Shown here in pieces: positions 1-50,374 of a stretch of DNA of 50,374 bases. The DNA lies in NCBI GenBank assembly GCA_021647905.1, contig JAKITW010000011.1, forward strand, positions 1 through 50,374, read 5' to 3'. The translations under genes and the position numbers were made by a program. Every line of letters starts with the position of its first letter. The stretch's first letter is position 1. A model generated the notes under the pieces. That model was given only the letters and a program-made list of their open reading frames with translations, searched no databases and had not been told where the DNA came from. Source of the stretch: Desulfobacterales bacterium. Lineage in GTDB: Bacteria > Desulfobacterota > Desulfobulbia > Desulfobulbales > BM004.

Positions 1-126
1 TACGGTAAACTCATGCCCGTAAGCGTTTACCAGTGGCTTAGATTCGTTCATTCGGGACTGCGAAGCATACTGGTGCTATTCGAGCAGGCCAGAATGGGCG
101 AAGATGAGGTGCTGGTGAACGCTTAC
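1..126 (+). mobile_element. Family A MITE-like element, copy A1 (left end outside window)
   Basis: This is nearly identical to copies at 9228-9379 and 30417-30568 (both on the opposite strand). It carries the internal GTAAGCGTTTACCAG site (19-33) and ends with CTGGTGAACGCTTAC (112-126), the right terminal inverted repeat. Full copies are 152 bp, so about 26 bp should lie before base 1. It is non-coding: the open frame across it is only the repeat read through. It is followed directly by a fragment of a family C element, so A1 appears to have inserted into that element. Confidence 0.85.
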
Positions 127-154
127 CCGTCGAGCGGGTTGTTGCGAGACCGAC
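127..154 (-). mobile_element. Family C element fragment, copy C5
   Basis: Read on the minus strand this is the first 28 bp of the 101-bp family C element (starting GTCGGTCTCGCAAC and ending CTCGACGG). It is broken off exactly where A1 begins. Bases 155-163 (AATGTTTAC) are the reverse complement of GTAAACATT, the first 9 bp of family D. In the intact nest at 27352-27734, C sits after exactly those 9 bp of D. The rest of C5 should lie to the left of A1, outside this window. Confidence 0.75.
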
Positions 155-230
155 AATGTTTACCAACAACCAGATCCAGGGCTGCCGTTACTCCCTGTAA
201 GTCCGGCGGAACGGACGCGGGCGAGCAATG

Positions 231-257
231 TTGACATGCCGCTGAAAACCATATAAA
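231..257 (+). promoter_or_regulatory. Candidate sigma-70 promoter for the tol operon
   Basis: TTGACA at 231-236 is a perfect -35 box, followed by TATAAA at 252-257 (spacing 15). Shifted -10 choices in the same A+T-rich stretch give 16-17 bp. It lies about 70 bp before the first tol gene. The assignment rests on sequence pattern only. Confidence 0.4.
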
Positions 258-326
258 AGTAATCCCTGTCCATCCACGCTCCCTCTTGGCCAACCAATGT
301 TCCTGAAAAACAAGGTGGAATAATCA

Positions 327-1058
327 GTGTATAATTTCAATATATTGGCAATGATCTTCAGTGCCGGGCCAATGGTGAAGTTTGTCATGCTTCTCCTGCT
401 CATCTTTTCCCTGCTCTCCTGGACCATCATCTTCATGAAGTACCGGCAGTTCAGGAACATCCAGGATGAATCCGTTGAGTTTCTCGACAGCTTCTGGAAC
501 AGCAAGAACCTGGCCGATGCCCAGGTCTCGGCCCGGGAGAACCCGGTCAGCCCCGAGGCCGCCCTGTTCAGCCACGGCTATGCCGAGTTGCAGAAGCTGG
601 GCAAGAGCCGGGCCTCGATCCGTACCGGGGAAGAGACCCTGGAGATGCAACTGGCCACCATGGACAACCTGAAACGGGCCCTGCGCAAGGCCGAAAGCCG
701 GGAACTGCAGCGGCTGGGCAAATCGCTGTCCTTCCTGGCCACCACCGGCAGCGCCACCCCTTTCATCGGCCTGTTCGGCACGGTATGGGGAATCATGAGT
801 TCCTTCCATGAGATCGGCATGCGCGGCTCCGCCTCCCTGGCCGTGGTCGCCCCGGGTATCTCCGAGGCCCTGGTGGCCACGGCGGCCGGACTGGCCGTGG
901 CCATCCCGGCGGTGATCTTCTACAATCATTTTTCAAACCGGGTGGAAGATTTTGAGGGCGACATGCAGAGTTTTGCCACTGATTTTCTCAACCTGGTGGA
1001 ACGGGACCTCCTGGCCCGGGTGGCGGGCCGGGAAACCGCGGCTCCAACTGATCCGTAA
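327..1058 (+). CDS. tolQ: TolQ/ExbB-family proton channel protein
   Basis: Inner-membrane subunit of the TolQ-TolR motor, which uses the proton gradient to energise TolA and keep the outer membrane tethered during division. The 243-residue protein has three hydrophobic segments (about 17-37, 140-160 and 170-195). The second and third match the MotA/TolQ/ExbB domain, with TPFIGLFGTVWGIM and a Gly/Ala-rich last helix. The start is GTG at 327, chosen because AAGGTGG lies about 8 bases upstream. It is first of a five-gene run, with tolR 19 bp downstream. ExbB is the alternative name, but the tolB and cpoB neighbours favour TolQ. Confidence 0.92.
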   Translation: MYNFNILAMIFSAGPMVKFVMLLLLIFSLLSWTIIFMKYRQFRNIQDESVEFLDSFWNSKNLADAQVSARENPVSPEAALFSHGYAELQKLGKSRASIRTGEETLEMQLATMDNLKRALRKAESRELQRLGKSLSFLATTGSATPFIGLFGTVWGIMSSFHEIGMRGSASLAVVAPGISEALVATAAGLAVAIPAVIFYNHFSNRVEDFEGDMQSFATDFLNLVERDLLARVAGRETAAPTDP

Positions 1059-1077
1059 CCAGGGGAAGGTGATGGGA

Positions 1078-1500
1078 ATGATAGGTCGGAAAAACCGTAG
1101 AGGTCTGGTGTCGGAGATCAACGTCACCCCGCTGGTGGACGTGATGCTGGTTTTGTTGATCATCTTCATGGTCACCGCGCCGATGATGACCCAGGGGGTG
1201 GACGTGGACCTGCCGGAGACCACGGCCAGACCACTCCGCCAGAAGGATGAGCTGGTAATCGTCACGGTGAACAAAAAGGGTGAAATCTTCATTAATAAAA
1301 TCAAGTGCAGCCAGGCCCTGCTGAAACAGCAGCTCGTCTCCCTGGCCGGCAAGGACCGGGACAAACCGATATTTCTCAAGGCCGACAAAGAGGTGCCTTA
1401 CGGAATTGTGGTATCGGTGATGGCGGATATCAAGGATGCCGGATTCGACAAGCTGGGGATGATCACTCAACCAAGGGACAAAACATACCCCATGCCCTGA
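1078..1500 (+). CDS. tolR: TolR/ExbD-family protein
   Basis: Partner of TolQ in the proton-driven motor; anchored in the inner membrane with a periplasmic domain. About 140 residues, normal for the family. It has a short basic N-terminus, then one membrane helix containing the conserved Asp in NVTPLVDVMLVLLIIFMV, which carries the proton pathway in this family. The periplasmic part has the ExbD/TolR fold pattern (VTVNKKGEIFIN, then VVSVMADIKDAGFDKLGMIT). The ATG at 1078 is preferred over ATG 1072 because AGGGGAAGG (1061-1069) is then at a normal distance. The gene sits between tolQ and tolA. Confidence 0.92.
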   Translation: MIGRKNRRGLVSEINVTPLVDVMLVLLIIFMVTAPMMTQGVDVDLPETTARPLRQKDELVIVTVNKKGEIFINKIKCSQALLKQQLVSLAGKDRDKPIFLKADKEVPYGIVVSVMADIKDAGFDKLGMITQPRDKTYPMP

Positions 1501-1551
1501 CCCCAGCCCGGGTATAAGAGTAGAGCTATAACGGCTTGTGCAAGAAAAATA

Positions 1552-2472
1552 ATGATCGACCAATGGAAGACATCCCTGCCCCTGGCAATCGGCCTGCATT
1601 TTCTGATACTGGCCGCGGCAATGGTTCTTCCCTCTGTCCTTGAACGCCACCCTGTCCTGCCCGAGGTGTATACGGTTGACCTGTTCACCGTAACCGAACT
1701 TACTCCACCGGCCCCGGCCCCGGCCAGACCCGCTCCGGCCGGGCCCAAGGTTATCGAACCGCCGGCCGCGCCTGAAAAAATCCCGGTTAAAGCCCCGGCG
1801 TCACCGCCGGCGGCAACCCCGGTCTCCACTGCCCCGGCCCCGGCCAAGGCAATCTCCCTGGCCCCGCGCAGACAGAAAACCAAGATCCGCAAAAAAACCG
1901 CGCCAGCCGTGAACCGGGCAGTGGAACAAGGGAAACTGTCCAGGGCCCTTCAGAAACTGCAGACCAGGATCAACGAAAAAGAGGCCCAGAGGAAACTGGA
2001 CCGTCTGGAACAGGAGGCAGTGGATAAAATCCGGGCCGCTTATGCCGGCGAGGCGGCCGTTGAGGCAACCGTCACCGCTCCTGTCGCGCCCACGGTCGAT
2101 ACCGGTTCAAAACACACCGAAACAAGGGCGACCACAGGGACCGATACAACTCCGGCCAACTCCGGGGGCGTCGTCACCAGTGACGCCATAACACAGTACA
2201 AGACAACCGTGGAAGGTAAAATAAAGGCCCATTGGAGCCTGCCGGATCTGCAGGACTGGGATAAATCCCTGAAGGCGATTCTGGTAATCACGGTTCGCCG
2301 GGACGGGGTGGTCACCAAGACCTTTTTTGACCAGAAATCAAAAAACGTCCAGTTCAACCAATCCGTGCTCAAGGCGGTGCGCGAGGCAGCGCCCCTGCCC
2401 CCCCTCCCTCCGGAACTTGAGGAAAACCAGCAAGATCTCGAACTGCGCTTCAGAATGGAGGAACTCCTGTGA
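1552..2472 (+). CDS. tolA: TolA/TonB-like periplasm-spanning protein
   Basis: 306 residues with the three-part plan of TolA/TonB: a single N-terminal membrane anchor (about 8-30), a long Pro/Ala-rich then Lys/Glu/Gln-rich spacer (about 43-165), and a C-terminal TonB-type domain (about 220-306) with a central IKAHWSLPD and a DGVVTKTFFDQKS strand. It should transmit force from TolQ-TolR across the periplasm. The position between tolR and tolB argues for TolA rather than TonB, although the C-terminal domain is closer to the TonB-C pattern, as is common outside Gammaproteobacteria. The ribosome-binding site is weak. Confidence 0.82.
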   Translation: MIDQWKTSLPLAIGLHFLILAAAMVLPSVLERHPVLPEVYTVDLFTVTELTPPAPAPARPAPAGPKVIEPPAAPEKIPVKAPASPPAATPVSTAPAPAKAISLAPRRQKTKIRKKTAPAVNRAVEQGKLSRALQKLQTRINEKEAQRKLDRLEQEAVDKIRAAYAGEAAVEATVTAPVAPTVDTGSKHTETRATTGTDTTPANSGGVVTSDAITQYKTTVEGKIKAHWSLPDLQDWDKSLKAILVITVRRDGVVTKTFFDQKSKNVQFNQSVLKAVREAAPLPPLPPELEENQQDLELRFRMEELL

Positions 2473-2534
2473 CAAGAAGCGGACATCCTCTCCATTATTG
2501 ACAAGGACTTTTCAAGCTTCAGACACCCGTGACC

Positions 2535-3827
2535 ATGAAAACAAAAACTTTCCTTCTACTCCCTGCCGTCTGGGTCATCACCTGCCTGCTCCTCAGCCTG
2601 GTGGCCCCGGCCCGGGCCGGGCGGATCATCCTGGACATCACCTCGCCTGATTTCCGTAAGATGCCGATGGCAATCCCCTCCCTGGTGAACAAGAGCCACC
2701 CGGACCGGGCCACCGAGACCGGCCGGGAAATGGCGGCCCTGCTGGTCAAGGGGCTCGAGTTCCACGGCTTTTTGAAGGCCATCCCGGCATCGTCCTACAA
2801 CGACCGCCAGGATGCCCGCTGGCAGGACCTGGGCGTTGATTACGTGCTGCTCGGCCAGTACCGGATGGAGGGGACCAGGCTTGTCCTGGAGCTGCGGCTG
2901 CTCAATATCATTGAGGGCACCATGGTCTTTGGCAAGCGGTATACCGGAGAGATGAACCGCCAGGACGAGATGCTGCTCAAGTTCTGCGACGAGGTGATCA
3001 AGGAGTTGACCGGAGAACCGGGCATCAGCCGTTCCCGGATCGCCTTTGTTTCCGATGCCAGCGGCAAAAAAGAGATCTATGTTGCCGATGTCCTCGGGCT
3101 CAAGGTCCGCCAGATCACCCGCCACGGCACCCTGGCCATCTCGCCCAGGTTCTCGCCCAGCGGCCGTTACCTGGCCTATACCTCCTACCATCACGGCAAC
3201 CCTGATCTTTATGTCACCGACCTCACCCAGGGCAGCACCACCCGGGCGATCTCAAGACGCAGGGGGCTCAACCTGGCCCCGGCCTGGTCACCGGACGGCC
3301 GGACCATGGTGATCACCCTGAGCAAGGACGGCAACCCGGACCTGTACCTGATGGATACCAGGGGCCATATCCTGCGCCGGTTGACCGTTAACGCCGGGAT
3401 CAACGTCTCGCCGACCTGGTCCCCGGACGGCCGCAGGATCGCCTTTGTTTCCGACCGCAGCGGCCGGCCCCAGATCTACATCATGGACATGGTCACCTTC
3501 CAGGTCACCCGTCTCACCTATCAGGGCGAGGAGAATGCCGAGCCCAACTGGTCGCCCAAGGGGGACTACATCGCCTTTTCCGGCTATTACGAGGGCAACT
3601 ACCATATTTTTATCATCAGGCCGGAAGGCGGGCCCGCGACCCGGTTGACCCGGTACTGGGGGGGGCATGAATCACCCTCCTGGTCACCGGACGGACGGCA
3701 GATCGCCTTTACCCGCCGCCGTAACGGCAAGGACGAGATCTGCGCGATCTTCAAAAACGGGGCCGGGCTGCGGCCCCTGTTCAAGCTAAAGGGGCAGCAG
3801 TCCTACCCCCAATGGTCACCCCGTTAA
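2535..3827 (+). CDS. tolB: Tol-Pal system beta-propeller protein TolB
   Basis: Periplasmic protein that links the Tol motor to Pal and outer-membrane porins. It has a Sec signal peptide (hydrophobic stretch followed by APARAG), an N-terminal TolB domain (about 30-160), then six propeller blades (about 165-430) with the repeated pattern SPTWSPDGRRIAFVSDRSG. ATG 2535 is preferred over the in-frame GTG at 2529. Total about 430 residues, the usual size. The next gene is cpoB; no pal gene lies between them. Confidence 0.95.
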   Translation: MKTKTFLLLPAVWVITCLLLSLVAPARAGRIILDITSPDFRKMPMAIPSLVNKSHPDRATETGREMAALLVKGLEFHGFLKAIPASSYNDRQDARWQDLGVDYVLLGQYRMEGTRLVLELRLLNIIEGTMVFGKRYTGEMNRQDEMLLKFCDEVIKELTGEPGISRSRIAFVSDASGKKEIYVADVLGLKVRQITRHGTLAISPRFSPSGRYLAYTSYHHGNPDLYVTDLTQGSTTRAISRRRGLNLAPAWSPDGRTMVITLSKDGNPDLYLMDTRGHILRRLTVNAGINVSPTWSPDGRRIAFVSDRSGRPQIYIMDMVTFQVTRLTYQGEENAEPNWSPKGDYIAFSGYYEGNYHIFIIRPEGGPATRLTRYWGGHESPSWSPDGRQIAFTRRRNGKDEICAIFKNGAGLRPLFKLKGQQSYPQWSPR

Positions 3828-3993
3828 TATCGCCACGGCTGAAGAGCTGCTTGCAATCGTGCCGGTTTCCTGGAATCATTGGGATGGTATCCGCTCGACC
3901 GGGCAGCCCGGCGATGGATCCCAGGCGGGAAATCAATCCCAACGACCGGATCCTTGACCACCAATTACTCTCTTGATGCATAACGAGGACACC

Positions 3994-5037
3994 ATGAACA
4001 AACGGTTACGTAACGGTCTGCTGCTCCTGATCCTGACCCCCTTTCTCCAGCAATGCATTGCCACCACCCAGGACGTGCAGAACACCAACCTCCGGGTACG
4101 CTACGTGGACCAGGAGGTGAAACAGATCCGGGAGGGAATTCTCAGGGAGGTTCAGGCCCGGCAGGCCAAGGTTGACAACCGGCTCGACTCCCTTCATACC
4201 GATCTGCTCGGCCTGAAAGGCCAGATGGAGGAAAATGCCTACAACAACCGGCGGCTCCACGAGGAAAACAAGGAGATGCTGGCCGGCCTGCGCGACCAGG
4301 CGGCCCGCCAGGGCAGGAGCAGGGACCAGCGGCTGGCCCGGCTGGACAAGAAACTCAGCCGGCTGGACAAGCTGCTCGCCCGGCAGGATAGCCGGCTTGC
4401 CGGGCAGGATGATCGCCTGACCCGGATCGAGACCATGATCAGCCGGAACCAGGGCGAAATAGAGTCAATAAAAAAGGCCAGGGCCAGAGAAGCGGTGGAG
4501 CGGGCCATGGAAGCGGCCCGGGCCGTGGAAGAGGCCAGGAAGGCCAGGGAACTGGCCCGGGTTACGAAAACGAAAAAAGGCGTTCCAGAACTCATTCCGG
4601 ACAAGCACAAGAAAAAGGTGAGCCCCGGCATTGGTGAAAAACCACCGGTAAAGAGTATCCAGGACCCTGGCCAGGGCCTGTATGACAAGGCCCTGGACCT
4701 GTTCCGGCAAAAAAAATACCAGGCCGCCCATGACGGGTTTGCCGCCTATCTGGATAAAAATCCGAACGGTAAACTGAAGGTCAACGCCCGGTTCTGGATG
4801 GGGGACAGCCTGTTTAACCAGCAGGAATACGAACTGGCCATCCTGGAGTACCAGAAGGTGATCAGTGACTTCCCCTACCATGCCAAGGCCCCGGCCGCCC
4901 TGTTGAAACAGGGGCTGGCCTTTGAGAAACTGGGCGACCGCGAAACAGCCAGGATCGTGCTGCGGAAGCTGGTGGCCGAGTATCCCAAGAGCGACCAGGC
5001 CGGGGTTGCCAGAAAACGGCTGCGGAAACTGAAATAA
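3994..5037 (+). CDS. cpoB: CpoB/YbgF-like coiled-coil TPR protein
   Basis: Periplasmic or lipid-anchored partner of the Tol system; in E. coli it coordinates peptidoglycan synthesis with outer-membrane constriction. The 347-residue product has a hydrophobic N-terminus ending in QQC at about residue 20 (a poor lipobox, so lipidation is uncertain). A long coiled coil (about 30-165) follows, with heptads such as RLDKLLARQDSRLAGQDDR. The C-terminus is a YbgF-type TPR block (about 225-347) with YDKALDLFRQKKYQAAHDGF. ATG 3994 was chosen for GAGGA just upstream. Longer than E. coli CpoB because of the coiled coil. Confidence 0.85.
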   Translation: MNKRLRNGLLLLILTPFLQQCIATTQDVQNTNLRVRYVDQEVKQIREGILREVQARQAKVDNRLDSLHTDLLGLKGQMEENAYNNRRLHEENKEMLAGLRDQAARQGRSRDQRLARLDKKLSRLDKLLARQDSRLAGQDDRLTRIETMISRNQGEIESIKKARAREAVERAMEAARAVEEARKARELARVTKTKKGVPELIPDKHKKKVSPGIGEKPPVKSIQDPGQGLYDKALDLFRQKKYQAAHDGFAAYLDKNPNGKLKVNARFWMGDSLFNQQEYELAILEYQKVISDFPYHAKAPAALLKQGLAFEKLGDRETARIVLRKLVAEYPKSDQAGVARKRLRKLK

Positions 5038-5102
5038 GGTCGGCCTCAGAGGGCTACGGGCACAGGGGTATAACTCGTTTTAAGGTCAGTGGCCGGGCGC
5101 CT

Positions 5103-6347
5103 TCAGGAAGAGACGTCCAGTTCTTCGTTGCTTGTTCCCAGGGGCGCTATCTTCAGCAGCAGCAGCATGCCCGGGATGGCGATAAGGGTGCAGGCCAGGT
5201 AAAAGCCGATCCATCCCAGGCCCTGGGCCAGATATCCGGTGATCGAGGCGGCAATGGTGCCCGGGACGGCCATCAGGCTGGTCAGCAGGGCATACTGGGT
5301 GGCGGTGAAACGCTTGTCGGTCTGGATCGCCATGTAACTGGCATAGGCTGCCTGTCCCAGGCCGGTGGCCAGGAATTCAAAGGCAACAACAGCGGTCAGC
5401 AGGGCCTGGTTCTTGCCAAAGATGACCAGCAGGGCAAAACCGGCGGTTGAAACGGCCTGGAGCAGTCCGAAAAGCCAGAGCGAGTTGGCGATCCCCAGCC
5501 TGATCATCAACACCCCTCCGAAAAAGGCGCCGCCGAACAGGGCCAGCATGCCGACCCCCTTGACGATCACGAAATATTCCTGCTTGGAGAAACCCATCTT
5601 CAGGATAAAGGGGATATTCATGGCCCCGGCCATGTTGTCGCCGATCTTGTACAGCAGGATAAACGACAGGACCCACCAGACCCCGCTTCTCTTGAAAAAT
5701 TCGGCAAACGGTTCCACCACTGCCTGGCGCAGGGTGGGCGGTGCGGCAATGCCGGTATCCGGTTCAGGCACCAGCAGGGTGGTCAGGATCCCCACCCCCA
5801 TCATCAGGCTGAGAATCACATGGACCGCCCCATAGCCGATACTGTCGGCCAGGAAAAAAGCAGTGCCGGTTGAGGCGAACATGCCGAAGCGCCAGGCGTT
5901 CATCCAGATGCCGGTGCCCACCCCCAGTTCCTCGTCGGTCAGGTACTCACGCCGGAAGGCGTCCAGCACGATATCCTGGGAGGCGCTGAACACCGCAATG
6001 GAGAAAGCGACCACCGCCATGGCGGTCAGGGACCGGGTGGGATCGAGCCGGCCCATGCCGAGGATAAGCAGCACCAGGCCGCACTGGGTAAGCAGCATCC
6101 AGCCGCGCCGCCGGCCGAGAAAAGGCGGGGTCGTGCCGTCCATCACCGGCGCCCAGACGAATTTCCAGGTATAGGGGATGGCCACCGCCGAGAACAGGCC
6201 GATGGTGCCCAGATCAATGTTGGCATCGGTCAGCCAGGCCTTGAGCACCTCCCGGATCACATAAAACGGGAATCCGGAGGAAAAGCCGAGGGTGAACATG
6301 GCCACCATTTTCCAGGAGAATATGGTCTTGAACACCTGCCGCGACAT
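5103..6347 (-). CDS. ampG: AmpG-like MFS muropeptide permease
   Basis: A 12-helix major facilitator protein of about 414 residues that resembles AmpG, the inner-membrane importer of anhydro-muropeptides for cell-wall recycling. Visible family signatures are the N-terminal GFSSGFPFYVIREVLKAWL, then FVWAPVMDGTTPPFLGRRRGW, and SASQDIVLDAFRREYL. ATG 6347 was chosen because the longer reading begins with TTG; AAGGA lies about 13 bases upstream. It converges on cpoB. A lytic transglycosylase (mltD, 14278-15375) elsewhere in the window would supply related muropeptides. Other sugar or siderophore MFS roles are less likely. Confidence 0.82.
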   Translation of the reverse strand: MSRQVFKTIFSWKMVAMFTLGFSSGFPFYVIREVLKAWLTDANIDLGTIGLFSAVAIPYTWKFVWAPVMDGTTPPFLGRRRGWMLLTQCGLVLLILGMGRLDPTRSLTAMAVVAFSIAVFSASQDIVLDAFRREYLTDEELGVGTGIWMNAWRFGMFASTGTAFFLADSIGYGAVHVILSLMMGVGILTTLLVPEPDTGIAAPPTLRQAVVEPFAEFFKRSGVWWVLSFILLYKIGDNMAGAMNIPFILKMGFSKQEYFVIVKGVGMLALFGGAFFGGVLMIRLGIANSLWLFGLLQAVSTAGFALLVIFGKNQALLTAVVAFEFLATGLGQAAYASYMAIQTDKRFTATQYALLTSLMAVPGTIAASITGYLAQGLGWIGFYLACTLIAIPGMLLLLKIAPLGTSNEELDVSS

Positions 6348-6434
6348 GGGTGAGCCGGTTTCCTTATCGGTTGAGAGATGCTGGCGTCGATCCGGCAAAT
6401 TAGCAGGTTTAACTGAAAAACAAAAGCAAAGATT

Positions 6435-6535
6435 GTCGGTCTCGCAACAACCCGCTCGACGGACGTGATTCGTCTTGTAACTTGTTGATTTTATTGGGTG
6501 GCATTTGAAGCCTTTCGGGTTGTTACGAGTTCATC
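6435..6535 (+). mobile_element. Family C MITE-like element, copy C1 (101 bp)
   Basis: Left end GTCGGTCTCGCAACAACCCG, right end CGGGTTGTTACGAGTTCATC; the two are imperfect inverted repeats (15 of 20 match). It is flanked by direct repeats AAAGATT (6428-6434 and 6536-6542). The inner part has a short hairpin (GACG...CGTC). There is no credible protein. It sits 13 bp before the tlyA start codon, and a GTG inside it is in frame with tlyA, so gene callers may wrongly add 17 residues encoded by the element. Confidence 0.88.
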
Positions 6536-6548
6536 AAAGATTCACCCC

Positions 6549-7364
6549 ATGAAAATCCGTCTCGATCAATTGCTGGTTATAAAAAAACTGGCCCCCACCC
6601 GGCAGAAGGCCCAGGCCATGATCGGGGCCGGCCAGGTGAGTGTCAACGGCCGGACCTCGGACAAGGCCGGCCGGCAGGTGAGCGAGGACAGCGCGATCAA
6701 GATCAGGCAACGGTTGCCCTATGTGAGCCGGGGCGGGTTGAAACTGGAAAAAGGACTCGCTGCTTTTGACATCAGGCCGGCCGGGTTTGTCTGCGTTGAT
6801 ATCGGCGCTTCCACCGGCGGATTCACCGACTGTCTGCTCCAGCACGGGGCGGAAAAGGTGTATGCGGTTGACGTGGGCTATGGGCAGTTGGCCTGGCAAC
6901 TGCGGCAGGACCCCAGGGTGGTGGTCATGGAGCGGACCAATGCCCGCAACCTGGCCCCCGGGGATATCCCCGAGCCCATTGACCTGGCAGTGATCGATGC
7001 CGCCTTCATTTCCCTGAAACTGCTGCTCCCGCCCCTGCTTCCGCTGTTTCGCGACCAGGTCTCAATCCTGGCGCTGATCAAGCCCCAGTTCGAGGCGGGC
7101 CGGGGCAAGGTCGGCCGGGGCGGCGTGGTGCGGGACCCGGAACTGCACCAGGAGATTATCCGGGAGATACTCGCCTTTGGCCAGGGGCTGGGGCTCAACA
7201 GCCGGGGGGTGATCCCTTCGCCCCTTCTCGGCCCCAAGGGAAATCGGGAATTTCTGGTCCATTTTGTCTCGGTCCGGGCGATATCCCTCAGCCGTTCCCG
7301 CGCACGGAATAATGCGTCCCCTTCCACTCAAAGTCGTCCAGTTGATCCTCATCCAGATACCTGA
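6549..7364 (+). CDS. tlyA: TlyA-family rRNA 2'-O-methyltransferase
   Basis: Methylates ribose 2'-OH groups in rRNA with SAM in TlyA orthologues. 271 residues: an N-terminal S4 RNA-binding domain (about 1-62, beginning MKIRLDQLLVIKKLAPTRQ) and an FtsJ-type methyltransferase domain (about 65-250) with the SAM motif CVDIGASTGGFTDCLL, then VYAVDVGYGQLAW, ALIKPQFEAG and GPKGNREFLVHF. ATG 6549 matches the family N-terminus; the upstream in-frame extension is encoded by the C1 element. The last 27 residues run past the usual end and overlap the convergent HD-GYP gene by 77 bp, so the tail may be a recent extension. Confidence 0.93.
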   Translation: MKIRLDQLLVIKKLAPTRQKAQAMIGAGQVSVNGRTSDKAGRQVSEDSAIKIRQRLPYVSRGGLKLEKGLAAFDIRPAGFVCVDIGASTGGFTDCLLQHGAEKVYAVDVGYGQLAWQLRQDPRVVVMERTNARNLAPGDIPEPIDLAVIDAAFISLKLLLPPLLPLFRDQVSILALIKPQFEAGRGKVGRGGVVRDPELHQEIIREILAFGQGLGLNSRGVIPSPLLGPKGNREFLVHFVSVRAISLSRSRARNNASPSTQSRPVDPHPDT

Positions 7365-9096
7365 GGGCATAATCCCTGATCAGGCCGGTCTCCACCACTA
7401 AATCGCAGAGATTCTCATCAAGATGTTTGTCCTTGACCATAAAGCCCAGGATCCGCATGGATTCGGAGAGCCGCTTGCCCTGCTTGTAGGGCCGGTCGGC
7501 CGCGGTAAGCGCCTCAAAGATATCCGCAACCGCTATAATCCTGCCCCTGATGTCGATATCGTCCTGTTCCAGGCCCCGGGGGTAGCCGCTGCCGTCAAGT
7601 TTCTCGTGGTGCATGCCGGCATAGAGCGGCACATGGCGCAATTTCCTGGGAAAGGGCAGACTCTCCAGCATCTTGATCGTGATGGTGACGTGATTGTTGA
7701 TGATGTTCCGTTCCTTTTCAGTCAGGGTGCCGTGCCGGACCAGCAGGTTTTCCAACTCGTCACCAGTGAGCAGCGGCACCTTTTTCCCGGCCAGCCGGTA
7801 GGAGCGTTTCCCCAACTCGGCGAGCCTCTCGACACTCTCGTCACCGAGGAACTCAGCGCCGATGTTCACTGTTCTCAGAAATCGAAAATCCTCGGCCAGG
7901 GCTGCCGTCCGGGCGGCCAAATCATCCGGCGGCCGGGCAGCGGCCTCTTCCCCCAGGCGACTGCGCAGGAGACTGATCTCAACATCCCGTTCAAGGATTT
8001 CAAACTTGTGCCGGATAAGTTCGATACGGTCAAAGATTGTTTCAAGTTTGGCCGACTTATCCACCACATACTCCGGGGTGCTGATCTTGCCGACATCATG
8101 CATCCAGGCGGCCAATTTTATCTCCGCCATCTCGTCATCGCTGAAGCTGAGATCCTTATAGGTTCCGGAATCAGCCTGGTTGATCGCCGCGGCAATACTC
8201 TCGGTCAGGCCGGCCACCCGGAGAATATGGCCGGCGGTGTACGGTGATTTTTCGTCAATGGCCGAGGCAATGGACTTGACAAAGGCCTGCAACAGGTCTT
8301 CCAGGCCCTTGATCAGACGGACATTGGTGATGGCAATGGCGGCGGAGGAGGCCAGGCTGGTGATGCTTTCCTCGTCACGGGCGGCAAAGGAGACCACCTG
8401 GCCGGAGTGACGATCCCGGGCGTTGAGCAACTGCAGAACGCCGATCACCGCGTCCTCATGGTCGCGCATGGGGATGACCAGCATCGACTTGGACCGGTAG
8501 CCGGTGGTCTTGTCAAAATCCTTGGTTCCCTGAAAATCAAAGCCCTCGGCATCATAGACGTCCTTGATGTTGATCGCCTTGCCGTAGATGGCGCAGTAGG
8601 CCGAGACATTACGTTCGTTCCTGTTGCCGTTCCTGGTCACCAGCGGCACCGAGGGCCAGGTGATCCGTTCGCCGGTGCCGCCCATCCGCACATTAAGGGA
8701 GTCGTTCTGGACAATTGAAAAATCCAGGGCCTCTTCCAGTTCCCTTTTGATATACAGGGTGCCGCCGTCGGCATTGGTGAAACGGCGGGCCTCGCTGACG
8801 ATCATCTCCAGGAGACGGTCGAGATTCTTTTCCGCGGACAGGGCCTGGCCGATCTTGACCAGTTCATGGATATGGACGACCTGGCCCTCGGTGAACGACT
8901 TGATATCCGCGACCACCCCGGCCAGGAGCGCGTCGAGCCCCTGGTCCCCGGCCCGGGGATAATCCGGGCCGCCCGGCCGGGTGCAAAACGAGTTGATCCT
9001 GGCCACCACCCCGGCCAGGAGGCCGTTGATCATCGGATCATCGCTGTATACCGGTTGGCCGGTCGATGCAGTGGTTTTACCGTCTGACATATCCAT
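7288..9096 (-). CDS. GAF and HD-GYP domain cyclic-di-GMP phosphodiesterase
   Basis: 602 residues, cytoplasmic. An N-terminal segment holds two copies of a short motif (LLAGVVARINSF, LLAGVVADIKSF). A GAF sensor domain (about 80-260) follows, then an HD-GYP domain (about 270-590) with the metal-binding MHDVGKIST (His333-Asp334) and MHHEKLDGSGYPRG. HD-GYP proteins hydrolyse c-di-GMP. About 120 charged, coiled-coil-like residues are inserted between the HD pair and the following helix (about 345-470), longer than in standard HD-GYP proteins. ATG 9096, or ATG 9090 six bases later, fit the upstream GGGAAGAG. Its 3' end overlaps tlyA. Confidence 0.88.
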   Translation of the reverse strand: MDMSDGKTTASTGQPVYSDDPMINGLLAGVVARINSFCTRPGGPDYPRAGDQGLDALLAGVVADIKSFTEGQVVHIHELVKIGQALSAEKNLDRLLEMIVSEARRFTNADGGTLYIKRELEEALDFSIVQNDSLNVRMGGTGERITWPSVPLVTRNGNRNERNVSAYCAIYGKAINIKDVYDAEGFDFQGTKDFDKTTGYRSKSMLVIPMRDHEDAVIGVLQLLNARDRHSGQVVSFAARDEESITSLASSAAIAITNVRLIKGLEDLLQAFVKSIASAIDEKSPYTAGHILRVAGLTESIAAAINQADSGTYKDLSFSDDEMAEIKLAAWMHDVGKISTPEYVVDKSAKLETIFDRIELIRHKFEILERDVEISLLRSRLGEEAAARPPDDLAARTAALAEDFRFLRTVNIGAEFLGDESVERLAELGKRSYRLAGKKVPLLTGDELENLLVRHGTLTEKERNIINNHVTITIKMLESLPFPRKLRHVPLYAGMHHEKLDGSGYPRGLEQDDIDIRGRIIAVADIFEALTAADRPYKQGKRLSESMRILGFMVKDKHLDENLCDLVVETGLIRDYALRYLDEDQLDDFEWKGTHYSVRGNG

Positions 9097-9114
9097 CTCT
9101 TCCCGTTGAGCTGG

Positions 9115-9178
9115 TTTATATGAAAATCGCCGTCAAACGCCGGCCTTGCCATGCCGGAGTGACGCCTTTGATTGTTTC
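9115..9178 (+). repeat. REP-like hairpin repeat, copy E1
   Basis: Starts TTTATATGAAAATCGCC and contains a hairpin (CCGGC...GCCGG core, extended by TCAAACG/CGCCTTTGA). A related sequence lies on the opposite strand at 19250-19303 and a more distant one at 50097-50140. No flanking duplication was found. It sits between the HD-GYP start and the A2 element. Confidence 0.6.
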
Positions 9179-9227
9179 GTTGTGGCCGGATGCCGTACTT
9201 GACCTGTCCGGCGGTTATGCCTTATTG

Positions 9228-9379
9228 GTAAGCGTTCACCAGCACCTCATCTTCGCCCATTCTGGCCTGCTCGAATAGCACCAGTATGCTTCGCAGTCCC
9301 GAATGAACGAATCTAAGCCACTGGTGAACGCTTACGGGCATGAGTTTACCGTAAATCCGTACCCCCGGTGAACGGTTAC
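9228..9379 (-). mobile_element. Family A MITE-like element, copy A2 (152 bp) with 8-bp target duplication
   Basis: On the plus strand the ends are GTAAGCGTTCACCAG (9228-9242) and GGTGAACGGTTAC (9367-9379), inverted repeats that match at 12 of 13 positions. A second inward copy of the end motif, CTGGTGAACGCTTAC, lies at 9321-9335. The element is flanked by perfect 8-bp direct repeats CCTTATTG (9220-9227 and 9380-9387), the footprint of transposition. It has no coding capacity. A 5'-GTAA end with 8-bp duplication is typical of IS66-family elements. Confidence 0.92.
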
Positions 9380-9463
9380 CCTTATTGTTCCCGCGGGCCG
9401 GGATCGAGGTTGAAGCGGAAAAACAAATCCCCGGCCGGCTTGGCCCAAATACCATTTCCGGGT

Positions 9464-9492
9464 TTGACTTGCCGCCTGGATAATGCTATTTT
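9464..9492 (+). promoter_or_regulatory. Candidate promoter upstream of the SH3b gene
   Basis: TTGACT (9464-9469), 17-bp spacer, TATTTT (9487-9492). It lies downstream of A2 and about 220 bp before the start codon, so a long leader would follow. The rest of 9388-9714 holds nothing I recognise. Confidence 0.3.
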
Positions 9493-9714
9493 AGCCTCCG
9501 TTGACACAGGGATAATACACCATAAACCGAAAATATAAAATACCCTGGTCCGGTCAATCCCGTTCCCCGGCCCAGGGCCCTGATAGCTGCTCCCATGACC
9601 TGCCGCAGGCAGGACCCCGGCCGGCAACGATCGGTGAACGCGGAAAAATTACCGCGGATAACCAGGGCGGCGGCCTCCAACCCCGACAACCTCAGATTAT
9701 CCAGGGAAAACACC

Positions 9715-10197
9715 ATGAAGACACGTGGAATCCGGAAGCAAGGCGTTATCTTGTCAGCAATGCTCATCTCGTTTTTTCTTCTCTTCTCCGGGATGACCGT
9801 CCAGGCGGCCGAGTATGTCAGTATAAAAAAGGACGGGGTCAACATCCGCTCCGGACCCGGCACCAAGAACCCCGTGCTGTGGGAGGTGTTCCAGGGTTTT
9901 CCCCTAAAAGTGATGGCCAGGAAAAACGACTGGGTCCAGGTGATGGACTTTGAGGGCGACAAGGGCTGGATCTACGCCTCGCTGCTGACCAACCGGAAGA
10001 CCGTGATCGTCAAGGTCGACACCGCGAACATGCGGAGCGGGCCGGGCACCAATTTCGAGATAATCGCCACGGCCAAGAAACAGGTGGTGTTTACGCCGGT
10101 TTCCCAGAAAGGGACCTGGATCAAGGTAAACTACAAGGACGAGATCAGCGGCTGGATGCATAATTCCCTGGTCTGGCCCGCCAATCCCTTAAATTAG
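9715..10197 (+). CDS. Secreted protein with two bacterial SH3 (SH3b) domains
   Basis: 160 residues. A Sec signal peptide (hydrophobic core about 10-26, cleavage near TVQAA-EY) is followed by two SH3b repeats: about 33-92 (DGVNIRSGPGTKNPVLWEV...KGWIYASLL) and about 97-155 (DTANMRSGPGTNFEIIATA...SGWMHNSLVW). SH3b domains usually bind peptidoglycan or mediate protein contacts, so an exported cell-wall-associated role is likely, with no enzyme activity visible. ATG 9715 follows CAGGGAAAA. It appears to be a single-gene unit. Confidence 0.85.
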   Translation: MKTRGIRKQGVILSAMLISFFLLFSGMTVQAAEYVSIKKDGVNIRSGPGTKNPVLWEVFQGFPLKVMARKNDWVQVMDFEGDKGWIYASLLTNRKTVIVKVDTANMRSGPGTNFEIIATAKKQVVFTPVSQKGTWIKVNYKDEISGWMHNSLVWPANPLN

Positions 10198-10422
10198 CGT
10201 CCGTCCGGAACTGAGAACCTTGTTCAAGATCAAGGATCGCGGAGAAAACAAGCGCGGGCAGCTGGTCGATATCACTCCGGGATAATCGAAATCGTTCCCT
10301 TTGCGCATCCGAACCACAGGCAAACGCTCACGGGTTCAGGAACCTGTCTGTTTTCAAAGCACGCTTGTTGCCCAGACCTTTCCGGGCAAATGCTTTAAGC
10401 GTTTACACCAGAGGACACGGTC

Positions 10423-12093
10423 ATGACCACCATAGCCACACTGGGCCCGGCGAATTCCAACTCCTGGCAGGCGGCAAGGCAGTATGCCCCGGACGCCGGG
10501 GTCGTTGCCCTGCCCAACCTGCCCGCGGTCCTTGACGCCTTTAACAACAACCAGGTCGATCTGGCCGTCCTGCCGGTCTATAACACCCGGGAAGGGGAGA
10601 TAAAAAAATATCTCCAGGGGATGGAATCCCTGCGCCGGGGCCACTGGATCGACAACGTAATGCTGGCGATCAACCTGTCCCTGGCCGGACTTGACGGCCA
10701 GACCGGGCTGACCACCATCATCGGCCGTCGTTCGGATCTCCGCCAGGCAGAGGATTTCATTGTCCAGCGTTTTCCCGAGGCCACCCTGGTCCTGGTGGAT
10801 GACCTTGGCCCGGCGATCCGGTCGATAAAGGAGGACGGCCAGCGTGACCACGGCATCATCGGCCCGGAAGAGATACTGCTCGCCGCTGATCTCGTCCTGC
10901 TGGAACGGGAGGTGGCGCCTTATAACCAGACCCGTTTCGCGGTGATCGGCCGGGAGCCGGCCCCGGTCAGCGGATATGATGCCACGGCGATGCTCACCGA
11001 ACCGCTCAAGGACCGGGTCGGCCTGTTGTTCGACATGCTGGGCGAGTTCACCAAACGGGGAATCAACCTGATCGACCTGCGATCGGAAAACGATATCAAG
11101 TCGCAGAAACTGCAGATATACCTGGAGACCGAAGGCCACATCAAGGACAAGGCCCTTAAACAGGCGGTCCGCGAGATCGAGGAGGCCATTATCCAGGAAC
11201 CGGGGTCGGTCAAGGTGTTGGGCAGTTTTCCCCGGGTGGACATGCGCAAAAAACAGATCCGCGCCTTTGGTTTCATCGGCACCGGCGCCATGAGCAGATG
11301 GTTTGCCGATAAACTGGGACATGAGGGATACCGGACCCTGCTTGCCGGACGACACACCGAGCCGACTCCGGTGGAGATGATCCCGGAGGTGGATGTGGTG
11401 GTGATCTGCGTGCCGATCAGCGCCACTCCCGGCACTGTCAGGCAGTACGGTCCGCTGCTCAGCGCCGGTCAGGCCCTGATCATTCTGGCCGGTGAGGCGG
11501 AGAATTCCCTGAACGCCGCCCTGGCCCACACCAGTCCCGAGGTGGAGGTGATGCTGGTCCACAATCTCTGGGGCCCCCAGGTCACCTCGATCAAGGACCG
11601 GAACGCCGCCGTGGTCCGGACCAGCCGGAGCGGGGTCCTTTGCAGCGAATTCGAGGCGTTCCTCTACAAACATGGGGCGGTGATCAATCAGGACACCCCC
11701 AACCAGCACGATCTGCTCATGGGGGTGGGTCAGAAACTGCCGACCACCATCTCGGTGGCCCTGGCCATGACCCTGGCCTTGAACCGGATTGCAACCAGCG
11801 ATATCGGCACCCATTCCACCCTGACCTCGCTGTACGGGATTCTGGCCATGGCCCGGGTCCATACCCAGAACCCTCGAACCTACGCCGAAATAATGGCTGC
11901 CGGCGGAGACGGGCAGAAGATCGTCCGCAGCTTTGCCGAAAATCTGCTGCTGATAGTGGATCTGGCCGACCAGGGAAAGATTGATGAACTCTGTGAGCTG
12001 ATCGACCGGAACAACCAGTATCTGACCCAGGATTTCCTGGCCCAACAGATGCGCCAGGCCCTGGCAGTGGACGAGGTGCTGACCAAAAGGTAG
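10423..12093 (+). CDS. Prephenate dehydratase-like / ACT / prephenate dehydrogenase fusion
   Basis: 556 residues carrying both prephenate branches of Phe and Tyr synthesis. Residues 1-185 resemble prephenate dehydratase and keep the catalytic TRF (170-172), but the usual early GTFS and ENS motifs are altered (ANSNSW and NTREG). Residues about 195-272 form an ACT domain (RVGLLFDMLGEFTKRGINLI), normally the Phe sensor. Residues about 280-550 form a TyrA-type dehydrogenase with an NAD-binding FGFIGTGAMSRW and VHNLWGPQV, where the catalytic His is expected. No chorismate mutase domain is present. ATG 10423 follows AGAGGA. Whether the dehydratase half is active is uncertain. Confidence 0.8.
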   Translation: MTTIATLGPANSNSWQAARQYAPDAGVVALPNLPAVLDAFNNNQVDLAVLPVYNTREGEIKKYLQGMESLRRGHWIDNVMLAINLSLAGLDGQTGLTTIIGRRSDLRQAEDFIVQRFPEATLVLVDDLGPAIRSIKEDGQRDHGIIGPEEILLAADLVLLEREVAPYNQTRFAVIGREPAPVSGYDATAMLTEPLKDRVGLLFDMLGEFTKRGINLIDLRSENDIKSQKLQIYLETEGHIKDKALKQAVREIEEAIIQEPGSVKVLGSFPRVDMRKKQIRAFGFIGTGAMSRWFADKLGHEGYRTLLAGRHTEPTPVEMIPEVDVVVICVPISATPGTVRQYGPLLSAGQALIILAGEAENSLNAALAHTSPEVEVMLVHNLWGPQVTSIKDRNAAVVRTSRSGVLCSEFEAFLYKHGAVINQDTPNQHDLLMGVGQKLPTTISVALAMTLALNRIATSDIGTHSTLTSLYGILAMARVHTQNPRTYAEIMAAGGDGQKIVRSFAENLLLIVDLADQGKIDELCELIDRNNQYLTQDFLAQQMRQALAVDEVLTKR

Positions 12094-12294
12094 CACGGTC
12101 CCTGCATTGACTTTCAATGATTGATGATTAGCGTACCTTTTCAGGACAGGAGCCTGGCGAAGAATTACCTTTTACCCTGATCGCTTACAGGTTTACAATA
12201 ATACCGCGGAGTTACACGTCCCGTTCTACTCTACCCGAATTGAACGATAAGCACATGCCCCACTGATCTAAAACTGTTTGGAGGTTTTTTTAAT

Positions 12295-12948
12295 ATGCTT
12301 AATATCTCCCAGGCCCACCTGGATGAAACATACCACTGCCCGCACTGCAAAAAGCAGCTTACCTGTTGTAATGCACCGCCGTTTCACGTGGGCGACGGCC
12401 TGGGCTGGGGCTCCGAATTCCTCTATATCTGTTTAAACGATGACTGCTCCCTGTATGTAAACGGCTGGAAACATATCTCGGAACAGTACGCCCATGTGGG
12501 TTCATACCGCTATATGCAGCTGCCCGGAGAAAAAAGCGGCACCCCGATGATGGTGGGCAGCCCCGATGCCTACAAGGGCTGTGAGGTTGACCGCGCCGCC
12601 CTGAGACTACAGAACAAACGCTATTGCGATGAAAAAGAGGCCCTGGCAAAGCTTGACACCTGCGTCCGGGAAAAAAACATGCAGCCCGCTCTCCATCTGA
12701 TTCTGGACGAGGCCGCGGACCTGGAAGGCAGAAATCGCGCCTGCGATCTGCTCCTCGAACTGGACGATCTCGCCTGTATCGATCCCATCCGCAACCATGA
12801 GTTCCGCAACAACAAAATCGAACAGAAGATCAACATGACGATCAGTCAGCTGTTGCACAACAACTATCGCAAGGAATGTCCCCACTGCGCCGAGATCATC
12901 AAGGCCCGGGCCAAGGTCTGCATGCACTGCAACCGGGACCTCAAATAA
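12295..12948 (+). CDS. Protein of unknown function with two zinc ribbons
   Basis: 217 residues, probably cytoplasmic. The N-terminus has CPHCKKQLTCCNAPP, followed by FLYICLNDDCSLYVNGW; the Cys spacing suggests a metal-binding ribbon joined to a conserved aromatic block (about 40-75). The C-terminus (about 193-215) has a second ribbon, CPHCAEII then CMHC. The middle is helical and rich in Leu, Glu and Asp. A strong GGAGG precedes ATG 12295. I do not recognise a named family. The upstream gap 12094-12294 shows no clear feature. Confidence 0.7.
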   Translation: MLNISQAHLDETYHCPHCKKQLTCCNAPPFHVGDGLGWGSEFLYICLNDDCSLYVNGWKHISEQYAHVGSYRYMQLPGEKSGTPMMVGSPDAYKGCEVDRAALRLQNKRYCDEKEALAKLDTCVREKNMQPALHLILDEAADLEGRNRACDLLLELDDLACIDPIRNHEFRNNKIEQKINMTISQLLHNNYRKECPHCAEIIKARAKVCMHCNRDLK

Positions 12949-13018
12949 CCGCCCGGGCAGCGACTTTGCCCTTGCCAAACATCTTCCCATCTATTATACA
13001 AGGTCCCACGTTTTACAT

Positions 13019-13096
13019 GGTGAGCGTAGCTCAGCTGGTGGTAGCACCGGGTTGTGGCCTCGGCGGTCGTGGGTTCAAGTCCCATCGCTCACCCCA
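13019..13096 (+). tRNA. tRNA-His (anticodon GTG), CCA encoded
   Basis: Acceptor stem GTGAGCG (13020-13026) pairs with CGCTCAC (13086-13092). The anticodon loop TTGTGGC gives GTG, with stem CCGGG/CTCGG. The T-arm is GTGGGTTCAAGTCCCAT. The extra G(-1) expected in tRNA-His is at 13019, facing C73, and CCA is encoded at 13094-13096. The D stem has one mismatch. Confidence 0.96.
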
Positions 13097-13105
13097 TTAA
13101 ATACA

Positions 13106-13142
13106 AAAAGGGCTTCAGCTGTTATCCTGAAGCCCTTTTTCT
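13106..13142 (+). terminator. Rho-independent terminator after tRNA-His
   Basis: AAAAGGGCTTCAG, a short loop, then CTGAAGCCCTTTTT and further T residues: a strong stem flanked by A and T runs, starting about 10 bases after the tRNA. The flanking A run could let it serve both strands. Confidence 0.9.
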
Positions 13143-13220
13143 TTGCCCCCTTTGTCCCAGGCCTGAACAACCTTGGGCTTCACCGGTCCGTTGCTGCGAG
13201 CAAGTCTTGCCGAGCCCCCC

Positions 13221-13568
13221 TTAACAGGTCAGGTGGAAACACCCCCCTACCCTTTTTTGTTGCTCCCACAGGCGGTTGAAGGAATCCACGGCCCGGGCGG
13301 TGGGCTGGGCCAGCATCTCGATGCCCTTTTGAGCGAGCTGTTCGGCAAGCCCGGCAACCGGACGCAGCAGACCGCTGGCCCCGGTGCCGACAACCAGGAT
13401 TGCCACCGCCTCGGCAACGATATCCTCTATATCGTCGAGCAGCAGTTGATGTCCGGACCGGCGCCACCAGGGGGCCCGGATTCGACCGCTCGGAAAGACG
13501 ATAAGGTCCGAGTTATACTCCCTGCCCGCGACCCGCATCCGGCCGAATGAATAGGATTCGATCATCAT
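13221..13568 (-). CDS. Mth938-like (DUF498) domain protein
   Basis: 115 residues. The sequence from MMIESYSFGRMRVAG through DLIVFPSGRIRAPWWRR to ILVVGTGASGLLRP matches the Mth938/NDUFAF3-like fold seen in small bacterial proteins of unclear role (eukaryotic NDUFAF3 assists complex I assembly). The longer open frame to 13778 was rejected because its first 70 residues overlap a different, frameshifted gene in another frame. AGGGG is immediately upstream of the two Met codons (13568, 13565). Likely co-transcribed with the upstream fragments at 13669-14256. Confidence 0.75.
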   Translation of the reverse strand: MMIESYSFGRMRVAGREYNSDLIVFPSGRIRAPWWRRSGHQLLLDDIEDIVAEAVAILVVGTGASGLLRPVAGLAEQLAQKGIEMLAQPTARAVDSFNRLWEQQKRVGGCFHLTC

Positions 13569-13668
13569 CCCCTGCCCTTTCCCTCGCTTCCGGAAGGCCG
13601 TCAGCCCGGTATCTGTTCCTGCACAGGGGGCAGCCCTCTCCCCCTTAAGGCCATCCCCTTGTCCGGCA

Positions 13669-13908
13669 CTATCCCGGCCTGGACCCCTTGGCGGACATTC
13701 CAAAAAAATCTTCATCAATGGTAAACAGGCTGGCCGGGACCTCCTTGATCCCGAGCCGCTGTTCGACCAGCAGTTCAAACAGGCGGCCGCCTTTTCACCA
13801 GGATGACCTCGTTGACCGTGGATATTCCCAGCGGAGCCATGGCCAGCAGTTCGAGCCCCTGCCGGCGCTCTCGCCCTTTATCACGATATCCTCATAGCCC
13901 GCGGCCAT
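13669..13908 (-). pseudogene. Small gene broken by two frameshifts
   Basis: Starts at ATG 13908, overlapping the end of the previous gene (TAGATGG). The first frame gives MAAGYEDIVI and then loses sense. A second frame continues as RRQGLELLAMAPLGISTV and NEVILVK, and stops at TGA soon after. A third resumes as RLFELLVEQRLGIKEV and PASLFTIDEDFFGM, stopping at TAG 13669. Joined, they give a plausible protein of about 79 residues of a family I do not recognise. Either a recent pseudogene or two sequencing errors in G-rich runs. Confidence 0.6.
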
Positions 13909-14256
13909 CTATTGCACTTCATGGGTCTCGCCCGGATCAATGAAATGGCGGACTCCCTGCTCCTCTTCCATTTTTCTGATCTGATCCCGGACCTCGTCAA
14001 CAGTGACCCCCAGCGAAGCGGCCATGGCCTGGATATCGTAACAGGGCTGGCCGTCAGGGGTGTAGCGGACAGGTTTTAACTCGGGAAAATACTCGCTGGT
14101 GGCCATGGCCGAGGCCTGGGTCAGGATATCGCGCATCTCCGGCGGACCGTGGAGAATCAACCATTTTACCGCCTCGGACCAGGTCCGGCTGTCAACGGTC
14201 TCACTCCCCAGAACCGCCAGCGCCATTTCAAGGTTCCACTGTTTTTCAAATTCCAC
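13909..14256 (-). CDS. Conserved hypothetical protein, about 115 residues
   Basis: I do not recognise the family. It is hydrophilic and mostly helical, with no signal peptide or membrane segment. The C-terminal part (VRYTPDGQPCYDIQAMAASL then GVTVDEVRDQIRKMEEEQGV) resembles a small helix-turn-helix or adaptor fold, but no motif is decisive. The GTG at 14256 is preferred over TTG 14259 because GAGG then has 7-base spacing. It follows mltD by 21 bp on the same strand and its stop touches the next start, so mltD, this gene, the broken gene and the Mth938-like gene form a probable operon. Confidence 0.65.
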   Translation of the reverse strand: MEFEKQWNLEMALAVLGSETVDSRTWSEAVKWLILHGPPEMRDILTQASAMATSEYFPELKPVRYTPDGQPCYDIQAMAASLGVTVDEVRDQIRKMEEEQGVRHFIDPGETHEVQ

Positions 14257-14277
14257 CAATCAGCCTCTTCCGCATTA

Positions 14278-15375
14278 TTACTGATAGATAAACAGCCTTT
14301 CACCGGGATAGAGAAACCTGGCCTTGCTGATATCGTTCCAGGCCAGGAGCCTGGGCAGCGACACCTTGAACCGCTGGGCAATGACACTCAGGCTGTCGCC
14401 CTTTTTGACAACATAGACAATCCTTTTGTTTTCCCGCAGCCACTGGGCGAGCAGAGCGCGATAGCTGGTGTGGAACCGCTGGGCGCGGCCCTTGGGAATG
14501 GCCAGCATCCGGCGGCCGGCGGCCAGGTAGTCTCCGCGCAGTTCCGGATTCAGGTCCTTGATTTCCTTATAATACGAGCCAGCCGCCTCGGCAATGAGCC
14601 GGATCGGTATCTCCCTGGAATTGGAGATGATTACCCGGTCGACCTCGCGGGGCTGATACCGGTCCTCGGGGCGGAGGGTGAACCCGAACCGGGCCGGGTC
14701 GGAAAAGATCATTTTCACCGCAATAAGCTTGGGCAGATGGGCCTCTGTTTCCCGTGACAGATCACATTGATAGTAATCAGTAACACCCTGTTGCCTCATG
14801 GCCGCCCGCAGACGATCCTCGCCCATGTTATAGGCGGCAACCGCCAGGCTCCAGGATTGAAACTGCTGGTGAAGTTTGCGCAGATAACGGACCGCGGCCC
14901 GGGTGGAGGTATAAATATTGCGCCGTTCATCGATTTTCCCGGAAATCGTCAACCCGTATCGACGGCCGGTGGCAGCGATAAACTGCCAGAAACCCACCGC
15001 CCCCTTGCTCGATCCGGCATGGGGTCGAAGTCCGCTTTCAACAATCGCCACATACTTGAGATCATCGGGCATTCCGTTCTGCCGGAGGATCTTTTCAATT
15101 ACCGGGAAATAACGGTGGCTGCGCTTCAACCACAACAAAACCTGGGGCCGGTCCCAGGCAAGGAGGAGTAACTGCTTCTCCAGTCGTTCCCGGATGTCAA
15201 TATTGTCCAGGGGCACCTGTTCTCCGCAGAACTCAAGGGGTTCCTTCAGGATCGTTGCAGCCAACAGGGGATCAGGCTCAGATCCAGACCCAGCGCCCAG
15301 AGCGTGGTCCGCAGTCACTACCAGACTGAGGAACAAGACGGTCAAGAGGATTCCTTGCTGCAAAACCCGCATCAT
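14278..15375 (-). CDS. mltD: Membrane-bound lytic murein transglycosylase D-like, SLT plus LysM
   Basis: 365 residues. Cleaves peptidoglycan glycan strands to form 1,6-anhydro-muropeptides, acting in the periplasm. A signal peptide (about 1-27) is followed by an SLT goose-lysozyme-type domain (about 85-215) with the catalytic Glu in YVAIVESGLRP, then GAVGFWQF and VAAYNMGEDRLR. The C-terminal LysM domain (about 318-365) reads VKKGDSLSVIAQRFKVSLPR and binds peptidoglycan. It has one LysM, whereas E. coli MltD has more. The AmpG-like permease at 5103-6347 could import the products. Confidence 0.92.
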   Translation of the reverse strand: MMRVLQQGILLTVLFLSLVVTADHALGAGSGSEPDPLLAATILKEPLEFCGEQVPLDNIDIRERLEKQLLLLAWDRPQVLLWLKRSHRYFPVIEKILRQNGMPDDLKYVAIVESGLRPHAGSSKGAVGFWQFIAATGRRYGLTISGKIDERRNIYTSTRAAVRYLRKLHQQFQSWSLAVAAYNMGEDRLRAAMRQQGVTDYYQCDLSRETEAHLPKLIAVKMIFSDPARFGFTLRPEDRYQPREVDRVIISNSREIPIRLIAEAAGSYYKEIKDLNPELRGDYLAAGRRMLAIPKGRAQRFHTSYRALLAQWLRENKRIVYVVKKGDSLSVIAQRFKVSLPRLLAWNDISKARFLYPGERLFIYQ

Positions 15376-15580
15376 TGGTCTCCTTAAACCTCACGGCGGA
15401 CGAATCCGCTCGAAGGACAGTGACACTCGATCTTTACTATAATATAAGGAAATCCTTTACCCGGAAGTAATTTTCCCCAACAACCCATCAATGTCAACTT
15501 GACACCTGCCAAAATAGTAAAGCTCCTCGCCGCAAGCTGCAAGGAATCTTTGTTTATGGTGCTTGCCGGCAAATCGAAAA

Positions 15581-15607
15581 AAAAAGCGCGAACCATTCGG
15601 TTCGCGC
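15581..15607 (-). terminator. Terminator of the HD-GYP/cyclase operon
   Basis: On the minus strand the stem GCGCGAACC...GGTTCGCGC (15586-15607) is followed by a run of nine T residues. It lies about 25 bp after the stop of the PAS/HD-GYP gene. The remaining gap to mltD (15376-15580) shows no other feature. Confidence 0.88.
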
Positions 15608-15631
15608 CCTCTGTCTTTGTTCGGAAGGAGT

Positions 15632-16720
15632 TTACTGTAACGGCATGTTGCCGCTTTCAAAGACACGCTTGGTGGCGGCAACCACCTCGAAATCATAATA
15701 GGTCCCCTGGTTATTGGTTATCTCGATCATGGCTTCCTTCAGCCCGATGGCGGCCCGGTAGGGCCGGTGCGAGGCCATGGCCTCGATGACATCAGCCACC
15801 GCGATTATCCGGGCCTCAAGGAGTATGTCCTCGCCCTTCAGCCCGTAAGGATAACCAGAGCCGTCCATCCGCTCGTGGTGCTGGAGCACAATCTGGGCGA
15901 CCGGGCGTTGAAACTCGATCTCTTTCAGGATCTCAAACCCTGCCAGGGGGTGGTTCTTGATCAGGGAAAACTCGACCTCGTTTATCTTGCCGGGTTTGCT
16001 CAATATCTCCGCCGGGATCGAAATCTTGCCCAGGTCGTGAACCACGCCCGCCATCCGGATCCCGTCTATCTGTTCCTCGCTCAATCCCATCTCCTGGGCA
16101 ATGCACCGGGCGATATTGGTGGTCCGCTTCTGGTGTCCGGCGGTATAGGCATCCCGGGCCTCCACGGTCATGGCCATGGCCTGGACCGTGCCGCCCAGGA
16201 GTTTACGCAGCTTCTCCATGCTGTCCTTGAGTTCCTCGCCGGTCTGTCGTTGCTTGGTAATATCCTGGGCAATTTTCACCACTGCGGTAATCCGGCCATT
16301 GTCATCCTTAAGCGCCGGATGAGATGTACAGTGTAAATAGACAGTATCTCGCTCTTTTGTGGACACACGGACATCAAGTTCATGTCTGCACCCGTCCTCC
16401 AGGGTCTGCTGTACCATGCAATCCTCTATGGGACATTGCTCAGAGCTGTCGTGGTAGACCTTGTAGCACTTGCGGCCGACCATGTCGCCGCCGAATCTTC
16501 TCTTTGAACTGCTGCTGGCCCAGAGAATATTCAGCTGGTCGTCAAGCAGGGTAACCTGGTCCTCGACATATTCCAGCATCGCCCGCAACCCGGCCTCGCT
16601 CTGCTTGAGCTTAACCTCCCGCTGCCGCTGCCGCTCCAGCTTCTCCTGCAAAGACCTGATCGTTTCCATCTGATTCTTCGGTTCCATGACTTCCTCCGAT
16701 ACTCTGTTGCCCCTGCTCAT
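15632..16720 (-). CDS. PAS and HD-GYP domain cyclic-di-GMP phosphodiesterase
   Basis: 362 residues, soluble. A coiled-coil N-terminus (about 14-50) is followed by a PAS domain (about 50-155) with a Cys cluster (GRKCYKVYH, then CPIEDCMVQ) and KIAQDITKQRQ at its end. The HD-GYP domain (about 175-345) has AGVVHDLGKISIPAEIL and LQHHERMDGSGYPYG, the residues that bind metal and c-di-GMP. The start ATG overlaps the stop of the upstream cyclase gene by 4 bp (ATGA), so the two are translationally coupled. The PAS Cys residues hint at redox or metal sensing, which is inference. Confidence 0.9.
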   Translation of the reverse strand: MSRGNRVSEEVMEPKNQMETIRSLQEKLERQRQREVKLKQSEAGLRAMLEYVEDQVTLLDDQLNILWASSSSKRRFGGDMVGRKCYKVYHDSSEQCPIEDCMVQQTLEDGCRHELDVRVSTKERDTVYLHCTSHPALKDDNGRITAVVKIAQDITKQRQTGEELKDSMEKLRKLLGGTVQAMAMTVEARDAYTAGHQKRTTNIARCIAQEMGLSEEQIDGIRMAGVVHDLGKISIPAEILSKPGKINEVEFSLIKNHPLAGFEILKEIEFQRPVAQIVLQHHERMDGSGYPYGLKGEDILLEARIIAVADVIEAMASHRPYRAAIGLKEAMIEITNNQGTYYDFEVVAATKRVFESGNMPLQ

Positions 16721-18276
16721 GATTTTTTCTCCACTACTTCCGTTATCGGCAAGTTTGCAATATCCATAACATGACTGATTCCGGGATCCTTTCCATCGAC
16801 AAGATCAATGACCCGGGAAAATGAATTGGGAATAAAAACCGTACCGTCTTTCTGTTGCCGGCGAACGCCGTAGCGCAACCCGGCCCTTTCCTCGGATTCC
16901 AGCTTGCCAATGACGTTCTTGGTGGTCCAGATCGATCCGTTCCGGGCAAAATCAGCCAACCTGCCGGTGGAGTTTATCGAATCTCCCAGGGCGGTGAACT
17001 CGACATTGGCGGCCGAATGAATGGCCCCGAAAAAAACCTGCCCCTCGTTGATGGCGATATTAAGGATAAGTTCGTTGTCCCAGTTTTTACGTACTTTCCA
17101 GCGGCTACTGAACTCTTGCATGCTCCGGCGCAATTCCAGGGCGCAGTCAATTGCATTCATGAGGTAGTTGGTGCCCGGTTTTTTGACAAAATAATAGAGC
17201 ATCCCGTCCCCCACGTGCCGGCCATGGATACCGCCATATTTTTCAAAAGAGCCACGCACCGTCTGCCACAACCCGTTGATAAGCTCGAAATACTCCTCAG
17301 GCGGCAGTTCGGCACTGATCCGCACCGAGTCCTGCAGGTCGGCCACCAGCACGCAGAGCGAGACCAGGGAGGGCATCCGTTGGGCCAGCAGTTCACGGAT
17401 CACCCTGCTCCGCTGGGTCAGAAGCCGCAGCACGGAATCGTTGAGATCGTCCGCTGCAACATAGACCACGAAAACTCCTTCCCGAAAGGACATGGTATGT
17501 ATCTGAAAGGACCGGGTAGAGCCGTCCTTCATCTCAAGCGTGACCGGAGAGGCCGTGGCCATGGCCGCGGTGGTGCCGTCTACCCGGTCGTAGAGATCGC
17601 TCAGCACCTTGATCTCGCGGGCGGCTATTCCCTTGAAAAGATCGGTGAGCAGTTCCCTGGATATCCTTGACTTGAGAAAGCTGAAATGGGCGGCAATGCA
17701 TTCCCGCCAGTTTCTGACCTGATCCTGGAATTCCCAGTTGAAAAAGAGTTTGAAGATGTTCCGCTGTTCACTTTCACTGATCGAACCGACCTTACTGTGC
17801 AGGACCATATCCTCGGCCTGGCTGTTGATCCATTCAATTTCGAAATTATGGTTTATCAGGTAGGCAGGGGTGTCCAGGTCCCGGATGGACAGGTTTAACT
17901 CCGGTTTGCCGGCAGAGGTGTCGGCAACGACCTGGGTTCGCTGTTCCAGCGTCTCCAGGGATCTCCGTTCTGGTAATTCATATGGGGCCTTGCCGGGAGT
18001 CGCCTCCCGGGAAATCGTTCCGGACAGTTGCCTGGCAATACTGTCCATTGTAAAACCGGAACGCTTTAACTGTTTAACCCGGTCAATCCGGTCCAGGACC
18101 CCCCTGGGAAAGAAACCAATTTTCTTGGCGCCCTGCTGCCCGGCGCCCGCCCGCTTGACAATGGGACGCGGCAGGATCCCGAGCTTGATGTAATTATTGA
18201 GAGTGGCCCTTGATATGCCTGTTTTCTCAAAAATTTCCTTACTTGAGATCATTATGTCCTCGCCCTGACCCGACAT
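16717..18276 (-). CDS. MerR-type HTH / PAS-like / class III adenylate cyclase protein
   Basis: 519 residues combining DNA binding with nucleotide cyclase. Residues about 9-85 are a MerR-like winged helix (SSKEIFEKTGISRATLNNYI). Residues about 125-230 resemble a PAS or MmyB-type ligand-binding domain (DTPAYLINHNFEIEWINSQA, then NWRECIAAHFSFLKSR). Residues about 300-480 are a class III cyclase: metal Asp313 (VADLQDS), Asp357 (HVGDG), and Asn435/Arg439 (GDSINSTGRL). Arg353 (GRHVGDG) sits near where a base-specifying Lys is usual. Start ATG 18276 follows GAGGG; ATG 18252 is also possible. Coupled to the HD-GYP gene. Confidence 0.85.
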   Translation of the reverse strand: MSGQGEDIMISSKEIFEKTGISRATLNNYIKLGILPRPIVKRAGAGQQGAKKIGFFPRGVLDRIDRVKQLKRSGFTMDSIARQLSGTISREATPGKAPYELPERRSLETLEQRTQVVADTSAGKPELNLSIRDLDTPAYLINHNFEIEWINSQAEDMVLHSKVGSISESEQRNIFKLFFNWEFQDQVRNWRECIAAHFSFLKSRISRELLTDLFKGIAAREIKVLSDLYDRVDGTTAAMATASPVTLEMKDGSTRSFQIHTMSFREGVFVVYVAADDLNDSVLRLLTQRSRVIRELLAQRMPSLVSLCVLVADLQDSVRISAELPPEEYFELINGLWQTVRGSFEKYGGIHGRHVGDGMLYYFVKKPGTNYLMNAIDCALELRRSMQEFSSRWKVRKNWDNELILNIAINEGQVFFGAIHSAANVEFTALGDSINSTGRLADFARNGSIWTTKNVIGKLESEERAGLRYGVRRQQKDGTVFIPNSFSRVIDLVDGKDPGISHVMDIANLPITEVVEKKS

Positions 18277-18295
18277 CCATTCCCTCGCAAAGCTT

Positions 18296-18613
18296 ACTGT
18301 CTAACCCGGCGCTGTTTCAATCTGCTTACTGTCTAAACGATCACCTGCCGGGCCTGTGTTGTTTTGGACAGTTAAACAACCTGTTGGCGGGTTGTCAAGA
18401 AAAAAATCACCCGACTGTCTATTTTTTTCATACTGTCTAAAAAAGGCCCCTTCCCGTCCTTGCCGGGCCAGGCGACAAGATCGCTGCGGCGTAAACCCAA
18501 TCAGGTAAACAACAATGAAAAAACAAAGAGATCAACCAGACAACTCGACAGCGCTAACTGTCTCCCTCGCCCTATTTATACAGTATGTGCAACCGACCTG
18601 GACACTTAGACAG
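18296..18613. promoter_or_regulatory. Array of ACTGTCTAA motifs upstream of the MerR-cyclase gene
   Basis: Exact ACTGTCTAA lies at 18296-18304, 18328-18336 (32 bp apart, both preceded by GCTT) and 18432-18440. Near matches are ACTGTCTA 18414-18421 and ACTGTCTC 18557-18564. Opposite-strand matches are at 18366-18374 (GGACAGTTA) and 18606-18613 (TTAGACAG). They lie directly upstream of a gene encoding a DNA-binding protein, which suggests binding sites for autoregulation. Confidence 0.6.
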
Positions 18614-18718
18614 ATACAAATCTGCTCCTGCCAGGCCCTCTGCCCGAACATCGCGCCACAACCGGCATGGCCATGATTATCCCTGCCCCTGAAAAAAATT
18701 CAGCAAAAGTGAGGGCCG

Positions 18719-18833
18719 CTGGCAATGCTGTTTTTTTGTAACCGTTCACCTTTTTTTGTTCGCTGCCTGACCCGGTAAAGGCAAGCCGGCAGCAGGGATT
18801 TATACTGTTGGACGGTTACATGGCATTGCCAAC
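18719..18833. repeat. Palindromic element carrying family A end motifs
   Basis: Outer inverted repeat TGGCAATGC / GCATTGCCA encloses GTAACCGTTCACC (18738-18750), a family A end, and GGACGGTTAC (18810-18819), its inverted partner. An inner GCTGCC/GGCAGC pair continues the fold. No flanking duplication was found. Probably a diverged relative or remnant of family A. Confidence 0.5.
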
Positions 18834-18910
18834 CAGTCAAAACAGCTCATATCTTTCCATAAAACCAACTATTACAACAGGTTATGACGGCACAGGCCTG
18901 GTAATGGTTG

Positions 18911-19186
18911 GTAAGGTTTCGGTAAACCCCGTACGTTTGAGGTTGGACCGGGAAAGGGGTTTTCTTATAGCGAACGGTGTAGCAGACCCTGAGCCGCGGC
19001 CGTGACGGCAAAAGCGGAATTTGAAACAACTTCGGCAGGATATGCTTATGGCTTCCGAATCGCCGTTGCGGCGAAGCGAGTTGCTGCTTGATAGCCTGTT
19101 TATGAACAGCCGGCCCTTTTCAATGGAGCGGCCGTTGGTAGAAGAAGACCCCTTTCCCGACAGGAGGGGGGTTACTGAATGTTTAC
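18911..19186 (-). mobile_element. Family D MITE-like element, copy D1 (276 bp) with 8-bp target duplication
   Basis: Plus-strand ends are GTAAGGTTTCGGTAAACC and GTTACTGAATGTTTAC, imperfect inverted repeats. Flanks are perfect direct repeats AATGGTTG (18903-18910 and 19187-19194). A second inner inverted pair, CGGGAAAGGGGTCTTCTT and its near complement, lies inside both ends. The element is non-coding with many small GC-rich hairpins. The other full copy, D2, is also 276 bp once its inserted C element is removed. Confidence 0.92.
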
Positions 19187-19249
19187 AATGGTTGTAGCCT
19201 GTAAAGAATGTTGTCTAAAACAAGCGGGATGACCAAAGACCGGCGATGA

Positions 19250-19303
19250 AAGACCTCACTCCGGCACGGCAAGGCCGGCGCCTGGTGACGACTTTCATAT
19301 AAA
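19250..19303 (-). repeat. REP-like hairpin repeat, copy E2
   Basis: Reverse complement of the E1 pattern: TTTATATGAAAGTCGTC followed by the GCCGGCCTTGCC hairpin. It lies between D1 and the end of yvcK. Confidence 0.55.
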
Positions 19304-19366
19304 CTTTGTTATCAGAGTATCAGGCGAGAATGGGGGGGGAATAAAAAAAAGGGGGGCGGTTAAAAG

Positions 19367-19381
19367 GTAAGCGTTTACCAG
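19367..19381 (+). repeat. Solo family A motif overlapping the yvcK stop codon
   Basis: GTAAGCGTTTACCAG followed by TGGC, identical over 19 bp to the internal motif of family A. On the minus strand it supplies the final Trp codon and the TAA stop of the yvcK-like gene. It may be a footprint of an old element that trimmed the gene's end. Confidence 0.5.
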
Positions 19382-21687
19382 TGGCGGAAGACCGTCCGCC
19401 GGAAGAAATCGACCAGGGCCTGGCGCCGGGCATACACCTTTACCTGCTCCGGGATAAGGTTGGAAATCTCGTTGCGCATTATCGCCATCTTATATTCGAG
19501 ATAGGCGGCAAAGCGGTTGTCCAGGTACCAGGCAAAGGTCATCCCGAACAACAGGCCGGGCGGGGTGAATCCTTCGCTGCCGTTGATCAGCCGGGTATAA
19601 TGATATTCATTGCCAGGGGAACGGACCATCCGCGCCAGGGTCAGATATGTATCCAGTTCCCGGGCATTGAGAAAAGAACGGTATTCGCCTGCCGGCCGGA
19701 TTGTGAGATGAAATATCTTGCCCATGACCTGCCCTGCCCGCTCAAGGTTTTCCATCTGTTTTTCAGCAGCGTAATCGCCGAGCAGGGATTGTCCCAGGGC
19801 AACCAGCAAGGCGACCTCGAACCGTCCGGGCCGGGACAGGACGTCGTGGCGGATCTTGATCAGGCCGTCAACAGGATCGTAAAAGGAAAAAACATTGTCC
19901 CATTGCTGGCAGCGGGACCAGGCAGCGGTATCCACCAGGTGTATTCCCCTGACCGTATCCAGATGATCGATCCTGAGATCCCAATGCTTCCAGAGGATCT
20001 CCAACAAACGGTTGCGCAGCCCGGTTACGGCCAGGGGTTGATCCGCGGTCATGGTGAGCCGGCCCAATCTTCGCTCCAGCGCCCTGAAACGCTCACTGGA
20101 TGACATCCGTTCAGCGGCAACCAGGAACGAGTCCGGTTTCCGGCTGGGCGGGAGTCCGGTGCCGGGGATGTCCTGTTTCTCTTCCGGCAGATGGCGGCGC
20201 ACGGCCCAGAGGGTTTGGATAGCCTTGGCCAACCCATCGGGATCATGATGAATTATCCGTCTTTCATCCAAGGCCGCCTGGGAGAAGATCCCGGCCTCAA
20301 CCGGTACGAACCCCAACCCCCGGACCTGGTCCCGATCCAGATAGATCGGCACCTTGCCCTCCATGGCGTAATTCTGCAGAATCGAGCCGGGGATATCCCG
20401 GAATCCCAGGGTCAACACCTGATGAAACAGTTCCCCCACCCCGCCCGGTACATTCCGATGATAGGCCTTGATCAGGTCAGAGACATGAAAACGCCGGCCT
20501 GGATCTTCCCGCACCAGGTCGGTCTCCCCCTTCTGGACCCAGAGGTTGGCCACCAGGATCTTCAGGGCCCGCCGGTTTGAACGGATGGCCGCGGCCACCC
20601 CCGGGACCTGGAGGATCGGAATAGTGCTGGTATAGAGACTGCCCGGGGCCAGGACAATGATATCCGCCTTATCCAGTCCGGCCATGACCTCTGCCGGAAC
20701 CCGGGGCTCCCCGGTAAACTCGACAAATACCCGGTCCACCGGAAAACCGCGGCGGGCATGGCCGGACTTGTACTCACCGGTCACCAGGACTCCGTTGCTG
20801 TACAGGACCTGGAGCCGGGCCTGGCTGGTGGTGCAGGGCAGCACATTGTTAACGCCGATTCCCAGCATCCGGGCAAACTGATTAAGACCCTTGAGCACCG
20901 CGTGGTGGGGAACCACCTTTATAGCATCCCGGTCCGGTTGTGCCCCCCCTGGTCCGGACTGCAGCCGGATCGCCGCGGCCAGGAGCAGATTGCCCAGGCA
21001 ATGCGGCCTGGCCAGGAGCGGGGTAAGGCAACGGTCGGCAAAAAGCGTATCCAGCAGCCTGATAAAAAAATTCCGGAGCGGCCCGGGCAGGGAGTCAAGG
21101 GATATCCCTTTCTCTTTCAGCAGGGTTGCGGCCGAAAGGGGCGGTTCGGCAAAGCGCAGATTGAACAGGCCGTGCAGGGTGGCCATGGTCCGCAGCCCGT
21201 CCTCCTGGTTGAGCTGATACCGTTTCCGCAGTCCCTGCCGGCGGATCGCCGACAACAGGACATGACGAAGATCGCCAAGACCGATCAGCGGCAGATCCTT
21301 GAGCAGCTCGCCGGTGGAGCCGCCGTCATCAGTGACACAGACCACGGCCGAGGTTTTAGGAAAGACCTCTTTCAGGCCGATAAACGGGTTTTGCTCCCAA
21401 CCCGGACTTCTGCTGTCTCCGCCAAGGATATTGGACAGCCCGGTGCCGCCGCCCAGGACCATTACCCGGACCCGGTCGGTGGCGACCCGGCCGAGCATCT
21501 CGGCCAGTTCGCGCAGGTCGGCGGCCACCCCCTGGTCCAGTCCCGGAGGCGGTCCCTGCAGCCCCAGCTCGATCAGCTTTTCAGCCGGATCGTGCCTGGG
21601 CAGAAGATCAAGCGGAGTAAGCCGCTTGGCACGCAGTTTCTTCAACTGCGCACCGATTGCAGCAGCGGTCGGCCTCATGGATGCCAT
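19375..21687 (-). CDS. Extended YvcK/CofD-family protein
   Basis: 770 residues, more than twice the usual YvcK length of about 320. The family core (about 75-420) has MVLGGGTGLSNILGG, then VVCVTDDGGSTGELLKDLP, GDLRHVLL and IIVLAPGSLYTSTIPIL. YvcK proteins bind UDP-sugars and coordinate carbon flux with cell-wall synthesis, while CofD makes F420. The GGGTGLS/DDGGSTG pair with no F420 context favours YvcK-like. About 75 residues precede the core and about 230 follow (540-770) with no motif I recognise. Last gene of the operon kdsB-mdh-yvcK (34-bp gap). The stop codon lies in a repeat motif. Confidence 0.78.
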   Translation of the reverse strand: MASMRPTAAAIGAQLKKLRAKRLTPLDLLPRHDPAEKLIELGLQGPPPGLDQGVAADLRELAEMLGRVATDRVRVMVLGGGTGLSNILGGDSRSPGWEQNPFIGLKEVFPKTSAVVCVTDDGGSTGELLKDLPLIGLGDLRHVLLSAIRRQGLRKRYQLNQEDGLRTMATLHGLFNLRFAEPPLSAATLLKEKGISLDSLPGPLRNFFIRLLDTLFADRCLTPLLARPHCLGNLLLAAAIRLQSGPGGAQPDRDAIKVVPHHAVLKGLNQFARMLGIGVNNVLPCTTSQARLQVLYSNGVLVTGEYKSGHARRGFPVDRVFVEFTGEPRVPAEVMAGLDKADIIVLAPGSLYTSTIPILQVPGVAAAIRSNRRALKILVANLWVQKGETDLVREDPGRRFHVSDLIKAYHRNVPGGVGELFHQVLTLGFRDIPGSILQNYAMEGKVPIYLDRDQVRGLGFVPVEAGIFSQAALDERRIIHHDPDGLAKAIQTLWAVRRHLPEEKQDIPGTGLPPSRKPDSFLVAAERMSSSERFRALERRLGRLTMTADQPLAVTGLRNRLLEILWKHWDLRIDHLDTVRGIHLVDTAAWSRCQQWDNVFSFYDPVDGLIKIRHDVLSRPGRFEVALLVALGQSLLGDYAAEKQMENLERAGQVMGKIFHLTIRPAGEYRSFLNARELDTYLTLARMVRSPGNEYHYTRLINGSEGFTPPGLLFGMTFAWYLDNRFAAYLEYKMAIMRNEISNLIPEQVKVYARRQALVDFFRRTVFRHW

Positions 21688-21721
21688 TGGTTTTCTTCAG
21701 TTAGGGCTCTGACTTTTCTGA

Positions 21722-22654
21722 CTACAGATGCAGGCTGGCGGCAACCATCTGTTTTTGCACCGCTCCCACGGACACTGCCATGGCTGCCTTTTCCTCGTTG
21801 GTTAAGGAAAACTCGACGATCCGCTCAACCCCGTTGCCGCCCAGCACCACCGGCACGCCCAGGAAACAGCCGGAGATGCCGAACTCACCTTCCAGGTAAA
21901 CGGCGCACGGCAGTACCCGTTTACTGTCAACCAGGATCGCCTCGGCCATCTCAATGGCGGCCAGGCCCGGGGTATAAAAGGCGCTGCCGGTCTTGAGGTG
22001 ATTGACGATCTCAATGCCGCCCTGCTGGGTCCGGGCAACGATCTCAGCGATCCGCTCCGGGCTGAGCAAATCAATGACCGGCACCCCGGCCACGTTGGCC
22101 AGCCGGACCAGGGGCAGCATGTTGTCGCCGTGGATACCCATGACCATGGCGTTAACATCCCGGGGCGACACCCCGATCGCCTCGGCCAGGAAGGTCCGGT
22201 ACCGGGCCGAGTCAAGGACCCCGGCCATGCCGATCACCCGGTTGCGCGGCAGGCCGGAAACCTTGAAAGCGGTGTAGACCATGGCGTCAATGGGGTTGGT
22301 GACCACGATCAGCACGCAGCCGGGCGAATGGTTGACCGCCTCCCGGGCGCAGGACTTGACAATGGCCACATTCCTGGCCAGCAGATCGTCACGCGACATC
22401 CCCGGCTTCCGGGCCAGGCCGGCGGTGATAATCACCACGTCGGAGTCAACGCTATCCTTGTAATCGTTGGACCCCTTTACAGAACATGAAAAACCAGCCA
22501 CCGGGCCGGACTGCCAGAGATCAAGGGCCTTGCCCTGGGGAATCCCTTCCATCACATCCAGGAGAACCACGTCGGCCAGGTTGCGCGCCATTGCCCAGTG
22601 GGCGGCCGTGGCCCCCACATTGCCGGCGCCGATTATCGTAATCTTCTTTCTCAT
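21722..22654 (-). CDS. mdh: Malate dehydrogenase (LDH/MDH family)
   Basis: 310 residues. Oxidises malate to oxaloacetate with NAD in the TCA cycle, in the cytoplasm. It has an N-terminal Rossmann motif [15 protein letters not shown], the substrate-loop segment [26 protein letters not shown], and the catalytic His in [12 protein letters not shown]. The substrate-loop Arg residues favour malate over lactate. ATG 22654 is preceded by GAGGAG at 5-bp spacing; the TTG at 22657 was rejected. It lies between kdsB and the yvcK-like gene on the same strand. Confidence 0.95.
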
Positions 22655-22719
22655 CAAACTCCTCTCTTTCTATGGTAGACGACATATACCGAACCGGATT
22701 CCGACTGACCCGGCGGCAA

Positions 22720-23493
22720 TCACCTTTTTGCAGACGCCAATATCTCTTCCAGCCGTACTATGTCCCAAGGGGTATCGATTTCAATGGAATCATGCTCGGT
22801 GAGCACCACCTTGATGGCATAGCCGTATTCCAGGGCCCGGAGCTGTTCCAGTTTTTCGAACCGTTCCCATTCCCCCTGGGGCAGCCCGACAAAGGTGAGC
22901 AGAAATCCCTTGCGATAGGCGTAAAAACCGAGATGCTTATAATAGGTCGGCAGATTCTCGGACCCGGGGTCACGCTGGAACGGGATCGGCGAACGGGAAA
23001 AATAAAGGGCCCGGCCGTTCCGGTCAAAAACAGTCTTCACATGGTTGGGGTCGTCAATCTCCTCGGGCCGGATGATCTTGTAAATCAGGGTGGACATGGG
23101 CAGGGCCGGGTCGGCCAGAAGCGGGGCCGCGACCTGTTCCACCACCTCGGCCGGAAACAGGGGCTGATCGCCCTGGATATTGACCACCACGTCCTGCTCC
23201 GGGATATCAAGCAGCGTGGCCGCCTCGGCCAGCCGGTCGGTGCCCGAGGCATGCTCCGGGCTGGTCGATACCACCTCGCCGCCAAAGGAAAGCACACAAT
23301 CGACGATCCGGTCGTCATCCGTGGCAACCACCACCCGGGAGAGCAGGGAAATCGATTTGGCCCGTTCATAGACATGCCGGATCATCGGTTTGCCGGCAAT
23401 CAGGGCCAGCGGCTTTCCCTCGAACCGGTTGGAATGATAACGGGCCGGAATGATCGCCACAACTTTAGGCTGTGATTTATGGTCAAGATCCAT
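22720..23493 (-). CDS. kdsB: 3-deoxy-manno-octulosonate cytidylyltransferase
   Basis: 257 residues. Activates Kdo with CTP to CMP-Kdo for the LPS inner core. Motifs are VAIIPARYHSNRFEGKPLAL, VVVATDDDRI, VVNIQGDQPL, and FSRSPIPFQRD followed by KHLGFYAYRKGFLL. A KdnA-like aminotransferase lies 1.1 kb away (24620-25828), so the substrate could be 8-amino-Kdo as in Shewanella. First gene of the operon with mdh and yvcK. The start ATG (23491-23493) overlaps the target duplication of the C2 element, so the leader and any ribosome-binding site are now element DNA. Confidence 0.95.
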   Translation of the reverse strand: MDLDHKSQPKVVAIIPARYHSNRFEGKPLALIAGKPMIRHVYERAKSISLLSRVVVATDDDRIVDCVLSFGGEVVSTSPEHASGTDRLAEAATLLDIPEQDVVVNIQGDQPLFPAEVVEQVAAPLLADPALPMSTLIYKIIRPEEIDDPNHVKTVFDRNGRALYFSRSPIPFQRDPGSENLPTYYKHLGFYAYRKGFLLTFVGLPQGEWERFEKLEQLRALEYGYAIKVVLTEHDSIEIDTPWDIVRLEEILASAKR

Positions 23494-23497
23494 TATT

Positions 23498-23598
23498 GTC
23501 GGTCTCGCAACAACATGCGAGACGGACGTGTCTCATGTTGTAACTTGTTGATTCTGTCCAGTGGCATTTGAAGCCTTTCGGGTTGTTACGAGTTCATC
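23498..23598 (+). mobile_element. Family C MITE-like element, copy C2 (101 bp) at the kdsB start
   Basis: Ends GTCGGTCTCGCAAC and GTTACGAGTTCATC. It is flanked by ATTATT direct repeats (23492-23497 and 23599-23604). Its inner hairpin is stronger than in C1 (CAACATG...CATGTTG). It lies between divergent kdsB and rsmJ, with one end four bases from the kdsB start codon. Confidence 0.9.
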
Positions 23599-23711
23599 AT
23601 TATTGATTATTCTCTCAACACCTGTCGAGCGATCCGGTCCGGATCCGCCAGACATTATTTGTGGGGCTCACCCCACGGTTTACCTAGACCAAGCTCGGTC
23701 GTTTGTCTGCC

Positions 23712-24533
23712 ATGAGATCTCCACCAACCCAACCGGCTACGCCATCAGTTGCCGTTGCCCCGGAAACCGAATCATTGCGGGACCAAAGCCGCGGTCTCGC
23801 GCAAAGCCTGGGTCTGCCGGATACGGATGTCGCGAATCTCTCCTTTGCCTTTCTGCTGGTCCGGACAAAAAAACGGCTGGAGCTGCGCCGGACCGGACCA
23901 TCGGCGCCAGGCCCGCTCTTTGTTGATTTTATCCGCGGCCCCCTGGGCTATCGTCATCGCCACGGCGGCGGCAACAAGCAGTTCCTGGCCCGGGCCGTGG
24001 GGATCAAGCGCGGCCGCCGGCCCGCAATAATCGATGTCACCGCCGGTCTCGGGCGGGATGCATTCATCCTTGCCGGGCTCGGCTGCCGGGTACGGATGAT
24101 CGAACGGTCGCCCATCCTGGCAGCCCTGGTCAAGGACGGTCTCAAACGGGCCGCGGCCGACCCGAAAATTTTCGCGCTCATTCAGGAACGGCTCCTGCTG
24201 ACAGTAGGCGACAGCCTGGAACTGCTGCCCCGGCTCGCCGCGGAAAACCGGCCCCAGGTGATCTATCTTGATCCCATGTATCCCCATCGCGGCAAAAGCG
24301 CCCTGGTCAAAAAAGAGATGCGGATGATCCGCGGCCTGGTGGGCGACGATCCCGACGCCCCTGCCCTGCTTGCCGCGGCCCTCCGCCTGGCCGCCGACCG
24401 GGTGGTGGTCAAACGGCCGCTCGCCGCCCCGCCGCTGGCCGGGACACCCGCGGTGAGCACGGTGATCACCGGCAAGACCATGCGCTACGATATCTATCTA
24501 ACCCCTGTCCCGGCAAGCGGGAATGATGATTAG
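23712..24533 (+). CDS. rsmJ: RsmJ-like 16S rRNA (guanine-N2) methyltransferase
   Basis: 273 residues. RsmJ methylates G1516 of 16S rRNA with SAM in E. coli. Seen here are the SAM-binding IIDVTAGLGRDAFILAGLG, then VRMIERSPILAALVKDGL and the catalytic-pocket motif VIYLDPMYPHRGKSALVKK. The N-terminal part has FVDFIRGPLGYR, also typical. ATG 23712 is preferred over TTG 23703; no clear ribosome-binding site is visible. Transcribed divergently from kdsB, with the C2 element between them. Confidence 0.9.
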   Translation: MRSPPTQPATPSVAVAPETESLRDQSRGLAQSLGLPDTDVANLSFAFLLVRTKKRLELRRTGPSAPGPLFVDFIRGPLGYRHRHGGGNKQFLARAVGIKRGRRPAIIDVTAGLGRDAFILAGLGCRVRMIERSPILAALVKDGLKRAAADPKIFALIQERLLLTVGDSLELLPRLAAENRPQVIYLDPMYPHRGKSALVKKEMRMIRGLVGDDPDAPALLAAALRLAADRVVVKRPLAAPPLAGTPAVSTVITGKTMRYDIYLTPVPASGNDD

Positions 24534-24537
24534 GGTA

Positions 24538-24628
24538 CTCTGTCCCCTGTCCTCTGTCCTCCGTCTTCCGTCCTCCGTCTTCTGTCATCCGTCCTCTGTC
24601 CTCTGTCTTCCGTCCTCTGTCATCTGAC
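24538..24628. repeat. Heptamer tandem repeat, 13 units of YTCYGTC
   Basis: Thirteen consecutive 7-bp units close to CTCTGTC or TTCCGTC. The last unit overlaps the stop region of the KdnA-like gene on the minus strand. A related tract (GGACAGA, the complement) lies at 46657-46705. The tract fills the gap between two convergent genes. Confidence 0.88.
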
Positions 24629-25828
24629 AGCAGCGGCCGCCTTGTTCAAGGCGCGGCTGATCTCGGCCAGCCGCGCCTCACCCAACTTGATCGGCACCTG
24701 ATAGACCAGGAGCCGGCCGATGATCCCGGCCGAGGCCGGCAGGGAATCAGGGTCATGGATCACCCGGCGCCGGCCATCCTGATCCTTAAAGGGCCAGTCG
24801 TTCTTGCACAGGGTCGAACCGTTCAACAGGTGCTCCCATTCGGGATAATAATGCCAGCTGTTTTCAGCGAAACTGACGGCGCCGGCGTTATTGGCGGCCA
24901 GCACCTTGTTCACGGCCCGGGCCCGGGCCGCGTCGGGCAGGAAAAAACCGATAAAGGTGGCCGTGTCCCCTTCCCTGTCCACCAGGGTCCGGAAACCGAC
25001 CCCGGGCAGGACCGAGATCGCCGCGCGCAAGGCGGCCTTGTTCTTTTTCTGGGCCGCGATCATCGAGTCCAGCTTGGCCAGCTGGGCCAGGCCGATGGCC
25101 CCCTGGAGTTCCATCATCCGGTAGTTGAAGCCGATAAAGCTCCTGCCCTCGCCGCCCCGGCCGCCGGGGTTGACCACATGGTCATGGCCGTGGTCATGGT
25201 ACTCGGACATGGCCTGCCACAGATCATGATCATCGGTGATGATCATCCCGCCCTCGCCGGTGGTCATGGTCTTGACCGCGTCAAAGGAAAAGGTGCCGCA
25301 TCTGCCAAAGGTGCCCAGGTATTTGCCGCCCACCGTGCCGCCGGCGGCCTGGGCCGTGTCCTCCAGCACCGGTATCCGGTGGCGGTCGGCGATCTCGACA
25401 ATCTCCTTGATCCGGGCGGCAGCGCCGAGCATGTGCACCGGAATAATGGCCCTGGTCTTGTCGGTGATCTTCTTTTCCAGGTCCGCGGGATCCATGTTCA
25501 GGGTCTCGTCCACCTCGGTGAACACCGGAATCGCACCGATATCGAGAATCGCCTCCCAGGTGGCCACAAAGGTGAAGCCCTGGGTGATCACCTCGTCGCC
25601 GGCGCCGACACCCAGCGCGACCAGGGCCACCTTCAGGGCCGCGGTCCCGGAGGTGACCGCCTGGCCGTGGCCCGCTCCGCAATATTGGGCAAATTTTTCC
25701 TCGAAACTCCGTACCTTATAGATCCCCCGGCGCTGTTCGCCAAACTCGTACCGAAACAGGACCCCGGTCTCCAGGACCTCCATGATCTCCTGCTTCTCTT
25801 CCGCGCCAAACACCTCAAAACCAGGCAT
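24620..25828 (-). CDS. DegT/DnrJ-family PLP aminotransferase, KdnA-like
   Basis: 402 residues. PLP enzyme of the sugar-aminotransferase family. The N-terminus MPGFEVFGAEEKQEIMEVLE then GVLFRYEFGEQR resembles KdnA, which forms 8-amino-3,8-dideoxy-Kdo for LPS. The PLP lysine is expected in FSFDAVKTMTTGEGG, and YHDHGHDHV is also KdnA-like. KdnB, the partner alcohol dehydrogenase, is not in this window. ATG 25828 is preferred over ATG 25834 because GAGGG is then 6 bp away. Third gene of panC-panD-kdnA-like (33-bp gap). Its last codons lie in the heptamer tract. Confidence 0.82.
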   Translation of the reverse strand: MPGFEVFGAEEKQEIMEVLETGVLFRYEFGEQRRGIYKVRSFEEKFAQYCGAGHGQAVTSGTAALKVALVALGVGAGDEVITQGFTFVATWEAILDIGAIPVFTEVDETLNMDPADLEKKITDKTRAIIPVHMLGAAARIKEIVEIADRHRIPVLEDTAQAAGGTVGGKYLGTFGRCGTFSFDAVKTMTTGEGGMIITDDHDLWQAMSEYHDHGHDHVVNPGGRGGEGRSFIGFNYRMMELQGAIGLAQLAKLDSMIAAQKKNKAALRAAISVLPGVGFRTLVDREGDTATFIGFFLPDAARARAVNKVLAANNAGAVSFAENSWHYYPEWEHLLNGSTLCKNDWPFKDQDGRRRVIHDPDSLPASAGIIGRLLVYQVPIKLGEARLAEISRALNKAAAAVR

Positions 25829-25861
25829 ACTCATCCCTCGATATGTTGTGGTAATATTTTT

Positions 25862-26224
25862 TTACCGGTACAGCCACTCCTTGATCCGGTTGTTCTCGTC
25901 CAGCAGCACCACCCGGGGCCCATAATCCTCAAGTTCCGTCTCGCTGTACAGGGCATAGGTAACAATAATGATCAGATCGCCGACCTCGCCCTTGCGGGCG
26001 GCGGCACCGTTCAGGCCGATGATCCCGGAGCCGGCCGCGCCCGGGATGGCATAGGTGTCGAACCGGGCACCGTTGTTGATATTGTAGACCTTGACCTGCT
26101 CAAAGGACTCAATGCCCACCTGGTCCAGCAAGGTCTGATCGATGCTCAGGCTGCCCTCATAGTCCAGGTCAGCCTCGGTTACCGTGGCCCGGTGGATCTT
26201 GGCCTTTAACATGGAACGTATCAT
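25862..26224 (-). CDS. panD: Aspartate 1-decarboxylase proenzyme
   Basis: 120 residues. Makes beta-alanine from aspartate for pantothenate and CoA. It self-cleaves between Gly24 and Ser25 (DYEGSLSID) to give the pyruvoyl group, and this numbering fits the start [16 protein letters not shown] at 26224. Other motifs are [31 protein letters not shown] and the C-terminal EW. A longer in-frame reading to 26284 would add 20 residues encoded by the C4 element and is rejected. AGGAG precedes the chosen ATG. Operon with panC. Confidence 0.96.
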
Positions 26225-26246
26225 TTCTCTTCTGCTCCTAAAATAT

Positions 26247-26347
26247 GATGAACTCGTAACAACCCGAAAGGCTTCAAATGCCACCCAATAAAATCAACAA
26301 GTTACAAGACGAATCACGTCCGTCGAGCGGGTTGTTGCGAGACCGAC
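26247..26347 (-). mobile_element. Family C MITE-like element, copy C4 (101 bp) between panC and panD
   Basis: Minus-strand copy nearly identical to C1. It is flanked by perfect AAATAT direct repeats (26241-26246 and 26348-26353). It lies inside the panC-panD operon and is oriented, like C1 and C2, with its right end toward the downstream gene. Confidence 0.92.
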
Positions 26348-26400
26348 AAATATAACTGGTCACAGGGCATGGAACTCCGCGGCAGCACCGGGCGCTTACC

Positions 26401-27243
26401 CTAAAACAACAACCCGTTGTCGATCAACCTGGTGCGGCCGATCCGCACGGCCATCAACAGCCGGGTCTGCGAATCCACCGCGTTTTTTTCGGTTAATTTT
26501 TTCTGGTCAACCAATTTAACGTACTCGATCTCCACCCCGTTGCCCGAACCAAGCATCCCTTTAATCTCGGCGATGAGCCGTGGCCCGTTGCGCAGCCCCT
26601 GTCGCACCAGCCGCCGGGCCGATTCCAGGGATTGATAGAGACAGAGGGCGGTCTGCCGTTCCCTGGGGTCAAGATAGGTGTTGCGCGAACTCATGGCCAG
26701 ACCATCGGTCTCGCGGACAATGGGATGACCGAGGATAATGATGTCCCAGTCCAGGTCAGCCACCATCCGCCTGATCACGGCAAGCTGCTGAAAATCCTTT
26801 TCCCCGAACACCGCCAGATGGGGCTTGACCAGGTGAAACAGTTTGGCAACCACCGTGGTCACCCCCTCAAAATGACCGGGCCGGCCAGCGCCGCACAACC
26901 CCCGGCTGAGCCGGTCCACGCTCACCCGGGTCTGAAAATCATCCGGATACATGGCCGCAACCTCCGGAGTAAAAAGCACCGCCACCCCCTGGCCCGCGGC
27001 CAGCTCCGTATCCCGGGCAATATCCCGGGGATAGCGGTCCAGGTCCTCGCCGGGCCCGAACTGAATCGGGTTGACAAACAGGCTGACCACCACCTGGTCG
27101 GCCTGGTTCGCGGCATGCCGCATCAGGGCCAGATGTCCCTGGTGGAAACAGCCCATGGTCGGCACCAGGGCGATGCGCTCGCCCCGGGCCAGGACCTGGT
27201 TGCTCCAGGCAGTCATTTCAGCGCTGGCACGGATAATCTGCAT
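26401..27243 (-). CDS. panC: Pantothenate synthetase (pantoate-beta-alanine ligase)
   Basis: 280 residues. Joins pantoate and beta-alanine with ATP. Motifs are VPTMGCFHQGHLALMR (HIGH-like nucleotidyl-transfer signature), VVSLFVNPIQFGPGEDLDRY, VFGEKDFQQL and MSSRNTYLDP (KMSKS-like). First gene of panC-panD-kdnA-like; panD follows after 176 bp that hold the C4 element. PanD supplies the beta-alanine used here. Confidence 0.96.
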   Translation of the reverse strand: MQIIRASAEMTAWSNQVLARGERIALVPTMGCFHQGHLALMRHAANQADQVVVSLFVNPIQFGPGEDLDRYPRDIARDTELAAGQGVAVLFTPEVAAMYPDDFQTRVSVDRLSRGLCGAGRPGHFEGVTTVVAKLFHLVKPHLAVFGEKDFQQLAVIRRMVADLDWDIIILGHPIVRETDGLAMSSRNTYLDPRERQTALCLYQSLESARRLVRQGLRNGPRLIAEIKGMLGSGNGVEIEYVKLVDQKKLTEKNAVDSQTRLLMAVRIGRTRLIDNGLLF

Positions 27244-27271
27244 AACAGGGGGAAAAGTGATAACTGTTTTC

Positions 27272-27351
27272 GTAACCGTTCACCAGGGGCTACAGATTTA
27301 CGGAACCCACCAGCCGGTAAGCGTTTACCAGTGCCCCGGATTCGTGCAAGC
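27272..27351 (+). mobile_element. Family A element copy B1, split by D2
   Basis: Starts GTAACCGTTCACCAG (27272-27286) and has the internal GTAAGCGTTTACCAG (27317-27331). It is interrupted after GTGCAAGC by the D2 element. The sequence resumes at 27735 with the duplicated GTGCAAGC then AGGCC, as in copy B2 (46790-46941), before similarity is lost near 27747. The right end of B1 is missing. Confidence 0.8.
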
Positions 27352-27734
27352 GTAAACATTGTCAGTCTCGCAACAACCCGCGAGACGGACGTGTGTCATG
27401 TTGTAACTTGTTGATTTTATTCGGTGGCATTTGAAGCATTTCGGGTTGTTACGGGTTCATCAACATTCAGTAACCCCCCTCCTGTCGGGAAAGGGGTCTT
27501 CTTCTACCAACGGCCGCTCCATTAAAAAGGGCCGGCTGTTCATAAACAGGCTATCAAGCAGGAACTCGCTTCGCCGCAACGGCGATTCGGAATCCATAAG
27601 CATATCATGCCGAGGTTGTTTCAAATTCCGCTTTTGCCGTCACGGCTGCGGCTCAGGGTCCGCTACACCGTTCGCTATAAGAAAACCCCTTTCCCGGTCC
27701 AACCTCAAACGTACGGGGTTTACCGAAACCTTAC
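27352..27734 (+). mobile_element. Family D element copy D2, with C3 inserted inside
   Basis: Begins GTAAACATT (27352-27360), is interrupted by C3, resumes CAGTAACC, and ends CCGAAACCTTAC at 27734. Removing C3 and its 6-bp duplication gives 276 bp, the same as D1. D2 is flanked by perfect 8-bp direct repeats GTGCAAGC (27344-27351 and 27735-27742), which lie in the B1 element. It has internal inverted pairs (27486-27503 with 27679-27697) and small GC-rich hairpins, and no protein I would accept. Confidence 0.93.
27361..27461 (+). mobile_element. Family C element copy C3 (101 bp), inside D2
   Basis: Starts GTCAGTCTCGCAAC and ends GGGTTCATC. It is flanked by perfect AACATT direct repeats (27355-27360 and 27462-27467), which are D2 sequence. 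The same C-in-D position recurs at the left window edge. Confidence 0.92.
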
Positions 27735-27760
27735 GTGCAAGCAGGCCTCTGGGATGAAAA

Positions 27761-28483
27761 CTATTTCCCCTCAGGGGTCGCGGCAATACGCTCCTTGATC
27801 CGGGCAAGCTTGCCGGTAATCAGGGAGGTCTCCTCCGGGGAGAGGGGCAACCGGGCGGTCAGGTACTGTTCGTAGCTCTTTTTTGCCGCGCCCAGGTTGC
27901 CGCGCAGTTCATTGATCCGGCCCATCCCCTTGAACCCCTGGCCCTTGAAACCTTCCATTTCACTGAGCGCCCGGTAGGCGGCCAGGGCCTGCTCAAGGTC
28001 CCCTTTTGTTTCCAGGGACTGGGCAATGCTTAACTCCACCAGCGGGTAGAGCGGATTGTCCTTGTCCAGATCCGCCAGAACGGCCTGATACCCGGCAATC
28101 GCCCGATCAAGGTTGCCGGCCTTGAAATCGATGTTAGCCAGCTCCACCCGGCTCCAGAGCGCCGAAGAGGTCCGGGGATACTGCTCAGCCACCCGGGTCA
28201 GGGCCGGAATCCGGTTTTCATCGCCGGTGAACTGAAGCGCGACCGTGAGTTCGGCAACGGCCCGCTCATCCTGCTGATCAACATAATAATCATAAACAGC
28301 CCAGGCCAGAACCGCGACCGCCAGGACGATCCCGGCGATCTGTAATTGTTTTTTATTATTACGGACAAAGGCGACCACCCCGGGCGGCAGGTTCAACTCT
28401 TCCAGCAGCCCTGGTTTTGCTTCCGGATTGATGGTCACTCCAATGATATTTTTTTTGCTGAAGGCGCTCGGCTGTTTGGTCAT
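27761..28483 (-). CDS. Membrane-anchored TPR protein (YfgM-like)
   Basis: 240 residues. A cytoplasmic N-terminus (about 1-45) is followed by one membrane helix (about 47-67, IAGIVLAVAVLAWAVYDYY). The periplasmic region has TPR-like repeats (about 80-235), for example AGNLDRAIAGYQAVLADLD and GDLEQALAAYRALSEMEG. The layout is like YfgM-type tetratricopeptide proteins that assist envelope protein handling, but the identity is not certain. ATG 28483 follows AGGAAC; the longer frame to 28672 overlaps xseA's start and is rejected. Its 3' end abuts the nested element cluster. Confidence 0.78.
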   Translation of the reverse strand: MTKQPSAFSKKNIIGVTINPEAKPGLLEELNLPPGVVAFVRNNKKQLQIAGIVLAVAVLAWAVYDYYVDQQDERAVAELTVALQFTGDENRIPALTRVAEQYPRTSSALWSRVELANIDFKAGNLDRAIAGYQAVLADLDKDNPLYPLVELSIAQSLETKGDLEQALAAYRALSEMEGFKGQGFKGMGRINELRGNLGAAKKSYEQYLTARLPLSPEETSLITGKLARIKERIAATPEGK

Positions 28484-28677
28484 TATTTTGTTCCTATCTT
28501 CTGTTACAACCTGGCTTTCCAGGTTCTTGAACCGGTATTGAACGAATTTGACAATATACCCGGCCGGAATGAAAAATGCACCTGCGTTTTGCCCCGGCCG
28601 GTCTGATCGTTTTGCCGGCCGGAGCGGGGACCGAATGTCAGTGACGGCTCCCTGCTGATATGGTATTAACATTGTCC

Positions 28678-30021
28678 ATGACGGAACTGCCCATCCCGAA
28701 AATCCTGACAGTCACCGAGATCACCCGCTCGATCAAGGGGATGCTTGAGACCGGATTCCCCTTTGTCACGGTGACCGGCGAAGTGTCCAACTTGAGCCGG
28801 CCGCTCTCCGGCCACCTCTACTTCAGCCTCAAGGATGCGACCGCCCAGCTCCAGGCCGTGCTTTTTAAGCCGCAGCAACGGTATATCGTTGCCCTGCCCC
28901 GGGCCGGCGACCAGGTGATCTGCCGGGGCCGGATTTCGGTATACGAGCCCCGGGGCAACTACCAGCTGATTGTCGATTTTGTCGAAGCCCGGGGCGCCGG
29001 CGATCTGCAGATGGCCCTTGAACAACGCAAACAGCAACTGGCAGCGGAAGGACTTTTTGCCGAGGAAAACAAAAAAGCACTGCCGCTGCTGCCGGCCCGG
29101 GTGGCCCTGGTAACCTCGCCCAGCGGGGCCGCGGTGCATGATTTCCTCACTGTGGCCGAAAAACGGTTTCCGTCATTGCCCATTGAAATTTTTCCGGTGC
29201 GGGTCCAGGGCCAGGAGGCAGCGGCCGAGATCCGCGCGGCCATCCTTCTCCTTAATCAACGAAAAAACTCCGAGGTGATCGTCATCTGCCGCGGCGGCGG
29301 CTCCCTTGAAGACCTCTGGCCCTTTAACGACGAGTCCCTGGCCCGGGCAATCCATGATTCAAGGATCCCGGTGGTCAGCGCAGTGGGCCATGAGATCGAT
29401 TTCACCATTGCCGATTTTGTCGCCGACCGCCGCGCCCCCACCCCATCGGCCGCGGCCGAGATGGTGATTCCGGACCGGCAGGCCCTGCTCGACCGGGTCG
29501 GGTCCCAACAACAGCGTCTCCTGGCCCGGATCTCTCATATAATTCAGGACCGCCGGAGCCGGGTCCACACCCTGCTGCGGTTCCTTGGTGATCCCCGCAC
29601 CCTGCTCCCCCACTTCCTCCTCCGCCTGGACCATGGCCAGACCGCCATGATCCAGGCACTGACCGCTGGTCTGACCGCCCGCCGGGGCCGGCTCAAGGAT
29701 ATCAACGCCCGGCTCCTGAAACAGACACCGGTCCACCAGCTGGCAACCCGCAAACAACGGGTGGCTGAACTTTCCCATCGCCTGCGGACAATGATCCGGG
29801 TGCTGCTGAGCCGTAAGGAGAACCGGCTTGGCCAGACGGTCTCCCTGCTTGAGGCAGTGGGCCCGACCGCGGTCTTGAACCGGGGCTATGCCATTGTCCG
29901 GGCCCGGCCCGGCGGCGAGGTAGTCCGCGCCGCTAGCCAGGTGACCAGGGGTCAGGCCCTGGATATCCTGCTCCATCGCGGCCGGCTGGAATGCGAGGTT
30001 ACCAGGATCAAGGACGATTAA
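28678..30021 (+). CDS. xseA: Exodeoxyribonuclease VII large subunit
   Basis: 447 residues. Catalytic subunit of the ssDNA-specific nuclease ExoVII. An N-terminal OB-fold (about 12-100, VTGEVSNLSRPLSGHLYFSL) precedes the XseA domain with LVTSPSGAAVHDFL, VICRGGGSLEDLWPFNDE, SAVGHEIDFTIADFVADRRA and PTPSAAAEM. Then comes a long coiled coil (about 270-400) and a C-terminal GYAIVR segment. ATG 28678 fits the family N-terminus (MTELPIPKILTVTEI); no strong ribosome-binding site is seen. xseB is not recognisable downstream. Confidence 0.95.
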   Translation: MTELPIPKILTVTEITRSIKGMLETGFPFVTVTGEVSNLSRPLSGHLYFSLKDATAQLQAVLFKPQQRYIVALPRAGDQVICRGRISVYEPRGNYQLIVDFVEARGAGDLQMALEQRKQQLAAEGLFAEENKKALPLLPARVALVTSPSGAAVHDFLTVAEKRFPSLPIEIFPVRVQGQEAAAEIRAAILLLNQRKNSEVIVICRGGGSLEDLWPFNDESLARAIHDSRIPVVSAVGHEIDFTIADFVADRRAPTPSAAAEMVIPDRQALLDRVGSQQQRLLARISHIIQDRRSRVHTLLRFLGDPRTLLPHFLLRLDHGQTAMIQALTAGLTARRGRLKDINARLLKQTPVHQLATRKQRVAELSHRLRTMIRVLLSRKENRLGQTVSLLEAVGPTAVLNRGYAIVRARPGGEVVRAASQVTRGQALDILLHRGRLECEVTRIKDD

Positions 30022-30031
30022 AACTTTGTTA

Positions 30032-30060
30032 TTGACAGCCCTTGTCAAGATTCATTATAG
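30032..30060 (+). promoter_or_regulatory. Candidate promoter with an inverted repeat for the 72-residue ORF
   Basis: TTGACA (30032-30037), 17-bp spacer, TTATAG (30055-30060). The -35 box is half of a perfect inverted repeat TTGACA-N5-TGTCAA (30032-30048), which could be an operator. It lies about 130 bp before the ORF. Confidence 0.35.
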
Positions 30061-30192
30061 GAGATTTGTGCGTCAGGAACCGGGGAGGATCATCACGGCG
30101 GTCCTGTTTTTTTGCGCGGACCGAAAAAGTAATTATCACTATTCCGTGTCCGTTACCTCACCCTTTATATCAGCCAATCCAAGGAGGACTGA

Positions 30193-30411
30193 ATGGCAAC
30201 AAAAATCATACAGATTATCCCGGCAACGGAATGGTATGCCAGATACGAGGAAGAAGGGACAAGCTTTCTCGAACCTATCGCCTGCTGGGCCTTAATCGAC
30301 CGGGGAGAAGACGGGACAGAGATAGATGGTCTTGTGCCCGCGGGCAACACCCTGGTTCCCTGTAAGGAAACCGATGGTTTTGCCGAGATAATCAACCGGG
30401 AAAAGGTTTAA
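30193..30411 (+). CDS. Small hypothetical protein, 72 residues
   Basis: A strong AAGGAGG lies 5-6 bases before the ATG, which supports real translation. The product (MATKIIQIIPATEWYARYEE, ending GFAEIINREKV) is soluble and acidic, and I do not recognise a family. It sits where xseB often lies but has no XseB pattern. The A3 element inserted just after its stop; TAAAAGAT of the target duplication includes the TAA stop. Confidence 0.65.
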   Translation: MATKIIQIIPATEWYARYEEEGTSFLEPIACWALIDRGEDGTEIDGLVPAGNTLVPCKETDGFAEIINREKV

Positions 30412-30416
30412 AAGAT

Positions 30417-30568
30417 GTAAGCGTTCACCAGCACCTCATCTTCGCCCATTCTGGCCTGCTCGAATAGCACCAGTATGCTTCGCAGTCCCGAATGAACGAA
30501 TCTAAGCCACTGGTAAACGCTTACGGGCATGAGTTTACCGTAAATCCGTACCCCCGGTGAACGGTTAC
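30417..30568 (-). mobile_element. Family A MITE-like element, copy A3 (152 bp) with 8-bp target duplication
   Basis: Almost identical to A2. Plus-strand ends GTAAGCGTTCACCAG and GGTGAACGGTTAC. It is flanked by perfect direct repeats TAAAAGAT (30409-30416 and 30569-30576). The upstream copy of the duplication carries the stop codon of the 72-residue ORF, so the ORF kept its stop. Confidence 0.93.
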
Positions 30569-30683
30569 TAAAAGATGACAACAGCCAGCAGGCGGGCCGT
30601 GACGGTTGTGGCCGCCCCTTGAATATGGTTAACATCTCCAAGGGTTGTTTTTTGATTTCTCAAGTCCGGTACTTGGAATACAC

Positions 30684-31250
30684 ATGCCAAATATCGACAA
30701 AGTTATTGAAGCGCTCTGGGATAAACGGGAAGCGTCAATATATGGGGCCGACGGCAAGGAATATCGAGTAATTTTTTCCAGGCCGGGCGGTTTCTTTGAC
30801 GTCAGTATTCTTGATAATCTGGAGCCCATGGGATTCATAACCCTGAAGCACGAAAACAAGGGGTTATATTCCATTGTCAATGACACTAAAATCAATCCTC
30901 ATTCGTCCCTTGCCAATACCCCGGGACATGGGATTGAGGTAAAAGAAAAATTCAGAAAAAGAGGGGCCGGCAAGGCCCTGCTCAGTGTTGGAATCGGTAT
31001 CATCCAGAGAGATTGGCGGCTTGAACAAAGAGGTGGAGAATTCAAAGTAATCGCTTCTGATATTACCAATATCGGGTTAGGATGCTATCATAACTTCGGG
31101 TTTACCATCAAGGAAGGCATGGCGGTCAGTTCCTGTTATTACACTGATCCGGATACTGTCCCTGAAATAAACATCCTGCCCAAAAAGGTATGTTTTATTA
31201 AACGGCTGGCAAAAAGACTGCGGCGGGACCTCCGAGGGGATTCAGGATAG
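30684..31250 (+). CDS. GNAT-family N-acetyltransferase
   Basis: 188 residues. The acetyl-CoA binding motif is visible as VKEKFRKRGAGKALLSVGIG (about 90-110), followed by SDITNIGLGCYHNFGF, typical of GNAT motif B. The N-terminus (MPNIDKVIEALWDKREASIY) is a substrate-side domain I cannot assign. ATG 30684 is preferred over the TTG at 30645; the ribosome-binding site is weak. Substrate unknown. Codon use is less GC-rich than neighbouring genes, which may point to a different history. Confidence 0.75.
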   Translation: MPNIDKVIEALWDKREASIYGADGKEYRVIFSRPGGFFDVSILDNLEPMGFITLKHENKGLYSIVNDTKINPHSSLANTPGHGIEVKEKFRKRGAGKALLSVGIGIIQRDWRLEQRGGEFKVIASDITNIGLGCYHNFGFTIKEGMAVSSCYYTDPDTVPEINILPKKVCFIKRLAKRLRRDLRGDSG

Positions 31251-31296
31251 GGCCGGTGATCTTTTAGCTGCAAACTTACTGAGAGAGAACCAGGTG

Positions 31297-32646
31297 ATGA
31301 AAAGAACCACCCTGTGTAGCCGCCAGACCGGCCCTGTTTCCCTTGAAACAGCCCTCCTGGCCATTATCGTTCTCCTGGGCACGGCCTGTTTCCCCGGCCC
31401 GGCATTATCCGGCCCGTACATCAACTCCGCCCATGGCGATACCACCTCCGGGGTCAGCCGCAACAGCACCGCCGCTTTGGGCTACACCAGGGGCAACTGT
31501 GCCCACTGCCATGAACAGCATGCCAGCATCAACGGCTCCGAACCGAGCCCAACCAGTGGCGGGCCGGACATATACGCCCTGTTCTACACCAACTTCGTCA
31601 GCCAGACCGACGGCTTCTGTCTCAAATGTCACGTTGTTCTCAGCTCCGAGCAGTCCGGCGGCATCACCAACCGCAGTTACAGTTACCGGGCCGGTGGCTG
31701 GACCAGTGATACCCTGGCTGATATAACCGAGGCCTTTTCCTTTACCTCGCCCTCCTCATCCCACAATTTGGGCGACATTTCCACATTTATCACCGGCAAG
31801 TGGGGTTATACCGCTGATTCCAACCCCTGCGTTGCCTGCCATAACCCCCATGCGGCCCAGGGCGATCCGCTGGGCGATTCGACCTTGCCCAAGAGTAGCG
31901 CCACCCGGGGCTGGACCGTGTCCCGGCCGGCGGAACACAACTCCAGTCCCTGGGATGTGTGGGGCGATGATGCCGGTGAAAAAATGTCCGACTACACTGC
32001 CAGCTACCAGGCCCCTTATCGCTTCGGTTCCACCAGTGCCTATGAGCCGGACGGTTCAACCACCCAGGACGGCTCCAACCTGGCGGATTTCAATACCTTC
32101 TGCACCGACTGCCATAACAGCACAAACATTATCTACAGCAACAACCTGGCCAGAAATCTGCGTACCATTGACTGGGATAACGAGAAACACGGCCGCGGCA
32201 ACGCCGACACCAGCCTGTGCGGTGATGATCCCTATCCCAACGGCACCACGGGCCTGGGCAAGGTGCTTTCCTGCCTGGACTGCCACGAGCCCCATGGCTC
32301 GACCAATGCCTTTCTGATCAGGCCGGAGGTAAACGGCGGCGTGCTGGCCGGTTCCATCGGCGCCTTTTCCACCACTGACTGGCAGTATCTCTGTGACAGA
32401 TGCCATCAGGATGACAAGGAGATCAACTCATCCTGTCAGGAAGACCATTACTATATCAGTCACCATCAAAACACCGGCTGCAACTCCGACGCACCCTATT
32501 CCCCCTCCAGTTGCGGCTCATGCCACAGTGGCGGCGGTGGCGGCGGCCCCCCCAGCTGTACTTCCAGCCGTGCAAAAAAAATCTGTAGCGACTGCCATTT
32601 TCACGGTTCCACGAACCCGTATGACTCCAGTCAACGCACGTTTTAG
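31297..32646 (+). CDS. Periplasmic octaheme c-type cytochrome
   Basis: 449 residues with a Sec signal peptide (hydrophobic core about 15-35, ending near ALSG-PY). Eight CxxCH heme-binding motifs are visible: CAHCH, CLKCH, CVACH, CTDCH, CLDCH, CDRCH, CGSCH and CSDCH. Several are followed by an H a few residues later (CHEQH, CHNPH, CHEPH), as in doubled-CxxCH type proteins. A Gly-rich stretch precedes the last heme. It lies 54 bp before the hydrogenase small subunit on the same strand, so it is a candidate electron acceptor or donor for that enzyme. ATG 31297 is preferred over GTG 31294. Confidence 0.9.
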   Translation: MKRTTLCSRQTGPVSLETALLAIIVLLGTACFPGPALSGPYINSAHGDTTSGVSRNSTAALGYTRGNCAHCHEQHASINGSEPSPTSGGPDIYALFYTNFVSQTDGFCLKCHVVLSSEQSGGITNRSYSYRAGGWTSDTLADITEAFSFTSPSSSHNLGDISTFITGKWGYTADSNPCVACHNPHAAQGDPLGDSTLPKSSATRGWTVSRPAEHNSSPWDVWGDDAGEKMSDYTASYQAPYRFGSTSAYEPDGSTTQDGSNLADFNTFCTDCHNSTNIIYSNNLARNLRTIDWDNEKHGRGNADTSLCGDDPYPNGTTGLGKVLSCLDCHEPHGSTNAFLIRPEVNGGVLAGSIGAFSTTDWQYLCDRCHQDDKEINSSCQEDHYYISHHQNTGCNSDAPYSPSSCGSCHSGGGGGGPPSCTSSRAKKICSDCHFHGSTNPYDSSQRTF

Positions 32647-32700
32647 CCTGCTTTTCTTCACGGCCGAGGGCCGGCCCTTATCCCCGGAGAGGTGATCGCT

Positions 32701-33651
32701 ATGGGTGATTTTTCCTTGTTATGGCTCCAGTCCGCGGCCTGCGGCGGGGACTCCATGTCGCTGCTGGGCCTTGAAAACCCGAATCTTATTGAACTGCTCG
32801 GCAACCAGGGGATCACCCTGCTCTGGCACCCCTCCCTGTCACCGGAACGGCCCCGGCAGTTACAGACGATCATTGACGCCATTCTCGCGGATGACCGGCA
32901 CCTGGACCTCCTCTGCATTGAAGGCGCCATTGTCAACGGGCCCGAGGGCACCGGCCTGGCGGATGTCCTCGGCGGCCGGCCCAAGCGTGACCTGATCGGC
33001 GAACTATGTGCCAGGGCGAAGTTTGTTCTGGCCATGGGCACCTGCGCCTCCTACGGGGGCATTCCCGCGGCCCCGCCCAATCCCATGGACGTCACCGGGA
33101 TGCAGTGGCGGAACAAGGAGCCGGGCGGGCTGCTGGCCCCGGACTGGCTGTCCCGGGGCGGGCTGCCGGTGATCAATGTTGCCGGTTGTCCGGCCCACCC
33201 CCTGAACATGGCCCAATCGATTATCAACCTGCTCATCCAGGGCACGGCAATGGTCCTGGACGAGTGGAATCGTCCGCAAGAGAGCTACAACACCATGGTC
33301 CACCAGGGCTGCACCCGTAACGAATACCATGAGTACGACATGGAGGAGACCGACTTCGGCGGCCGGGGCTGCCTTTTTTTCAACCTGGGCTGCCAGGGGC
33401 CGAAGACCAGCGGTTCCTGCAACTCCTCCCTGTGGAACAACCAGAAAAGCAAGCCCCGGGCCGGGGTGCCCTGCTTTGGCTGCACCTCACCCTCCTTTCC
33501 GAAAAACAAGGACTTCTTCAAGACCGACAAGATCGGCGATGTGCCGGTGGAACTGCCGACCGGGGTGGAGCGGCCCAATTACATGGCCTACAAGGGGCTG
33601 GCCAAGGCAGCGGCCCCCCAGCGTCTGAAAGACCGGACCACCGGACTTTAG
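32701..33651 (+). CDS. [NiFe] hydrogenase small subunit with CxxD proximal motif
   Basis: 316 residues. Electron-transfer subunit with three Fe-S clusters. The N-terminal ligand motif is Cys14-Gly-Gly-Asp17 (LQSAACGGDSMSLL) where most hydrogenases have CxxC; Cys115 (GTCASYGG) and Cys163 (AGCPAHP) complete the proximal site. Distal and medial ligands appear to be His201, Cys204, Cys224, Cys231, Cys240, Cys258 and Cys261. No Tat signal peptide is present, so the enzyme is likely cytoplasmic or membrane-associated from inside. ATG 32701 follows GGAGAGG; the upstream GTG at 32692 was rejected. 19 bp before the large subunit. Confidence 0.93.
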   Translation: MGDFSLLWLQSAACGGDSMSLLGLENPNLIELLGNQGITLLWHPSLSPERPRQLQTIIDAILADDRHLDLLCIEGAIVNGPEGTGLADVLGGRPKRDLIGELCARAKFVLAMGTCASYGGIPAAPPNPMDVTGMQWRNKEPGGLLAPDWLSRGGLPVINVAGCPAHPLNMAQSIINLLIQGTAMVLDEWNRPQESYNTMVHQGCTRNEYHEYDMEETDFGGRGCLFFNLGCQGPKTSGSCNSSLWNNQKSKPRAGVPCFGCTSPSFPKNKDFFKTDKIGDVPVELPTGVERPNYMAYKGLAKAAAPQRLKDRTTGL

Positions 33652-33670
33652 GATTCAAGGATCGGAACCC

Positions 33671-35224
33671 ATGGCGGATAATAAAAAAAACCTGACCGTT
33701 GAGCTGAACCGGGTTGAGGGTGATCTGGAGCTGAAACTGGTGGTGGAGGGCAACCGGATCGTTGACGCCCGGGCCGTGGGCCGGATGTACCGGGGGTTCG
33801 AGCAGATTCTGATCGGCCGCCATGCCCGTGACGGCCTGGTGATAACCCCGCGGGTCTGCGGCATCTGCAGCACCGCCCATTTATACGCCGCGGTAACCGC
33901 CATTGAGACCGCCTGGCAATGCCCGATCGGACCCAACGGCACCCGGGTGCGCAACCTCTGCCTCATGGCCGAGGAGGTCCAGAGCGATGCCCGCCACTCC
34001 TTTCTGATGTTTGCCATTGACTTCTGCAACCGCAGGTACCGCCACCATCCCCTCTACCCCCGGATAGAGGAGGCATTCCAGGTTTTCAAGGGAAGGATCT
34101 ACGCTGAAACCATCCGCCATACCAAGCAGTTGCTGGAAATTGTCGCCCTGTTCGGCGGCCAGTGGCCCCACTCCTCATATATGATTCCCGGCGGGGTGAC
34201 CACGGTGCGGAGCCGCAAGGAGTTGATCCGGGTGCAGACCATTCTGGACAGCTATCTCCGCTGGTACGAGGATTCGATCATCGGCTGTTCCAGCGAACGC
34301 TGGCTGGCCCTGCGCACCCGGGATGATTTTCATGCCTGGCTCGATGAGAAACAGGCCCACCGGGACAGTGCGGCCGGCCTGTTTCTCCGCTTCGGCCGGG
34401 AAGCAGGCCTGGCCGGGCTGGGGCGGGGCAACGACCGGTTGTTGAGCTATGGCGCCTGGTTCGAGCCCGAGGAATGGCAACCCCCTTTCCGGAAAAGGCC
34501 TTGCCGGCGGCGGGCCGGTTTTGTCAACGGTATTAACGGCCGGGTGGAAGAGTTTGTCGAGGAAAAAATCAAGGAACATATCGAGTATTCCTGGTTTGCC
34601 CGGCAGAGCGGCTCCGGCCCCCCGGCGGGCAACCGGACCATCCCGGAGTTCGCTCCCAACTCGAAACGGTACAGTTGGGCCAAGGCCCCTCGCTACGACG
34701 GTCAGGTGGTTGAGATGGGGGCCCTGGCCGAACTGGTGGTTGCCGGCGATCCCTTGATGTCCTCGTTTTTCCGGGAGCAAGGCGCCACGGTCTGGCTGCG
34801 GGAACTGGCCCGGCTGCACCGGCCGCTGCTCACCCTCAATCATATGCGGGAGATCGTCCGCACCATGCTGGGACCGGACTTTGAACAGCCGTTTTACCTG
34901 AGCCCAAAAACGGTTTACAGCGGATCGGGCCGGGGCCTGATCCAGGCGGCCCGGGGCGGACTCGGCCACTGGGTGAGCTTTGCCGACAACCGGATCACCG
35001 GCTATCAGATCATCTCGCCGACCACCTGGAACGCATCACCCCGTGATAACCTGGACCGGCCCGGCCACTGGGAGACCACCCTGATCAACACCGAGATCGC
35101 GGACCTGGAAAACCCGGTGGAAATAGAACATATCATCCGTTCCCACGATGCCTGCCTGGTCTGCTGCGTCCATTTCCTCGATACCGGCAGAAAGCTCTCC
35201 TTTGGCCTGGGGCCCACGCGGTAA
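33671..35224 (+). CDS. [NiFe] hydrogenase large (catalytic) subunit
   Basis: 517 residues. Holds the Ni-Fe(CN)2CO centre. The N-terminal ligand motif is RVCGICSTAH (Cys63, Cys66). The C-terminal motif is DACLVCCVH (Cys495, Cys498, His501), with Ala where Pro is usual. A 16-residue tail after His501 is the peptide expected to be removed by the maturation protease encoded next. VELNRVEGDLELKL near the start is also typical. Subgroup uncertain: the partner's Asp ligand recalls actinobacterial-type (1h) and 2a enzymes. The hyp maturation genes are not in this window. Confidence 0.94.
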   Translation: MADNKKNLTVELNRVEGDLELKLVVEGNRIVDARAVGRMYRGFEQILIGRHARDGLVITPRVCGICSTAHLYAAVTAIETAWQCPIGPNGTRVRNLCLMAEEVQSDARHSFLMFAIDFCNRRYRHHPLYPRIEEAFQVFKGRIYAETIRHTKQLLEIVALFGGQWPHSSYMIPGGVTTVRSRKELIRVQTILDSYLRWYEDSIIGCSSERWLALRTRDDFHAWLDEKQAHRDSAAGLFLRFGREAGLAGLGRGNDRLLSYGAWFEPEEWQPPFRKRPCRRRAGFVNGINGRVEEFVEEKIKEHIEYSWFARQSGSGPPAGNRTIPEFAPNSKRYSWAKAPRYDGQVVEMGALAELVVAGDPLMSSFFREQGATVWLRELARLHRPLLTLNHMREIVRTMLGPDFEQPFYLSPKTVYSGSGRGLIQAARGGLGHWVSFADNRITGYQIISPTTWNASPRDNLDRPGHWETTLINTEIADLENPVEIEHIIRSHDACLVCCVHFLDTGRKLSFGLGPTR

Positions 35225-35300
35225 TCAAAACAATAGGCAACAACCGGCCGGTCGTCGCCTATTCCCGCGATCGGTTACGGGCCGGAGGAGGGAAGCGGTT

Positions 35301-35756
35301 GTGATCCATATCGTCTGTTTCGGCAATCTCTGGGCCGGGGACGACGGCTTCGGGATCCATGTCTTTGAGGAACTGGCCCGGCTGGACCCGCTGCCCGGGG
35401 TGAAGATCTTTGATGCCGGCCTGCTCGGGCTCGGGGCTCTGAGCTGCTTTGAACAATGTGACAAGGTAATTGTAGTCGATGCCCTGCGGGGCTCCGGCAA
35501 GGTCGGTGTGGTCCTTCGTCTGAATGCCGCGGAGATGGCTCTCCATTACCCGGTCTACAGCGAGCACGCCCTGGGGGTGAATTTTCTGCTCCGCGTACTC
35601 CCCATTGCCCTGGCCGGACAGACCCTGCCGGAGATCGTTATCCTGGCCGCGCGGATCAAGGAGGCGCGGCCGGCGGACAACCGCCTCAGCGGTCCGGTCC
35701 GGGCGGCCCTGCCCCTGGTCCTGGCCCTGATAACCGAAGAACTTTTGACCTGTTGA
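35301..35756 (+). CDS. Hydrogenase maturation protease (HyaD/HybD family)
   Basis: 151 residues. Endopeptidase that trims the large subunit's C-terminal tail after nickel insertion. It starts VIHIVCFGNLWAGDDGFGIH, with Asp residues at the family metal-sensing site (GDDGFG), then KIFDAGLLGLGALSCFE, VIVVDALRG and EHALGVNFLL. The GTG at 35301 is preceded by GGAGGAGGG; the longer frame from 35148 lies in the large-subunit gene. Its stop is 11 bp before the ATG of the PAS-SpoIIE gene. Confidence 0.92.
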   Translation: MIHIVCFGNLWAGDDGFGIHVFEELARLDPLPGVKIFDAGLLGLGALSCFEQCDKVIVVDALRGSGKVGVVLRLNAAEMALHYPVYSEHALGVNFLLRVLPIALAGQTLPEIVILAARIKEARPADNRLSGPVRAALPLVLALITEELLTC

Positions 35757-35767
35757 ACCAGAAGAAG

Positions 35768-37162
35768 ATGGCGGAAACGGTGGAGGAAAGGCGCCAGCGG
35801 CAACTGGAGGCCCTGGAAGCGGAGCTTGAGAGCCTGCGGCTGGCAGCCGCGGAGCAGGAAGCCCTGGTCCGGGACGGCTATCTCCGTTCGGATGCCATGC
35901 TGCAGGAGGTGATGAACGACAAGGCCGCCCTCCAGGCAAAAGAGACCGGACTGGCCCGGGCCAACGAGTTCACCAGCCTGGTGCTGGACATGATGGACGA
36001 GGTCCTGATCGTTCTGGGGACCGACGGCAGGATCCAGCGGGTGAACAAGAAACTGACCGATCTCCTGGGCCGCACCGTCACGGAACTGACCGGCGCCAAC
36101 CCGGATCTGCTTTTTTCCGGCGCAAGCCTTTCCCTTTGCCAGTGGTTCTTTGACCCGGGCCTCTGCGCCAGCGACTCGATCACCTATCAGTTCTTCTCCT
36201 GGAATCCCCAGAAACAGACGGAGTTGACCCTGATCGCCCGCAACGGCCGGGAGATCCCGCATGATTTCCGCAGTTCCATTCTGCACAATTTTCAGGGCAA
36301 AAAGGTGGGCGTGGTCATTGTTGGGATCGACCTGCGCGAACTCAAGGCAAAAAACGAGATGCTCAACCAGTCGCTGCAGGAGGTGCAGGAGGCCAACCGC
36401 CAGATTATGGACTCCATCCGCTACGCCCGGACGATCCAGCGCTCCCTGCTCTCCGACCGGAAGATGGTCGAACAGCGCCTGGCCCGCAGTTTTTTCATCT
36501 GGGAACCCCGGGATGTCATTGGCGGGGATATCTACCATGTCTATCCCCTGGAGAACGGCAATCTTATCATCTCCCTGTTCGATTGTACCGGCCACGGGGT
36601 GCCGGGGGCCTTCATGACGATGCTGGTCTCGGGCAAGCTGCACCATGCGATCCGCAGCGCAAAGATCTCTTCTCCGGCCGTGATTCTCAAATATCTGAAT
36701 CAGTCCGTGCGCTCGGCCCTGCATCAGGACTCGGACCAGCCGTCATCGGATGACGGCCTGGAGGCGGCGGTATGTCTCCTTGACCGGACCGGCTCCACCC
36801 TGACCTTTGCCGGGGCCCGGCTTTCCCTGCACTATATTCACAACCGTAAAGCAGTGACCGTGACAGGGGACCGGCAGAGCCTGGGCTACCGGAAATCGAA
36901 CCCGGACCATGATTTCACTGAGCATCAAATCCCCCTGGAGCAAGATATTGCCTTTTACCTGTGGACCGACGGCATCACCGACCAGGTGGGCGGAGACAAG
37001 GGGCTCCCGTTCGGCCGGACGCGATTAACGGAACTGTTGCTTGAGATTCACCAGTTGCCATTTGACCGGCAGCAGGAGTTGATCCGGCAGGCCCTTGCGA
37101 CCTTTACCGGGGAGGAACAACGGCGGGACGACCTGACCGTGATCGGATTTTCGCCAGGGTGA
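35768..37162 (+). CDS. PAS domain and SpoIIE-type PP2C phosphatase
   Basis: 464 residues, soluble. An N-terminal coiled coil (about 5-60) precedes a PAS domain (about 65-200, MMDEVLIVLGTDGRIQRVNK) and a linker coiled coil (about 195-230). The SpoIIE domain (about 235-460) has metal-binding RDVIGGDIYHV, FDCTGHGVPGAFMTML, YLWTDGITDQ and RRDDLTVIGF. Such enzymes dephosphorylate anti-sigma-factor antagonists in partner-switching pathways. It lies 11 bp after the hydrogenase protease, so it may link redox or H2 status to gene control. No anti-sigma or antagonist gene is next to it. Confidence 0.88.
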   Translation: MAETVEERRQRQLEALEAELESLRLAAAEQEALVRDGYLRSDAMLQEVMNDKAALQAKETGLARANEFTSLVLDMMDEVLIVLGTDGRIQRVNKKLTDLLGRTVTELTGANPDLLFSGASLSLCQWFFDPGLCASDSITYQFFSWNPQKQTELTLIARNGREIPHDFRSSILHNFQGKKVGVVIVGIDLRELKAKNEMLNQSLQEVQEANRQIMDSIRYARTIQRSLLSDRKMVEQRLARSFFIWEPRDVIGGDIYHVYPLENGNLIISLFDCTGHGVPGAFMTMLVSGKLHHAIRSAKISSPAVILKYLNQSVRSALHQDSDQPSSDDGLEAAVCLLDRTGSTLTFAGARLSLHYIHNRKAVTVTGDRQSLGYRKSNPDHDFTEHQIPLEQDIAFYLWTDGITDQVGGDKGLPFGRTRLTELLLEIHQLPFDRQQELIRQALATFTGEEQRRDDLTVIGFSPG

Positions 37163-37208
37163 CAGGAACCGGCAGCTGAAACCAGGTAACCGGCTGACGA
37201 GAATTTAC

Positions 37209-37236
37209 AGAAAAGAAAGTTGCTTTATCAAGCAAC
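37209..37236 (-). terminator. Terminator after the lpxB-smr operon
   Basis: Stem GTTGCTT-TATC-AAGCAAC (37219-37236). On the minus strand it is followed by TTTCTTTTC. It lies about 30 bp past the Smr stop codon. The remaining gap to the SpoIIE gene is empty. Confidence 0.65.
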
Positions 37237-37265
37237 TGAAGCAGGTAAGGCTGGTTAGTTACGGA

Positions 37266-37553
37266 TTATCGCTGCTGGTCAGCCGGCCGCAACTCGACCA
37301 GGGTCGCGCCCCAGCTGCCGCCGTCCCCGCCGGCCAGCCGGTAGGAGCGGACCATGGGCAGCCGGTCGAGGATGGCGTGTACGGTGCGGCGCAAGGTGCC
37401 GGTGCCCTTGCCGTGGATGATCCGCACCTGATAGATATCCCGGGCCCGGCACTCTTCGAGATAGTCAGGCACCAGGTCCTTTACCTCGCGGGGCAAGAAG
37501 GTATGCAGATCCAGGGTCCCGTCAATGGGAAGCTCGAATATCTCCTGGTCCAT
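37266..37553 (-). CDS. Smr domain protein
   Basis: 95 residues, essentially a single Smr (MutS2 C-terminal) domain. The signatures are TLDLHTFLPREV (DLHG-type) and VRIIHGKGTGTLRRTVHAIL (HGKGxGxLR), then GSWGATLVEL (GGxGATIV-type). Smr domains nick or bind nucleic acids, especially branched DNA or stalled-ribosome mRNA. No MutS portion is present, so this is a stand-alone Smr. It starts 3 bp after the lpxB stop, so the two are co-transcribed. Confidence 0.92.
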   Translation of the reverse strand: MDQEIFELPIDGTLDLHTFLPREVKDLVPDYLEECRARDIYQVRIIHGKGTGTLRRTVHAILDRLPMVRSYRLAGGDGGSWGATLVELRPADQQR

Positions 37554-37556
37554 GCC

Positions 37557-38711
37557 CTACCCTCCTGTCATCTCCAGGATAAGCCGGGCGCAGCGGCGCG
37601 AGGCCCCGGGACCGCCCAGCTGTTGCCGGACCCCGGCCAGTTCCGCGGCCATCTTCCGGTGCGCTGTTTCATCCAGGAGCAGGGGTGTTATGGCGGCGGC
37701 CAGTTTTTCCGGGGTAGCGTCGTTCTGTAATAACTCCGGCACCACCTCCCGGCCGGCGATGAGGTTGACCAGGGAGGCGTACCTGACCTTGATGAAGTGG
37801 CGGGCGAGATGATAGGTCAAGGGGGAGACCCGGTAGCTGACCACCATCGGGACATTGAGGATGGCCAGTTCCAGGGCCACGGTGCCCGAGGCGGCCAGGA
37901 CCGCGGCGCAGACCGCCATCAGGTCGTAGCGGGCCTCGGTGCTGACCCGGATATCGAGGCGGGTACCGGCCAGGCCGTGGTTGTCGAGATCGGCCCGGCC
38001 CAGGGTGGATGCCAGGGGCAGCAGAAAAACCGGATTGTTGAGTTCAGGGGCTATTCTTTCCGCGGCAGCGATAAAGAGCGGCAACATCCGGGCGATCTCC
38101 TGGCGGCGGCTGCCGGGCAGAAGTCCCACCACGGTACGATCCGGCCCGATCCCCAGTTCCGCCCGCATCTCCGGACCGGACATGGTGGTGGCAACCGAGT
38201 CGAGCATCGGATTGCCGACAAAGTCCACTGCCATGCCGTGGCCGCGGAAATACTCCTCCTCAAAGGGCAGGATCACCGCCATCCGGTCCACGTATTTTTT
38301 GATTTTTTTAATCCGCCCCTGCCGCCAGGCCCAGACCTTGGGGCTGATATAGTAGAGCACCGGGATATTCAGTTTATGGGCCTTTCTGGCCAGTATCAGG
38401 TTGAAACCCGGATAGTCGATAAGGACGAGAAGCGCCGGCGGCTGTTGCCGCAGCCGTTGCTCCAAGACCCGCATCGCCCGGCGGATCTTCCCCAATTGGC
38501 CCAGGACCTCCACCAGCCCCATCACCGCCAGGTCATTGATATCGACCAGGATATCCACCCCGGCCCCGGCCATCTCCCGGCCGCCCATGCCGGAGAGAGC
38601 ACAATCCGGGGCCAGATCGCGCAGTTCCCGGGCCAGGATGGCGCCGTGCTGGTCGCCGGATGCCTCGCCGGCCACGATCATGACACGGGCGGCGGCAGGC
38701 GATCTCTTCAT
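37557..38711 (-). CDS. lpxB: Lipid-A-disaccharide synthase
   Basis: 384 residues. Transfers 2,3-diacylglucosamine-1-P from its UDP-activated form (UDP-2,3-diacylglucosamine) onto lipid X, forming the lipid A disaccharide at the inner membrane. Motifs are VMIVAGEASGDQHGA, CALSGMGGREM, NDLAVMGLVEVLG, LVLIDYPGFNL, VLYYISPKVWAW and LLPGSRRQEI, then ASGTVALELAIL near the C-terminus. ATG 38711 matches the family start; the TTG at 38738 was rejected. It shares the Gram-negative LPS theme with kdsB and the KdnA-like gene. Confidence 0.96.
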   Translation of the reverse strand: MKRSPAAARVMIVAGEASGDQHGAILARELRDLAPDCALSGMGGREMAGAGVDILVDINDLAVMGLVEVLGQLGKIRRAMRVLEQRLRQQPPALLVLIDYPGFNLILARKAHKLNIPVLYYISPKVWAWRQGRIKKIKKYVDRMAVILPFEEEYFRGHGMAVDFVGNPMLDSVATTMSGPEMRAELGIGPDRTVVGLLPGSRRQEIARMLPLFIAAAERIAPELNNPVFLLPLASTLGRADLDNHGLAGTRLDIRVSTEARYDLMAVCAAVLAASGTVALELAILNVPMVVSYRVSPLTYHLARHFIKVRYASLVNLIAGREVVPELLQNDATPEKLAAAITPLLLDETAHRKMAAELAGVRQQLGGPGASRRCARLILEMTGG

Positions 38712-38771
38712 TGCTGGAGAATCGATTGAAGCGGACAAAAAATACCTGGGCTGTAGAGGTTCAGGAGTACA

Positions 38772-40328
38772 TTAAATCAGCAACTCATCTTCCTCCGGTT
38801 TGTGGCGGCGCCTGCGCTTGCCCGGCTTCCAGGGCACAAAGGTCAGGGCCAGGGCCGCTACCAGGCAGGCCAGCAGCCAGCCGCCGCCGTACATGATGAG
38901 CTGGTCGGTGGGATAGCCGCTGTAGTTTTCCTTGAGATCGCCGGTGAGCGACAGGTACAACAGGTAGACAAGGACAGCCGGGGTCACGAATTTCACCAGG
39001 ATATCCCAGAGACCCGGGATCCGGGTGCCCAGCCGGCTGACATGCTCGCGCAACACCCTGGCCTTCAAGACCCAGCCGATGATCAGACATTCGAGCAGGC
39101 CGCCCATGACCAGGCCGTAGTTGGTAATGAAGTGGTCGGCAATATCGAGCAAATACAGACCGCCCTGGGTGGTAAAAATAAGGCTGCCGACAAAACCGGC
39201 CGCACAGACAACGGTCACCACCCGGCCGCGCGGCCAGTCGAACTTGTCGGTTACAGCGCAGCTGAAGGCCTCGATCAGCGATATCCCCGAGGTCAGGCCG
39301 GCGATCACCAGCATCAGGAAGAAGATAATACCGAACAGGACGTTCATGCCGGGCAGCAAGGAGATGGCCTTGGGATAGACCACAAAGGCGAGCTGCGGCC
39401 CGCCCTTGATCGCCTCCTCAAACGGCACCCCCTGGCTCTGGGCCATGAAACCGACCACCCCGAACACGGCAAAACCGGCGACAAAGGAATAGAGACAGTT
39501 GACAACGCAGGTGATCAGGGCATTCTTGCCGATATCCGTTTTCCTGGGCAGGTAGCTGGCATAGGTGATCATGATGCCGAAGCCCAGGGACAGGGTGAAA
39601 AATATCTGGCCAAAGGCCGCGGCCCAGACCTTGCCGGCCTCGCTCCGCATCGCCGGGTCGGAAGAAAAAAGATTTATCTTGGCCCAGTCGGCATGCAGAT
39701 AATGGTTGCGGATGGCATCCCCGGCGCCTTCAAGGGAGACGCTCCACCCCACCAGGATGATGGTCAGGACGAAAAGTATCGGCATGAACACGACACTTGC
39801 CCGTTCAATCCCGTGACGGATGTCGCGGAAACAGATGATCCAGCAGAGAACCCAGACCAGCAGGGTCGCGGCAACAATCGGCACCCTGACCCCGCCAAGC
39901 TCGGCGGCGGAATCGCTCAACTGGAGGAACTGGTTGAAGAAAAAGGCCTGGGTGTCCGTGCCCCAGGCAAGGTTAAAGGAATAGAACAGGTAATTGATAC
40001 ACCAGCCGATCACCACCGAGTAGTAGAGCATGATCCCGAACATGGCGACAACCGGCATCCACCAGCCGAGCCATTCGAAACTTCCGCGAATCCTGGCAAA
40101 ACTGAGCGGTGACGACCCTTTCTCCCGGTGGCCGAGCCCATACTCGATGATCATGATCGGCATGCCGGCCACCAGCAGGGCCACCAGGTAGGGAACCAGA
40201 AAGGCGCCGCCGCCGTACTGGTGCGCCATATAACTGAACCGCCAGACATTGCCCAGTCCGATGGCCGAGCCGATGGCGGCCAGCAGGAAACCGGCGTTTG
40301 ACTTCCAGTTGCTTCTCTCCTGTGCCAT
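38772..40328 (-). CDS. Sodium-dependent neurotransmitter symporter-family transporter
   Basis: 518 residues, about 12 hydrophobic segments, LeuT fold. The N-terminal signature is AAIGSAIGLGNVWRF then GGGAFLVPYLVALLVAGMP. Later segments include FFTLSLGFGIMITYASYLP and GLTSGISLIEAFSC. It probably imports an amino acid or similar compound with sodium; the substrate cannot be read from sequence. ATG 40328 follows a GGGGGG run that can serve as ribosome-binding site; the longer frame to 40433 was rejected. The gap 40329-40536 shows no feature. Confidence 0.93.
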   Translation of the reverse strand: MAQERSNWKSNAGFLLAAIGSAIGLGNVWRFSYMAHQYGGGAFLVPYLVALLVAGMPIMIIEYGLGHREKGSSPLSFARIRGSFEWLGWWMPVVAMFGIMLYYSVVIGWCINYLFYSFNLAWGTDTQAFFFNQFLQLSDSAAELGGVRVPIVAATLLVWVLCWIICFRDIRHGIERASVVFMPILFVLTIILVGWSVSLEGAGDAIRNHYLHADWAKINLFSSDPAMRSEAGKVWAAAFGQIFFTLSLGFGIMITYASYLPRKTDIGKNALITCVVNCLYSFVAGFAVFGVVGFMAQSQGVPFEEAIKGGPQLAFVVYPKAISLLPGMNVLFGIIFFLMLVIAGLTSGISLIEAFSCAVTDKFDWPRGRVVTVVCAAGFVGSLIFTTQGGLYLLDIADHFITNYGLVMGGLLECLIIGWVLKARVLREHVSRLGTRIPGLWDILVKFVTPAVLVYLLYLSLTGDLKENYSGYPTDQLIMYGGGWLLACLVAALALTFVPWKPGKRRRRHKPEEDELLI

Positions 40329-40536
40329 GTCCCCCCCAGATCGTTCAGATTGTCTGAAGATACCGCTATCCAACCATGGCGGATCCGGCCTTGGACGCCC
40401 CTTGCCAGGGCCGGTCTGCTGTTGCGCCGCCACCAGAAAACATTGACCAACAGTCGAACATTCGAGTTACGAACAAAAAACGAAGAAACAACTACTCCTG
40501 AAATCCAACAGATTCCACCAGGTCGATTACAGTCCG

Positions 40537-40740
40537 TTATCCGGGCAGCAGACCGGTTCGCAGGGCAACAAAGCAGATAAGAAAACCGAGTGCCACGGCC
40601 ATTAAGCCCATCACCCGAAGTTGACCCGGGCGCATCAGGAGAAGCTGGGCCAGCCATTTCCGCATCGTCTCCGGAAAAGTCAGATAGGGCAGCCCCTCCA
40701 GGATAAAGACCACACCGATCAGGGTAAGCAGTAATTTCAT
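40537..40740 (-). CDS. DUF2065-family small membrane protein
   Basis: 67 residues with two membrane helices (about 3-20 and 43-62). The pattern MKLLLTLIGVVFILEGLPYL, then PETMRKWLAQL and LRVMGLMAVALGF, matches DUF2065, a family often found near hfl or purA genes. Function unknown. AGGA lies about 9 bases before the ATG. Confidence 0.85.
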   Translation of the reverse strand: MKLLLTLIGVVFILEGLPYLTFPETMRKWLAQLLLMRPGQLRVMGLMAVALGFLICFVALRTGLLPG

Positions 40741-40960
40741 AGCGCATCATCCTACCAAGAGTGACAGACGATTTCAACGATCACGCGGAGAGGTGGCACC
40801 CGTGCTCATCTACAAAAAAAGAGTGACGGCCGACTGCTTTCAGCCTAAAGTAGAAAAAGCTGCCCGTTAGCCGATCCAGGAGGTTGCCGGAAGATATGTG
40901 TTTATGTGTTCTTTCCCCGGTTTCTACCCGAACAACGGGGCCTGCCCGCCACAATCTCCA

Positions 40961-40990
40961 TTGACTTTTCCGCGGGCGGAAATTAATAAT
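40961..40990 (+). promoter_or_regulatory. purM promoter with a palindromic operator candidate
   Basis: TTGACT (40961-40966), 17-bp spacer, TAATAAT (40984-40990). The spacer begins with a perfect 16-bp palindrome TTTCCGCGGGCGGAAA (40967-40982), so a bound repressor would block the promoter. It lies about 83 bp before purM. The rest of 40741-41072 shows nothing else. Confidence 0.5.
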
Positions 40991-41072
40991 AACCGCTCAA
41001 ATCAAGCCATGCAGAGAAGCCGGTGGTCCGTCTTTGGGGCCGCCAACCAACAACCTTATACAGTGAGTACCC

Positions 41073-42131
41073 ATGAGTGAATCGGACAGTTCAAGATACG
41101 CCGAGGCCGGTGTTGATATAGATAAGGGCAACGAGTTTGTCGACCAGGTTAAAAAAATCGCCGCCCGGACCTTCCGGCGGGGAGTCCTTACCGATATCGG
41201 CGGGTTCAGCGGCCTGTTTGCCATTGGCAACGACTATGAGGACCCTGTCCTGGTCTCCTCCACCGACGGTGTGGGCACCAAGCTGAACATCGCCAAACTC
41301 TGCAACAAGCATGACACCATCGGCATCGACCTGGTGGCGATGTGCGTCAACGATATTGCCGTGGGCGGGGCCCGCCCTCTCTTCTTCCTCGATTACCTGG
41401 CCATGGGCACCCTGGAAACAGGGATCGGCACGGATATCGTCACCGGGGTGGCCAAGGGCTGCGAGATTGCCAGATGTTCGCTCATCGGCGGCGAAACCGC
41501 GGAAATGCCCGGGCTCTACGCAACGGGCGACTATGATATCGCCGGGTTCGTGGTGGGGATCGCCGAGCGGGACAAGATCATCGACGGCTCTGAGATCAAG
41601 GTCGGCGACCGGATCATCGGCCTGGCCTCCACCGGGATCCACAGTAACGGCTATTCGCTGGTCCGGCAGATCTGCTTCAAGGAACTGGGCCTCACCGTGG
41701 ACCAATATGTGGAAGAACTGGGCTGCATCCTGGGCGAGGAGTTGTTGAGACCGACCCGGATCTACAGCGAATCGATCCTCAACCTGATCAAGAACTACAA
41801 GGTCAGCGGCCTGGTCCACATCACCGGCGGCGGGCTGCTGGACAACATTCCCCGGATCCTGCCCCAGGGCAGCCGCGCCATCATCCGCACCGAGAGTTGG
41901 CCGGTATTGCCGATCTTCTCCTTCCTGCAGGACAAGGGCAATATCAATTCCCGGGAGATGTGCCGCACCTTCAACATGGGCATCGGGATGGTGGTTATCG
42001 TGAACGGGGATATTGTCGAGGATGCCATGCAGCATCTCACCGCCCTGGGCGAGACCCCCTACCTGATCGGGGAAATCGTGGTCCGCGGAACCGACGAGCA
42101 GGATGCCCCGGCGGTTGATATAGACTGCTAG
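41073..42131 (+). CDS. purM: Phosphoribosylformylglycinamidine cyclo-ligase (AIR synthetase)
   Basis: 352 residues. Makes aminoimidazole ribotide in purine synthesis, using ATP. Motifs are YAEAGVDIDKGNEFV, VLVSSTDGVGTKLNIA, GIDLVAMCVNDIAVGGARPL, FFLDYLAMG, LIGGETAEMPGLY and STGIHSNGYSLVR, with HITGGGLLDNIPR near the C-terminus. The start ATG 41073 fits the family. A promoter with a palindrome lies upstream. It converges on mogA/moaB with a 4-bp overlap. Confidence 0.97.
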   Translation: MSESDSSRYAEAGVDIDKGNEFVDQVKKIAARTFRRGVLTDIGGFSGLFAIGNDYEDPVLVSSTDGVGTKLNIAKLCNKHDTIGIDLVAMCVNDIAVGGARPLFFLDYLAMGTLETGIGTDIVTGVAKGCEIARCSLIGGETAEMPGLYATGDYDIAGFVVGIAERDKIIDGSEIKVGDRIIGLASTGIHSNGYSLVRQICFKELGLTVDQYVEELGCILGEELLRPTRIYSESILNLIKNYKVSGLVHITGGGLLDNIPRILPQGSRAIIRTESWPVLPIFSFLQDKGNINSREMCRTFNMGIGMVVIVNGDIVEDAMQHLTALGETPYLIGEIVVRGTDEQDAPAVDIDC

Positions 42132-42646
42132 CCGCCGCAGTCCGCTTCATCGCCCCTGATCTTGGCCAGGGCATGGGGCAGGGCTGCCAGCACCACTGCC
42201 AGATTCTCCCGCGCCGCCCGTTCACTGCCGGGCAGATTGATGATCAGGCAGGTCTTGCGGATTCCGGCCAGGCCCCGGGAAAGCATGGCATGCGGGGTCT
42301 TTTGCAGGCTGGCCCCACGCATGGCCTCGCTGATCCCGGGCACCTCGCGGTCCAATACCTTGCGGGTGGCCTCCGGGGTAACGTCCGACACCGCCACCCC
42401 GGTGCCGCCGGTGGTCACCACCAGATCAAGACCGAGGTGATCGACCCATTGGACAAGTGTTTCCCGGATGGTCTCTTCCCGGTCAGGGACAATGGCGGTG
42501 GCAATCACCGCCAGGCCCGTGGCTTCCAGCATCTCGACGATGGCCGGGCCGCTGCTGTCCCGCCGCTTGCCCTGGGACCCCTTGTCGCTCACAGTCAAAA
42601 CCCCGCAGCATAAACCTTGCCGCGGGGTTTTTTCAGTTACATTCAT
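42128..42646 (-). CDS. MogA/MoaB-family molybdopterin adenylyltransferase
   Basis: 172 residues. Activates molybdopterin with ATP before molybdenum or tungsten insertion. Motifs are GVLTVSDKGSQGKRRDSSGP, IVPDREETIRETL, LVVTTGGTGVAVSDVTPEAT and LIINLPGSERAARENL. The N-terminal DKGSQGKRRDSSG resembles MogA more than MoaB, but the two are hard to separate by eye. It ends inside the purM stop region and follows the EF-G-like gene by 20 bp on the same strand. Confidence 0.9.
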   Translation of the reverse strand: MNVTEKTPRQGLCCGVLTVSDKGSQGKRRDSSGPAIVEMLEATGLAVIATAIVPDREETIRETLVQWVDHLGLDLVVTTGGTGVAVSDVTPEATRKVLDREVPGISEAMRGASLQKTPHAMLSRGLAGIRKTCLIINLPGSERAARENLAVVLAALPHALAKIRGDEADCGG

Positions 42647-42666
42647 CCGGATTATTCTCCAGAGGC

Positions 42667-44730
42667 TTATCTGGTTTCCTTGGCAGCCTCGATGATCTTC
42701 TCGGCCAGCGGGGCCGGCACCTCCTCGTAATGGGAGAAACTGACGCTGAAGGAACCGCGGCCGCCGGTCATGGAGGTAAGATCAGCCGCATATTTCTGCA
42801 CCTCGGCCATGGGTACCTGGGCATTGATGATCTCATGCCTGGCACCGGAATCCATGCCCATCACCCGGCCGCGGCGGCTGTTCAAATCGCCCATCACATC
42901 ACCGACGCAGTCCTCGGGGACATGGACGGAAAGATTCATTATCGGCTCCAGGAGTACCGGCCTGGCCTCGGCCACCGCCTTTTTAAAGGCCAGGGAGCCG
43001 GCAATCTTGAATGCCAGTTCCGAAGAATCCACCGCATGGAAAGAGCCGTCCACCAAGGTAATCCTGACATCGACCACCGGATATCCGGCGATCACCCCGC
43101 CGAGCATGGCCTCCTGGATACCTTTTTCCACTGCCGGGATATACTGCCTGGGAATCGCGCCGCCGACAATCTTGTCAACGAACTCAAAGCCGCCGCCCCG
43201 GGGCAGGGGCTCAAGTTCGATCCAGGTGTCGGCGAACTGACCGCGGCCGCCGCTCTGCTTCTTATGCTTGCCCTGGACCCGGGCCTTGCCCTTCAGGGTC
43301 TCCTTATAGGGCACCTTGGGCAGATGAAGCTCCATCTCCACCCCGAACTTGCGCTTGATCTTCTCGCCCACCACCTCGAGATGGACCTGGCCGACCCCGG
43401 AGATCAGGATCTCCTTGGTCTGGGCCTGGCGGGTGAGGCGCAGGGTCAGGTCTTCGTCCAGCATCTTGGTAATTGAGGCGAACAGCTTCTCCTCGTCCCC
43501 CTTTTTGCCGGATACCGCGTAGGAGATAACCGGCTCCATCGGCTCGAGCCGGTCATAGACAATGGGCGCGTTCTCATCACAGAGGGTATCGCCGGTCACG
43601 GTCTCCTTGAGCTTGGCCACCACCGCGATCATCCCCGGGCCGACGCTGTCAACCGGCTGCTGGCCCTTGCCTTCCTGGATGAAAAGCTGGCCGAAACGCT
43701 CGGCCGTCTCCCTGGAGCTGTTATAAAAACTGTCTCCGGACAGGGTGCCGGATATCACCTTGAAGATGGTCAGCCGGCCGGCATAGGGATCGGCCATGGT
43801 CTTGAACACCAGGGCTGAGAAGGGTTCGTCGGCCAGGGGTTTGCGCTCGATCAGCTCACCGGTCACCGGATCAATGCCGACCATGGCCGGCCGTTCGGAA
43901 GGGGCGGGCAGGAGATCGTTGATCATATCGAGAAGCAGCGCAGTGCCCTTGTTGGCAACGGCCACGCCGACGCAGACCGGAGACAGCGACCCGGCGGCAA
44001 CCGCGGCCTTCAGGCCGGCAAAGGTATCCGCTTCGGTGAGTTCACCCTCTTCGAGAAATTTCTCGATCAGGTCGTCGTCGGTCTCAGCCACCTGCTCCAT
44101 CAGGGACTCCCGGGCCACCTCCAGTTCGTCGGCCAACTCGGCCGGGACCTCGGTTTCAACAACCTTGCCGCTGCCCTCCTCAAAGAGATAGGCCTTGCGG
44201 CGAACGACATCCACCGCGCCCTTGAAACCAGCCTCCGCGCCGATGGGCAGATAGAGAACCACCGGGTTCAACGGCAGTGAACTTTTGATTTCCTTGATAA
44301 CCTTTTCAAAATCGGCCCGTTCCCGGTCCATCTTATTGATAAAGATAATTGAGGGCAGGTTGCGCGCCTCAATGAAAGAGGCAAATTTTTCGGTCTGGTT
44401 TTTCACCCCCACCGCGGCGCCGATTATGAACAGGGCGCAGTCGGCAACCCGGGCCGCGAATTTTGCTTCATTGACAAAGTTGTCATCACCCGGGGTGTCG
44501 ATCAAAAAGACCTGGTGCTTTTTCCAGGCATACTGGTGGGCGGAAGCGTTGATCGAGATTCCCCGCCTGACCTCTTCCGGCTCAAAATCCATGACCGACG
44601 AGCCCTCATCCACCCTGCCCTGCCGGCTGGTCTTGCCCGCGGCAAAAAGCATGGCCTCGGCGGTCGAGGTTTTTCCGCAGTTACCATGCCCCAGGATCAC
44701 AACGTTTCTTATCAAGCTACTATCGTGCAT
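42667..44730 (-). CDS. Elongation factor G-like GTPase (divergent paralogue)
   Basis: 687 residues with all EF-G domains. The P-loop is GHGNCGKTS, switch I is RRGISINAS (Ser where EF-G has Thr), and switch II is DTPGDDNF, where canonical EF-G has DTPGHVDF, so the catalytic His is replaced by Asp. NKMD is intact. Domains II to V follow (for example FGVEMELHLPKVPYKETL, then GGRGQFADTWIELEP and SRRGRVMGMD). ATG 44730 has GGAGG 4 bp upstream; the ATG at 44748 was rejected. Likely a special-purpose translational GTPase rather than the housekeeping factor. The gap 44731-45072 shows no other feature. Confidence 0.9.
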   Translation of the reverse strand: MHDSSLIRNVVILGHGNCGKTSTAEAMLFAAGKTSRQGRVDEGSSVMDFEPEEVRRGISINASAHQYAWKKHQVFLIDTPGDDNFVNEAKFAARVADCALFIIGAAVGVKNQTEKFASFIEARNLPSIIFINKMDRERADFEKVIKEIKSSLPLNPVVLYLPIGAEAGFKGAVDVVRRKAYLFEEGSGKVVETEVPAELADELEVARESLMEQVAETDDDLIEKFLEEGELTEADTFAGLKAAVAAGSLSPVCVGVAVANKGTALLLDMINDLLPAPSERPAMVGIDPVTGELIERKPLADEPFSALVFKTMADPYAGRLTIFKVISGTLSGDSFYNSSRETAERFGQLFIQEGKGQQPVDSVGPGMIAVVAKLKETVTGDTLCDENAPIVYDRLEPMEPVISYAVSGKKGDEEKLFASITKMLDEDLTLRLTRQAQTKEILISGVGQVHLEVVGEKIKRKFGVEMELHLPKVPYKETLKGKARVQGKHKKQSGGRGQFADTWIELEPLPRGGGFEFVDKIVGGAIPRQYIPAVEKGIQEAMLGGVIAGYPVVDVRITLVDGSFHAVDSSELAFKIAGSLAFKKAVAEARPVLLEPIMNLSVHVPEDCVGDVMGDLNSRRGRVMGMDSGARHEIINAQVPMAEVQKYAADLTSMTGGRGSFSVSFSHYEEVPAPLAEKIIEAAKETR

Positions 44731-45072
44731 GTCGCCTCCACAGCTCATGCCCCTGCCGGACCATCGCCCGAAGGGGGTTCATTGTCAGGATTAACCCGGA
44801 ACAGCAAACCGCGTTCAGGGCAGATATGACAACCGACTCATCCATCGTCGCCCGCGGCCGCTCAACGCCGGCCGGGCAAGTGGGTTAAGTGGACAAAATA
44901 ATGCATATTTGCAGAAGCCCCGGGCAAAGTCAAGCAAGAAACATTGTCATCTTTTACCCTGCCTGGTATGTTCCTGGCTTAATGAAACAAATGGTCCGAG
45001 ATATCGCAACAGCACCCCCTGCCAGCGGACGCACGCTCCCGGTTGCAGCGCCCCTCCCCTTCTTCTATTCCC

Positions 45073-46686
45073 ATGAATAAACCGTCCGTTGATACCGGCA
45101 GGATCGCCCGGGCCGCCTCCACCGTCAGTATCGCGGTGATGTGCAGCCGGGTCCTGGGGTTGATCCGGGAACAGGTGTTTGCCGGTCTGTTCGGGGCCGG
45201 GCTTGCCTATGACGCCTTTGTGGTGGCCTTCCGGATTCCCAACCTGCTCAGGGACCTGTTCGGCGAAGGGGCGCTCTCCGCCGCCTTTATCACCGTATTT
45301 ACCGACTATGACACCAACAAGGGGAGCAGAAAAACCTGGCTGCTGGCCAGCAACGTCCTGGTCTTCTTTGCCATTGCCCTGAGCATCATCACCCTGATCG
45401 GCATCTTTTTCACCGACCATATCCTGATGCTCCTGGCCCCGGACTTCGCCCTGGTGGCCGACAAGATGGAGCTGACCGCGCGGCTCACCGTGATCATGTT
45501 CCCCTTTCTGATCTTTATCTCGCTGTCCGCCGTGGTGATGGGCATCCTCAACACCAAGGGCAAATTTTTCATCCCGGCGATGGCCTCCAGCTTCTTCAAC
45601 CTGGGCTCGATTATCGGCGGCGTCGGCCTGGCCCTGCTCCTGCCCAGATTCGGGCAGCCGGCCATCGTCGGCATGGCCATCGGCACCCTGATCGGCGGCC
45701 TGCTCCAGTTCACCCTCCAGCTGCCCGCCCTGCGCCGCACCGGCTTCACCTTTACCCCCCGGCTCAACCTGGCCGATCCCGGACTCAGGCGGATCCTCCT
45801 GCTGATGGTACCGGCGGTCATCGGCCTTTCCGCCACCCAGATCAACATCTTTGTCAATACCAACTTTGCCGCATCCTGCGTCCAGGGCAGCGTCTCCTGG
45901 CTCAACTATGCCTTCCGCTTTGTTCAATTCCCCATCGGGGTGTTCGGGGTGGCCATTTCCATCGCCACCCTGCCGGTGATCTCGCGCCATGCCGCGCTCC
46001 GCGACATGACAAGCCTCAAGGCCACCTATGTTTCGGCCCTGACCCTGGCCTTCTGCCTGACCATCCCGGCCACCGTGGGCCTGATCATGCTGGCCGAACC
46101 GATCATCCGGCTCATCTACCAGCACGGGGCCTTCACCGCCCTTGACACGACCAGGACCGCCCAGGCCCTGGCCCTCTATGCGGTGGGCCTGTTCGCCTAC
46201 GCCTCGGTCAAGATCATGGTCCCGGTCTTCTATGCCTTGAACGACACCAGATACCCGGTGATCGGCAGCTTTATCGCGGTGGGGGCCAACATCGTCGTCA
46301 TCCTCCTGACCATTGACCGCTTCCAACACCAGGCCATCGCCCTTTCCACCTCCTGTGCCATGACCATCAACTTCCTCTTTTTGAGCATTGTTCTCCACCG
46401 GAAGGTGGGGGGCTACTCCCTGACCTATCTCCTCACCGGCCTGGGCAAGGTGCTGCTCGCCGCCGCGGTCATGGCCGGGTTTCTCTTCTTCATGGGCAAG
46501 GGTCTGGCCGGCTGGCTGGACGGCGGGATTCTCACGCAGGGGGCAGCGCTACTCCTCCTGGTCATCGGCGGGGCCGGGGTCTACGGCGTAATTCTGCACC
46601 GGCTCCGGCTGGATGAACTCCAATTGATCACCGGCAATATTCGAGCACACTTCAGCGGACAGAAAACAGAGGACAGAGGACAGTAG
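45073..46686 (+). CDS. murJ: Lipid II flippase MurJ (MviN)
   Basis: 537 residues with about 14 membrane helices. Moves lipid II across the inner membrane for peptidoglycan synthesis. Motifs are ASTVSIAVMCSRVLGLIREQ, FRIPNLLRDLFGEGALSAAF, and FAYASVKIMVPVFYALNDTR late in the protein. ATG 45073 matches the family start; no ribosome-binding site is visible because the leader is pyrimidine-rich. The last residues (KTEDRGQ) are encoded by a heptamer repeat tract that also supplies the stop codon. Confidence 0.95.
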   Translation: MNKPSVDTGRIARAASTVSIAVMCSRVLGLIREQVFAGLFGAGLAYDAFVVAFRIPNLLRDLFGEGALSAAFITVFTDYDTNKGSRKTWLLASNVLVFFAIALSIITLIGIFFTDHILMLLAPDFALVADKMELTARLTVIMFPFLIFISLSAVVMGILNTKGKFFIPAMASSFFNLGSIIGGVGLALLLPRFGQPAIVGMAIGTLIGGLLQFTLQLPALRRTGFTFTPRLNLADPGLRRILLLMVPAVIGLSATQINIFVNTNFAASCVQGSVSWLNYAFRFVQFPIGVFGVAISIATLPVISRHAALRDMTSLKATYVSALTLAFCLTIPATVGLIMLAEPIIRLIYQHGAFTALDTTRTAQALALYAVGLFAYASVKIMVPVFYALNDTRYPVIGSFIAVGANIVVILLTIDRFQHQAIALSTSCAMTINFLFLSIVLHRKVGGYSLTYLLTGLGKVLLAAAVMAGFLFFMGKGLAGWLDGGILTQGAALLLLVIGGAGVYGVILHRLRLDELQLITGNIRAHFSGQKTEDRGQ

Positions 46687-46705
46687 GCAGTGGACGGATG
46701 ACAGT
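46657..46705. repeat. Heptamer tandem repeat, 7 units of GGACAGA type
   Basis: Seven degenerate units (GGACAGA, AAACAGA, GGACAGA, GGACAGT, AGGCAGT, GGACGGA, TGACAGT). It overlaps the murJ 3' end and contains its TAG stop. It is complementary to the 24538-24628 tract. Confidence 0.75.
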
Positions 46706-46789
46706 CAGGAGTTTTCCCTCAGTGCTTGTTTCAATCCAGCAAAATAATGCAATATTAACAGGTTAAGGCTTATACACCCTGTAAGACCC

Positions 46790-46941
46790 GTAACCGTTCA
46801 CCAGGGGCTACAGATTTACGGAACCCAGCGGCCGGTAAGCGTTTACCAGGGCCACGGATTCGTGCAAGCAGGCCGGCGAATCCATAGTATGCCTATGTGA
46901 GCCGGCCTGATCGTGCGAAGATGGGGTGCTGAATATCTTAC
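46790..46941 (+). mobile_element. Family A element copy B2 (152 bp, diverged), inside a larger palindrome
   Basis: Starts GTAACCGTTCACCAG, has internal GTAAGCGTTTACCAG (46835-46849) and ends GAATATCTTAC. It is the same length as A2 and A3 but diverged, and no 8-bp duplication is visible. It is bracketed by inverted repeats (CAGGTTAAGGC..CCCTGTAAGA, 46759-46785, with TCTTACAGGGCTTTAACCTG, 46936-46955). The interior has a GCAGGCCGGC hairpin. It lies between convergent murJ and the phosphatidyltransferase gene. Confidence 0.75.
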
Positions 46942-46974
46942 AGGGCTTTAACCTGGTTTGGGTGCCAGTAATCT

Positions 46975-47622
46975 TTAAAAGCTATACCACTGCCAGCCAA
47001 ATATTGCGGACAAGGTCACCGTATAGGCGATGAGGGCGTAATACCATCGACCGGCAAACTTGGGGGTTTTAATCGGGGCTACATTCAAAGCGGCCAGCAG
47101 CATAAGCAGGATATAGATAAAAATAGAAAAAGCAGTGTGGCTGATTAATCCATTAAACAGAAAAGCAAAGACCAGGATGATGATGTTATTGTCCAGCGCC
47201 AGTCCCATGTAGGTCGACCCGTCAACCAGGCCGAAGACATTGAAATAGCTGAGCCGGAGTACCCCGGTCGCTACGATAATAAAGGCTCCGGGCAGGAACC
47301 AGGGACTGAAATGTCCGTAGCTTAACAGGACAATGGCCGGGCAAATGCTGAAGCTGACAATGTCGATCAGGGAATCGAGCTGTCCCCCGAACTCCCGCTG
47401 TTTATCGTTCCGCCCTTTCAGGCGCCGGGCGATAAGGCCATCACTCCAGTCAAAGAATACCGCCCAGATCAGGCCGATCATTGCGGCTGGGAAGATGCCC
47501 AGGAGCGCATAATAAATAGCGACAACCGCGCATAGAAGCCCTGCCAGAGAACATATGTTAGGCAGGTCTTTGGCAAAAGAGAGTATGGAAGCGGGCGAAT
47601 CTGATGAATGTGGGGCTGCCAT
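46975..47622 (-). CDS. CDP-alcohol phosphatidyltransferase, PssA-like
   Basis: 215 residues, about six membrane helices. Members move a phosphoalcohol group between a CDP-linked donor and an acceptor alcohol in the inner membrane. The catalytic motif is FDWSDGLIARRLKG followed, after a longer than usual spacer, by FGGQLDSLIDIVSF (DG-AR-G-D-D). SFSICPAIVLLSYG and GVLRLSYFNVFGL resemble phosphatidylserine synthases. Third gene of an operon with an aminotransferase (1-bp overlap) and a nucleotidyltransferase, which suggests it accepts a head group made by them; see findings. Confidence 0.85.
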   Translation of the reverse strand: MAAPHSSDSPASILSFAKDLPNICSLAGLLCAVVAIYYALLGIFPAAMIGLIWAVFFDWSDGLIARRLKGRNDKQREFGGQLDSLIDIVSFSICPAIVLLSYGHFSPWFLPGAFIIVATGVLRLSYFNVFGLVDGSTYMGLALDNNIIILVFAFLFNGLISHTAFSIFIYILLMLLAALNVAPIKTPKFAGRWYYALIAYTVTLSAIFGWQWYSF

Positions 47623-48725
47623 TATTCCCTCTCCGGACCAATAACGTCGCGTAATGCTTCAGCCAGGCCCAGGTTTTCAGGCTGGGTGCGGCTGGCTATG
47701 CGGAGATAACGGTCGGATTCCGGCATTGTCTTGCCCTGACAGTGTTTTATGTAGATATTATGCTTAACAAACAGCTTTTCGGTTACTTCCGGACCGGATG
47801 CGGCATGATCGGGCAGACGGCAGAAAATATAATTGGCCTCAGGCTGGTAGACGGTCATTCCCTGGACCGCTTTGAGTTGCTTGTAAAAATGGTCGCGATC
47901 AGCCTTGACCCTGCTGCAGCTATCAATAAACTGCTGACGGTACTGCGGGGCAAGACGCAGGAATTCTTCCGCAAAGCCATTAATATTCCAGATATGGAGC
48001 CCTTGCCGGACTTTTGCCGCAAAGTCAGGGTTGGCGGTGAGCATGTAACCGATCCGGATGCCGCAGATGCCATAGGCCTTGCTCATGCTTTTGAAAATTG
48101 CCAGGTTCGAAAAATTATCAATCTCTTTTTCAAGGGTTTCCTGGTCGCGGTTTCTGACAAAATCAATAAAAGATTCATCAACGATGAGCATACAGTCGTG
48201 GTCTGCCAGTTTCTTCAACAAACGGATAAGTTCAGCCTTCGGGACCAGCAACGAGGTGGGATTATTCGGGGTGACCACCACTGCCAAACCTGCCTTGCAA
48301 CGGATGGCCTCTGCAGCGAATTTGTCCACATCCAACTGAAAGGAGGGTGACTCAAGGGCAAACTCAACTACATTTCCAGTAAGCGCCGCATTGGCGTATT
48401 CATTGAACGACGGAACCGGCACAATCAATTTGCGGCCCATCCCGGCGATAATCTTGATAAGCTCTGCCGCCCCATTGCCCACTACAATCCGCTCCGGCGG
48501 CTGGGCGATCAGGTCGCCCATCAGGCCGGCCAGGTCTTTCTGGGCAACGGGATAGCTTAATACCAACTGATGGATGTGCCTGGTAATATGGGTAAAAAAA
48601 TCCTCCGGCGGAAAATAGAGGTTATAGAGATAGTTATGATCGATGAAATCATGACGCCAATAGCCGCCATGCTGACTGGAAATAAATTCATAACGCTGTT
48701 GAGCGGTAGAGGCTTTATTTGTCAT
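47622..48725 (-). CDS. PLP-dependent class I/II aminotransferase, HisC/CobD-like
   Basis: 367 residues, fold type I PLP enzyme. The PLP lysine is expected in FKSMSKAYGICGIRIGY. Other motifs are VVGNGAAELIKII, VPVPSFNEY, VVVTPNNPTSLLV and LIVDESFIDFV. The HGGYWRHDF start resembles CobD-type threonine-phosphate decarboxylases more than HisC, so it may decarboxylate a phospho-amino acid instead of transaminating. Between the phosphatidyltransferase (1-bp overlap) and the nucleotidyltransferase (16-bp gap). His biosynthesis is unlikely, given that no his genes are near. Confidence 0.82.
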   Translation of the reverse strand: MTNKASTAQQRYEFISSQHGGYWRHDFIDHNYLYNLYFPPEDFFTHITRHIHQLVLSYPVAQKDLAGLMGDLIAQPPERIVVGNGAAELIKIIAGMGRKLIVPVPSFNEYANAALTGNVVEFALESPSFQLDVDKFAAEAIRCKAGLAVVVTPNNPTSLLVPKAELIRLLKKLADHDCMLIVDESFIDFVRNRDQETLEKEIDNFSNLAIFKSMSKAYGICGIRIGYMLTANPDFAAKVRQGLHIWNINGFAEEFLRLAPQYRQQFIDSCSRVKADRDHFYKQLKAVQGMTVYQPEANYIFCRLPDHAASGPEVTEKLFVKHNIYIKHCQGKTMPESDRYLRIASRTQPENLGLAEALRDVIGPERE

Positions 48726-48741
48726 TTCTCAGTATTTTTTA

Positions 48742-49611
48742 TCAATGGATTACAGTGGTAACGTCGAAGCTGACATCTTTGGCAACGGACACCTTTATGC
48801 CGGGATGACGGCGGGGAGCCCTGTTAATTCTGCCAATGACAGGTGGCCGGTGATGGAGACCGAGTACCTGTTCAGCTGCTCTGAGATCAGCAATGGTGTC
48901 AATCTCATACCAGTGGTTGATATCAAAGAAAACCGGCTTAAAAGAGAGACAGCCCTCGTTGACCATATCCGCGAAAACAGTCTCATAGTAGCCATTCACC
49001 ATATTATTTGAAATATGCTGGTCCAATCTTTCCCGGAGCAGTTGCCAGGTTGTGGTGGAAAGACTGTAAATATTGACGGTCTTGTAATGGGTATCATCAT
49101 TTTTATGCGCGCCGCAATAAAATGCCTTGATCTCCTGGCGGCTATTGATTGTCACCGTGGTGCCGGTCATCCAGGGCCGCAATCCGGCCACTGCGATTCG
49201 ATCAGGATAGAGCATATCCTTAAGCATTTCCGGGTCGAAAACAAGATCGCTCTCAATCAGCAGAAACGGTTCATCTATTGCCTCCCTGGCAAGCCATAAG
49301 GAATAAATATTGTTGGTTGTTCTGTATAACGTACTGGTTATATAAGTAATTTCCATTCCCCCGGCCCGAGTTCCAAGAAAACTACGAATACAGTCAGCTT
49401 GATGCCCGACAACTACGACCAGCCGCTTGAAATTATGTACCTTAAGGGAGTGGATCAACCTCTCAAGAATAGATATTTCATTGACCGGAACAAGGCATTT
49501 GGGCGTCATGTCGGTCAAAGGAGAAAGACGGCTGCCCGTACCTGCAGCCAACAGCAGAGCCGTGCTTACCTGTTCATTCGCAAGACCGGGATAAACAGTC
49601 CTGTTCTTCAT
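48742..49611 (-). CDS. Sugar/phosphoalcohol nucleotidyltransferase, LicC/PntC-like
   Basis: 289 residues. N-terminal NTP-transferase signature ALLLAAGTGSRLSPLTDMTP with KCLVPV, then VVVVGHQADCI and TLYRTTNNIYSLWLA. The TNNIYSL motif is characteristic of CTP:phosphocholine or phosphonate cytidylyltransferases (LicC, PntC), and IESDLVFDPEML has the metal-binding Asp. It probably couples CTP to a small phosphorylated amino-alcohol. First gene of the three-gene operon; no gene lies upstream on its strand up to the window end. Confidence 0.82.
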   Translation of the reverse strand: MKNRTVYPGLANEQVSTALLLAAGTGSRLSPLTDMTPKCLVPVNEISILERLIHSLKVHNFKRLVVVVGHQADCIRSFLGTRAGGMEITYITSTLYRTTNNIYSLWLAREAIDEPFLLIESDLVFDPEMLKDMLYPDRIAVAGLRPWMTGTTVTINSRQEIKAFYCGAHKNDDTHYKTVNIYSLSTTTWQLLRERLDQHISNNMVNGYYETVFADMVNEGCLSFKPVFFDINHWYEIDTIADLRAAEQVLGLHHRPPVIGRINRAPRRHPGIKVSVAKDVSFDVTTVIH

Positions 49612-50096
49612 TTATATTCCCTCCGAAATTATAACCAGACCATGACAGCAACACGGTGCGGTTTAGATCCTCTGTCTGAAACATCTACGCATAAGCGTGT
49701 ATGTGGTGAGTTGCTCGAGTTGCGCCCATAGACTTTATTGGAACTGTAGAGGATTTTATCCAGCTCCGCTGGGTTAGGGTGTTAGCGATTATTTTCTGCC
49801 TTCTGCCTTTGGAAAACGAGATGAAGGAAGAGCCCAAAAAAATGAAAGGTCCAAAGAACTGATAGCAGGGACAAACGCAAGAGATCGGCGGCAAAAAGGC
49901 AATCAAATAACATGGATCCAGGCGGCCAACTTCGCGAGAGAACAGTAAATTGTATCATGACATCCTCAGATGGTCAAGGTGTATTCGGTGCCTGTGAGAG
50001 CTTACCCTTTACCTGCTATTTCAAAGAGCAGAAGCCCGACGACCTGGCATGGATTCGTCAGGCGGACCAGAAATGACCCCCTGTGAGGACTTACGG
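49612..50096. other. Gene-free region with a diverged family A end
   Basis: I see no credible gene here. CTGTGAGAGCTTACC (about 49995) and CCCCCTGTGAGGACTTAC (about 50078-50095) look like diverged family A ends (compare CCCCCGGTGAACGGTTAC), but no intact element could be defined. The rest is unassigned. Confidence 0.4.
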
Positions 50097-50140
50097 TTTA
50101 TATGAAAGTCGTGCCGGACGAAGCTCGCTGTCCGGGGAGA
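50097..50140 (+). repeat. REP-like hairpin repeat, copy E3 (diverged)
   Basis: TTTATATGAAAGTCGTGCCGG then a CCGGAC...GTCCGG hairpin. It shares its leading 15 or so bases with E1 and E2 but has a different loop. Confidence 0.45.
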
Positions 50141-50247
50141 TTATATGGTGCAAGGCACCTGGGGCGCATCGATTCTCGCTTTTCTCGGCATTCGAAATGT
50201 AGATCAGAAGAGAACGTAAATGACAAGAAAAGAATTATTTCACGAAG

Positions 50248-50374
50248 GTAAACATTCAGTACCCCCCCTCCTGTCGGGAAAGGGGTCTTCTTCTACCAAC
50301 GGCCGCTCCATTGAGAAGGGCCGGCTGTTCATAAACAGGCTATCAAGCAGGAACTCGCTTCGCCGCGGCGGCGA
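50248..50374 (+). mobile_element. Family D element, copy D3 (right end outside window)
   Basis: Starts GTAAACATTCAGTACCC and stays close to D1 and D2 until the window ends, so it is about 127 of an expected 276 bp. No C element is inserted in this copy. The left flank TCACGAAG (50240-50247) should reappear after the right end if the 8-bp duplication rule holds. Confidence 0.88.

Follow-up and report, generated by a model that had tools for sequence, protein, structure and literature searches.

Nested miniature elements between a TPR protein gene and panC in a Desulfobacterales genome, and a MITE family whose insertion regenerates its own target

Short elements mobilised in trans are well known in bacteria. 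One example is MITEAba12 of Acinetobacter (113 bp), a high-copy element without a transposase, for which movement in trans by a resident IS has been proposed (PMC6382973); the text of that paper contains neither the word "nested" nor the word "tandem". IS1272 of Staphylococcus, a member of the IS1182 family, has been reported to insert without duplications, replacing stem-loops (PMC5678879), and elements of the IS1202 family next to pdif/dif sites insert in one fixed orientation to the target and make a duplication (PMC10132070). The DNA analysed here (the window, 50,374 nucleotides) is contig C11 of a Desulfobacterales genome, G000, assembled to 2.73 Mb in 118 contigs with a completeness of 98.4%. 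It harbors copies of three short non-coding elements, designated A (152 bp), C (101 bp) and D (276 bp). In contrast to MITEAba12, which has a known resident parent (PMC6382973), the parents of A, C and D were not found in their own assembly.

Three such elements are stacked in the gap between the TPR protein gene and panC (Table 1). As stated in the original prediction, D2 is flanked by perfect 8-bp repeats (GTGCAAGC) and is itself split by C3 between perfect AACATT repeats. After removal of C3 and one AACATT, the two parts of D2 add up to 9 + 267 = 276 bp, a length shared by the uninterrupted copy D1 and almost every other D copy. The further claim that the joined B1 sequence matches the second copy, B2, held only in part: the match extends over 85 bp with 4 mismatches, but past the D2 scar it comprises just five bases (AGGCC), after which the two sequences diverge completely. 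B1 is therefore a right-truncated copy of family A. None of the three families carries a transposase-type ORF (the longest stop-free frames of A, C and D are 50, 32 and 91 aa, respectively), and the two ORFs of the window that overlap the elements gave no match in Pfam. The nest of three non-autonomous elements, in which B1 holds D2 and D2 holds C3, is real, and both of its duplications are intact.

The 517-bp gap is composed of 28 bp adjoining panC, B1, D2 with C3, the second GTGCAAGC, five B1 bases, and 13 bp adjoining the TPR stop; without the nest it would measure 41 bp. The gene order xseA-TPR-panC-degT is conserved in relatives of the same family. The comparison with empty sites proposed in the original prediction was made on these relatives, which belong to other genera: a readable junction was obtained from 10 of 11, and in all ten the nest is absent and the gap measures 14–56 bp. 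Many contigs of the assembly end within a D or A copy, ~127 bp of which remains at the break, so these MITEs largely explain its fragmentation, and the nest might likewise be viewed as an assembly chimera of repeat copies. This is scarcely credible, as neither duplication shows a mismatch between its two sides, which would not be expected of chimeric joins, and the genes around the nest keep the conserved order. According to the ORF list, the element sites in the window fall between the main genes, and we estimate that, where intergenic elements are packed this densely, nesting as such is nothing unusual, some of it being expected without any special mechanism. A promoter scan of 27200-27800 found none, so no claim is made that the nest drives panC, and an Rfam search of 26200-27800 matched no family.

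Table 1. Features of the window discussed in the text (TSD, target duplication).
Feature	Position	Strand	Evidence or remark
Second, probable triple nest, cut by contig end: 9-bp D left end, C start, A inside C	1..163	-	D::C junction 141-163; A 1-126
C copy	6435..6535	+	TSD AAAGATT
Full-length A copy	9228..9379	-	TSD CAATAAGG on own strand
D1, uninterrupted D copy, 276 bp	18911..19186	-	8-bp TSD CAACCATT
C copy	23498..23598	+	TSD ATTATT
C copy	26247..26347	-	TSD ATATTT
panC, pantoate-beta-alanine ligase (vitamin B5 gene)	26401..27243	-	PF02569 E 2.7e-101
TPR stop / panC start gap, 517 bp, houses nest	27244..27760	.	14-56 bp in relatives
B1, left part of truncated family-A MITE, putative IS66 type, GTAACCGTTCACC end	27272..27351	+	80.5% to A over first 76 bases; 95% to B2 46789-46869
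D2 left target duplication, GTGCAAGC	27344..27351	.	identical to 27735-27742; single GTGCAAGC in B2 at 46862
D2, 276-bp GTAA...TTAC MITE, putative IS66 type, interrupted by C3	27352..27734	+	276 bp after joining; 96-98% match to other D copies
C3 left target duplication, AACATT	27355..27360	.	identical to 27462-27467
C3, 101-bp MITE, putatively IS1182-like, imperfect inverted ends CTCGYAACAACCCG	27361..27461	+	identical to C93:6807-6908
C3 right target duplication, AACATT	27462..27467	.	identical to 27355-27360
D2 right target duplication, GTGCAAGC	27735..27742	.	identical to 27344-27351
AGGCC, last B1 bases before B1 is lost	27743..27747	+	alignment with B2 stops there
TPR protein gene, upstream of panC	27761..28672	-	PF09976
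Full-length A copy	30417..30568	-	TSD ATCTTTTA
B2, second B1-subfamily copy, right end also lost	46790..46931	+	alignment
D copy cut by contig end	50248..50374	+	alignment

The geometry of the nest places B1 before D2, as predicted. The remaining step of the predicted order, C3 after D2, is the simplest reading but does not follow from the geometry, because D::C composites with identical D position and orientation occur at four loci (contig C11 at 27352 and, on the reverse strand, at 141-163, as well as contigs C24 and C64). The composite of contig C64 carries an 8-bp TSD of its own (CGCGATCC), and a ready-made D::C, formed elsewhere, could therefore have jumped into B1 as a unit, in which case C3 would be older than the arrival of D2; the loci on contigs C22 and C2, where similar A copies lie at the same site in D, are compatible with such composite movement. 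However, in the three composites that can be read, C belongs to three subtypes that are 5–10 differences apart, each of them identical to free C copies elsewhere, which makes separate C insertions the better reading and the predicted order the simpler one. The D parts of the composites are also not more similar to each other than they are to D copies lacking C, a test of independence that is weak given the star-like relationship of D copies (3–15 differences). Movement of D::C as a unit is thus unlikely, and C3 was probably inserted last, after D2 had landed in B1. The target rule of C described below does not account for the four-fold use of one D position, since the site in D scores only 1.4 with the C target profile, compared with 5.7–17.1 for the training sites. 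Recurrent sites were also observed for the other elements: D occupies the same A octamer (GTGCAAGC) in the opposite orientation at C56:10541, and A occupies the same D octamer (CTCAATGG) on contigs C22 and C2. At three further loci (C55:12065-12424, C35:10824-11183 and C18:33170-33528), D adjoins C copies that are devoid of their first ~20–23 bases at a hairpin, and no duplication is present.

The explanation we favor, with a probability of roughly 0.7, is that three MITEs inserted independently, one into another, in the 41-bp TPR-panC gap. An A element (IS66 type) would have inserted into the gap and lost its right half later; a D element, also of IS66 type but with ends of another subgroup, would then have inserted into A with an 8-bp duplication; and a C element (IS1182-like) would have inserted at the AACATT close to D's left end with a 6-bp duplication, all three being moved by transposases encoded elsewhere. 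We infer the type of transposase for each family from its ends, the length of its duplications and its relatives. The involvement of at least two transposase systems, as originally predicted, agrees with the two kinds of duplication, namely 8 bp with GTAA ends for A and D (putatively IS66 type) versus 6–8 bp of the A..TT form for C (putatively IS1182-like). Since neither an IS66 transposase nor a C-related DDE_Tnp_1 transposase was found in the assembly, mobilisation of A, C and D in trans appears probable. The nest is a genuine and clear-cut case of MITE nesting, unexceptional in kind; it shows at least two systems to have been active, and no transposase for its elements was found in the assembly. 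Nested MITEs that keep their scars allow transposase activity in an uncultured lineage to be dated in relative terms. The part worth following is the target-regenerating family C.

All three families are short, non-coding, multi-copy and associated with target duplications, as is typical of MITEs. At least 53 full-length C copies and at least 32 full-length A copies were read with their flanks in this genome, and 38–40 full-length D copies were sampled. The pattern of the D right end gave at least 121 matches in the genome, some of which, at contig ends, were perhaps counted twice, versus 0 for the reversed control. These copy numbers greatly exceed what chance would produce. D was found in none of the 37 relatives, nor was its exact pattern found in the wider collection of genome contigs. 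The terminal inverted repeats of A read GTAAsCGTTCACC at both ends, whereas those of C are imperfect (15/20 by eye) and those of D are short and imperfect (GTAA, then GTAAxCCCC). In the region 46780-46945, B2 lies between the arms of a 10-bp inverted repeat (CCCTGTAAGA/TCTTACAGGG), and a 57-bp micro-A that ends at the internal GTAAGCGTTTACC repeat of A and has a 7-bp duplication is found at C16:14311-14368 (L074).

Both A and D start with GTAA, finish with TTAC and make 8-bp duplications (23 A copies and 18 D copies with GTAA ends), the combination by which IS66-derived elements are recognized. In the same order, intact IS66 elements (L188, L189 and L190) share the GTAA ends and 8-bp duplications, ACTGCAAT in the case of L188. 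The ends of L188 and L191 are D-like, the inner ends GTAAGCGGTCATTAAACCCC and GTAAGCGCTCAGCAAACCCC of IS66 elements of the order resemble D (compare GTAAGCGGTCATTAAACCCC with GTAAGGTTTCGGTAAACCCC of D), and the IS66 remnants L210 and L211 (GTAACTGATCACGGGG and GTAACACTTCACCGGGG) have A-like ends. Based on these similarities, A and D may represent MITEs of two IS66 subgroups, from which they differ in being non-coding. A search for the IS66 DDE domain (PF03050) gave 0 candidates in the 118-contig assembly, from which a contig may have been lost.

Perfect duplications of at least 5 bp flank 50 of the 53 full-length C copies. At 32 single sites the duplication is six (21 sites), seven (9) or eight (2) bp long, and the site consensus is TC/A..TT/GA (TC/A N3-5 TT/GA), with TCANNNTTGA as an empty form of the target. 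The duplications speak against C being a REP element moved by TnpA-REP, for which no target duplication is expected (50/53 copies carry one), and their length of 6–8 bp is not that of a Tn3-derived TIME (5 bp). We found no description of family C in the literature within reach, most subscription journals lying outside it.

The right end of C (..TTCATC) re-creates the TC of the target, which makes successive insertions at one site possible. In this genome, all 11 abutting C pairs identified by alignment are in the same orientation. Their spacers are 5–6 bp long in the alignment, which assigns the first A of the spacer to C, and nearly always have the sequence of the flanking duplication (C2:20783 is one base off on the left). 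Tandem neighbours differ from each other at as many as 9 positions, and each of them is only 0–4 differences away from remote copies. The rows might have arisen by unequal recombination or slippage instead of repeated insertion, and the neighbours on contigs C2, C32 and C52, which are sometimes one base apart, would suit this. This origin is nevertheless quite unlikely: neighbours on contigs C18, C41 and C54 differ at 9/102 positions, members of the C18 and C54 rows show only 0–2 differences from remote copies, and another genome has an IS and a C-like MITE adjoining in this very way (see below). Thus, the tandem rows are most likely successive insertions at one site, each into the duplication of an earlier C. 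The orientation in use scores higher at 18 of 20 C sites with a profile trained on those same sites, and the single orientation is at least partly due to the asymmetry of the site. What is new in family C is that its insertion regenerates its own target, giving same-orientation rows of different subtypes separated by one identical short spacer; the rows show one site being used repeatedly by different donors.

A complete genome from another family of the same order (G075) contains at least 46 C-like matches at the same kind of site, together with an IS of 1887 bp with the ends GATGGCGTCGTAAAAAGT/GATGACCTCGTAAAAAGTC. The IS encodes a 584-aa DDE transposase with PF05598 (DUF772), PF13751 (DDE_Tnp_1_6) and PF01609 (DDE_Tnp_1) domains, whose best NCBIfam match is IS1182 (157.8 bits, under the curated cut-off of 270). 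Its duplications include ATATTT, ACAATT, AAAATT and ATCAATT; in 7 IS copies they are 6–7 bp long, with A first and mostly TT last, as in 50 C copies. The sequence GATGNCNTCGTAAAAAGTCAAA is common to the IS and the C-like MITE of G075, and C of the present genome keeps this layout as GATGAACTCGTAACAACCCG. At L256 and L258, the IS abuts C-like MITEs across one shared short duplication, the row at L258 being ATATTT-IS-ATATTT-C-ATATTT. Although it comes from a different family of the order than the genome of C, this IS likely represents the best available parent type for C. A PF01609 profile search of the 118-contig assembly revealed no C-related DDE_Tnp_1 transposase; the only PF01609 gene of the genome (L240, 616 aa) was rejected as a parent, being weakly IS1380/IS481-like with no C ends nearby.

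The IS match in G075 and IS1272 share the name of the transposase family, but C and the IS make 6–8-bp duplications, unlike IS1272 (PMC5678879). With IS1202-family elements, C has in common the fixed orientation and the duplication; the target of those elements adjoins a dif site (PMC10132070), whereas C targets a short A..TT motif that its own insertion restores. Rows in one orientation with one identical spacer could also be laid down by a site-specific, tyrosine-type recombinase whose 6–7-bp overlap mimics a duplication, and the central motif of C (TGTAACTTGTTGATTTTAT) is indeed also found beside tmRNA and tRNA genes. Such placement is very improbable, given that the spacer varies from 6 to 8 bp with a free middle sequence and that the autonomous counterpart makes the same duplications and codes for a DDE transposase. 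The chances are about even that an IS1182-like system rebuilds the target TC/A..TT/GA, so that MITEs and their parent IS would re-insert at one spot in one orientation with a 6–7-bp spacer and leave an ordered record of transpositions. Family C, whose members share a target rule and for which there is a candidate parent IS, spans several families of the order and offers a test case for how target-regenerating insertion shapes genomes.

The central motif TGTAACTTGTTGATTTTAT was also observed behind the end of a tmRNA-like gene (L121, by eye) and, in viral contigs (L148, L153 and L160), next to tRNA-like stretches, a placement that resembles integrase attachment sites. Matches to the right-end motif of C in viral contigs were discarded as an unrelated stretch, nearly all of one sequence. 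A C copy that matches the main C sequence exactly and is flanked by ATGGCTT lies on the reverse strand (~4205-4223) of L132, a contig binned as Verrucomicrobia, where it adjoins HsdS-like and RhuM-like ORFs (by eye); this copy reflects either horizontal transfer or a misbinned contig.
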